NCBI GenBank assembly: GCA_030831125.1
Contig: JAURLQ010000062.1
Location: 1-48,905, forward strand
Reading direction: 5' to 3'
Origin: Gammaproteobacteria bacterium
Lineage (GTDB): Bacteria > Pseudomonadota > Gammaproteobacteria > Pseudomonadales > Pseudohongiellaceae
Length of the DNA stretch: 48,905 bases
The position numbers and the translations under genes were made by a program. The notes under the pieces are model-generated. The model did no database searches. It saw nothing but the letters and a program-made list of their open reading frames with translations, and was not told the DNA's origin. Shown here piece after piece: positions 1 to 48,905 of the stretch (positions within the stretch are counted from its first letter, which is position 1; every line of letters starts with the position of its first letter).

Positions 1-591
<591 letters not shown>

Positions 592-615
592 GTATTGCTT
601 GCAGTGCACATGAAA

Positions 616-636
616 AAGCCCGGCAAAACCGGGCTT
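616..636. terminator. bidirectional rho-independent terminator
   Basis: Perfect 8-bp stem AAGCCCGG / CCGGGCTT around a CAAAA loop, sitting between the convergent ends of idh and the methyltransferase-like gene. An A-run lies on the left side, which gives a U-tail for minus-strand transcripts. Confidence 0.8.
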
Positions 637-664
637 GTCCATGTTATGGAAATTGTCTTCAGCA

Positions 665-1414
665 TTACTGTGGTTTTCTGAAGACCAGCAACATACGATC
701 AGTTTCACCACGGGCAGCAAAAACCCGTTGGGTCTTGTCGTCTTGCGGATGCGCCAACAGATCACTGTCAGTCTGCAAGGTGAAACCGGCAGATTGTACC
801 TCGTCAATAACGGTCTGTTTGTCGATTCGATGCACAGTCCCCGCTGCACTCCATCCTGTACCATCTTCAGCCCGGTGATCCACTACCAGATAGGTGCCAC
901 CCGGCTTCAACGCTGAGAAGATGGCAGCATTCATTGCTGGTGTATCTATCATCTGACCACCAAGATCATGATAGAAAAGCACAATGTAGACAGCATCCAG
1001 ATCGGTGCCCAGTTCGAATTCGTTGAAATCTGTAACTGTATAAGTCGTGTTTGCATGGGCGTCCCTGAATGCCTCCCCGGCCGGGATTGCGCCAAATGCT
1101 TCTACGAAAGGCAGGTCATACATGTCGAGTTGCCCCTGCGGGCCAATGGCTGCAGAAAGAATGGTCGAATAGTACTGGCCAAAGGCGCCTAGCTCAGCCA
1201 CATGATCACCTTCCTCAAGACCGGCCAGTGTCAAGACCTCGGCAGGTTTGCGGGCAGAATCACGCACTGTCATTTCTTCAGTGCGATCTGTAGCTTCTAT
1301 GCCCCTGACTATATGGGCAGGTGTATCTGAGGGTGCCATGTAACTCTGGGCATAGAGTGCCAGCGGAGCCAGTCCCAGCACTGCAATTATCGCCTTTGTG
1401 CACAGTTTGTTCAT
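665..1414 (-). CDS. secreted class I methyltransferase-like protein (COG4798-like)
   Basis: A 249-residue protein with a signal peptide (residues 1-22, cleaved after ALYA) followed by a Rossmann methyltransferase fold. The SAM-binding motif I region reads ELGAFGQYYS at about residues 74-83, where related exported predicted methyltransferases usually have a glycine-rich D-x-G-x-G-G-G-Y-Y. The body then carries YIVLFYHD and LVVDHRAEDG, typical of this family. The ATG at 1414 is chosen because GGAG stands 8 nt upstream; an in-frame TTG at 1426 is the only longer option. The gene stands alone on the minus strand, convergent with idh. Substrate is unknown. Export of a SAM-type enzyme to the periplasm is odd, because SAM is cytosolic, so the fold may serve another purpose. 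Confidence 0.75.
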   Translation of the reverse strand: MNKLCTKAIIAVLGLAPLALYAQSYMAPSDTPAHIVRGIEATDRTEEMTVRDSARKPAEVLTLAGLEEGDHVAELGAFGQYYSTILSAAIGPQGQLDMYDLPFVEAFGAIPAGEAFRDAHANTTYTVTDFNEFELGTDLDAVYIVLFYHDLGGQMIDTPAMNAAIFSALKPGGTYLVVDHRAEDGTGWSAAGTVHRIDKQTVIDEVQSAGFTLQTDSDLLAHPQDDKTQRVFAARGETDRMLLVFRKPQ

Positions 1415-1603
1415 TTGCTTCTCCAAAAAAAAGGATGATTGACAGCTTCAACGCATTTTAGGGGTGGGTAAGAGGGTGCGCAAGCACACCCACGGGACCG
1501 GAGGATAAATATCAGAAGATACAGGACTGATGCGGGATCATTTCGATCAAGTGTCTTGGGGGTCGATGAAAGTCGATCCGACGATGTTCATGCCTTCAAA
1601 CCA

Positions 1604-1643
1604 ATTTTATATGGAGAAATGGGCGCACTGGCATGCGCCCCTA
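1604..1643. repeat. palindromic dispersed repeat, copy 1, likely also the htpG terminator
   Basis: A perfect stem GGGCGCA (1621-1627) / TGCGCCC (1634-1640) with a 6-nt loop, preceded by a conserved GGAGAAA box. A second copy, 34 of 40 bases identical by eye, lies at 39925-39964. It lies 26 nt past the htpG stop codon and could end htpG transcription, although the U-run on the minus strand is poor. Confidence 0.6.
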
Positions 1644-1668
1644 CGACTATTCCAGATTCCGGCTGACA

Positions 1669-3588
1669 TCAGTTGCTGAGTTCCAGCAACAGTTTGTTCA
1701 GCTTGCCGATATAACTGGCCGGATCATTCAGCTGACGACCTTCAGCCAGATTGGCCTGATCGAAGAGAATACTGGCCAATTCTGCAAAACGGTCTTCATC
1801 AGATTCGCGATCGAGTTTGCCTACCAGCGGATGTTCCATGTTCAGTTCAAAAACCGGCTTGGTGTCGGGCACTTTCTGACCGGCTGCTTCCATGATTTTC
1901 CGCATTTGCATGCCCATGTCATATTCACCTACAGCCAGACAGGCCGGCGAGTCAGTGAGGCGATGGGTCAAACGCACTTCCGAAACCTTTTCGCCGAGTG
2001 CTTTACTGACACGCTCCAGGAAAGGTTTGGCCTTTTCGTCTTCGGCTTTGTGTTTCTCTTTTTCTTCTTCACTGTCCAGAGTGCCCAGATCCAGTTCACC
2101 CTTGGTGATATCCTGGAAGGACTTTCCGTCAAATTCTGCCAGATGGCTCATCAGCCATTCGTCTACACGATCCGACAGCAGCAGCACCTCAATGCCTTTC
2201 TTGCGGAACACCTCAAGATGGGGGCTGTTTCTGGCAGTATTGTGGGTTTCACTGGCAATGTAGTAAATCTTGTTCTGTCCTTCCTTCATTCTGCCCACAT
2301 AGCCTTCAAGAGACTGGTCCTGGGCTGCTTCACCGGTATGGGTCGATGCAAAAAGCAGCAATTTGGCAATCTTTTCCCTGTTGGCATAGTCTTCTGACGG
2401 GCCTTCTTTCAGCACATTGCCGAATTCCTGCCAGAATGACTGGTATTTTTCGAACTCCTTATTCTTGAGTTTTTCCAGCATGTCGAGAACACGCTTGGTC
2501 AGGGCGCTTTTCATGGATTCAACAGCAGGATCCTGCTGCAGGATTTCGCGACTGACGTTAAGAGACAGGTCATTGGAATCGACCACACCCTTGATGAAGC
2601 GCAGGTAGAGCGGCAGAAATTGCTCTGCATCATCCATGATGAAAATGCGCTGCACGTAGAGCTTCAATCCGCGTGCACCATCACGGTTCCACAGGTCAAA
2701 TGGGGCCTTCGCTGGGATGTAAAGCAGGCTGGTATATTCCAGCTTTCCTTCAACACGGTTGTGACTCCAGTCCAGAGGCTCACTGAAATCATGGCTTACA
2801 TGTTTGTAGAATTCCTTGTATTCATCTTCAGTCACATCAGATCTTGAACGCACCCAAAGCGCCTTGGCTGTGTTGACTGCCTCGAACTCTTTGGGCTTCT
2901 CTTCAGCATTCCCTTCTTCACCTTGTTCCTGCTCACCAAACACCTGCTTTTCCATCAGCACCGGTATGGAAATATGATCAGCGTATTTTTTGGCAATACT
3001 GCGAACACGATAGGGCTCCGCATATTCCTTTGCCTCGGTTTTGAGATGCAAAACCACAGTGGTGCCTCTCTCCAGCCGATCCACAGGCTCTATCGTAAAA
3101 TCTGCTTCACCGGTCGATTCCCAGCGTGTTCCGCTTTCTGGTGCATCTCCGGCTTTTCTGGTGAACACTTCCACTTTGTCGGCAACGATAAAGGATGAAT
3201 AGAATCCAACACCGAACTGGCCAATCAACTGGGAATCCTTCTTCTGGTCACCTGTCAGATTCTTCAGGAACTGCGCAGTGCCTGATTTGGCGATGGTACC
3301 CAGATTTTCAATAACCTCTTCCCGGGTCATGCCTATGCCGTTATCGGTTATTGAGATCGTATTGTGTTCAGAATCCACATCAACCCTGATGCTGAGTTCA
3401 GCATTGCCTTCATACAGGGCATCATTTGCGAGAGCTTCAAAACGCAGCTTGTCTGCTGCATCTGAGGCATTGGAAATGAGTTCTCGCAGGAATATTTCCT
3501 TGTTGCTGTACAAGGAATGAATCATCAGATGCAGAAGCTGTTTGGCTTCTGTCTGGAAACCAAGGGTTTGTTTTTCGGCTGCTCCCAT
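1669..3588 (-). CDS. htpG: HSP90-family molecular chaperone HtpG
   Basis: A 639-residue cytosolic ATP-dependent chaperone (E. coli HtpG has 624). The N-terminal GHKL ATPase domain shows the nucleotide-site residues in [15 protein letters not shown] (residues 36-50), DNGIGM (83-88), GTIAKSGT (98-105) and [11 protein letters not shown] (124-134). The middle domain contains the conserved NVSREILQQ, and the dimerisation domain makes up the last 130 residues or so. ATG at 3588 is preceded by GGGAGA. The gene is monocistronic, with a consensus sigma-32 promoter upstream (see 3633-3658), so heat-shock control is strongly predicted. A perfect palindrome lies at the likely transcript start. The middle domain has an acidic stretch near residue 225 ([18 protein letters not shown]) of the kind that varies among HtpG proteins. 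Confidence 0.98.
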
Positions 3589-3607
3589 GACTGGATCTCC
3601 CGGGGTT

Positions 3608-3627
3608 GTGCATTGGTATCAATGCAC
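3608..3627 (-). promoter_or_regulatory. perfect palindrome in the htpG leader / start-point region
   Basis: GTGCATTG-GTAT-CAATGCAC is an 8-bp perfect inverted repeat with a 4-nt centre. It overlaps the transcription start expected from the sigma-32 promoter and ends 20 nt before the ATG. It could be an operator or a 5'-end stem-loop of the mRNA. It does not match the CIRCE operator. Confidence 0.55.
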
Positions 3628-3632
3628 CACTA

Positions 3633-3658
3633 ATGGGGTCAGGTTCATGAATTTCAAG
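3633..3658 (-). promoter_or_regulatory. sigma-32 heat-shock promoter of htpG
   Basis: On the minus strand CTTGAAA (3652-3658), a 13-nt spacer and CCCCAT (3633-3638) followed by TA match the RpoH consensus CTTGAAA-N13-15-CCCCAT. It lies 45 nt upstream of the htpG start codon and is the only obvious promoter there. Confidence 0.85.
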
Positions 3659-3720
3659 GCGAAAAATTGCAAGAGGGCGAGATTGATGTTCCGGGTCAGG
3701 TGACTTGAACAGGCAAAAAA

Positions 3721-3740
3721 AACGCACCCGAAGGTGCGTT
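3721..3740. terminator. terminator of the TonB2-type operon
   Basis: AACGCACC-CGAA-GGTGCGTT, an 8-bp perfect stem with a 4-nt loop and a run of A on the left (3714-3722). For minus-strand transcripts that run becomes a U-tail. It lies just past the stop of the TPR gene. Confidence 0.85.
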
Positions 3741-3756
3741 TTCATAACAGTTTTGT

Positions 3757-5133
3757 CTAGCGTACCGGACGAATGAATTCCGCCAGATCCCTGCGCTGGT
3801 TCTGCAGGGTGTCATAGCGTGCCTTTTCATTGGTCAGAACGGTAACCCAGGTACGGGCCGTACCTGCACTTCGCTCATCCCTGCCGGCATTGCGGGCAGC
3901 CTGCAGGGCTTCATCATAACGATTGAGCTCCATGTAGGCTCTTGCCTGGGTCAGGTAAACCTGATCTGGCCGACCCAAGCCTCCTTTGTCAAAAGCTGCT
4001 TCAAAAGCATCAGCTGCCTTGTCCATGTCATCCAGTGTCATGTAGACCCTGCCAAGCCGGGCATAGAGTTCTCCGTCATCAGACATGGCTGCAGCTCTTT
4101 CCAGATACGGCAGTGCCAAGGAGTCCTCACGGGCAAGCTGGTAACACTGCGCGATAAAGGAAAGATTGTCTTCATCTTCCTCAATCAGGCCATTTTCCAT
4201 ACCCTTCTTGATCATCTGGGCACAGCCAACGGGGTTTTCATTATTGTACAACTGGGAGGCCAGCTGGATGTATTCATTTTCAGAATCCAGATAACCGCCG
4301 GTTTCAGCCACATAATACAGTTGCGCCTGTTCAGCAAAGCGTTCGAGTTGGCCAGCAAGCTGGGCAAGAAGACCCCAGTCTGCAGGATCATTGAACAGTA
4401 CAACCATTTCACGCAGTACCTGGTAGGCATTCTGGTAGTCTTCCAGGGTCAGATAAACAGCACGAAACAACCCGTAGGTTGATTGTGGAACCATTTCGCC
4501 TTTGGCTCTGACCAGCTCCATGTTCTTTCTGATCGCCGGCAGTGCATTGGCATACTCTTCTATCGAGTAGTAGGCGGAAGCTATTCGCAGATAAACTGCA
4601 TCATTGGGCTCAATGGCAATCTCATTGTAGGTTTCGAAGGCATCAATCGCTTCCCGATACTCTTCAAGCACGAAATGGAAAGAGCCTATATAGAACCAGG
4701 TCTGCTCGATCTGGTCTGGAGAGAGGTTGTCGACTTCCAGCATACGCCTGTAGTAGCTAAGCGCACCCGGATAGTTTTCTTCGGTCTGGTCCAGACTCGC
4801 ATAGAACTGCCACATGGTATAGGTTTCGAAATCGTTCAGCCTGCCACGGTCATACAAGGCCCTGATTTCATCAAGCACTGCCCGGGCACCTGCGATATCT
4901 TCCATGTCGCGCAATTCCATGACTTCGGTAATGCGGGAGAAGACCTGCTGGGTAAGAGTGCCGGCCTGGCGGGTTGAAGGTGGTGGACGTCTACCTTCTT
5001 CTTCAGCTGCCTGCGCATTGCTTGTAAAGAGATTGATACCTGAAACAGCAGAGTCTGCAACCGGCAGCATGTAAAGTGCTGCCAATGAAGCCATTCCCAG
5101 TATGCCTGCCTTGCTGAATACGGATTTGATCAT
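3757..5133 (-). CDS. tetratricopeptide-repeat protein of the TonB2-type operon
   Basis: A 458-residue exported protein. After a hydrophobic N-terminal segment (residues about 8-35) that looks like a signal peptide or anchor, it is built of TPR-type helical hairpins. Several contain the TPR signature of small-large-aromatic residues, as in AIDAFETYNEIAIEPNDAVY, YARLGRVYMTLDDMDKAADAF and QARAYMELNRYDEALQAARNA. ATG at 5133 is preferred because AAGGAG is 8 nt upstream; an ATG at 5139 overlaps the ribosome binding site spacing. It is the last gene of the operon, directly after tonB (12-nt gap) and followed by a terminator. Proteins of this type accompany TonB2 systems of Vibrio and Shewanella. It presumably scaffolds the complex in the periplasm, but its exact role is not visible from the sequence. 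Confidence 0.8.
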   Translation of the reverse strand: MIKSVFSKAGILGMASLAALYMLPVADSAVSGINLFTSNAQAAEEEGRRPPPSTRQAGTLTQQVFSRITEVMELRDMEDIAGARAVLDEIRALYDRGRLNDFETYTMWQFYASLDQTEENYPGALSYYRRMLEVDNLSPDQIEQTWFYIGSFHFVLEEYREAIDAFETYNEIAIEPNDAVYLRIASAYYSIEEYANALPAIRKNMELVRAKGEMVPQSTYGLFRAVYLTLEDYQNAYQVLREMVVLFNDPADWGLLAQLAGQLERFAEQAQLYYVAETGGYLDSENEYIQLASQLYNNENPVGCAQMIKKGMENGLIEEDEDNLSFIAQCYQLAREDSLALPYLERAAAMSDDGELYARLGRVYMTLDDMDKAADAFEAAFDKGGLGRPDQVYLTQARAYMELNRYDEALQAARNAGRDERSAGTARTWVTVLTNEKARYDTLQNQRRDLAEFIRPVR

Positions 5134-5145
5134 TGGCATCTCTCC

Positions 5146-5757
5146 TTATTCTTGAGCAAGATTGAAACGGAATACATATTGCACACCGGGTGTTTTTACC
5201 GGCTGGCCATTTTCCGTTCTGGGGTTGAATTTGAAACGGGCAACTGCCCTCAGAGATGCTGAATCAAAAATATTCGGCGGATCGGCATCTACAACCATCG
5301 CATCCTGTACACCACCGTTTTCATCCACAGTAAACATTACCTGGCACCAGCCTTCTATTTCGCGCTGCAGGGCACGTTGCGGATACTGGGGCTGGATAAC
5401 AACGATCGGCAGATATTCAGCGTCAGCTGCTGAAATCCCTACGCCACCACCCAGATCACCAACATCGATGTTTACACGCGATACCTGGATACCTTCGGTA
5501 GACGGTGCATTGACGTTGAACTCGGGTTCCGGCAGATCCGGAATATCTTCTGGTTCATCCGGCACTTCAGGCTTGGGTTGCACACGTTGCACTTCAATCT
5601 CAATGTCAGGCATTGTGATATCGGCAATCTTTATCGACTCACCTTTCTCCGGCTGGGTTGCATCCATTGCAATCAGGAACTGCATGAGAAAGAACAAGCC
5701 AAAAGTAACTGCCGAAGCCAATAACAGTGCAATAGCAAGATTGATGATTCTGACCAT
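5146..5757 (-). CDS. tonB: energy transducer TonB (short, TonB2-type)
   Basis: A 203-residue inner-membrane protein that transmits proton-motive force to outer-membrane TonB-dependent receptors. It has one N-terminal transmembrane helix (about residues 5-28), a short acidic/proline linker (VQPKPEVPDEPEDIPDLPEP) rather than the long Pro-Lys domain of classical TonB, and a C-terminal TonB domain. That domain contains YPQRALQREIEGWCQVMFTV and ends with the family-typical ARFKFNPRTENGQPVKTPGVQ. It starts 5 nt after the exbD stop. The short linker is characteristic of the TonB2 group, in which extra partners are thought to help span the periplasm. No TonB-dependent receptor gene is in this window. 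Confidence 0.92.
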   Translation of the reverse strand: MVRIINLAIALLLASAVTFGLFFLMQFLIAMDATQPEKGESIKIADITMPDIEIEVQRVQPKPEVPDEPEDIPDLPEPEFNVNAPSTEGIQVSRVNIDVGDLGGGVGISAADAEYLPIVVIQPQYPQRALQREIEGWCQVMFTVDENGGVQDAMVVDADPPNIFDSASLRAVARFKFNPRTENGQPVKTPGVQYVFRFNLAQE

Positions 5758-5762
5758 ATCTC

Positions 5763-6167
5763 TTAATCCTCTGCTGCTATCTGAATTGAGGCTACCTGTG
5801 CTTCACGAGCGGCATTCATGATCTCCAGAACATGCTCATTCGTTGAATCCTGGTCGGCCTGTATCACTACTCCCGCATTGGGGGTTTCTGCAAGTCTCTG
5901 CTCAATTCTGAGCCTCAGGTTCCTTGGCAATACCACATCTCCGTCCATCCATACTTCTCCGGCAGGAGAAACAGCAATAAGTATAGGCTCTACTGTAATG
6001 GACTCAGTGGTAGATGCAACAGGCCTGGTCACATCGTAACCTGCTTCCTTGACGAAAACAGAAGTCACGATAAAGAAGATGAGCAGGATAAATACCACAT
6101 CAAGCATGGGAGTGAGGTCGATTTCACCGGCCCCCTCGTCATCCTTCATTTTTGATAAGCTTTTCAT
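5763..6167 (-). CDS. exbD: biopolymer transport protein ExbD
   Basis: A 134-residue ExbD/TolR-family stator subunit. The single transmembrane helix (residues about 21-39) begins with the signature DLTPMLDVVFILLIFFIVT. Asp23 corresponds to the essential proton-relaying aspartate of ExbD/TolR. The periplasmic domain (residues 45-134) ends with the usual VIQADQDSTNEHVLEIMNAA, matching the conserved C-terminal fold. It works with ExbB to drive TonB. ATG at 6167 is used; a second ATG 18 nt downstream is possible. It lies between exbB (98-nt gap with an 8-bp hairpin, plus a short TA run directly before the start) and tonB. Confidence 0.93.
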   Translation of the reverse strand: MKSLSKMKDDEGAGEIDLTPMLDVVFILLIFFIVTSVFVKEAGYDVTRPVASTTESITVEPILIAVSPAGEVWMDGDVVLPRNLRLRIEQRLAETPNAGVVIQADQDSTNEHVLEIMNAAREAQVASIQIAAED

Positions 6168-6193
6168 ATATATATACTTTCTTTGGTTTCCTG

Positions 6194-6220
6194 AAGCGCC
6201 CTACACTTGGTGGGGCGCTT
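6194..6220 (-). other. intercistronic hairpin between exbB and exbD
   Basis: AAGCGCCC (6194-6201) and GGGCGCTT (6213-6220) form a perfect 8-bp stem with an 11-nt loop inside the operon. No U-run follows on the minus strand. It is therefore more likely an RNA-stability or stoichiometry element than a full terminator. Confidence 0.5.
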
Positions 6221-6265
6221 GCCGAAGGTGGCTAATACCATCCGATAAACAATATGTTTGCTTGA

Positions 6266-6805
6266 TCAGCTGTGCTCAATCGTCATGTGGTCTTCAAACC
6301 ACTCAAGTACCCGACCGGTTTTCATTTTGAGCCAGTTACTGGCAAAAATGCCTGAAAGTGCACCAACCATCCCTGCCATGGTAGGTATGGTTGCGCGAGC
6401 AACTCCACCAGACATCTGCTTGGCATCACCACCACCAGAAACTGCCATGACGTAGAACACTTCAATCATTCCGGTTACCGTGCCCAACAACCCGAACAGT
6501 GGGCAGATAACTACCAGTACCTCAATTATGGGAATCGTGGACTTGAGGTCCATCGTAACCCTGGAAATCAACTGCTGCCGAATGGCGTGGGCATACCAGG
6601 ACTTTTTATCAGTCCTGGCATTCCATTCATTCATGGCCGCAACTTCATTTTTCTTGTGAACCGTAGCCAGAAACCAGAATCGCTCCAGCAGAAGGGTCCA
6701 TTTTACAAACAGGAGAATGGCAATGAGGTTCAGCACCGGGCCACCCCTGTCCATGAAAACAGCGATAGACTCGCGCCATTCTCCAAACATGAATTGCAAA
6801 TCCAT
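6266..6805 (-). CDS. exbB: MotA/TolQ/ExbB proton-channel protein (ExbB, TonB2-type)
   Basis: A 179-residue ExbB/TolQ-family channel subunit of the inner membrane. Three transmembrane segments are visible: about residues 22-45 (VLNLIAILLFVKWTLLLERF), about 95-120 and about 135-160. The family core PLFGLLGTVTGMIEVFYVMA lies in the second, and GVARATIPTMAGMVGALSGI in the third, including the pore-lining Thr residues. It is shorter than E. coli ExbB (244), as expected for ExbB2 proteins. The ribosome binding site GGAG lies 9 nt before the ATG. It follows the large TtpC-like ExbB by 24 nt. Confidence 0.92.
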   Translation of the reverse strand: MDLQFMFGEWRESIAVFMDRGGPVLNLIAILLFVKWTLLLERFWFLATVHKKNEVAAMNEWNARTDKKSWYAHAIRQQLISRVTMDLKSTIPIIEVLVVICPLFGLLGTVTGMIEVFYVMAVSGGGDAKQMSGGVARATIPTMAGMVGALSGIFASNWLKMKTGRVLEWFEDHMTIEHS

Positions 6806-6829
6806 AATTATTACTCCGCAATGGCTGGC

Positions 6830-8224
6830 TTACTTGTTACCAGCCTCTGCTCTTCTGGCAATAATGCCGGTGGCTTGCTCTTCCATGATATGAATTACAC
6901 GGTCGGCACGGCTCTTGACCACTGTATGCATCAGAATGGTCGGTACCGCAACCACGATACCCAGCACGGTGGTAACCAGAGCGCCGGAAATACCGCCAGC
7001 CATGATTTTCGGATCACCTGTACCGAACAATGTAATTGCCTGGAACACTGTAATCATACCGGTAACAGTACCAAGCAGACCCAGCAGCGGAGATACTGTG
7101 GAGATGATCTTGAGCAAAGTCAGGAATCGCTCCAGTTTGGGTGTTTCAGACAGGATAGCCTCACCCAGTTTGAGCTCGAGGGTTTCGATATCCATGCTCT
7201 TGTCGCTCTCATAAACCATGAGTACACGACCAAGCGGATTGTTTTTCTTCGGTGCGTTAGGGGTTTTCAGCTGACTGCTCACCTTGGCGCCCACAATGGT
7301 AAGGGTAATAAGACGGACTATACCCAGCAACATGGCAAAACAGCCCACACCAATGATTATCTTGCCGATAGTACCACCCTGCTCCCAGTATCTTTCCTGG
7401 AATGACGGGCTGCTGATCAATGCTGAAAGATAAGTGCCGCCGCTTGGACCAGTAGGATCAATACCTACTCTGGTGAATCCACCGCTTGCACCCTGGATGG
7501 CAGAAGCAGTTTCAGTATAGTCAGTTGGAGAGGTTGGCTGACGAGCCAGCACGCTCAAACGTTTGGTTGTTGAATCGTATTCCAGATAACGACCATTGGA
7601 AACAATGTTGAAGGCACCAATTCGCACAACTTCTGCAGTGCCCTGGGTTCCGTCAGGCTCAGCTACATCTGTGGTGAACTTGCTGACCTTGCTGGACTCA
7701 ACCATTTCCTGGAGCAGGAATGACCAGAGTGTTTCAAGTTGTTCGATTGTTGGCAGCAGGGAGTCATCACCCATGATTGCAGCCAGTTCACCGAGGAAAT
7801 TTTCACGACCGGGGAACTGGGCAGATATCAGGGACTGTTCAAAAGTTGAACGGGTATCGTTTACAACGCCATTGATGGTACCGAACAATTCTGTCAGGTC
7901 ACCTTTGCGTTCCTGCAAGGTTTCAAAGCGCTGGGCCTTGATCAGTTCGTTTTCGTTGTAAACAGCCTCAAGACGAACAGATTCAGCTTCTTCAGCTTCA
8001 CGACGCTGCTCCATTTCATTGAGCAGGGCCTGTCTCTGATTCACATTCTGCTGGAATTGCTGTTCACGCTGGCGCATTTCATCTGTTTCACTCAATCTGC
8101 GCTCATTGACCAGTGTCTGCAATTCAGCCAGCGAAGCTGCCTGGTTCTGGGCAAAGGTGGAAGATCCGAGTATGCAAAGTGACACCGTAGCCAGGGTCAG
8201 GGTTATGTGCTTGATAAATTTCAT
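6830..8224 (-). CDS. ttpC: TtpC-like large MotA/TolQ/ExbB-family protein
   Basis: A 464-residue protein combining a signal peptide (residues 1-25, ending STFAQ), a long charged coiled coil (about residues 30-115, rich in E, R and Q), a periplasmic domain, and a C-terminal ExbB-type channel domain. The channel domain has membrane helices near residues 287-311, 374-397 and 409-436. The ExbB core PLLGLLGTVTGMITVFQAIT and GGISGALVTTVLGIVVAVPT is intact. This architecture matches TtpC, which Vibrio TonB2 complexes need in addition to ExbB, ExbD and TonB. It lies 5 nt downstream of the DUF3450 gene and 24 nt before exbB. Two ExbB-type channels in one operon is the hallmark of this class. Symbol by analogy with Vibrio. 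Confidence 0.85.
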   Translation of the reverse strand: MKFIKHITLTLATVSLCILGSSTFAQNQAASLAELQTLVNERRLSETDEMRQREQQFQQNVNQRQALLNEMEQRREAEEAESVRLEAVYNENELIKAQRFETLQERKGDLTELFGTINGVVNDTRSTFEQSLISAQFPGRENFLGELAAIMGDDSLLPTIEQLETLWSFLLQEMVESSKVSKFTTDVAEPDGTQGTAEVVRIGAFNIVSNGRYLEYDSTTKRLSVLARQPTSPTDYTETASAIQGASGGFTRVGIDPTGPSGGTYLSALISSPSFQERYWEQGGTIGKIIIGVGCFAMLLGIVRLITLTIVGAKVSSQLKTPNAPKKNNPLGRVLMVYESDKSMDIETLELKLGEAILSETPKLERFLTLLKIISTVSPLLGLLGTVTGMITVFQAITLFGTGDPKIMAGGISGALVTTVLGIVVAVPTILMHTVVKSRADRVIHIMEEQATGIIARRAEAGNK

Positions 8225-8229
8225 TGCTA

Positions 8230-9024
8230 TTACTCCGGAGCATTGATCGGCAGTTCGAGAATTTCCAAGGTGGCAAGTTGCTGAGCCATACGAATACCCT
8301 CAGCTACAGGGCGTCGGTAATCATTGCCAAGCTCAACAAACTGTTTTGCATCCTTGTCCCATACACCAGTGGAAGTCTGGTCACTGGTCTGGTACAGCAG
8401 GGCTATACGCCCTACACGCAGAAAGTCCACGTCACGAACCTGGCCATTAAGCTCAAGGGTACCTGTGTAATGGGCGATCAAACGACCATAGTTGATTTCC
8501 TGCTGATAGGCAGTAAGTACCAGGCGGAATTTTTCTGCGACGTTGACGTTTGATTCGTCAAAGGTATCGCGGATAAGGGCAAGACGGTCGCGACGGGATT
8601 CAAGCTGGAAGGGAACATCGAGTTCAACAAACTGTTCCAGAGCAGCCATCATGCGTTCCATCAATGGCGCAACCTGACGCTGCAGTTCGGCCACTTCTTC
8701 AATGGACCTGTCGTACTGCGCAATTGTGCGCTCCTGCTCTGCAATGGTTCTTCGCAACTGGGCGTTGTAAACCTCAAGGCCATCTACAAGTTTAGCCTGT
8801 TCCTTGTATTGGCTCAGGGCTTCATCAGCGCTGTCTGAAAGACGGTTGATGCGAGCCTGGGACTCGGCTGCTGCCTGGAATGCCTGAGCGGCAATGGCTG
8901 TGCTGTCGTTGATACCGGTTGTATCAATGACTGTATCCTGAGCCTGGGCAATGCCCACCCCGAGAATGGCCGGCAGTACGACCAGAGGAGCAAGGGCTTT
9001 CTTCTTGAAACGATGGTAGTTCAT
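8230..9024 (-). CDS. DUF3450 family periplasmic coiled-coil protein
   Basis: A 264-residue protein with a signal peptide (residues 1-28, cleaved after IAQA) and then a long heptad-like helix region (about residues 40-120, with QARINRLSDSADEALSQYKE and QLRRTIAEQERTIAQYDRSI). A globular C-terminal part contains DVDFLRVGRIALLYQTSD and GVWDKDAKQFVEL, typical of DUF3450. It is the first gene of the TonB2-type operon. ATG at 9024 is chosen; the GTG at 9036 would use bases that look like the ribosome binding site (GTGGGAC). Families of this type sit beside ttpC in many marine gammaproteobacteria. Its biochemical job is not established; a periplasmic strut or adaptor is an inference from the coiled coil. 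Confidence 0.85.
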   Translation of the reverse strand: MNYHRFKKKALAPLVVLPAILGVGIAQAQDTVIDTTGINDSTAIAAQAFQAAAESQARINRLSDSADEALSQYKEQAKLVDGLEVYNAQLRRTIAEQERTIAQYDRSIEEVAELQRQVAPLMERMMAALEQFVELDVPFQLESRRDRLALIRDTFDESNVNVAEKFRLVLTAYQQEINYGRLIAHYTGTLELNGQVRDVDFLRVGRIALLYQTSDQTSTGVWDKDAKQFVELGNDYRRPVAEGIRMAQQLATLEILELPINAPE

Positions 9025-9331
9025 GTGTAGTCCCACTTATTGAAAATTAATACTGTCCACACAGCCTGGGTTCCTGCCAGCATGAAATATCCAGGAAACG
9101 GCATGTGCAAATTACTGTATCGAGTTTATCCCCACAAATGATTCCGCTGTCCACTTTGCAACAGCAGTAATTCTTATAATGACACTTTCTGAATCACAGC
9201 TCTTCTGACTCAAATGAATCATTTACCTGCGTTGGCAGCCAAACCAGCACTGCTCCATTCAAAAGAAAGAAGCATCTGGAACCTGCTGGTCCGGTCCCTG
9301 TAAACCTTGTCCCTTATTACACAGGGCGCCG

Positions 9332-9360
9332 AGCATAACAAATAGTTCTGGCGGAATGAA
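9332..9360 (-). promoter_or_regulatory. candidate promoter of the DUF3450-ttpC-exbBD-tonB operon
   Basis: On the minus strand an extended -10 TGTTATGCT (hexamer TATGCT at 9332-9337) stands 17 nt after a weak -35 TTCATT (9355-9360). It is the best-looking element in this gap but remains tentative. Confidence 0.35.
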
Positions 9361-9495
9361 CACTTTATATGGGAAAAAATTAACTGAAATTCAGAGTGTA
9401 AGTATCGAATATCAAAAAAGAACTCTTCTCATTTCCAATCCGTGACAACGCGGTGAATACTGACTTGAGAGTCAGTCAATCGGCGGGACAACAAA

Positions 9496-9518
9496 AAAGC
9501 AGGCACATGGCCTGCTTT
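9496..9518 (-). terminator. terminator of the sdh-suc cluster
   Basis: AAAGCAGGC-ACATG-GCCTGCTTT is a perfect 9-bp stem. On the minus strand it is followed by TTT and then GTTG, giving a strong U-tail. It ends the transcript about 50 nt after the sucD stop. Confidence 0.9.
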
Positions 9519-9567
9519 CTTTTCAGACATCCCCAAATTGAGGCTGGTTTGCCCCGTTTGGTGGCAG

Positions 9568-10443
9568 TTATTTCCAGCCTGTGGCCCTTTTCAGGCCATC
9601 CCCGATATCAGCCAGACTTCTGACTGTAGTAACACCCGCAGCCTGCAGAGCAGCAAATTTCTCTTCTGCCGTGCCCTTGCCACCTGCAATGATTGCTCCA
9701 GCATGGCCCATACGCTTGCCGGGAGGGGCAGTGACACCAGCGATATAGGAAACAACCGGCTTGGTGACATTGGACTTGATAAAGGCAGCCGCCTCCTCTT
9801 CGGCGCTGCCACCGATTTCACCAATCATTACGATGGCTTCGGTTTGCCCGTCATTTTCCAGCAAACTAAGAATATCTATGAAATTGGAGCCGGGTATCGG
9901 GTCCCCGCCAATTCCCACGCAAGTTGATTGCCCAAAACCATGATCAGTCGTCTGTTTGACAGCCTCATAGGTCAGCGTACCGGAACGGGAAACTATGCCT
10001 ACCTTGCCAGGTTTGTGGATATGGCCGGGCATGATGCCGATCTTGGACTCGCCGGGCGTGATCACACCCGGACAATTGGGCCCTATAAGCCTGACACCAA
10101 GCTCATCGCATTTCACTTTTACCGTGAGCATGTCCAGTGTGGGAATGCCTTCAGTAATGCATACTATGAGCTTGATACCTGCAAATGCAGCCTCAAGTAT
10201 CGAGTCCTTGCAGAATGCAGCAGGCACATAGATGACAGATGCCTCAGCACCGGTATCATTCACTGCGTCAGCAACTGTATTGAATACAGGCAGGCCAAGA
10301 TGGGTTTGTCCACCCTTGCCTGGTGTGACACCACCTACCATTGCGGTGCCATAGGCGATGGCCTGTTCTGAATGGAAAGTGCCCTGCGAGCCGGTAAAAC
10401 CCTGGCAGATAACCTTTGTATTCCTGTTCAGCAATATGCTCAT
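9568..10443 (-). CDS. sucD: succinyl-CoA synthetase, alpha subunit
   Basis: A 291-residue ADP/GDP-forming succinyl-CoA synthetase alpha chain, which makes ATP while converting succinyl-CoA to succinate in the TCA cycle. The CoA-binding Rossmann domain begins with [20 protein letters not shown] and [18 protein letters not shown]. The phosphorylated histidine lies in [21 protein letters not shown] near residue 245. Length fits the family (E. coli 289). The start ATG overlaps the sucC stop by 4 nt, so the two subunits are translationally coupled. It is the last gene of the cluster, ahead of a strong terminator. Confidence 0.98.
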
Positions 10444-11609
10444 GCTGCACCTCCTGCTGCTTTCACTACCTGCTGCGCAGCATCTGTCAGACTTGTTGCA
10501 GCAATGATGTTGAGACCGCTATCTGCCAGCACTTTGGCACCCACATCGGCATTGTTGCCCTCAAGCCGCACGACAACCGGCACTTCAACACCAACTTCAT
10601 TCACAGCGCCAATGATGCCTTCTGCTATCAGATCACAACGCACTATTCCGCCAAATATGTTCACCAGCACTGCCTTGACATTACTGTCGGACAGAATGAT
10701 CTTGAATGCTTCTGTAACACGCTCCTTTGTCGCTCCACCACCAACATCGAGGAAGTTGGCAGGCTGTCCACCATGCAGTTTGACAATATCCATGGTCCCC
10801 ATTGCAAGTCCGGCACCATTGACCATACAGCCGATATTGCCATCCAGAGCAACATAGTTGAGTTCCCATTTGGCAGCATGCGCTTCACGCGGGTCATCCT
10901 GGGAAGGGTCATGCATACCCTTGATTTTTGGCTGACGGTACAGTGCATTGCCATCAATGTTCAGCTTGGCGTCCAGACAATGCAGGTTTCCTGCTTTGGT
11001 GATCACCAGCGGGTTGATTTCCAGCAGGGACAAATCGCATTCCTCAAACAGTTTCGCAAGACCCAGAAATATCCTTGTAAACTGCTTTACCTGTTCTGAA
11101 TTGAGCCCCAACCGGAAAGCGAGATCCCGCCCCTGGAAAGGCAGGGCACCTGTAAGCGGGTCTATGGTTGCCTTGAGAATTTTTTCCGGCGTTTCATGTG
11201 CCACCTTTTCAATTTCCACACCACCTTCAGTGGAAGCCATGAAAACAATACGGCGCGATGCACGATCCACAACAGCGCCAAGATAAAGCTCCCTGTCGAT
11301 ATCGGTGCAGGACTCCACCAGGATTTTGCTCACTGGCTGGCCATTCTTGTCTGTCTGATAGGTCACCAGATTCTTGCCCAGCCACTGGCTGGCAAATGCC
11401 CTGATTTCGTCTTTGCTGGAAACCAGCTTTACACCACCAGCCTTGCCCCGGCCACCGGCATGCACCTGTGCTTTTACCACCCACTGGCTGCCACCAATCC
11501 TGTCTGCAGCATCAGCTGCCTCCTCCGGCGTGTCACAGGCATAACCTGTTGACACCGGAAGCCCGTACTCGGCAAACAACTGCTTTGCCTGGTATTCATG
11601 TAAATTCAT
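10440..11609 (-). CDS. sucC: succinyl-CoA synthetase, beta subunit
   Basis: A 389-residue beta chain with an N-terminal ATP-grasp domain ([20 protein letters not shown], then [20 protein letters not shown], the nucleotide-binding loop) and a C-terminal ligase domain with [18 protein letters not shown], which grips the alpha-subunit phosphohistidine. E. coli SucC is 388 residues. It pairs with SucD through a 4-nt overlap and is separated from lpd by 100 nt, within which a weak 5-bp hairpin can form (11681-11701). Confidence 0.98.
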
Positions 11610-11709
11610 TGAATGCTTCCTGTTCTGTACTCTGATTCAAGGGGCTGCACCGCTCATGCAGGTCTGACCAAACAAATCCAGGGGTGCCGGACCTGGACCC
11701 CGGGAAAGA

Positions 11710-14390
<2,681 letters not shown>

Positions 14391-14437
14391 GGCAATTCCT
14401 TTTTTCAGTAAATTTCAGTGCTGTGTTCAATCCGGCT

Positions 14438-17281
14438 TCAATTCAGGTCAAGGGCATCCTTGATAAGGTGTTCCTGTTCCCGCAAATGCAGCGCCATATA
14501 ACCTGCAGCCGGAGAAGCAGATGCTTCTCGTCCTGCATAATCAAGCGAGAGTTTCGGGTTATGCCTGGCAATCACATTTTTCATGTGATGCTGGCTCGGA
14601 TACCAGGCACCCATATTCATTGGCTCTTCCTGACACCAGACTACTTTCTCAAGATTGGTATAGGGTGCTATCAGTTCTTCCAGCAGTTCTTCCGGAAACG
14701 GATACAACTGTTCCAGACGCAGTATTGCTACATGATCCAGGCCCTGTTCACGACGCTTTGCCCTGAGCTCGTAATACACCTTGCCACTGCAAAGAACTAC
14801 TCTGGTGATTTCCTCTGACTTGTGCTGATCAGTCTCCCCAATCACCGTCTGGAAGCAACCATTTGCAAGCTCCTCAAGCGAGGAAACTGCTTCCTTGTGA
14901 CGCAAAAGGCTCTTGGGAGTCATCACGATCAGGGGTTTGCGAAGAGGACGCACAACCTGCCTGCGAATCATGTGGAAAACCTGGGCAGGTGTAGTCGGCA
15001 CACAGACCTGCATATTCTGCTGGGCACAAAGCTGAAGGAAACGCTCCAGTCTGGCAGAAGAGTGTTCAGGCCCCTGCCCTTCATAGCCATGCGGCAGTAA
15101 AAGCACAAGTCCACAGAGACGCTCCCATTTGTACTCACCACTGGACAGGAACTGGTCGATGACCACCTGAGCACCGTTGGCAAAATCTCCGAACTGGGCT
15201 TCCCATATTACCAGTGCGTCAGGACGCGTTGTCGCATAACCGTATTCAAAGGCAAGTACAGCTTCTTCAGACAGAATGGAGTCGTAGATGACAAACTTGC
15301 GCTGCGACTCGCTGATAAAACGCAAAGGCACCCAGGTTTTACCTGTATTCTGGTTGTAAACCACTGCGTGCCTGTGCGAGAAGGTTCCCCTGCCGACATC
15401 CTGTCCGGTTATGCGAACCTTGTAGTTGCTGTCGACCAGCGATGCATAGGCCAGCAGTTCCGCACAACCCCAATCCAGTGGCTGCTCGCCTTTGGCCATT
15501 TTGCCCCTGTCATCATAAACCTTGGCAACCTGGCGATTCACACTGAAACCGTCAGGCAACTGGATAATTTTCTCACCCAGCTCCTTGAGTTTTTCAATAT
15601 GGATGGTTGTATCGCAGGGCATGTTCATGTCATGCCCGAGATACGGTCGCCAATCCACATAGAGCGCAGTGTTGGGGGCAGTTACCAGGCTTTTAACCAC
15701 GTGAGTGCCTTCATCCAGCGCCTTGCGGTAACTGGAATTGATCTCGTCAGCTTCTGTTTCAGACAACAGACCTTCACTGATCAGCTTCTCGACATAAAGT
15801 GTTCTTGTGCTGGGCAGGCTACGAATGGTCTTGTACATGAGAGGCTGCGTGGAAGCCGGCTCATCGGTTTCGTTATGGCCGCGACGGCGATAACAGACGA
15901 TATCCACCACCACGTCTTTCTTGAATGTGTTCCTGAAATCCAGAGCCAGCTGGGTAACAAACATCACAGCTTCAGGATCATCTCCATTCACATGGAAAAT
16001 AGGTGCCTGCACCATTTTTGCGATGTCTGTGCAGTATTCTGTTGAACGCGCATCATCCTGGCGACTGGTGGTGAAACCTACCTGATTGTTGATGATGATG
16101 TGTACGCTGCCACCTGTTGTATAGGCGCGTGTCTGTGAGAGCTGGAATGTTTCCATCACCACACCCTGACCTGCAAATGCAGCGTCACCATGGATGAGTA
16201 TCGGTAGTACAGAATCTCCCAGGGGATCCTTGCGACGATCCTGTCGGGCTCTTACCGAGCCAACCGCCACAGGAGATACGATTTCCAGATGGGAAGGGTT
16301 GAATGCCATGCTGCAATGCACTTCGCCGCCCGGTGTCTGGATATTGGAAGAAAAACCCTGATGGTATTTAACGTCACCGGAACTGTTGTATCGAGCCCGG
16401 CCCTCGAACTCATCAAAAAGCACTGACGGATTCTTGCCCAGAATATTTACCAGCACGTTCAGACGACCACGGTGCGCCATACCAATGACAATTTCCTTTG
16501 CTCCATTGGTGCCTGCTCTCTGGATGATGTCATCAAGGGCATGAATAAGACTTTCAGCACCTTCAAGTCCGAAACGCTTTGTGCCAGGGTATTTCGAATC
16601 AAGATGCTTTTCGAGACCTTCTGCAGAACTCAGGCGCTCCAGGATATGCAGCCTGGTTTCATTGGAAAAATTCGGTTTGCCACCATTTACTTCAATGCGC
16701 TTCTGTATCCACTGTTTTTCCTCGAGATTCACAATATGCATGAACTCATAGCCAATGGAACTGCAATAGATATCTTCCAGAGTGGAGACAATTTCACCAA
16801 GAGAGGCTGCTTCATGGGGAACGTACATTGGCTGCGTGCGGAACATGGTGTTGTTGTCTGCAGCCGAGAGCTTGTGGAATTCAAGCTGTAGATCAGGCAC
16901 GTCTTCCCTGTGCATCAGACCAAGAGGGTCAAGCCTTGCATGTTGATGACCGCGAACACGGTATGAACTGATCAGCTGGACAACAGCAACCTGTTTGGCT
17001 TCATGTTCGATACTTCCCGGTGTCCGGCTGTCAGCAACACTGACAGACAAACCATCGCTGCGCCTTGGCAGCCCGGTAAAGCTGCGCACTATACCTGCAT
17101 GGCTGACATCGCTTTTTGTATTGCCCGGTACAACCGGCAGTTCACTGAAATACTGTTGCCACTGCTGTGAAACGGAAGAAGGGTCTGCCATCCAGCTTTC
17201 AAACAGACCTTCCACATAATCCAGGTTGCCACCTGAAATATGCCCGGTTTTGAGCATGAGTTCCCGCAAGTTCTCCTGCAT
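14438..17281 (-). CDS. sucA: 2-oxoglutarate dehydrogenase E1 component
   Basis: A 947-residue thiamine-diphosphate decarboxylase (E. coli 933) that starts the oxidative decarboxylation of 2-oxoglutarate and passes the succinyl group to SucB. Family landmarks include the N-terminal SWMADPSSVSQQWQQYF, VVQLISSYRVRGHQHARLDP, VIGMAHRGRLNVLVNILGK, ILIHGDAAFAGQGVVMETFQ, the VDIVCYRRRGHNETDEPA cofactor region, and the C-terminal GMAHRGR-coupled pyrimidine domain with GRGTFSHRHAVVYNQ. It lies 110 nt after sdhB. That gap contains short hairpins but no clear terminator, so sdh and suc are probably co-transcribed. Confidence 0.98.
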   Translation of the reverse strand: MQENLRELMLKTGHISGGNLDYVEGLFESWMADPSSVSQQWQQYFSELPVVPGNTKSDVSHAGIVRSFTGLPRRSDGLSVSVADSRTPGSIEHEAKQVAVVQLISSYRVRGHQHARLDPLGLMHREDVPDLQLEFHKLSAADNNTMFRTQPMYVPHEAASLGEIVSTLEDIYCSSIGYEFMHIVNLEEKQWIQKRIEVNGGKPNFSNETRLHILERLSSAEGLEKHLDSKYPGTKRFGLEGAESLIHALDDIIQRAGTNGAKEIVIGMAHRGRLNVLVNILGKNPSVLFDEFEGRARYNSSGDVKYHQGFSSNIQTPGGEVHCSMAFNPSHLEIVSPVAVGSVRARQDRRKDPLGDSVLPILIHGDAAFAGQGVVMETFQLSQTRAYTTGGSVHIIINNQVGFTTSRQDDARSTEYCTDIAKMVQAPIFHVNGDDPEAVMFVTQLALDFRNTFKKDVVVDIVCYRRRGHNETDEPASTQPLMYKTIRSLPSTRTLYVEKLISEGLLSETEADEINSSYRKALDEGTHVVKSLVTAPNTALYVDWRPYLGHDMNMPCDTTIHIEKLKELGEKIIQLPDGFSVNRQVAKVYDDRGKMAKGEQPLDWGCAELLAYASLVDSNYKVRITGQDVGRGTFSHRHAVVYNQNTGKTWVPLRFISESQRKFVIYDSILSEEAVLAFEYGYATTRPDALVIWEAQFGDFANGAQVVIDQFLSSGEYKWERLCGLVLLLPHGYEGQGPEHSSARLERFLQLCAQQNMQVCVPTTPAQVFHMIRRQVVRPLRKPLIVMTPKSLLRHKEAVSSLEELANGCFQTVIGETDQHKSEEITRVVLCSGKVYYELRAKRREQGLDHVAILRLEQLYPFPEELLEELIAPYTNLEKVVWCQEEPMNMGAWYPSQHHMKNVIARHNPKLSLDYAGREASASPAAGYMALHLREQEHLIKDALDLN

Positions 17282-17391
17282 TTTTCTTTACCTTTACCCT
17301 GCAGCCTCTGGCTGCTGCCCCGCTGTTTGACTTGTTATTGCTTTTACAGCGGCGGCGTTGATTTACTGAATAGAATCCCGTTGACGGGTAA

Positions 17392-18096
17392 TCAGATCCC
17401 TCTTTCCAGCAGCATATCCCTGATATGGCCGATGGCTTTGGTGGGATTAAGGCCTTTGGGGCAAACAGACACGCAGTTCATGATCCCCCTGCAGCGGAAA
17501 ACGCTGAAGGGATCCTCAAGTTCGGCAAGTCTTTGTTCAGTATGTGTGTCGCGACTGTCAGCCAGAAAGCGGTAAGCCTGCAGCAAGCCTGCCGGACCCA
17601 CGAATTTTTCCGGATTCCACCAGAAAGAAGGACAGCTGGTAGAGCAGCACGCACACAGGATACATTCGTACAATCCATCGAGTTTTGCCCTATCCTCTGG
17701 TGACTGTAGACGCTCAATAGCAGGAGGGGGATCATCGTTCTGCAGATAGGGCTTGATGCGCTCGTACTGTTTGTAGAAGGCACTCATGTCCACAACCAGA
17801 TCCCTGATGACCGGAAGGCCTGGCAACGGACGCAGGATCAGTCGACCAGCCTTCACCACAGATGAAACCGGCGTGATACAGGCCAGACCGTTCTTGCCAT
17901 TCATGTTGATGCCATCGGAACCACACACGCCTTCGCGACATGAGCGGCGATACGCCACAGTGGCATCCTGATCCTTGGCCAGTTGCAATACATCAAGCAC
18001 CATCATGTCCTTGCCTTGCGGCAATTCAATCTGGTAATCCTGCATGCGCGGCTTTGTGTCGGTTTCCGGGTTGTAACGATAGATACTGACTAGCAC
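17392..18096 (-). CDS. sdhB: succinate dehydrogenase iron-sulfur subunit
   Basis: A 234-residue subunit carrying the three Fe-S centres of complex II. The [2Fe-2S] ligands are in the plant-ferredoxin motif (Cys53, Cys58, Asp61 and Cys73 in SCREGVCGSDGINMNG and the LAC that follows). The [4Fe-4S] and [3Fe-4S] ligands are in CILCACCSTSCP (Cys145, 148, 151, 155) and RCRGIMNCVSVCPKG (Cys202, 208, 212). The Asp in place of a fourth cysteine matches E. coli SdhB. It lies 58 nt after sdhA. Confidence 0.98.
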   Translation of the reverse strand: MLVSIYRYNPETDTKPRMQDYQIELPQGKDMMVLDVLQLAKDQDATVAYRRSCREGVCGSDGINMNGKNGLACITPVSSVVKAGRLILRPLPGLPVIRDLVVDMSAFYKQYERIKPYLQNDDPPPAIERLQSPEDRAKLDGLYECILCACCSTSCPSFWWNPEKFVGPAGLLQAYRFLADSRDTHTEQRLAELEDPFSVFRCRGIMNCVSVCPKGLNPTKAIGHIRDMLLERGI

Positions 18097-18154
18097 TGTG
18101 GCTTTACCTTTGTCTGTAGTTCGTCTGTCTGCAGTTCTTAAAAAAATCCAGGAA

Positions 18155-19927
18155 TCAGTAGGTCCTGATTTTCGGCTCGAATGTCGGTACTGTTTTCGGC
18201 GTGAAATTTACTGCCCTTCTCCCGAGTTTTTTGTCACCGGGGAAATACAGTGAATGACACAGCCAGTTTTCATCATCTCTTTCCTTGTAGTCATCACGCG
18301 CATGAGCGCCACGACTTTCGGTTCTGCCTTCAGCGGCAATGGCTGTTGCCTCGGCAACCTCGAAGAGGTTCTCCAGCTCAAGTGCTTCAATTCTTGCGGT
18401 GTTGAAGGCATTACTCTTGTCTTCAAGACTGACGTTTTGGATACGTTCACGCAGCACTGCAAGTTTCTGGATACCTTCGCGCATGAAATCACCGGTGCGG
18501 AATACGCCGAAATGATTTTGCATGATGTTCTGCAGCTCCTTGCGCAGGACCGGCACCTTTTCACCGCTGGTGCTGGCATTGAGACGGTTCAGTCGTGCCA
18601 TGGCAGCTTCAATGTCTGACTCTGATGCTTCGCGCTGCTCAAGGCCCTGACTCAGCATTTTCTCGATCTGGATGCCGGCAGCACGACCGAACACAATCAG
18701 GTCTGTCAGGGAGTTGCCACCAAGACGATTCGCGCCATGAACCGAAACACAGGCAGCCTCGCCAACGGCAAAGAAACCATCAATGATCCTGTCGTTGCCC
18801 TCGGCATCTGTCGTGAGCGCCTGGCCAAACTTGTTGGTAGGTATGCCGCCCATCATGTAATGGCAGGTGGGCACTACCGGAATCGGCTCCTTGACAGGAT
18901 CAGCATGGGCAAAGGTTCTGGAAAGCTCGAGAATTCCCGGCAATTTGGCGTTCAGGGTTGCTTCACCCAGATGGTCGAGCTTGAGCAGCACATGGTCGCC
19001 TTCCGGGCCACAACCGCGACCTTCAAGGATTTCCAGCACCATGGAGCGTGCAACCACATCCCTGCCTGCCAGGTCTTTGGCATTGGGTGCATATCGCTCC
19101 ATGAAGCGCTCACCATTCTTGTTGATCAGGTAACCACCCTCACCACGGCAGCCTTCTGTTACCAGGACGCCGGCACCGGCAATACCGGTTGGATGAAACT
19201 GCCACATTTCCATGTCCTGCATCGGAAATCCTGCACGCAAGGCCATTCCGATACCGTCACCGGTATTGATCAGGGCATTGGTTGTAGAAGCATAGATCCG
19301 GCCTGCACCACCCGTGGCAAACACTGTGGCCTTTGACTTGATATAGACAACCTCGCCGGTTTCCATACAAATGGCGACTACACCAGCGACAGCACCGTCC
19401 TGGTTGCGCACTATATCCACCGCATACCATTCATTGAAAAATAACGTGTTGTTTTTCAGATTGGCCTGATAGAGCGTATGCAGCAGCGCATGGCCGGTTC
19501 TGTCAGCTGCGGCGCAGGTGCGGGCAGCCTGTCCACCCTTGCCATAATCCTTGGACTGTCCACCGAAGGGGCGCTGGTAAATGCGGCCATCCTCGTTACG
19601 TGAGAAAGGCATGCCCATGTGTTCAAGCTCGAAAACAGCCTGGGGACCTTCGCTGCACATGTACTCAATGGCATCCTGATCACCGATATAGTCAGAGCCC
19701 TTGACGGTGTCATACATATGCCAGCGCCAGTCATCGTTGGGGTCGGTACTCGCAATCGCGCAAGTTATGCCGCCCTGGGCAGAAACAGTGTGAGAACGCG
19801 TCGGGAAAACTTTCGAGATGACAGCAGTTTTGTAACCCGATTGGGACAACTGCAAGGCAGCACGCAACCCGGAACCGCCGCCGCCAACGATCACGCCATC
19901 AAAGGCCAGTGTTCTTAACTTTGACAA
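18155..19927 (-). CDS. sdhA: succinate dehydrogenase flavoprotein subunit
   Basis: A 590-residue FAD subunit that oxidises succinate to fumarate at the cytoplasmic face of the inner membrane. It shows the dinucleotide fold [21 protein letters not shown], the covalent-FAD histidine motif [11 protein letters not shown], the active-site region [30 protein letters not shown], and [21 protein letters not shown]. Length equals the family norm (E. coli 588). The gap to sdhD is 3 nt. Confidence 0.98.
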
Positions 19928-19930
19928 GGC

Positions 19931-20299
19931 TCAGATACTCCAGAGAATTTGTATGCACCAGACAAAATAGACTATCAGCACAACCAGACAAACGAACTGG
20001 AACAGGAATCTGACCCTTGTTGCCGAAGATCCGAGAATTCTGGTGGTGAAATAGTCAGTGGAAATTGTCCACATGCCTATCCAGGCATGCGCACAAAGTG
20101 AAACAAGCGCCACAAGCGTGAAAATACGCATCCAGGTTTGGGCAAACAGGGCCTTCCATGCCAGATAGTCGAGAGGATCAGCTGTAAAAACCTCAAAGCC
20201 GACATAGAGAAACCATGCCAGCAGAACCACAGCACTGACTCGTTGCACAAGCCAGTCATAAATTCCATTCTTACCAAGACTGGTGATACTGGTTACCAT
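19931..20299 (-). CDS. sdhD: succinate dehydrogenase membrane anchor subunit SdhD
   Basis: A 122-residue membrane anchor with three transmembrane helices (about residues 20-40, 58-80 and 98-119). SLCAHAWIGMWTISTDY contains the haem b ligand His in helix 2 and the quinone-site Tyr-Asp region. The start at 20299 (MVTSITSLGKNG) gives the usual length; a reading frame open further upstream overlaps most of sdhC and is not credible. The start overlaps the sdhC stop by 7 nt, so translation is coupled. Confidence 0.95.
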   Translation of the reverse strand: MVTSITSLGKNGIYDWLVQRVSAVVLLAWFLYVGFEVFTADPLDYLAWKALFAQTWMRIFTLVALVSLCAHAWIGMWTISTDYFTTRILGSSATRVRFLFQFVCLVVLIVYFVWCIQILWSI

Positions 20300-20667
20300 A
20301 TCCAGGCCCCCATCAGAATGATCAAAACAGCACTTACCGCTATAACTATTCTTGCACCCAGAGGACCGCCCTCCCTGGTTTCTCCGATGCCTGCATCCAG
20401 AAGCAGATGTTTGACGCCTGCCACCATGTGATAGCAAAGGGCAGAGAGCGTACCCCAAACAACAAATTTCAACAGGGGAGATTCAAAAAAAGCCCTGACT
20501 TCGTTGAAGGACGCTTCAGTTTCAAGCGAGCGCTGGAGAAGCCAAAGCAGAATGGCAATACCTGCAAAAAGAATGACACCGGAAATACGATGGGTAATGG
20601 AGGTCAGTGCTGCAAGCGGCAAATGGATCGTGCCGATATCCAGATTGACGGGGCGTTTGTCTTTCAC
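20293..20667 (-). CDS. sdhC: succinate dehydrogenase cytochrome b556 subunit SdhC
   Basis: A 124-residue membrane anchor, first gene of the TCA cluster. The N-terminus KDKRPVNLDIGTIHLPLAAL and then TSITHRISGVILFAG is the SdhC signature, with the quinone-site Ser/Arg in ITHRISG. Three hydrophobic helices follow, the second holding the haem-ligand histidine in CYHMVAGVKHLLLD. Translation starts at GTG 20667. The promoter is probably the AT-rich element at 20740-20767. Confidence 0.96.
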   Translation of the reverse strand: MKDKRPVNLDIGTIHLPLAALTSITHRISGVILFAGIAILLWLLQRSLETEASFNEVRAFFESPLLKFVVWGTLSALCYHMVAGVKHLLLDAGIGETREGGPLGARIVIAVSAVLIILMGAWIW

Positions 20668-20739
20668 GCTTGTTTACTCTTTGGTTCAGGGATTGGCAGT
20701 GAGACCTGCAGACCAGCACAATCACCAAAAATCATATAG

Positions 20740-20768
20740 TTTATAATTGATTGATAATATCTATCAAT
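20740..20768 (-). promoter_or_regulatory. sdhC promoter with overlapping palindrome
   Basis: On the minus strand -35 TTGATA (20762-20767), a 16-nt spacer and -10 TATAAA (20740-20745). The -35 is half of a perfect 19-bp inverted repeat ATTGATA-ATATC-TATCAAT (20750-20768), a good operator candidate. The arms resemble FNR half-sites, but the spacing is 7, not 4. Confidence 0.6.
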
Positions 20769-20980
20769 CCTCAATTTCCTAATTCCAGCGGCGATATTAT
20801 GCCCTACTCTTTCAACATTGATAAACAATTTTCCATCATTTTTTATAGACTTTCGCAAATGCCCCATCCCGGTGCACCGGCATTGAATCGGGTCAAATTT
20901 CCTTGTGAAACATAAGCTTGCACCAATTATGCAAGCAGACCAAAGCCAAAAAATGAGACTCATGAATTACGGCAACCTGT

Positions 20981-21009
20981 TTGACAAAATCAGGCTGCAA
21001 GGATAGTGT
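20981..21009 (+). promoter_or_regulatory. gltA promoter
   Basis: TTGACA (20981-20986), a 17-nt spacer and TAGTGT (21004-21009), giving a leader of about 60 nt before gltA. Just upstream is a 7-bp inverted repeat GCTTGCA / TGCAAGC with a 7-nt centre (20909-20936 region), another possible regulator site. Confidence 0.65.
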
Positions 21010-21077
21010 TGCGGCTCTCCGTTCAACAGCAACCACCCCCTGCTGTTCACCATGGTTTTATATTCTGAGGAGTGAAT

Positions 21078-22358
21078 ATGACTGGGAAAAAAGCTCAGTT
21101 ATCCGTTGATGGCCTGTCCGAAACAATAGAGCTGCCTGTATACGAAGGTACAACCGGCCCGGATGTAGTAGATGTAAGGAGTCTCGTTTCCAGAGACCTT
21201 TTCACTTTTGACCCCGGCTTCATGTCTACAGCCTCGTGTGAGTCAAAAATCACCTATATAGATGGCGATAAAGGCATACTCCTTTATCGTGGATACCCGA
21301 TAGAACAGCTGGCAGAGAAATCCGACTACCTTGAATGCTGTTATCTCCTGCTCAATGGCGAACTCCCGAATCCAAAACAGAAATCCGAATTCGTAAATGC
21401 CATTCGATATCACACCATGGTGCACGAGCAGATAAATCATTTCTTCAATGGTTTTCCTCGCCATGCCCATCCAATGGCCATCATGGTTGGCGTGGTAGGC
21501 GCCCTGTCTGCTTTCTACCACGACTCACTCATCATCAATGATGAGGACCATCGCAAGATCGCAGCGCTTCGCCTTATAGCCAAAATGCCTACTCTTGCAG
21601 CAATGACCTACAAGTATTCCATTGGCCATCCCTTCATGTATCCACGCAACGATCTCAGTTTCAGTGAGAACTTCTTGCACATGATGTTCGGTACGCCCTG
21701 TGAAGACTATGTACCCAGCCCGGTACTGGCAGATGCCATGGACAAGATTTTCCTGCTCCATGCAGACCATGAACAGAACGCCTCTACCTCTACAGTACGC
21801 TTGGCAGGTTCCACTGGAGCCAATCCTTATGCCTGTATCTCCTCGGGCATCACAGCACTGTGGGGACCTGCGCATGGCGGCGCAAATGAAGCTGTACTCA
21901 AGATGCTGTTCGAAATCGGCGATGCAAAAAACATCGACAAATACATCAAAAAAGCCAAGGACAAGGACGATCCTTTCCGTTTGATGGGTTTCGGCCACCG
22001 TGTTTACAAGAATTTCGATCCGCGTGCGAAAGTATTGCGTGCTGCCTGCCAGAATGTACTCAAGGAACTGGGCAAGGAAGACGACCCGTTGTTGAAGATA
22101 GCCATGCAGCTGGAAAAAATTGCACTTGAAGACGAGTACTTTGTGGAAAGGAATCTTTATCCCAACGTGGATTTCTATTCGGGCATCATACTCAAGGCCA
22201 TTGGCATTCCGGTAAACCTGTTCACTGTGATTTTTGCCACTGGTCGCACACCCGGCTGGGTTGCCCACTGGCACGAGATGATCAGCAATCCATTCAAGAT
22301 CGGTCGCCCTCGCCAGCTTTATACCGGCCCGACCTATCGCGACTATCCAACAAAGTAA
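21078..22358 (+). CDS. gltA: citrate synthase (hexameric type)
   Basis: A 426-residue type II citrate synthase that condenses oxaloacetate with acetyl-CoA. The catalytic histidines are in [20 protein letters not shown] and [17 protein letters not shown]; the third catalytic residue, an Asp, is in [10 protein letters not shown]. The N-terminal beta domain ([15 protein letters not shown]) is the Gram-negative, NADH-sensitive hexamer type. ATG at 21078 is chosen because GAGGAG stands 6 nt upstream; a GTG at 21072 overlaps that site. It is transcribed away from sdhC, which places entry and later steps of the TCA cycle under one control region. Confidence 0.98.
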
Positions 22359-22380
22359 AAAGCAGTTCCTCGGCGACAAG

Positions 22381-22400
22381 AGCCCCGCTTCGGTGGGGCT
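22381..22400 (+). terminator. gltA terminator
   Basis: AGCCCCGC-TTCG-GTGGGGCT, an 8-bp stem (one G-T pair) with a UUCG tetraloop, followed by TTTGTTTG. It lies 22 nt after the gltA stop. Confidence 0.9.
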
Positions 22401-22535
22401 TTTGTTTGTCTGGAAGGTCAAATCGAACGGGATCGAATGCCAGCCTTTCCCGAATGAAGCCTGTTATGATTGATTGCCTGAATGGTCCACGATCAATATG
22501 CTTGCATTATTGCGACAGCCATTAGGCGCAGAAAC

Positions 22536-23426
22536 ATGTTTTTGAAATTTCTCTTTCCAGTCTTGCTGCTTTTCTGCTCATTATCGCTTCAGGCCCAGCC
22601 CCTGCTGTATATGCTCGAAAGTGATGCAGGCAAGCTGTACATTCTCGGCGGCGCTGAAATTCCTGCAGATATGGCGTGGCAAAGCGAGTCAATAGACACT
22701 GCCATGTCGCAAACTACGGACTTCTGGACTGAAGTCCCTGCTGCAGATCCTGAGCGCGGCATTCCCACCATAAGATCAGAAGTGGCACCGGGTCCAGGGT
22801 TACCGCTGCATCCGGTTGCCATGGAAAGGGGCTACGGTAATTTGCAACTGCGCGATTATTTCGATGTAAGTATGGGCGAGCGTTCAGTAATTGAATCACA
22901 GCGCCTGAATCTCGGTAGTGTCAATTACGGCGCCATGGAACCATGGTTGGCCTGGTTTACTTTCTACTACAAATTCATCGACAGTCTGGATACCGAGCTG
23001 ACCAACCCGCAAGATGTGTTATACAGCACTGCTGTCATGCAGGGTAAAAAAATTCATTCACTCTTTGAAACCAGAGCAGACTGGTACCGTTTCCTGGCCA
23101 GCATGAATGACTTTGCCCAGACCCATTATTTCCAGCATTTGTACAATCTCATGGATGCCATGCGCAGCAATGCCATCAACAGCCATTACAACTGGACACA
23201 CGGACAACCGGATGCTCAATGGGTCAGCAGCATAAAAAGCAGAACACCTTTCTTCTACACATTCATGTTTGAACAGCGCAATGCAGCGCTTGCAGAACAG
23301 CTGATCAATATAATGCAGACCGGCGGTGTGCATTTTGTGTATCTGGATGTTGATCACCTGGTTGGTGATGACAGCGTGATCCGTTTACTCGAAGAACGTG
23401 GACTCGCTTTATCACAGTTACAGTAA
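22536..23426 (+). CDS. TraB/GumN family periplasmic protein
   Basis: A 296-residue secreted protein. Signal peptide residues 1-22 (cleaved after LSLQA) precede a TraB/GumN-type domain. The family start motif, usually W-x-I-x-x-x-x-x-x-x-Y-L-x-G-S-I-H, appears as LLYMLESDAGKLYILGGAEI, and the C-terminal motif as VHFVYLDVDHLVGDDSVIRL followed by LLEERGLALSQL. The ATG at 22536 is chosen because it directly precedes the signal peptide; a longer frame adds 18 unlikely residues. The loss of the usual GSIH histidine suggests a divergent member. The next gene begins 1 nt after its stop, so they form an operon. Biochemical role unknown. Confidence 0.75.
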   Translation: MFLKFLFPVLLLFCSLSLQAQPLLYMLESDAGKLYILGGAEIPADMAWQSESIDTAMSQTTDFWTEVPAADPERGIPTIRSEVAPGPGLPLHPVAMERGYGNLQLRDYFDVSMGERSVIESQRLNLGSVNYGAMEPWLAWFTFYYKFIDSLDTELTNPQDVLYSTAVMQGKKIHSLFETRADWYRFLASMNDFAQTHYFQHLYNLMDAMRSNAINSHYNWTHGQPDAQWVSSIKSRTPFFYTFMFEQRNAALAEQLINIMQTGGVHFVYLDVDHLVGDDSVIRLLEERGLALSQLQ

Positions 23427-23427
23427 T

Positions 23428-24186
23428 ATGAGGAAGCCTACAGTGAAGCCTGCCTCATGCAAGCAACATAACAGTATCGCCTTTAATACGACTTGCCTGG
23501 GGATGATCCGCACACTGCTCACTGCAATGCTGTTGGTCGCTTCTACACCGGCTCAATTGCAAGCTGCAGATGAAGTGGGACATATCGTCGTGCTGAAAGG
23601 AGAGGCCATTGCACGGCAACCGAATGGAACAGTTCAACAGCTTTCGCGACGCAGTCCGATTCTGGTCGGCCAAAGACTCATAACAGAACCGGACAGCTCA
23701 CTGCAGATTCTGCTCAATGACGACACGCAATTTGTGCTGCGGGAAGAGTCCGAATTCATGCTTGATGCCTATGATGAAAATGCACTTAACCTGAAGTCAG
23801 GCAAAGTGCTACTGATGAGTTTGACCAGAGGCTGCATCCGCTACATGACAGGGGAAATCGGCGTAAGTCCTCGCGATGAAGTCCGGTTGGACACCCAATT
23901 TGCTTCATTGCAGATTGATGAACTGGTGGTGTTTGAAACCTGTATTGATGAACAGAGACTGGAAACGGCTGTTTCTGCAGGTACGCTCCTTGTAACCAAC
24001 CAACTGGGTGATTTACAACTCGATTTCAGCGGGCAATTCGACTACGCCGAAACCATTGCAGGACAAGCCCCGACAGGCTCAAGGGTCCAGTCGATGCCTG
24101 CCCCACCACCCCGCAGTAACACGCCGGGCCGGCTGCGACAGCAGGAGGATTTCGACATTATTCCTCTGGATAAGGCTGAAGAATAA
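23428..24186 (+). CDS. FecR-domain periplasmic protein
   Basis: A 252-residue protein, or 227 residues if translation begins at the ATG at 23503, which directly heads a signal peptide (MIRTLLTAMLLVASTPAQLQA). The mature part begins with a FecR-type domain: GHIVVLKGEAIARQPNG, PILVGQRLITEPDSSLQILL and DTQFVLREESEFMLDAY, the usual beta-rich pattern in which a periplasmic protein senses or binds surface structures. A Pro/Arg-rich tail follows. The start at 23428 is set 1 nt after the upstream stop, suggesting coupling, but neither candidate has a good ribosome binding site. It pairs with the TraB/GumN-like gene. There is no sigma factor gene beside it, so it is not a standard FecI-FecR pair. Confidence 0.7.
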   Translation: MRKPTVKPASCKQHNSIAFNTTCLGMIRTLLTAMLLVASTPAQLQAADEVGHIVVLKGEAIARQPNGTVQQLSRRSPILVGQRLITEPDSSLQILLNDDTQFVLREESEFMLDAYDENALNLKSGKVLLMSLTRGCIRYMTGEIGVSPRDEVRLDTQFASLQIDELVVFETCIDEQRLETAVSAGTLLVTNQLGDLQLDFSGQFDYAETIAGQAPTGSRVQSMPAPPPRSNTPGRLRQQEDFDIIPLDKAEE

Positions 24187-24415
24187 TACATGCACGGAGC
24201 AGGTCGAACCCTGGGGGAGTAGTGATCTTTCCAACAAGCCTTATGCTTGATAATTTGGATAAATCTGTTTCGGAAAGACTGTCGGAGCTTGACCGGACAC
24301 TTCCCTGTGTCCGGCCCTGCGGGCAACCATGGCAACGCCATGGTTGTGGTAAATCGCTCCCGGCGATTTACGCGAACCCTGGGGGGTTCTCGAAACTCCC
24401 CCGAGGACGCCAAAA
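24187..24415. other. hairpin-rich non-coding segment with tRNA-Glu-like fragments
   Basis: No gene. Three perfect hairpins stand in a row: CCGGACAC/GTGTCCGG (24293-24314), a 10-bp stem CAACCATGGC/GCCATGGTTG with a 3-nt loop (24324-24346), and GTAAATCGC/GCGATTTAC (24349-24371). A GC-rich block follows (24373-24416) whose right part GAGGACGCCA, with a GGGGGGTTCTCGAAACTCCCCC arm before it, resembles the T-arm and 3' acceptor of the neighbouring tRNA-Glu in opposite orientation. The 13-mer CGAACCCTGGGGG occurs at both 24205-24217 and 24373-24385. Confidence 0.6.
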
Positions 24416-24417
24416 AA

Positions 24418-24447
24418 AACCCCCACTCGCTTTCGCGAGTGAGGGTT
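24418..24447. terminator. bidirectional terminator after the tRNA pair
   Basis: AACCC(C)CACTCGC-TTTC-GCGAGTG(A)GGGTT forms a 12-bp stem with one mismatch. It is flanked by eight A on the left (minus-strand U-tail) and TTTTT on the right, so it can end both the tRNA transcript and the TraB-FecR transcript. Confidence 0.85.
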
Positions 24448-24452
24448 GTTTT

Positions 24453-24528
24453 TGGCGTCCCCAGGGGGTTTCGAACCCCCGTTGCCGGGATGAAAACCCG
24501 GTGTCCTGGGCCTCTAGACGATGGGGAC
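24453..24528 (-). tRNA. tRNA-Glu (anticodon UUC)
   Basis: A 76-nt cloverleaf with acceptor GUCCCCA paired to UGGGGAC, discriminator G and an encoded CCA. The anticodon stem CCGGG/CCCGG holds loop UUUUCAU (anticodon bases at 24492-24494), and the T-arm GGGGG-UUCGAAC-CCCC is standard. It is 17 nt after tRNA-Ala and is charged by the product of gltX just upstream. Confidence 0.97.
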
Positions 24529-24545
24529 TTGAACTGTGTTACAGG

Positions 24546-24621
24546 TGGTGGAGGCAAGGAGGATCGAACTCCTGACCTCAACGCTGCCAGCGTTGCGCTC
24601 TCCCAGCTGAGCTATGCCCCC
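24546..24621 (-). tRNA. tRNA-Ala (anticodon GGC)
   Basis: A 76-nt cloverleaf with acceptor GGGGGCA / UGCCUCC (one G-U), D-arm with AGCUCAGCUGGGAGAGC, and anticodon stem CAACG/CGUUG around CUGGCAG (anticodon at 24586-24588). The T-arm is standard and CCA is encoded. It forms one transcription unit with tRNA-Glu, in the order known from pseudomonads downstream of gltX. Confidence 0.97.
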
Positions 24622-24714
24622 GCTTTACCTGTAAGAGTCTATCGGATCAGGTTGCGTTCAACCATGAAGACCGTCAAGCCACTGCTTTCCCCGGGCTGGC
24701 CGAGAAAGACGCGC

Positions 24715-24743
24715 ATTCTATTTACCACCCCGGTGAGTGTCAA
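24715..24743 (-). promoter_or_regulatory. promoter of the tRNA-Ala/tRNA-Glu unit
   Basis: Minus strand TTGACA (24738-24743), a 17-nt spacer and TAGAAT (24715-24720), directly followed by GCGCG. A GC-rich discriminator after the -10 is typical of stable-RNA promoters under stringent control. It lies between the gltX stop and tRNA-Ala, so the tRNAs need not depend on gltX transcription. Confidence 0.85.
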
Positions 24744-24768
24744 GAAATTGTAAGGGAAACAGCAGTAA

Positions 24769-26283
24769 TTACTGTCCGTCATCTGCTTCTTGAGATAGTG
24801 CAAACAACTGCTGGTATTCCTTTTCCAGTTTCTTTGACTGCTTGCCCGAAACACCACCCAGCACAACCATGGCATGGCGCAGTCTCGCCCGGGTCATGTC
24901 CAGTCCCACTATAGCCATCGAATCGATGACAGAAGTTGATACAGCGGTTCCTGCAATGGCTATGAATACAGGAAAAAGGAAGTCACGTATCCTGATATCC
25001 AGAAGTCCGGCAAGCGCTGCAAGTGCCTGCTCTATCCGGTCTCTATGCCATGCTTCAATACTTTCAAGCTTCCAGGCTGTAAATTGCAGTATACGAAGAC
25101 TGTCTTCCGGACTGAGCTGCTTGTGGTTGAAACTTTCCGCCGTTATTGCAGGCACGCCTGAAAGGAAAAACCCGGCCAGGTTCACAACATCGCTGAAACG
25201 TTCAACCCTGGGTTTGATCAAGGGCACAATGGCATGCAGCTTCTCCCTGTCAAAGGCCCATTCAGTGAAACGCTGGATGAATTCCACATCCGAAATCGAT
25301 TCACGCAGGTAGCGACCATTGAGCCAGTCGAGTTTTTCGGTATCAAAAACCGGCCCGCCAAGTGAAACCCGTTTTATATCAAAATTGTCAATCATGTCCT
25401 GGACACTGAACATTTCGGTACCATCCGGCATGGACCACCCCATCATGCCGAGATAATTGATCACAGCTTCTGGTAGATAACCCATTTTCTGGTAGTAGCC
25501 GATACTGGTCGGATTCTTCCGTTTGCTGAGTTTGCTGCGATCGGCGTTTCTCAGTAGTGGCATATGGCACAACACCGGCGCTCTCCACCCAAAATACTGA
25601 TACAGCAACAGGTGCTTGGGCGCGGAATTGATCCATTCTTCTCCCCTGATGACATGTGTGATCTGCATCAGATGGTCGTCAACAACATTGGCAAGGTGAT
25701 AGGTTGGCAGTCCATCCGATTTCATCAGTACCTGCATGTCGACCTGGGCCCAGTCAATTTCAACCGGTTCACGCAGCATGTCATGCACCACACACTTGCC
25801 TTCGCGTGGCACTTTCATGCGGATCACATGTGGGATATTGGCTGCCAGTTTTTCGCGCAACTGATCGGCTGGCAGGTGCAGGCAATGCCCGTCATATCCG
25901 GGTTGCTGTTTGTCAGCCATTTGCTGTTTACGCACTTCATCCAGACGCTCTGCCGTGCAGAAACAATGGAATGCATTTCCTTCTTCAAGCAATTTGCTGA
26001 CATGTGTCTGGTAAATGGCTGAGCGTTCACTCTGGCGATAGGGCCCATGGGGACCACCCTTGTCCGGGCCCTCATCCCAATCCAGATGCAGCCATTTGAG
26101 TGCAGACAATATGTCGTCTTCCGACTTGCGGTTACTGCGAACCTGATCGGTATCTTCTATGCGCAGAATGAACTGACCGCCATGCTGGCGGGCAAAGCAG
26201 TAATTGAACAGTGCAATATAGGCTGTCCCAACATGGGGATCCCCTGTGGGTGATGGGGCAATACGGGTGCGAACGGTGGTCAT
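24769..26283 (-). CDS. gltX: glutamyl-tRNA synthetase
   Basis: A 504-residue class I aminoacyl-tRNA synthetase that charges tRNA-Glu, including the one encoded just downstream. The HIGH-type motif is in [20 protein letters not shown] (residues 8-27) and the KMSKS-type motif is [30 protein letters not shown] and [20 protein letters not shown] are family landmarks. It is slightly longer than E. coli GltX (471), fitting the longer bacterial form. The promoter TTAACT-N17-TATACT lies 28 nt upstream of the ATG. Confidence 0.97.
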
Positions 26284-26310
26284 GGATGTGCCGGGGTATC
26301 AAAACTGCAG

Positions 26311-26339
26311 AGTATACGCCCGGGTGTCCCTGGAGTTAA
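26311..26339 (-). promoter_or_regulatory. gltX promoter
   Basis: Minus strand TTAACT (26334-26339), a 17-nt spacer and a near-consensus TATACT (26311-26316), in the 91-nt gap between arfB and gltX. Confidence 0.6.
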
Positions 26340-26374
26340 CCAATCAATGGAACAACCCCGGACTGATTTGAAAA

Positions 26375-26794
26375 CTATTCATCATCCCGGGTGCTGCCTC
26401 GCAGCTTCTTGGTCCTTGAAAGATGCTTCTTGTTGTCCAGACGCTTTTTCACTGCTGAACGGGATGGTTTGGTGGCTACCCTTTTCAAGGGTACTAAACT
26501 GGCTGCCCTTATCAGCTCCTGTAATCTGGTCAGCGCTGCAGTCCGGTTCTTGTCCTGGGTGCGAAAAGTCTGGGCCTTGATCACCACGATGCCATCCTTG
26601 CTGATGCGCGAGTCTGCTCTCCCTTTGAGACGCTCCTTTATCTCAGGGGGTAGCGAGGAAGCATCAATGTCAAAGCGAAGGTGAATGGCTGAAGACACCT
26701 TGTTCACATTCTGGCCACCCGCTCCCTGGGCTCTGATGGCCTGCAATTCTATTTCTTCCATGGGAATTGCCAGCGTGTGGTTGATCACCAGCAT
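26375..26794 (-). CDS. arfB: alternative ribosome-rescue factor B (YaeJ-type peptidyl-tRNA hydrolase)
   Basis: A 139-residue RF2-like hydrolase that frees stalled ribosomes by cleaving peptidyl-tRNA. The GGQ catalytic motif is in AQGAGGQNVNKVSSAIHLRF (residues 22-41), and the basic C-terminal tail that inserts in the empty mRNA channel is KPSRSAVKKRLDNKKHLSRT. No stop-codon-recognition domain is present, which distinguishes it from RF1/RF2. The ATG at 26794 overlaps the stop of the upstream hydrolase gene (TGATG), so the two are coupled; a longer open frame upstream lies within that gene. Confidence 0.95.
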   Translation of the reverse strand: MLVINHTLAIPMEEIELQAIRAQGAGGQNVNKVSSAIHLRFDIDASSLPPEIKERLKGRADSRISKDGIVVIKAQTFRTQDKNRTAALTRLQELIRAASLVPLKRVATKPSRSAVKKRLDNKKHLSRTKKLRGSTRDDE

Positions 26795-27675
26795 CAGCTG
26801 TTTGCCTCGATAAACGCTTTTACCTGTGGTGCCACCAGATCCCCCGCCATACCGAAGTAAAGTGCCACGGAGAGATGGTTCTGCCCGATGGCATATACAA
26901 AACGTGGCAACTGCCCGTGTTTCGCATGCCATGCACCCAGAAGTTCCAGACCCTGCTGCTGGAAAAACGGCGGATCGAATTCTGCAAGGGTGATCATGAG
27001 GGGAATACCGCTTGCTACCAGGCCGTGCAGGGAAGATCTTGATTCGTAAACACTGCTGTCCTCACCCAGATAGGCTTTTTCAAGTGGCCCCGGTTTGTAC
27101 CCCACAAAATTATAAAGTCCGGAAAGACAGATCAGTCCGCGTAAGCCATGCGGATGCGGCTTGTAGATCTCTGCGTGTGAGACGTAGTGTGCTGCATGAG
27201 CTGCACCGGCAGACTGCCCCATCAGGAAGAGCCTTTGTGTGCTGATTCCATGGCTAGCGCCATTTTCCTGCAGATAACTTACGGCCTTGTGGATATCTTC
27301 GATGCCAGAGGGCCACTGGCAGGCAGGTGCCAGACGATAGGTCATGGCAATACCGTTGAAGCCGTTGCGGACTGCCCAATAACCTGTATTGCTGTAGAAG
27401 GGGCTGCCTTCGGTATGTTTGTCGCCGGCAACAAAACCACCTCCATGTACAAAAACCAGTAAGGGGCGTGCGGGGTCAAAACTCCCGGCCGGGGTGAACA
27501 CATCCAGCCGGTGTCGGGCATCGGGACCATAGGCGACATCCCGCTCTACATGTACACCGGCGCCGTCTTCAGCTGCATACATCGGCGATATCAGTGCCCG
27601 GGTAGCTGCAAGCGTGTCTGGGTTCACCTCCCTGCCTATATCACGGATTTTTTCATGGTAATCGCTGAATTTCAT
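26794..27675 (-). CDS. alpha/beta hydrolase (HSL / kynurenine-formamidase-like esterase)
   Basis: A 293-residue cytosolic alpha/beta hydrolase. The oxyanion motif HGGGF (in LLVFVHGGGFVAGDKH) and the nucleophile elbow GQSAG (in RLFLMGQSAGAAHAAHYV) are those of the hormone-sensitive-lipase group. A catalytic Asp is likely in LAEFDPPF and the His in IGQNHLSVA. ATG at 27675 has GGAG 6 nt upstream; the ATG at 27687 includes that site. It runs directly into arfB. Kynurenine formamidase or a carboxylesterase are both possible; no kyn genes are nearby. Confidence 0.8.
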   Translation of the reverse strand: MKFSDYHEKIRDIGREVNPDTLAATRALISPMYAAEDGAGVHVERDVAYGPDARHRLDVFTPAGSFDPARPLLVFVHGGGFVAGDKHTEGSPFYSNTGYWAVRNGFNGIAMTYRLAPACQWPSGIEDIHKAVSYLQENGASHGISTQRLFLMGQSAGAAHAAHYVSHAEIYKPHPHGLRGLICLSGLYNFVGYKPGPLEKAYLGEDSSVYESRSSLHGLVASGIPLMITLAEFDPPFFQQQGLELLGAWHAKHGQLPRFVYAIGQNHLSVALYFGMAGDLVAPQVKAFIEANS

Positions 27676-27774
27676 GTTGTTCTCCATCAGGCGTGCACGT
27701 TTTTACCATGGAGGCAGGAGTGGGAACAAACCCGGGCTTTCTGTAAACTTGCAACTATTTCAGGGGTGGTCCAA

Positions 27775-28395
27775 ATGGATATCGCAGCTCTCAATCAGGA
27801 ATTCGAAGGCAAAGCTCCGCAACAGATAATTGCCAGGGCGCTTGGTTTGCCAGGCAAAGCCATAATCACCACCCATTTCGGTCCTCTGGAAGCCGTTATC
27901 CTGCACATGGCCTGTCAGGTAAAACCCGACATCCAGGTTGTATGGGTGGATCATGGCTACAACACCAAAGCCACCTACCGTTGTGCAGAAGAGATCATTC
28001 GCAAACTGGTACTTAAAGTTGATGTTTTCACACCAAAAGTCAGTGCAGCCCGACAGGATGCAGCGCTGGGTGGAATTCCGATGTATACCGAAGACAGCCA
28101 TGTGGCATTCACGGAGCATTTCAAGCTGGAACCATTTCGACGGGCCATGGCTACACACAGCCCGGATATCTGGCTTACTGCACTGAGAAAAGAGCAGACT
28201 GAATTTCGCCAGTCCTTGCAGGTTTTCACCCAGGATAACAAGGGAGTTCTGAAAGTAGCTCCCCTGTTCCACTGGAGTGAGGCACAAATGCGGGATTATC
28301 TGGCTGACCACGAACTGCCGAATGAAGACAGTTACTACGACCCTACCAAGGCACTGGAAAACCGGGAATGTGGTTTGCACACTTCCACACTTTGA
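27775..28395 (+). CDS. cysH: phosphoadenylyl-sulfate (PAPS) reductase family protein, short form
   Basis: A 206-residue member of the PAPS reductase family (E. coli CysH 244), which reduces activated sulfate to sulfite with thioredoxin. The PP-motif-like loop is THFGPLEAVILHMACQVKPD. The usual DTGYLFPETY appears as VDHGYNTKATYRCAEEI. WLTALRKEQTEFRQSL matches the family RREQ block, and the catalytic cysteine is in RECGLHTSTL at the C-terminus. The paired CC...CxxC ligands of APS reductases are absent, so no [4Fe-4S] cluster is expected. The start at 27775 follows AGGGGTGG by 5 nt; a longer open frame is a continuation into the divergent gene. It stands alone, with cysG 3.6 kb away. Confidence 0.82.
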   Translation: MDIAALNQEFEGKAPQQIIARALGLPGKAIITTHFGPLEAVILHMACQVKPDIQVVWVDHGYNTKATYRCAEEIIRKLVLKVDVFTPKVSAARQDAALGGIPMYTEDSHVAFTEHFKLEPFRRAMATHSPDIWLTALRKEQTEFRQSLQVFTQDNKGVLKVAPLFHWSEAQMRDYLADHELPNEDSYYDPTKALENRECGLHTSTL

Positions 28396-28446
28396 TCGCA
28401 TTGGAAGTCATTACCAGAACGCCCTCTGCACCCCTGGTCCGAAAAC

Positions 28447-29265
28447 TCAGATTTGTGGTCTGAACCCGAGCCTCCGTTCAAATGCCTTCAAATCAGGCAA
28501 CAATGGTTCTATGGAAGGCACATGGCAACGTTGTTGCAAAGTTTTCATTGTCTTGTCCTGGCTGCCCAGTGCGGCAAACAGCACTTTTCCCTGATCATAG
28601 GGCACGATCCGGTCATCACTACAGTGATACACAAATGCCGGCTCCTGTACCAGCGGGGCAAACTGCATACTGTTGAAATGGTCCCGCGACAGCAGTTTGA
28701 CCGGTAACCACCAATAGCGTTCTGCAGCTATATCAACAATTGCAGTATAGGGAGAGTCAAGTATGAGGCCCGCAGCCTCCACTTGACTCGCAAGATTCAC
28801 TGCTACTCCAGTGCCAAGCGATTCCCCGTACAGAATAACCTGCGCCAACGCATGACGCTCAACAAGCCATGCCAGTGCAGTTCTTGCATCGGTCATCAGC
28901 CCTGCTTCGGATGGACTTCCTTCTGAGCCGCCATAACCACGCCAGCTCAGTGCCAGGAGCCCCGCACCTTCGGCGGTAAGAGCCGCCAGGCGCTCTGCCC
29001 TGCTGAGCAGGGTTTCGCTGTTGCCGTGAAAATAGAGATAAACCGGATTTGTGGGGCTGGCAGGCGCTTTCCACCAGACTTTCAGGCCAAATCCATCAGG
29101 GGTAAGCAACACCTGATTTTCCGCACCCGGCACTTGTGCCACCCACTGGGCAACATCATCAGGATCTGTTGGAAACAACAGGCTGCGTTGCACCACGAAC
29201 ATATAGGCACAAGCAGCGCTGTAGAACAGCAATATTGACAACAGCACAATGGACGGCTTTTTCAT
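28447..29265 (-). CDS. membrane-anchored alpha/beta hydrolase (ABHD13/Bem46-like)
   Basis: A 272-residue serine hydrolase with one N-terminal transmembrane anchor (about residues 5-24). The family motif FHGN (PVYLYFHGNSETLLSRAERL) and the nucleophile elbow GESLG (QVILYGESLGTGVAVNLASQ) are clear. RGYGGSEGSPSEAGLMTDAR precedes the nucleophile, the acid is in CSDDRIVPYDQG and the His in QQRCHVPSIE. Substrate is unknown; relatives include lysophospholipid or depalmitoylating hydrolases. It is convergent with the cysH-like gene and divergent from the cytochrome gene. Confidence 0.8.
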   Translation of the reverse strand: MKKPSIVLLSILLFYSAACAYMFVVQRSLLFPTDPDDVAQWVAQVPGAENQVLLTPDGFGLKVWWKAPASPTNPVYLYFHGNSETLLSRAERLAALTAEGAGLLALSWRGYGGSEGSPSEAGLMTDARTALAWLVERHALAQVILYGESLGTGVAVNLASQVEAAGLILDSPYTAIVDIAAERYWWLPVKLLSRDHFNSMQFAPLVQEPAFVYHCSDDRIVPYDQGKVLFAALGSQDKTMKTLQQRCHVPSIEPLLPDLKAFERRLGFRPQI

Positions 29266-29408
29266 GACCCGGGGTTCTTGACCAGCATCAACGATAACTT
29301 ATGTGTAATTACTGTAGTCTCTCACTTGAGGAAACATTCAGGAAAAGCCCACAATGAGTATTATTCCTGTTGTTACCTCAACAGCCATAATTTCCAGGAA
29401 TTTGTCTT

Positions 29409-29951
29409 ATGTCCATCAAAGCAGTCACCATTCGCAACAGCCTGTTGCCCTTATTGACGGCAGGTTCCCTCATTTCCTACAGCAGCGCGGCTGATGCTCC
29501 CCCATTTGCTACTGACCTTACTGTATCCGATATCATGGCCTCGATAGTCATGCCTGCTGCCAACGTATTGTGGGAAGCAGTATTGCCCGATAGCGATGCT
29601 GACGGAAATGATATCCTGGTCGGTCCGGACTCTGATGAGGGCTGGATTAAAGTTCGTGAGGCCGCGATCAGTCTGGCTGCATCAACCAACCTGTTGATGG
29701 TACCAGGGCTGCAGGTCAAGGACCCCGCCCTTGAAACACCCCAGGGTGAACTTCCTCCCGAAGCCATTCTTGAACTGATCAACACACAGAGCGCTGCCTG
29801 GTATGCCTGGAACACGGCGATGCATAACACTGCAATGGCTCTGCTCAATGCCATCGACACGCGTGACACCCACGCAATTTGGGACATGACCGCAACGCTT
29901 GATGCTCCCTGTACCAGTTGCCATGAGCAATTCTGGTATCCCAACCAGTAA
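29409..29951 (+). CDS. cytochrome c'-type protein with C-terminal haem motif
   Basis: A 180-residue secreted protein. A signal peptide (residues 1-27, ending YSSAA) precedes an alpha-helical domain, and the haem site CTSCH lies only 9 residues from the end (CTSCHEQFWYPNQ). A single CxxCH at the C-terminus of a four-helix protein is typical of class II (cytochrome c'-like) proteins. The sixth-ligand position cannot be read from sequence. AGGAA lies 9 nt before the ATG. It is monocistronic, with a hairpin after its end, and divergent from a membrane hydrolase. Partner proteins are not evident nearby, so its electron-transfer or gas-binding role is open. Confidence 0.75.
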   Translation: MSIKAVTIRNSLLPLLTAGSLISYSSAADAPPFATDLTVSDIMASIVMPAANVLWEAVLPDSDADGNDILVGPDSDEGWIKVREAAISLAASTNLLMVPGLQVKDPALETPQGELPPEAILELINTQSAAWYAWNTAMHNTAMALLNAIDTRDTHAIWDMTATLDAPCTSCHEQFWYPNQ

Positions 29952-29980
29952 GCAGCCAATGTAATCCAGTGCCGGGAATA

Positions 29981-30000
29981 CGGAACAGACGACCGTTCCG
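29981..30000 (+). terminator. probable terminator of the cytochrome gene
   Basis: CGGAAC-AGACGACC-GTTCCG, a 6-bp stem followed by a T-rich stretch. It lies between convergent genes and is of modest strength. Confidence 0.45.
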
Positions 30001-30018
30001 CATTTCATCCTTTTACTC

Positions 30019-30990
30019 TCAGGGGCTTGGTACTATTTCCACCGGCAGCGGCCAATTCCCTGTGTAGGGCGGCCAGTTGGGTACAGCCAGTGTTGGCGGC
30101 GGATAGAACATGGCCGTATAAATAGTCCTGATTTTTTCATCATCTATAAAAAACCATTCACTGAATACATTGCGGGGTGTTGTTGATCCGGGTCGACGAA
30201 TGAACACAGCGTAGGAAAGTACGGCCTGGGATTCCACATCAACCAGCGGTATACGACGGGCAACCACCATGGACAGGTTAAAGTTTTCGAGCCCGGCAAG
30301 ACAGTCCCTGGCATCAGGGTCCGGCTGTCCGCCGCCTACCGGGGGCAGAAAGCGGCCACCTGGTGCAGGCGTGCCGTTTTCGGCCCGCCCACAGCCTTCA
30401 TGTACTAGCGCAATGGATCTGTCATGTGACGTCAGCGCATCAAAATAACTGTCAACGATGCGAATAAGGGTATCGCGGTCGGCACGTTCTGCCACCCTGA
30501 TAGTGCGGCGTGGTGGAGGATTCTGTTCCAGATAATCAATGTTGAGCAAATTGGCCGGCGGTTGGCTTGGCATTCCTGGTCCATTCAGGCCCGGGTCATC
30601 AGCTCGCGCCACATACCACTCACCTTCCGTTATTTGTCCGCCTTCAACCTTGATTCGAGCCGTTACGAGTGCACTTTCATCACCTTCTACCACCGTGCCA
30701 TAGTAAGCGGCCTGACCACTCACAGGATAATAGTATCTGCGTTGGACATCACCCAGAGCAGTTACAGACTCCCACACCCCCTTACCTGTAGTAAAATTTA
30801 TTGCATTTTCTGTTTGACGGACACCAACTGCCAGCGGAGCTGCCGCAGGATTGTTCTGTACAACAGCATCCATATAATGGTTCAGTACATTGGTCAGGCA
30901 CCCCCTGTCGCATTCCTGTTGAGCAAACAGACTGCCTGATGCCAACATGAACATGCCCGCACACAGTCTCTTCAAAGAAATCTTGGTCAT
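30019..30990 (-). CDS. secreted protein with two NTF2/SnoaL-like halves (unknown function)
   Basis: A 323-residue exported protein (signal peptide residues 1-20, cleaved after SLFA). It appears built from two related halves: the first begins CDRGCLTNVLNHYMDAVVQN and continues with VRQTENAINFTTGKGVW; the second begins TLIRIVDSYFDALTSHDRSI with a similar RAENG. Each resembles the helix-strand start of NTF2/SnoaL-fold domains. The TENG-like box and a trailing GQITEGEWYV also fit the DUF8021-type group. ATG at 30990 has a perfect AAGGAGG 7 nt upstream; the longer open frame above it lacks one. It lies downstream of the GNAT gene (95-nt gap). No function can be assigned. Confidence 0.65.
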   Translation of the reverse strand: MTKISLKRLCAGMFMLASGSLFAQQECDRGCLTNVLNHYMDAVVQNNPAAAPLAVGVRQTENAINFTTGKGVWESVTALGDVQRRYYYPVSGQAAYYGTVVEGDESALVTARIKVEGGQITEGEWYVARADDPGLNGPGMPSQPPANLLNIDYLEQNPPPRRTIRVAERADRDTLIRIVDSYFDALTSHDRSIALVHEGCGRAENGTPAPGGRFLPPVGGGQPDPDARDCLAGLENFNLSMVVARRIPLVDVESQAVLSYAVFIRRPGSTTPRNVFSEWFFIDDEKIRTIYTAMFYPPPTLAVPNWPPYTGNWPLPVEIVPSP

Positions 30991-31085
30991 CAGTTCCCTC
31001 CTTTTATTCAGGTAACGCAGCATATCAACCATACCTCCCCAGTCAAACCTGGTCTGTATGATTTCATTCACATAAAGCAGCTGGA

Positions 31086-31580
31086 TCATGAACCGGATTC
31101 CAGTATTTGACTGCCAAACTCACCTAGTGCCTCTCCACTCATTCTGTAGGTAATCCATTCACTCTGCGGCCTTGCACCCAGTGACTCATAGAAATCAATG
31201 GACGGCCGGTTCCAGTCAAGTACGCTCCACTCGAAGCGACCGCAATTTTCCCTTACTGCAATTGAGGCAATATGTTTCAACAGCGCTTTGCCAGCCCCGC
31301 GACCCCGGAACTCGGGTGTTACATAGACATCTTCCAGCCAGATCCCCTTTTTCCCGAGCCATGTGGAGTAATTATAGAAATAAACAGCATATCCGACATC
31401 GATATCATCAATACTGCAGACAAATACATGAGTCACAGCATCAGGACCGAGCATTGTTTCCCTTATTTCAGCTTCGGTAGTCACTACCGAATGCAGGGCC
31501 TTTTCATACTCGGCCAGCTCCCTTACAAAGCGGTAAATCAGTCCTGCATCTGCAGGAGTTGCCTTGCGTATCCGGATCAT
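31086..31580 (-). CDS. GNAT-family N-acetyltransferase (polyamine/amino-group type)
   Basis: A 164-residue cytosolic GNAT enzyme. The N-terminus IRIRKATPADAGLIYRFVRE is typical, acetyl-CoA binding motif A is VYVTPEFRGRGAGKALLKHI, and motif B has FEWSVLDWNRPSIDFYESLGA. The pattern YNYSTWLGKKGIWLEDVYV is that of the spermidine/diamine acetyltransferase-like (SSAT) branch, so an amine or thialysine substrate is likely, but this is inference. ATG at 31580 follows GAAGGAG by 6 nt. It is followed by the secreted NTF2-like gene. Confidence 0.85.
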   Translation of the reverse strand: MIRIRKATPADAGLIYRFVRELAEYEKALHSVVTTEAEIRETMLGPDAVTHVFVCSIDDIDVGYAVYFYNYSTWLGKKGIWLEDVYVTPEFRGRGAGKALLKHIASIAVRENCGRFEWSVLDWNRPSIDFYESLGARPQSEWITYRMSGEALGEFGSQILESGS

Positions 31581-32038
31581 TTTTTCTCCTTCTTCAGTCT
31601 GAAAATCCTGCATACCTGACAAAATCGGGTAAACAGGACGCCACAATATGGCGGTCCTTCAGCCTCCCCGCAATAGTCATGGCAGTCAAAGTGGCGTACC
31701 GGGAAGTCAATTACGGGATTACCGATCCCGGGTTACCTTGCATGCTGACAGCAGAACCAGAGGGGAAACCACCAGTCAGCATGACTGTTTCATCAACGAA
31801 ACTGGCAAAACCCCGATTTTACTTTCTGTAATCTCGTATTGGTGAAATCCAGGCAACCCACCATATGACAAGCCAGCAGACCTGTTTCCACTATTGCCAG
31901 TTGTGGTTATTTACGATTATTTGTCGCGCGGATCTGGTTGGGCTGAATCAATGCTTGCGGGAACCGGCAGGCATAGTGATTCGTGACAGTACTGGAAAGC
32001 AGATGATCCATTTCGGTTAGTAGCCGATCCAGGGCTGG
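31581..32038. other. structured intergenic region between cysG and the GNAT gene
   Basis: 458 nt without a gene, holding three inverted repeats: GGACGCCA-CAATA-TGGCGGTCC (31636-31657, one bulge), CGGGAT-TACCG-ATCCCG (31714-31730), and perfect 9-bp arms CATGCTGAC / GTCAGCATG 25 nt apart (31741-31749, 31775-31783). On the minus strand they lie upstream of the GNAT gene, so a leader RNA is possible. No known riboswitch family was recognised. Confidence 0.45.
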
Positions 32039-33415
32039 CTAATTGGATATCCAGTTGAGGGTTTCATGAAGTTTGACCACTTCACCAACTATGATCAGGG
32101 TAGGTGCCCTGACTTCCTGTGATTCGATAACAGCCGCCATGGTGGCAAGAGTAGCTGTATACACTTTCTGTTGTGGCAGTGTGCCCTGTTGCACAAGTGC
32201 AATCGGAGTATCAGGACTCCGCCCATGCCTGATCAGTTCACTGCAGATCAGGGGCAGACTCACCAGCCCCATGTAAAAAACAACGGTTTGCCCTGTTTGT
32301 ACCAGATGCTCCCAGTCGAGCTCACAACTTTCGTCTTTGAGGTGTCCGGTGACAAAACGAACTGACTGGGCATAATCACGATGGGTAAGGGGAATTCCCG
32401 CATAACTGGCACAACCTGATGCAGCCGTTATACCAGGCACAACCTGGAAAGGAATGCCGGCAGCTGCCAGTTCCTCGATTTCTTCTCCTCCTCTGCCAAA
32501 AATAAACGGATCTCCACCCTTTAGTCGGAGCACCCGTTTACCTTCCTGCGCCAGGCTCACCAGCATTTTGCTGATCTCAGACTGCGGCATGGTGTGCTGC
32601 TTGCGCTCTTTCCCTACATGGATCCGGTCTGCATCTGCCCTGCACATTGCCAGTATCGGTGGAGATACCAGCCTGTCATAAAGCACTACATCTGCCTGCT
32701 GCATCAGACGCAATGCCCGGAAAGTCAGCAGGTCCGGATCACCAGGCCCGGCACCAACCAGATAGACTTCTCCACCTTTGTATTCATTGGACTCTTCAAG
32801 TGACTGTCTGAGCATAAGCTCGGCTTTTTCAAGCTGACCACTGACCACCAGCTCTGCAATCGGCCCATTGGCAACATGCTCCCAGAAACGCATACGCTGG
32901 GAAAAAGATGAGAACCGTTGCTTTACGCTGGCACGATAACGGCCCATCAGCAGGGCAAGTTCACCCAATGACGATGGAATCAGAGTTTCCAGTCGTGCAC
33001 GCAACAGTCTGGCCAGTACTGGTGCCCTGCCCCCACTTGACACCGCCACAATGAGCGGATTGCGATTGACCACAGAAGGAAATATGAACGAACACATGGA
33101 GGGTTGATCCACTACATTCACCGGCAGATTTCTTTTTATCGCCAGATCATGTATTTCCCTGTTCAGGCTGTTGTCATCCGTGGCAGCCACAACCAGTGCC
33201 ATGCCAACAAGATCATCCGCCTCGAATGCACGCTCGATCAGTTCATGAGTCTTATCTAGGCTGGCAGCAACTGCAGGTTCTATACTGGTTGCCACCATCC
33301 TGATTCTTGCACCTGCCTGCACAAGCAGTCTGGCCTTGCGTCCTGCCACATGCCCACCGCCCACCACCAGCACTCCCTGGCCCTTAAGGCGTATGAAAAT
33401 GGGCAGATAATCCAT
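32039..33415 (-). CDS. cysG: sirohaem synthase (uroporphyrinogen-III methyltransferase / precorrin-2 dehydrogenase / ferrochelatase)
   Basis: A 458-residue trifunctional enzyme of sirohaem synthesis, the cofactor of sulfite and nitrite reductases. The N-terminal NAD-binding domain (residues 1-113) starts [20 protein letters not shown] and holds [13 protein letters not shown]. The C-terminal SUMT domain (about residues 215-458) has [28 protein letters not shown], and the SAM site ending [20 protein letters not shown]. Length equals E. coli CysG (457). The start codon is 1 nt after the serS stop; an ATG 9 nt upstream would overlap serS. It is the last gene of the ftsK-to-cysG run. Confidence 0.97.
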
Positions 33416-33416
33416 T

Positions 33417-34727
<1,311 letters not shown>

Positions 34728-34752
34728 TCAGTATCAAGACCGCAGCACACAC

Positions 34753-35124
34753 TCAGACAATCAGTCTGGTGAGTGACATACCCAGCCAGACAGCAAGCAG
34801 GCAAACCAAAAGCGTCCCGAAAAGATAGAGAGCCGCATAGGCAAACTGCCCCTGTTCCAGCATGCGCAGGGCATCCAGCGAATAGGTGGAATACGTGGTA
34901 AAAGCACCCAGAAATCCCACTGTAACCAGATTACGCCACTGGGGAGACAGCCCGCCTTTTTCAATCAATACCACAAAGGCTGCGCCAATCAGGCAAGAAC
35001 CAATGGCATTGACCATGAAGGTCACCAATGCTGCTTTCTGTTGCCAGTCAGGATGTGCATTATACATCCAGTAACGGGCCATTGCGCCGAGCGCACCCCC
35101 AAGAGCTACCATCAACCAGGACAT
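34753..35124 (-). CDS. crcB: fluoride exporter CrcB (Fluc channel)
   Basis: A 123-residue four-helix membrane protein that expels fluoride as a dual-topology dimer. ALGGALGAMARYWM opens the first helix, and GFLGAFTTYSTYSLDALRML contains the conserved Phe and Thr-Thr-Ser-Tyr residues of the fluoride path and central Na site. Its ATG at 35124 has no good ribosome binding site. It overlaps by 13 nt a 28-codon upstream reading frame that keeps the original site and is itself a copy of this gene's beginning (35112-35201). Translation is probably coupled to that remnant. No fluoride riboswitch was recognised upstream. Confidence 0.93.
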   Translation of the reverse strand: MSWLMVALGGALGAMARYWMYNAHPDWQQKAALVTFMVNAIGSCLIGAAFVVLIEKGGLSPQWRNLVTVGFLGAFTTYSTYSLDALRMLEQGQFAYAALYLFGTLLVCLLAVWLGMSLTRLIV

Positions 35125-35201
35125 CGCATTGCCCCATACATCCAGTAACGGGCCATGGCGCCTGAAGCACCGCCCAGCGCAACTATCAACCTGGACATCA
35201 T
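35112..35201 (-). pseudogene. tandem remnant of a crcB 5' end
   Basis: A 74-bp-offset copy of the first 21 codons of crcB: 52 of 63 bases are identical and 18 of 21 residues are kept. Six of the nine differing codons are synonymous. It starts at the ATG/ATG at 35201/35198, which overlaps the rarA stop and has AAAGGAGG 6 nt upstream, and runs out of frame into MRCPG and a stop at 35112. The last 21 bases before the junction are identical in both copies (35136-35156 and 35062-35082). The offset of 74 is not a multiple of three, so the copies cannot form one protein. Confidence 0.85.
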
Positions 35202-36577
35202 TCCTTGCCTCCTTTCCCGGTAACCACTGTTTTGCTGCCATAGCGTTGTTGGCTGCTGGCAACATCCAGGGATCGAAGATATTCCAGCTTCTGTTTCATC
35301 TTGTCCTCAAGCCCCCTTTCGGTCGGGAAATAATATCGCTTATCCTTCATTGGCTCAGGAAAATAATTTTCTCCGGCAGCATAACCGCCTGGCTCATCAT
35401 GGGCATAGCGATAACCCGCTCCATACTCCAGATTCTTCATCAGAGTAGTAGGCGCATTTCGCAAATGCATGGGCACATCTTGACCAGCACTGTTCCGGAC
35501 CTCTGTCATGGCTGCATTGAAGGCGGTATAAACCGCATTGCTTTTGGGCGCACAGGCCAGATAGAGAATGGCCTGGGCTATGGCCAGCTCACCCTCAGGA
35601 CTGCCAAGTCTGTCCTGCACGTCCCACGCATTCAGTGCCAATGACAGCCCCCTGGGGTCTGCGTTTCCTATGTCCTCGCTGGCCATGCGCACTACCCGCC
35701 GGGCAATGTAGAGCGGATCACAGCCACCATCTATCATCCTGCAAAACCAGTAAAGAGCGGCATCTGGAGCGGAACCTCTTACAGCCTTGTGTAATACCGA
35801 AATCTGTTCATGGAAAGCATCTCCGCCCTTGTCGAATCGCTTGAGATTCCCCTGCAGTATCTGGGCGAGGTCCTCATCATTGAGCGTTTCACAACCTTCT
35901 GTGTCCTTGTGCAGCAAATCACCAGCCAGTTCAACAAGGTTCAGTAATTTACGGGCATCTCCGTCGGCAGCCCCGGCAAAGCGCATTTTCTGCTCAGGTG
36001 AGAGACTTATATTTCTCTTCCCCATGCCACGCTCGGGATCCGCCAGTGCCTGTTCAAGAATCCTAACCAGCGCATCATCACTGATAGTCTTCAGCACATA
36101 AACACGAGCCCTTGAAAGCAGAGCATTGTTCAGTTCAAAAGAAGGGTTTTCTGTAGTGGCTCCTATGAAAAGTATTGTGCCGTCTTCAATCCATGGCAGA
36201 AATGCATCCTGCTGCGACTTGTTGAAACGGTGGACTTCGTCGACAAACACTATAGTTTGTCTGCCACGCATGGATCTTTCCTCACGCGCCCGATCCAGCG
36301 CGAGCCTTATTTCCTTTACACCTGACAACACTGCAGAAAGACTTTCCAGATGCGCATCGGCACTGCTGGCTACCAGCCTGGCAAGTGTTGTCTTGCCCGT
36401 ACCCGGCGGCCCCCACAGGATCATGGAGTGAGCTTGACCACCCCTTATGGCTTCAAAGAGTGGCTTGCCCGGACTCAGTATGTGCTCCTGACCAATATAG
36501 TCATCAAGCACAAGGGGCCGCATGCGAGCTGCAAGAGGCTTGTATCCGGATTCCAGCTGAAACAGCGATTGGCTCAT
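35198..36577 (-). CDS. rarA: replication-associated recombination protein A (MgsA/RarA)
   Basis: A 459-residue AAA+ clamp-loader-like ATPase acting at stalled replication forks. Walker A is GPPGTGKTTLARLVASSADA, Walker B is IVFVDEVHRFNKSQQDAFLP, sensor 1 lies in LFIGATTENPSFELNNALLS, and the C-terminal tetramerisation domain has CDPLYIARRVVRMASEDIGN. ATG at 36577 (MSQSLFQLESG) is used; the upstream frame lacks support. It is 10 nt after lolA and overlaps the crcB remnant start. Confidence 0.96.
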   Translation of the reverse strand: MSQSLFQLESGYKPLAARMRPLVLDDYIGQEHILSPGKPLFEAIRGGQAHSMILWGPPGTGKTTLARLVASSADAHLESLSAVLSGVKEIRLALDRAREERSMRGRQTIVFVDEVHRFNKSQQDAFLPWIEDGTILFIGATTENPSFELNNALLSRARVYVLKTISDDALVRILEQALADPERGMGKRNISLSPEQKMRFAGAADGDARKLLNLVELAGDLLHKDTEGCETLNDEDLAQILQGNLKRFDKGGDAFHEQISVLHKAVRGSAPDAALYWFCRMIDGGCDPLYIARRVVRMASEDIGNADPRGLSLALNAWDVQDRLGSPEGELAIAQAILYLACAPKSNAVYTAFNAAMTEVRNSAGQDVPMHLRNAPTTLMKNLEYGAGYRYAHDEPGGYAAGENYFPEPMKDKRYYFPTERGLEDKMKQKLEYLRSLDVASSQQRYGSKTVVTGKGGKE

Positions 36578-36587
36578 TGGTCCACTA

Positions 36588-37268
36588 TCAGGGGGCAACA
36601 GCACTGCTATTGTCGATTATTTCGACGCCGGGTGGGGGCATGAATTCAAACAGCATGTCTTCAAGAGGACTGTTTCGATTTACGTCCCTGAAAGAAAGGC
36701 TGGTTTGTTGCCCCAGGCTGTCTTCAAACTGCATTTCCTGAAGCACTTCCCCGTTGAAGGTCAGGCTCATGCGTTCAAATAGTGAAGAGGGCATTCTGGG
36801 CAAAAGAATAAAACGCCACAACATGCCGTCTCCCATATCAGTCGCACTGACAGCGTAGGCCTGAGCGATTGTTTCGCTCGTGCCATTGAGCAGCATCACA
36901 GGGGTGCGGTCCAGTTCATTGTTGAAGTCCTGGATTGTTACCTGATCAAGGTCAGGCTCATAGCGCCAGATCAAATCGCCATTGGTCACCATGAGTTCTT
37001 CATAGGGTGCCGTGATACGCCAGGAGAAACTGGCCGGTTTGCGCATGAGCAATTCGGCAGTTGTTTCCTGCAATTCCCTGCCATCCTGATCGATGATGAG
37101 CTGCTCAACACTTGCGCTCATGGCAGTTGTCTGCGCAAGTACTTCCGTAAGTCTGGCAAGACTTGCTGCTTCAGGAAGGGTTTCCTGTGCATTGGAAACA
37201 GTACCGGTAAGGCTCGCCAGAGTGATTATCACTGTGGCCAGGCCCAAGCAAGCCGCCCTGTATTTCAC
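36588..37268 (-). CDS. lolA: outer-membrane lipoprotein carrier protein LolA
   Basis: A 226-residue periplasmic chaperone that moves lipoproteins from LolCDE to LolB. A signal peptide (residues 1-27, cleaved after VSNA) precedes the LolA fold, with RKPASFSWRITAPYEELMVT and GDLIWRYEPDLDQVTIQDFN, the usual W-R-x-x-x-P-x-x-x-x-x-V and D-G-x-x-L-W-x-Y-D-P-x-L-x-Q-V pattern. It lies 26 nt after ftsK and 10 nt before rarA, the normal gene order in many gammaproteobacteria. Confidence 0.95.
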   Translation of the reverse strand: MKYRAACLGLATVIITLASLTGTVSNAQETLPEAASLARLTEVLAQTTAMSASVEQLIIDQDGRELQETTAELLMRKPASFSWRITAPYEELMVTNGDLIWRYEPDLDQVTIQDFNNELDRTPVMLLNGTSETIAQAYAVSATDMGDGMLWRFILLPRMPSSLFERMSLTFNGEVLQEMQFEDSLGQQTSLSFRDVNRNSPLEDMLFEFMPPPGVEIIDNSSAVAP

Positions 37269-37294
37269 TTTGTAAAGTCTCTTGAGTATTTGAA

Positions 37295-39673
37295 TTATCT
37301 GGGAGGTGGCGGTGCCAGTACTTCCCGGTTTCCGTTGGTCCCCATTTCCGAGACCACACCTGCCATTTCCATGGCCTCTATCATCCGGGCAGCGCGGTTA
37401 TAGCCGATTCTGAGCTTGCGCTGTACTGCAGAAATGGAAGCCTTGCGCGACTCGGTTACAAAACGGACGGCCTCATCATACAGGGCATCATCCTCTTCGG
37501 CATTGCCCTCTTCACCATCCCCACCATCCACACCCAGACCCGGAACACCGGCACCTGCGCTGTCAGAAGTAATGGATTCGATGTAATTGGGTTCACCCCT
37601 GACTTTCCAGTCGGCAACAACACGATGTACTTCCTCGTCTGCCACAAAAGCGCCATGCACACGCTGGGGCACGCCTCCACCAGGTGGCAGGAACAGCATG
37701 TCGCCATGACCCAGCAATTGCTCAGCTCCGCCTTCGCCCAGAATGGTGCGGGAATCGATTTTTGATTGCACCATGAATGACAAACGCGTTGGAATATTTG
37801 CCTTGATCAGGCCAGTCAGTACGTCCACAGAAGGACGCTGGGTAGCCAGGATAAGATGGATGCCGGCAGCACGTGCTTTCTGGGCAATACGGGCAATCAG
37901 TTCTTCCACTTTTTTGCCCACGACCATCATCATGTCGGCCAGCTCATCAACTATTACCACGATTACGGGCAGTTCCTGCAAATCTTCCGGAATCTGGTCC
38001 TCGGGGGCAACTTCAGAAAGCATATCGGGCTTGAAAAGTGGATCCACAATGGGTTCCCCTGCCTTGATGGCTTCAGCCACTTTCTTGTTGAAACCGGCAA
38101 GGTTACGAACACCCAATGCAGACATCAGTTTGTAGCGCCTTTCCATTTCGGCAACGCACCAGCGCAGTGAATTTGCCGCATCCTTCATGTCTGTGACCAC
38201 TGGGGTGAGCAGATGGGGAATCCCGTCGTAAACAGACAGCTCCAGCATCTTTGGGTCTATCATGATCAGGCGAACCTGTTGTGGCGATGACTTGAACAGA
38301 ATGCTCAGGATCATCGCATTCACTCCAACAGATTTACCTGAACCTGTAGTACCGGCCACCAGCAGATGGGGCATACGGGCAAGGTCCACCACTACCGGGT
38401 TGCCGCCAATGTCATTCCCCAGCGCCAGACTGATCGGGGAACGTGCATTGTCGAATTCAGGAGAAGCAAGCACCTGGTTCAGGAATATCATTTCCTTGTT
38501 CTCATTCGGAATTTCTATCCCGATGCAGGTCTTGCCCGGAATGACTTCCACCACACGCAGGCTTGGCACCGCCAGGGAACGGGCAAGATCCTTGACAAGA
38601 TTGCTTATCCTGCTGACCTTGATGCCAGGCGCTGGCTGGACTTCAAAGCGAGTAATCACAGGGCCGGGATTGATGCCGACCACTTCGATATCGATACCGA
38701 AATCCTTGAGCTTGATTTCAAGAAGCCGGGACATGGCCTCAAGCGCTTCCTCCGAATATCCAAGACTCTTGTCGACTTCAGACTCATTCAGCAGGCTCAG
38801 TGGTGGCAGATCACCGACTATCGGCGCATCAAAAAGTCTGCCCTGTTTTTCCTTTTGCACACGTTTGCTGGCTTGTTTGGGTGCCGTTTTGATCGGGGCA
38901 ATTTCAATGGGTTTGCGCTTGCGATCCTTTTCAATGAAATGCTCCAGCTTTTCTTTTCTTTCATTGATGATCTGGCGTGTTTCTGCCTGCTCCCGCCGTT
39001 TTTCCTGCCAGCGCTGCCATTTCACCACAATGAATTCGCAGAACTGCAGCACAGCCAGTCCGATAGCATCTGCCAGCCGCAACCAGGAAATACCCATTCC
39101 CAGTGTCAGACCAAGGAACATCAGCGTCAGCGCTATCAGAGTGGTACCTGTCAGGTCCATGGCAGGCAAGGCAACTTCCATCAGGGTCCTGCCCAGCAAT
39201 CCGCCTGCAGTACCAGACAACTCCGTGGCAAAGTGCAAACTTGCAAGTGTGCTGCCACTGATCAGGGTCACCAGGAAGCCTGCCAGACGGAGTGAAAGTA
39301 CTTCCCAGTTGAACAGGGTGGCGGAGCGACGTTCGCGGAATATGATCCAGGCCCTGTAAGCCAGCATGAGGGGAAAAATGTAGGCCAGATAGCCGAACAG
39401 CAGCAGCAATACATCGGCCAGCCACGCACCACTACGCCCGACAGCATTGTTGATGACGTTACTGGTTCCGGTTCTGGACCAGCCCGGATCAAGTGGGGAA
39501 TAGGTGTTGAGGGCCAACAGCAGGTAAACTGAAGCTGCCAGCAACACGATCATCAGCCCCTCGACAAAGAACAGCCGCCACAAACCCTGTGCGCGCGGGT
39601 CCGGCTGGGCACTGGCGGCCTTGTTTTTGGGGCTGGCCTTCATGTTTGCCTTTGCTGTCTTGCTGCCTGCCAC
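37295..39673 (-). CDS. ftsK: DNA translocase FtsK
   Basis: A 792-residue division-septum DNA pump that moves the terminus region and triggers XerCD. It has four or five N-terminal transmembrane helices (about residues 30-210), a short linker, an alpha/beta RecA-like motor with Walker [15 protein letters not shown] and Walker [16 protein letters not shown], and a C-terminal winged-helix gamma domain ([20 protein letters not shown]) that reads KOPS sites. The linker is far shorter than that of E. coli FtsK (1329 residues), as in pseudomonads. Translation may begin at GTG 39673 or ATG 39643. An AT palindrome (39731-39744) lies upstream near a possible -10. Confidence 0.97.
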
Positions 39674-39924
39674 GAGAGTCCTGCTGTTGTTGGATTGAAG
39701 GTGAATTTCAGCACAAAATCAGGGGCCTATCATAAACTTTTATGGCTGGAAGGGATACCTGTTCGAGCAAGGACACAAGGTGACCGGACTTACAGGGCTC
39801 AAATATTCAAGCCGATCTGGTGCTGCTGTATGGACTCCTCACAAATACCGCAACACACAACATTGCCGCATATCAGTCAGGAGTCCACATCAGTGGACCC
39901 GGCGATGGACAGACATTCAACATG

Positions 39925-39964
39925 ATTTGATTTGGAGAAACGGGCGCACTGCCATGCCCCCCTT
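39925..39964. repeat. palindromic dispersed repeat, copy 2
   Basis: Matches copy 1 (1604-1643) at 34 of 40 bases, including the GGAGAAA box and GGGCGCACTG. Its stem is degraded by one base (TGCCCCC instead of TGCGCCC). Weaker similarity extends about 20 nt further upstream in both copies. Confidence 0.6.
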
Positions 39965-39997
39965 CCGGAGATCCATATCTTGACCGGTTTTCAATGA

Positions 39998-41101
<1,104 letters not shown>

Positions 41102-41183
41102 AATCAATGCCGTCTGAAGGGCAATCCATGCATGCAGGTGCGCAGATTCCCTGCCCCGGGCTGCTCAATCAGGCATCCGGTGC

Positions 41184-41894
41184 ATGTCCCTGAACCTGCC
41201 CTGGCTGGACGACCGTTGCTCCCGGTTCCCGGAAACCGCTACTGCGCTGAAGCACCCCAACGGGTTGCTGGCAGCTGGCGGCACCCTTGATACGGATACA
41301 TTGACCCGCGCCTACCGGCGCGGGATCTTTCCCTGGTATGAAGCTGGTCAACCGGTTCTATGGTGGTCGCCCGATCCCCGCATGGTGCTGTTTCCCGCCG
41401 AACTGCATATAAGCAAGAGCATGCGGGGCTTTCTCGGCAAGCATGAATACACCATTACCATTAATCGTGATTTCGAAGCTGTTGTCAGCAATTGTGCCGG
41501 CAGTCGCCCAGGGAGCCAGGGAACCTGGATAACGCCCCAGGTCAAAGCAGCCTATTGCAACATGCACAAGACTGGCCTGGCACATTCGGTGGAAGTCTGG
41601 GCAGGCAATGATCTTGTTGGGGGGCTCTACGGAATTGCCATGGACCGGATATTCTTCGGCGAGTCCATGTTCAGCCACCGGGACAATACTTCCAAACTTG
41701 CCCTGATACATCTTGTTGCTGAACTTGTGAGCGTGGGGGTCGGGCTGATTGACTGCCAGGTTCCCAATCCGCATCTGGAAAGCCTTGGTGCGCGGCTCAT
41801 TCCCAGGGAAAAATTCGAGAACTACCTCCCGAAACAGGACAAGTCCCCACTCAATAGTACCCGACAGCTTTTCCTCCCGCCGGGCTGGCCCTAG
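41184..41894 (+). CDS. aat: leucyl/phenylalanyl-tRNA-protein transferase
   Basis: A 236-residue enzyme that adds Leu or Phe from aminoacyl-tRNA to proteins with N-terminal Arg or Lys, tagging them for ClpS-ClpAP. Landmarks are GLLAAGGTLDTDTLTRAYRR, GIFPWYEAGQPVLWWSPDPR, GSQGTWITPQVKAAYCNMHK, HSVEVWAGNDLVGGLYGIAM and FFGESMFSHRDNTSKLALIH. Length fits (E. coli 234). It is followed 33 nt later by bpt. Confidence 0.97.
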   Translation: MSLNLPWLDDRCSRFPETATALKHPNGLLAAGGTLDTDTLTRAYRRGIFPWYEAGQPVLWWSPDPRMVLFPAELHISKSMRGFLGKHEYTITINRDFEAVVSNCAGSRPGSQGTWITPQVKAAYCNMHKTGLAHSVEVWAGNDLVGGLYGIAMDRIFFGESMFSHRDNTSKLALIHLVAELVSVGVGLIDCQVPNPHLESLGARLIPREKFENYLPKQDKSPLNSTRQLFLPPGWP

Positions 41895-41927
41895 AATAAG
41901 CCATCCATACCAGACGATTTGTCTCTC

Positions 41928-42635
41928 ATGACGTCACTGAAAGACATCAGGCTATTTACTACCCAGCCACATGCTTGCAGCTATCTCCCCGGTGAACAGG
42001 CCCAAACCCTGTTCATCGATCCGGAGTTCCGCGCAGACCAGGCCAACAATACGCGCCTTTCTGAAATAGGATTCCGTCGCAGCGGAAACCATATCTACAG
42101 ACCCAACTGCAAGGATTGCAAACAGTGCCTGTCGTGCCGGGTGCTAGTCCAGGCCTTTGAGACCGACCGCCGCTTCCGCCGCATCCTGAAGAAAAACGAA
42201 GACATCCTTGTAAGTGAAACCGATGACATCAGCGATGACGAATACTATCTGATGTACAAGCATTACATCACCCTGCGGCACAGTGATGGCGACATGTTTC
42301 CACCCAGCAGGGACCAGTACAAATCCTTCCTGCTTAACAGGTGCGAAGGTACCAGATACTACAGTATGCGCTGCAATGGTCGGCTTTTGGGGGGCATGGT
42401 GCTGGACCGGCTGGATAATGGTCTGAGTGCAGTCTATACCTTCTTTGATCCCCTCGAGGAAAAACGCTCACTGGGCACCTATGCCATCCTTTGGCAACTG
42501 CAGCTGGCCAGGCGGCTGAATCTGGACTACCTCTATCTGGGTTACTGGATCCGGGATTCGAAAAAAATGCGCTACAAGCTCCAGTTCCGTCCGCTTGAAC
42601 TGCTCGTCCAACAGCGTTGGGTACTGATGAAATAG
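41928..42635 (+). CDS. bpt: aspartate/glutamate leucyltransferase
   Basis: A 235-residue Ate1-related transferase that adds Leu to N-terminal Asp or Glu, the second tagging branch of the bacterial N-degron pathway. The N-terminal ATE domain has HACSYLPGEQAQTLFIDPEF and the cysteine-rich YRPNCKDCKQCLSCRV. The C-terminal domain contains YTFFDPLEEKRSLGTYAILW and YLYLGYWIRDSKKMRYKLQF. ATG at 41928 is used; a TTG at 41919 is less likely. E. coli lacks this gene, while pseudomonads and vibrios have it. It precedes infA. Confidence 0.97.
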   Translation: MTSLKDIRLFTTQPHACSYLPGEQAQTLFIDPEFRADQANNTRLSEIGFRRSGNHIYRPNCKDCKQCLSCRVLVQAFETDRRFRRILKKNEDILVSETDDISDDEYYLMYKHYITLRHSDGDMFPPSRDQYKSFLLNRCEGTRYYSMRCNGRLLGGMVLDRLDNGLSAVYTFFDPLEEKRSLGTYAILWQLQLARRLNLDYLYLGYWIRDSKKMRYKLQFRPLELLVQQRWVLMK

Positions 42636-42702
42636 GCAGGCTTTGCCATGCAGCCCTATTTCGGGCACAATGCGCGCCTTTGTTGACAGGCGCAGTGAGT
42701 GA

Positions 42703-42921
42703 ATGGCTAAAGAAGACCAGATAGAAATGGAAGGCGAAGTGATCGATACGCTTCCCAACACCATGTTTCGCGTAAAGCTTGAAAACGGTCACGTTGTGAC
42801 TGCACACATCTCAGGCAAGATGCGCAAAAACTATATCCGTATCCTTACCGGCGACAAGGTAAAGGTTGAACTGACCCCCTATGACCTGAGCAAGGGTCGT
42901 ATAACCTTTCGCGCCAGATAA
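42703..42921 (+). CDS. infA: translation initiation factor IF-1
   Basis: A 72-residue OB-fold protein, the standard length, binding the 30S A site during initiation. [19 protein letters not shown] and [20 protein letters not shown] match the family almost completely. It is convergent with clpA, with only 21 nt between stops. A 6-bp hairpin TGGACG / CGTCCA overlapping the end of clpA may serve both. Confidence 0.98.
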
Positions 42922-42942
42922 GCACAGCCCTGTGGACGTCTG

Positions 42943-45243
42943 TCAGGCGTCCAGATTCTCTTCCTTCATATCCTGTTCGTCACCGCTTACACCGGTATCC
43001 GATGACGAAGCTGATATTTCCAGTCTGATATCGTCACCCTCTACAGTGACATGTACATCTCCTCCATTGACCAGTTTACCGAACAGGATGTCCTCTGCCA
43101 GCGGTTTCTTGATTCTGGTCTGGATCAGACGAAGCATGGGTCTTGCCCCCATTGCCTTGTCGTAGCCATGCTTGACAAACCAGTCAACCGCTTCATCAGC
43201 AACGTGCAGGACAACTTTCTTGTCATCGAGCTGAACCTGTAATTCAACCAGGAACTTGTCCACGACAGTCCTGATGACATCTGTGTCCAGCGGGGCAAAC
43301 TGGATGATGGCATCCAGACGATTGCGGAATTCAGGAGTGAACATTCTGCGAATCACTTCCATGGCATCAGTGCTGTGATCCTGGCTGGCAAAACCTATCG
43401 AAGTCCTGCTCATTTCATGGGCTCCGGCATTGGTTGTCATGATCAGAATCACGTTGCGGAAATCGGCCTTGCGTCCATTGTTGTCGGTAAGCGTGCCGTG
43501 GTCCATGACCTGCAGCAGCAGGTTGAACACATCCGGATGGGCTTTTTCGATTTCATCCAGCAACAGTACACAGTGCGGATTTTTGGCTATAGCCTCGGTC
43601 AACAGCCCACCCTGATCAAAACCCACATAGCCTGGTGGAGCACCAATCAACCGGGATACCGTGTGCCGCTCCATGTATTCGGACATGTCAAAGCGCAGTA
43701 ATTCAATTCCCATGATTTTGGCAAGCTGACGGCTCACTTCAGTTTTGCCTACGCCGGTAGGACCAGAGAACAGATAGGAACCAATCGGTTTTTCGCCCTC
43801 TTTCAAACCCGCACGCGACAGTTTGATCGAGGCAGCCAGTGCCGAAATGGCCTCATTCTGGCCGAACACCACCATCCTGAGATTCTTTTCGAGATCCTTG
43901 AGCGCCGTTTTATCCGAAGCAGAAACATTTTTTGGCGGAATACGCGCAATCTGGGCCACCACTTTTTCTATATCGGAAACCTGGATGAGTTTCTTGCGCT
44001 TGCTTGTGCTCTGCAGGCGCTGGAAAGCGCCGGCCTCATCGATAACATCAATGGCCTTGTCAGGCATGAATCGGTCATTGATGTAGCGACCGGCAAGTTC
44101 GGCTGCTGCCCTGAGCGACTTGTCTGTATAGCGCAGATCATGATGGGCCTCGTAACGACTCTTGAGTCCACGGAGTATCTGGTAGGTGGTATCCACATCA
44201 GGTTCAGTAATGTCGATTTTCTGGAAACGCCGGGACAAGGCCCTGTCTTTCTCAAAAATGCCACGGTATTCCTGATATGTAGTGGATCCTATGCAACGAA
44301 TCTTGCCTGAGGTCAGCAGCGGCTTGAGCAGATTGGAGGCATCCATTACACCACCTGAAGCTGCACCAGCACCGATAATGGTATGAATTTCGTCAATAAA
44401 CAGGATGGCACGCTCCTGCTTTTGCAGTTCAGCCAACAGTGCCTTGAAGCGCTTTTCAAAATCTCCGCGATACTTGGTGCCAGCCAGCAGTGCACCCATA
44501 TCCAGTGAATAAACAACACTGCCCTGCAGGATTTCAGGCACTTCCCCTTCTTCGATCTGGCGTGCCAAACCTTCTGCAATGGCTGTCTTGCCAACACCGG
44601 ATTCACCAACAAACAACGGGTTGTTCTTGCGACGGCGCGACAGCACCTGGATGAGCCGGGTAATTTCCTCATCGCGACCGATAAGCGGATCTATGCGGCC
44701 AGCGCGCGCTTCGGCATTGAGATTGGTGGCGAAACTTTCCAGCGGGCTCTGTTTCTTTTCCTTGCCCTCCTCTTCACCCATGGTGTCATTGTCATCACTC
44801 ACATCAGGGCCCGTTATACTGCCGTGTGTAATGAAATTGACCACATCCCCACGACTGACACCCTGTTTGGCAAGCAGGTAAACAGCCTGACTTTCCTTTT
44901 CCTGGAAAATTGAAACCAGTACATTGGCGCCGGTTACCTGGCTCTTGCCAGTCGATTGAACATGGAATACCGCACGTTGCATGACACGCTGGAAAGCCAG
45001 GGTATGGCTAATTTCGGCGTGCTCAGGATCCATCTGAAGTTGCGGCATGTTGGAAAGCAGATATTGCTGCAGTTCGTCCCGCAGTTTTTCCACTTCGGCA
45101 TCACATGCAACCAGTATCTCCCGGGCAGCCGGCTCATCAATCAGCGCCAGCAGCATATGCTCAACCGTAAAAAATTCGTGACGTTTGAGTCTGGCCCACG
45201 CAGCCACATGATTCAACGCTGTATCAAGTTCCTTGCTGATCAT
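42943..45243 (-). CDS. clpA: ATP-dependent Clp protease ATP-binding subunit ClpA
   Basis: A 766-residue double-AAA+ unfoldase that feeds substrates to ClpP. It has a Clp N domain (residues 1-145, where ClpS docks), D1 Walker A GESGVGKTAIAEGLARQIEE, D2 Walker A FSGPTGVGKTEVSRQLAKIM, and a ClpP-binding IGF loop in SRTSIGFASQDH. The acidic linker EGKEKKQSPLESFATNLN precedes D1. It lies 14 nt after clpS, so the two are co-transcribed. Confidence 0.98.
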   Translation of the reverse strand: MISKELDTALNHVAAWARLKRHEFFTVEHMLLALIDEPAAREILVACDAEVEKLRDELQQYLLSNMPQLQMDPEHAEISHTLAFQRVMQRAVFHVQSTGKSQVTGANVLVSIFQEKESQAVYLLAKQGVSRGDVVNFITHGSITGPDVSDDNDTMGEEEGKEKKQSPLESFATNLNAEARAGRIDPLIGRDEEITRLIQVLSRRRKNNPLFVGESGVGKTAIAEGLARQIEEGEVPEILQGSVVYSLDMGALLAGTKYRGDFEKRFKALLAELQKQERAILFIDEIHTIIGAGAASGGVMDASNLLKPLLTSGKIRCIGSTTYQEYRGIFEKDRALSRRFQKIDITEPDVDTTYQILRGLKSRYEAHHDLRYTDKSLRAAAELAGRYINDRFMPDKAIDVIDEAGAFQRLQSTSKRKKLIQVSDIEKVVAQIARIPPKNVSASDKTALKDLEKNLRMVVFGQNEAISALAASIKLSRAGLKEGEKPIGSYLFSGPTGVGKTEVSRQLAKIMGIELLRFDMSEYMERHTVSRLIGAPPGYVGFDQGGLLTEAIAKNPHCVLLLDEIEKAHPDVFNLLLQVMDHGTLTDNNGRKADFRNVILIMTTNAGAHEMSRTSIGFASQDHSTDAMEVIRRMFTPEFRNRLDAIIQFAPLDTDVIRTVVDKFLVELQVQLDDKKVVLHVADEAVDWFVKHGYDKAMGARPMLRLIQTRIKKPLAEDILFGKLVNGGDVHVTVEGDDIRLEISASSSDTGVSGDEQDMKEENLDA

Positions 45244-45257
45244 GCCGACTTACCTCT

Positions 45258-45614
45258 CTAATCGTCTGCTTCAATATCACACAACAACGGATGTTCAGCC
45301 GCTCTTGCATGCTCGTTTACCTGTACTGCCTTGGTTTCTGCAATTTCCCGCGGATAAACACCGCACACACCCTTGCCTTCAGTATGTACCTTCAGCATTA
45401 CCCTTGTAGCCCTCTCGATATCCATTCCGAAAAATATACGCAGCACATCAACCACGAATTCCATCGGCGTATAGTCATCATTCAACAGAATAACCCGGTA
45501 AAGCGGTGGAGGCTTGAGCCTGGTTTCCTCAGGGACCAGCAGTTCATTCAGCCCGCTACCGCGCTGGATATCATCACTGTCTCCGCCCTGTAATGTAATC
45601 AATGACTTGTACAT
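45258..45614 (-). CDS. clpS: ATP-dependent Clp protease adaptor ClpS
   Basis: A 118-residue N-degron adaptor that hands Leu/Phe-tagged proteins to ClpA. The substrate pocket motif is [20 protein letters not shown], and [20 protein letters not shown] is the second conserved block. A flexible N-terminal tail (residues 1-35) is of the length needed for ClpA engagement. It is upstream of clpA and divergent from cspD. A palindrome TTGTTA-N6-TAACAA at 45685-45702 lies in its promoter region. Confidence 0.97.
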
Positions 45615-46017
45615 GAAGCTTGCTCTACTGCCTGAAGAAACGCCGACACAGCTCCCGGGTGCAGGCGATAGCCGGATCGTTCGTTTGTTACAAAGTTAAC
45701 AACCAATATAACACGAACGCACCCTGGACTGCCGAAACGCATGGTTTGTAAATGGAGCAAATCCAGCCGTTTTCAAGGTACAGGTTTCCCTGATGGGAAC
45801 CTGCATGCTTTGCTCCTGTTTACAGCTATAGCGCGGGCTAATCGCTCAGTATTTGACTTGCAACCCAAAAGCAGTTATACGTTTTTGGCATTCGTCCGGA
45901 TTCAAATAATACAACAGGATGATAAGCCAGCCGGGCGGAAATCCGGCCAGTCCACAAGGAAAGTGCAGGCACATGTCGACAGAGAAGCTGAAAGGGCTGT
46001 AGTGAGGGGATTAGCCA
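45615..46017. other. divergent control region between clpS and cspD
   Basis: 403 nt. It holds an operator-like palindrome (45685-45702) and a nested inverted repeat: outer arms GTAAATGGAGCAAA (45748-45761) and TTTGCTCCTGTTTAC (45809-45823), inner hairpin CAGGTTTCCC-TGAT-GGGAACCTG (45781-45803). Two plus-strand promoter candidates follow (45853-45880 and 45885-45912). No gene seen. Confidence 0.6.
45853..45912 (+). promoter_or_regulatory. candidate cspD promoters
   Basis: Two sigma-70-like elements: TTGACT (45853-45858)-N16-TTATAC (45875-45880), and TTGGCA (45885-45890)-N16-TAATAC (45907-45912). Each would give a leader of about 100 nt or more, long leaders being usual for cold-shock genes. 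Confidence 0.5.
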
Positions 46018-46281
46018 ATGAGTAGTGGACAGGTAAAGTGGTTCAATAACGCAAAAGGTTTTGGTTTTATTCTGCCTGATGACGGAGGTGGCGACCTGTT
46101 TGCCCACTATTCCGCCATTACAATGGAAGGATATAAAACCCTGAAGGCCGGTCAGGCTGTAACCTTTGATATAATTGAAGGCCCGAAGGGATTGCACGCA
46201 GCCAATATTGTGCCCGTGCAGGGTTCAGACGATTCATCAGGACCGGTAGCCGGATCAGAACAGACTGATAACGCTTCCTGA
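46018..46281 (+). CDS. cspD: cold-shock-domain protein (CspD-like)
   Basis: An 87-residue single-stranded nucleic-acid-binding protein. RNP1 KGFGFI and RNP2 DLFAHYSAI are intact within a standard cold-shock domain (residues 3-66). An acidic/Ser tail of about 20 residues follows ([11 protein letters not shown]), longer than cold-inducible Csp proteins. The place opposite clpS is the one held by cspD in many gammaproteobacteria, where CspD inhibits replication in non-growing cells; that role is inferred from context. Confidence 0.9.
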
Positions 46282-46390
46282 TTGTTTACAGACATGCTCT
46301 TCCAATATCAGTGACGAGTTCTGGATCGGCACTGTCGCTGCATATTTTTTCATGCTTTCATGACCGCTGTTGCCATTGTCATTACAGTCC

Positions 46391-46984
46391 ATGTCCCGCC
46401 TCCTCCTGTTCAACAAACCCTACAATGTACTGTGCCAGTTTACCGATAGTGAAGGTCGTACCACACTGAAGGATTTCATTACTGAACCGGGCGTTTATCC
46501 TGCAGGCAGACTGGATCGCGATTCAGAAGGCCTGCTGCTTCTGACCGATGACGGTAATTGGCAGCAACGGATCAGCAACCCCGTACACAAATTGCCCAAA
46601 ACCTATCTCGTTCAGGTGGAGGGGCTGATCAGTGAAGAAGCCCTGAACGCGCTGTCATCAGGTGTAATGCTCAACGATGGTCCCACGCTGCCGGCAAAGG
46701 CCACTGCCATTGCACCACCAAATGTCTGGGAACGTAATCCACCGGTGCGCGCGCGCAAGACTGTACCTGATTCCTGGTTGTCCATCTCCATTGTGGAGGG
46801 CCGCAATCGTCAGGTCAGAAGAATGACGGCGGCCGTGGGCTTTCCTACCCTGCGCCTGATCAGGATGGCTATTGGTGAATGGACGCTGGACGGACTGCTT
46901 CCCGGGCAATTCAGGACTGAAACCTTGCCGACCTTGCCCGCAAGGAGCATGCGTTACAGCCAGAAGCCCCGCAGGCGTCGATAA
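46391..46984 (+). CDS. rluE: 23S rRNA pseudouridine synthase RluE
   Basis: A 197-residue RsuA/RluE-type pseudouridine synthase without an S4 domain, as expected for RluE, which modifies U2457 of 23S rRNA. The catalytic Asp is in [19 protein letters not shown], and [20 protein letters not shown] is the second conserved block. The ATG at 46391 gives the family start ([17 protein letters not shown]). A basic tail (KPRRRR) ends the protein. It is convergent with moaE, 18 nt apart. Confidence 0.92.
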
Positions 46985-47002
46985 CAATCAAGGTTACGCT
47001 GA

Positions 47003-47464
47003 TCAGGAATCCTGCCATCGATCACTTGCCTGCACATCAGATTCCTTCGCTTCAACCCAGTATTCGCCATCCGGGGAATAGCTTTTTTTCCAGAAAGGCG
47101 CGCGGGTCTTGAGATAGTCCATCAGAAACTGGCAAGCTGAAAAAGCTGCCTCCCTGTGTGTACTGCTGACACCCACAAACACAATCTGCTGACCAGCATC
47201 CAGCCGGCCTGTTCTGTGAATAATGGTAACTGCATGCACAGGCCAGCGACCTGCCGCTTCTGCCGCAATGGCTTCCAGGCTGCGATAGGTCATGCCGGGA
47301 TAATGTTCCAGGTAAAGGCCATGCACCTGCCTGCCCTCACTGAAATCACGAACCAGTCCGGTAAATGTAACCAGAGCACCGGTATCACTGGCTACCGATC
47401 GCAACAGATCAGTTTCTGCCTGGAGCGAGAAATCCTGTTCCTGTATACGGATATCAATCTGCAT
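47003..47464 (-). CDS. moaE: molybdopterin synthase catalytic subunit MoaE
   Basis: A 153-residue large subunit of molybdopterin synthase. Landmarks are GALVTFTGLVRDFSEGRQVH, LEHYPGMTYRSLEAIAAEA, VTIIHRTGRLDAGQQIVFVG and the catalytic lysine region LMDYLKTRAPFWKKSY. It is translated 6 nt after moaD. moaA and the molybdate-insertion genes are not in the window. Confidence 0.97.
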   Translation of the reverse strand: MQIDIRIQEQDFSLQAETDLLRSVASDTGALVTFTGLVRDFSEGRQVHGLYLEHYPGMTYRSLEAIAAEAAGRWPVHAVTIIHRTGRLDAGQQIVFVGVSSTHREAAFSACQFLMDYLKTRAPFWKKSYSPDGEYWVEAKESDVQASDRWQDS

Positions 47465-47470
47465 GATTTG

Positions 47471-47722
47471 TCAGCCACCTGTTACCGGTGGAAAAAAGGC
47501 AACTTCGTCACCATCTTTCACAGCAGTATGTCTGTTGGCAATTTCCTGATTTACAGCCATGAGCACATTTTCCTGCAGCAAGATCTGTTCCCACAGTTCA
47601 CCATGTTCTGCCACCAGTTTTTGCAGCACATCATTCACCTCAACTATCCCCGCAGGGAACAACTCTGTGGTAGATGTACCAAGCGCTTCCCGCACACTTG
47701 CAAACAGTTGCACGCGGATCAT
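47471..47722 (-). CDS. moaD: molybdopterin synthase sulfur carrier subunit MoaD
   Basis: An 83-residue ubiquitin-fold sulfur carrier. It ends with the obligatory Gly-Gly (FFPPVTGG), which is thiocarboxylated and inserted in the MoaE active site. [19 protein letters not shown] is typical of the N-terminus. It overlaps moaC by 4 nt. Confidence 0.96.
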
Positions 47723-48204
47723 ACGGCATCTCCCCGCTGCCAGTGTCCGGATCGTCCTCCGGCTTTTTCCAGCAGTTTCACATCAGTGATTACCATGCCT
47801 CGATCCACAGCCTTGCACATATCGTAAATGGTAAGTGCAGCAACACTGGCTGCGGTGAGTGCTTCCATTTCCACACCAGTCTGACCCGTAAGTTTGCAGG
47901 TGGCCAAAATATTCACGCATGAATTTTCCGTATCTGCTTCCAGCACCACACTGATCTTGCTGAGCATCAAGGGATGACATAGAGGGATGAGATCCGGACA
48001 TTTTTTGGCAGCCTGAATACCGGCTATACGGGCAACGGCAAATACATCCCCTTTTTTGTGTGTGCCTTCTGCAATCATTGCCAGTGTGGCAGGCAGCATG
48101 CGAACCTGCGCAGAGGCTGTTGCCTCGCGTTCAGTGAGGGGCTTGTCACCCACATCCACCATATGGGCCCTGCCCTGTTCGTCCAGGTGTGTAAGCTTGC
48201 TCAT
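47719..48204 (-). CDS. moaC: cyclic pyranopterin monophosphate synthase MoaC
   Basis: A 161-residue enzyme of early molybdenum-cofactor synthesis, completing the conversion begun by MoaA. Signature blocks are [60 protein letters not shown] and the C-terminal [15 protein letters not shown]. It is the first gene of moaCDE and divergent from the NudJ-like gene. Confidence 0.97.
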
Positions 48205-48303
48205 GCCTTAGAATATCCACTGTTTGAATCAATGCGGCATTATCCCTGTATATCCGGCATTTATGAAGCGAACGATTTCCGGTAGCATCGCCGACCTTTC
48301 CCC

Positions 48304-48905
<602 letters not shown>

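Follow-up and report, generated by a model that had tools for sequence, protein, structure and literature searches.

Why should the 3' end of a tRNA gene recur, in inverted orientation, behind the terminator of that same gene? The question is raised by a locus in the window, by which we mean the whole 48,905-nucleotide stretch analyzed here (contig JAURLQ010000062.1, from a gammaproteobacterium of the Pseudohongiellaceae), in which such a copy of the tRNA-Glu end is followed by a run of hairpins. A preliminary description of this DNA had noticed the inverted end, pointed to a 13-mer repeated close by and, regarding inverted copies of tRNA ends as unusual, offered a tRNA-derived repeat or a scar as explanations. 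From sequence comparisons we judge it quite probable that this worn feature is related to the tRNA-linked repeats (TLRs), which are known from Escherichia coli, and that it is a four-hairpin element lying behind tRNA-Glu.

The tRNA-Glu locus and its inverted repeat

Read 5' to 3' on the minus strand, the locus consists of tRNA-Ala, tRNA-Glu, a terminator, the inverted tRNA-Glu end, a T-arm 5' half and four hairpins. ARAGORN and Rfam both identify tRNA-Ala(GGC) at 24546-24621 and, 3' of it, tRNA-Glu(TTC), the host gene of the repeat, at 24453-24528 (both on the minus strand). A consensus scan detected a single promoter-like site, TTGACA-17-TAGAAT (24743-24715), before tRNA-Ala, and a minus-strand terminator-like hairpin of 13 pairs with a T-run 3' of tRNA-Glu, at 24418-24447. 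The inverted copy, which comprises the T-arm, the acceptor 3' strand and the CCA, reads GGGGGTTCTCGAAACTCCCCCGAGGACGCCA on the plus strand at 24382-24412, so that the interval first given for it (24381-24416) was correct to within a few bases. Its similarity to tRNA-Glu exceeds that of shuffled sequence, the check named in the preliminary description, with an alignment score of 34 against a maximum of 26 in 5,000 mononucleotide shuffles and, under a second scoring scheme, of 19 against a maximum of 14 in 2,000. The large inverted repeat that had been described around the terminator was likewise borne out: with the terminator arms included it spans 33 nt at 88% identity without gaps (24398-24430 and 24435-24467), lengthens to 24382-24480 when gaps are allowed, and is centered on the arms of the terminator hairpin, with their 4-nt loop. 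ARAGORN found no full second tRNA on the plus strand, and positions 24190-24460 matched nothing in the window's own genome (E ≤ 0.001) beyond this block and the inverted counterpart at the end of tRNA-Glu.

The region 24190-24622 folds far more stably than expected (z = -10.2, none of 100 dinucleotide shuffles being equally stable), a value that is partly due to the tRNAs and the terminator. Sub-threshold Rfam matches to miRNA models and psRNA14, all far under their gathering scores, were judged to be effects of the long hairpin. In the minimum-energy fold of the same region on the minus strand, the tRNA 3' end and the inverted copy pair as the arms of a single long hairpin, as would be expected if the copy served to capture the T-arm and acceptor of tRNA-Glu in read-through RNA and so to remove unterminated precursors. 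The inverted copy lies behind the terminator, however, and would be able to act on read-through RNA only, while at some of the other sites described below it can pair with a downstream direct copy instead. We regard such a switch by misfolding as an unlikely purpose of the repeat.

The 13-mer reported at 24205 and 24373 is exact at both places. It reads CGAACCCTGGGGG, at 24205-24217 and 24373-24385, 168 bp apart, and a genome-wide count found exactly these two copies, both in the window, in 3.16 Mb; chance recurrence is disfavored by this lack of a third exact copy. The copy at 24373-24385 is composed of the T-arm 5' half (AGGGTTCG, within 24381-24373 on the minus strand) and the end of the inverted T-stem; the minus strand here contains a hairpin of 6 bp, GAACCC/GGGTTC. 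Judged by the spacing of tandem units at other loci (see below), the copy at 24205-24217 is likely a remnant of a second tandem unit, which gives the locus one core and one 13-mer remnant at 168 bp; TLR loci hold one to five copies.

The core itself, matched by the covariance model R2 described below and probably akin to the rrB and RtT TLRs of E. coli, occupies 24282-24380 on the minus strand and starts 72 nt from the CCA of tRNA-Glu on the same strand, downstream of the host tRNA as in TLRs. Hairpin 1 (24349-24371) has the loop CGGGA, hairpin 2 (24324-24346), found by inverted-repeat search, has the arms CAACCATGGC and GCCATGGTTG, hairpin 3 (24315-24323) reads CCC-GCA-GGG, and hairpin 4 (24293-24314) reads CCGGACAC-AGGGAA-GTGTCCGG; the first, third and fourth, read from the sequence, correspond to alignment helices 1, 3 and 4. 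Hairpins 1 and 4 both present GGA in their loops. A direct tRNA-Glu end was not detectable in the 59 nt after the core (6 against a mean of 5.2 for other tRNAs, rank p = 0.256). Because no distal T-arm/acceptor copy was found in the window, and the consensus scan of 24100-24760 returned the tRNA-Glu terminator region only, with no second terminator behind the hairpins, the window copy may be decaying, a worn repeat.

Within the genus, the core model found only the window's own genome: at E ≤ 0.01 it matched none of the other ten (seven of the 11 reach 90% completeness with no more than 5% contamination, and four of the other ten are poor), and at E ≤ 1 it matched none of the 20 loci L033-L052. 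For the six tRNA-Glu regions from the same genus (L033-L038), it is the terminator hairpin that contains the best inverted match. When the tRNA was tested alone, the window scored 19 against a maximum of 9 for other tRNAs, and L016 (which coincides with L033) and L035 came out slightly above the others, at 10 against maxima of 9 and 8. Lack of conservation in relatives, which had been named as a result that would count against the feature, was thus found within the genus (0 of 10 genomes) and not in the wider order, where at least 130 of 390 genomes have a match to the core model.

The locus could also be read as a one-off quasipalindrome, the product of one fold-back error during replication of the tRNA-Glu terminator, followed by unrelated hairpins. 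The position of the inverted repeat, centered on a terminator hairpin with a 4-nt loop, and the lack of core matches in the other ten genomes of the genus are what this would predict, but the adjoining core matches the family found in those 130 or more genomes, model R2 recovers the window, and inverted ends of the host's own tRNA recur before cores at other tRNAs. This reading was already disfavored, and we hold it to be very unlikely.

Even less probable is that the block is an integration scar, left by a phage or island that used tRNA-Glu as its attachment site. In its favor, two genes separate gltA from tRNA-Glu here, and gltA-like sequence is visible by eye behind the tRNA-Glu terminator in L033 and L035-L037. 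Searches of the window's own genome that included tRNA-Glu as a query (E ≤ 0.001) nevertheless returned the gene itself and the inverted copy only, with no direct copy, so that the direct tRNA 3' end expected at the far border of an integrative element was not found; the inverted block had no match in either the phage or the plasmid collection, by which we set aside an origin from either; and the inverted copy is accounted for by the repeat family. Of the two explanations originally offered, the tRNA-derived repeat is the one upheld, whereas an excised element finds no direct copy in the genome or after the core and no phage or plasmid match. The interval between gltA and tRNA-Glu (22482-24186) holds a TraB/PrgY/GumN family gene and a FecR-like gene (below the Pfam cut-off), and the GumN protein had a match at E ≤ 1e-15 in one of 136 other family genomes searched.

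A family of units behind stable-RNA genes

The family was assembled from tRNA genes adjoining gltX in other gammaproteobacteria, where similar stretches lie downstream in Marinimicrobium agarilyticum (L109), Gilvimarinus (L114 and L117), uncultured Pseudomonadales (L091 and L093), Porticoccaceae (L145) and Aestuariirhabdus (L113). Units in tandem are spaced by 178, 178 and 176 bp in L091, by 181 bp in L093 and by 187 bp in L117. Gilvimarinus xylanilyticus and Marinimicrobium agarilyticum are among the carriers of better-kept units, behind tRNA-Ala and tRNA-Ser. An alignment mixing type A and type B units (A1) gave a poor consensus fold and was discarded. In alignment A2, made of six type A cores with the window included, both partners vary in 9 of 21 pairs, and 95% of the cells are paired; it provided model R1, which has the window but no E. 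coli sequence among its seeds. Model R2 was built from 41 units that had been gathered with R1, leaving out the window, the R1 seeds and E. coli. Both models lean to T-arm settings because their ends include T-arm letters, mostly those of tRNA-Ala.

In pairwise comparisons with 1,000 shuffles each, the window core surpassed all shuffles against L117 unit 1 (37, against 15.4 ± 2.5 and a maximum of 29) and L114 unit 1 (32, maximum 25), and stayed below the shuffle maximum against the L117 upstream unit (28, maximum 30), L109 (25, maximum 28) and L117 unit 2 (19, maximum 29). Since only two of these five pairs beat the shuffles, the family relation rests on the models: R2 matches the window at 59.4 bits (E = 2.5e-14, or 8.2e-13 over the whole of its own genome) and the four L091 units at 23.4-38.2 bits. 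A weak core-model match (25-26 bits, E 0.001-0.002) also occurs elsewhere in the window's genome, at G000:C50:9841-9926, with no tRNA in that stretch (L200). At gathering score, the families of Rfam 15 matched none of the units in the sources scanned, except for RtT on its own repeats.

Applied to the order at E ≤ 0.01, R1 matched at least 130 of 390 genomes and at least 62 of 142 genera; strict filters and a limit of 11 candidates per genome make these counts lower bounds, and the sample is the high-scoring part. We examined 117 hits, made up of 29 loci returned by the R1 order search (without L167, which is the window's own), 79 stretches and nine further loci from a second search. The 79 are those of 80 stretches chosen by place from the order-search list that remained after removal of L209, which shares its place with L161; loci of the second search that were duplicates or weak (L190, L193, L194, L198-L202, L205 and L206) were left out.

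Among the matches listed, the 3' end of a tRNA or tmRNA faces the core within 130 nt in 39 of 117 hits and the 5' end in two; within 600 nt the corresponding numbers are 54 and seven, and the median distance from 3' end to core is 72 nt. The other 63 listed hits lie outside the 600 nt downstream of any t(m)RNA, and an Rfam scan of 20 hits with no t(m)RNA in reach returned a 5S rRNA at L171, a guanidine-II riboswitch at L222 and nothing in the rest. The linkage of the core to t(m)RNA 3' ends is strong, though not universal. Inspection by eye also showed, at L117 6950-7081, a truncated tRNA-Ala (5' part) continuous with a unit core, which resembles a tRNA-unit tandem shortened by deletion, and at L142, behind tRNA-Ala (c6698-6773), an extra direct copy of the tRNA-Ala end followed by an identical terminator hairpin.

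From the 117 hits and the window we kept the sites where a t(m)RNA 3' end lies no more than 130 nt away; once identical ones were removed, there remained 39 distinct sites, which include orthologs and are not all independent, at genes for tRNA-Ala, Arg, Glu, Gly, Met, Phe, Pro and Ser and for tmRNA. The inverted 3' end of the site's own host before the core scored above the mean of other tRNAs at 35 of the 39 sites (Wilcoxon, 1e-7), 16 of them at rank p ≤ 0.05, and the direct 3' end after the core did so at 36, with 25 at that level. Leaving out the four R1 seed sites (the window, L159, L188 and L189), the proportions are 31 of 35 for the inverted and 33 of 35 for the direct end. Clear cases of inverted ends include tRNA-Ser at L230 (23 against at most 11), tRNA-Arg at L178 (23 against 14) and tRNA-Gly at L238 (16 against 10); none of the eight tmRNA sites reached rank p ≤ 0.05. 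Similarly, the core flanks agree more closely with the T-arm halves of their own host gene than with those from other tRNAs at 31 (5' half) and 34 (3' half) of the 39 sites, and with its acceptor strand at 26, with 11 perfect matches. These flank matches suggest that better-kept members have the core inside the T-loop of a tRNA 3' end that has been duplicated. Less favorable is that a closing stem was predicted in four of 12 folds and that the 6-bp T-arm hairpin is present at 11 of 39 sites.

The view that inverted copies of tRNA ends are unusual accordingly fails within this repeat family, given the 35 of 39 sites above and both of the E. coli tyrT/tyrV repeats tested (see below). Not every family member carries an inverted host end, as the tmRNA sites (0 of 8) and E. 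coli rrnB (none) illustrate, but the inverted tRNA end seems to be a recurrent component of these repeats and not a scar.

Relation to the tRNA-linked repeats of Escherichia coli

Our literature search found the term tRNA-linked repeat only in PMC8144298 and one editorial, PMC9245011. Passages of the former describe TLRs as first reported in 1978 and of unknown function until the rrA/B/F set was linked to CsrA, and count 22 TLR genes at ten loci in E. coli K-12, in which 18-19 bp equal the 3' end of the host (PMC8144298). In these passages, RrA, RrB and RrF are the TLRs between terminators T1 and T2 of rrnA, rrnB and rrnD; binding to CsrA and Hfq is a trait of this class of sRNA, with GGA-loop hairpins of RrB binding CsrA in E. 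coli; the effects of rrA/B/F mutants are modest; and rrB occurs in no fewer than 31 species, from 12 genera that all belong to the Enterobacteriales (PMC8144298). The 19 TLRs of tRNA operons, unlike rrA/B/F, are there each given a predicted CsrA-binder score below 0.01 (PMC8144298).

On E. coli, R1 matched rrB, between the rrnB terminators, at 44.5 bits and left tyrT unmatched. R2 matched rrB at 52.9 bits and, in addition, the four RtT repeats of tyrT and tyrV at 27.1, 25.3, 24.8 and 15.2 bits (E = 1.7e-5, 5.5e-5, 7.6e-5 and 0.031). The core is therefore related to E. coli TLRs in the sense that R2 finds the window, rrB and four RtT repeats alike, a criterion that is ours and not part of the published definition. 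The first repeats of tyrT and tyrV each contain an inverted tRNA-Tyr end (16, against maxima of 14 and 12 in 500 shuffles) and a direct tRNA-Tyr copy matching at 19 of 19 positions. At rrnB there is a direct 13-nt copy and no inverted 5S end (5 against a null of 6.3).

The window resembles RrA, RrB and RrF in its related core (as judged by rrnB), in its place downstream of a stable-RNA gene and terminator, and in its GGA-loop hairpins. It differs from them in its host, which is tRNA-Glu in the window and 5S there, in possessing the inverted host end that rrnB lacks, and in having neither a detectable direct 3' copy nor a second terminator, so that the placement between two terminators typical of that set does not apply to it. 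With the tyrT/tyrV RtT repeats (rttR, RF00391), it shares the inverted tRNA 3' end, the T-arm 5' half and the core; the three repeats behind tyrV are spaced by 178 bp, and the two RtT units examined repeat the tRNA end directly and exactly over 19 nt, whereas no direct copy was detected in the window, which the Rfam RtT model does not match. On these sequence grounds, the window element is classed as a TLR relative or remnant at tRNA-Glu, a variant and not a full TLR, because the direct 3' copy of 18-19 bp that defines TLRs was not found.

GGA in hairpin loops is also a feature of the clan of CsrA-binding RNAs in Rfam (CL00106), which includes CsrB, RsmY and TwoAYGGAY. No family of this clan reaches its gathering score in the window, in which a 16-nt sub-threshold match to RsmV coincides with hairpin 4. 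Elsewhere, TwoAYGGAY matches lie near tRNA-Ala units on the opposite strand, at L114 2830-2926 and L117 6778-6882 (both minus).

Hairpin structure, arm symmetry and candidate functions

Alignment A3 drew on 56 chosen sources, mostly t(m)RNA-linked. Both partners vary in 18 of 20 pairs among 74 distinct units, and the covariation of 0.575, against 0.142 in shuffled alignments, leans to the structure because the alignment was fitted to it; sliding the pairing partners by 1-3 columns in the same units left a covariation of at most 0.059. Hairpin 1 has GGA in its loop in 69 of the 74 units, hairpin 4 in 68 and both hairpins in 64, counts that are biased because GGA-seeded models chose the units. 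Type B units (L091, L093, L145 and L113) show no GGA loops by eye. Furthermore, at eight of 39 sites (five tRNA-Phe, two tRNA-Gly and one tRNA-Arg) the core points the opposite way from its host gene, so that read-through RNA there would be without GGA loops. Type B units and reversed cores together indicate that GGA is not required for the persistence of the element.

The stems of the core are also poor in G-U pairs, which account for 13 of 1,344 standard pairs (1.0%, with 107 of 1,451 core cells unpaired), against 59 of 1,102 (5.4%) in the acceptor and T stems of 92 tRNAs from the same loci; the comparison is one of shares, with no formal test. In L091, the unit next to the tRNA carries TTTGGTGGAG, the exact inverse of the tRNA end, and units 2-4 of that locus, like the first units of L093 and L145, carry TTTGCCGGAG. 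Because G-U pairs are few, inverted ends match their hosts and only the tRNA-adjoining unit of L091 is exact, we suggest that the arms take their sequence from one another at the DNA level, when the template switches by fold-back at hairpins.

The inverted copy of the host tRNA end continues the terminator arms and precedes the core. In the mechanism we propose, the direct and inverted arms presumably arose at the terminator, through local duplication and template switching by fold-back. Those tRNA-Ala-Glu transcripts that read through the terminator would then carry both the inverted tRNA end and the core, whose GGA-loop hairpins may bind CsrA, as in E. coli RrB. A csrA gene is present in the window's genome. 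By analogy with RrB, we entertain CsrA binding as the function of the core, a tentative assignment to which we give somewhat less than even weight.

A comparable weight falls on the possibility that the element is selfish or neutral DNA, a mobile or template-switch-prone hairpin element behind stable-RNA genes for which any role as RNA is incidental; this shares the identification as a TLR relative and disputes only its function. The scarcity of G-U pairs in the core stems relative to tRNA stems, as if the arms were kept symmetric in DNA, speaks for it, as do the eight reversed cores, the tandem copies, the occurrence of TTTGGTGGAG next to the tRNA of L091 and of TTTGCCGGAG elsewhere, as if the arm had been re-copied, and the lack of a t(m)RNA link in about half of the listed hits. 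Pure symmetry in DNA would not, however, lead one to expect that 64 of 74 units should have GGA loops on one strand, a number partly selected by the models.

Taken at its broadest, the comparison would unite rrB and RtT in one family, lying behind stable-RNA genes in much of the Gammaproteobacteria, with a core in the T-loop of a duplicated tRNA or tmRNA 3' end, copies that each acquire their host's sequence in direct and inverted form through template switching at the terminator, and conserved GGA loops acting as a CsrA sponge. We consider this full reading doubtful, its chances being lowered by the prediction that tRNA-operon TLRs do not bind CsrA; if true, it would imply a widespread CsrA sponge whose output tracks stable-RNA transcription.

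A model derived from the window extends the relatives of TLRs to the window's own order, in at least a third of its sampled genomes, and R2 joins rrB and RtT in one family and suggests a common anatomy, with a T-loop position and with ends that match the host in direct as well as inverted form. An inverted tRNA end that follows a terminator is thus not necessarily a scar, and both the origin of TLRs and their putative titration of CsrA become testable in many hosts.
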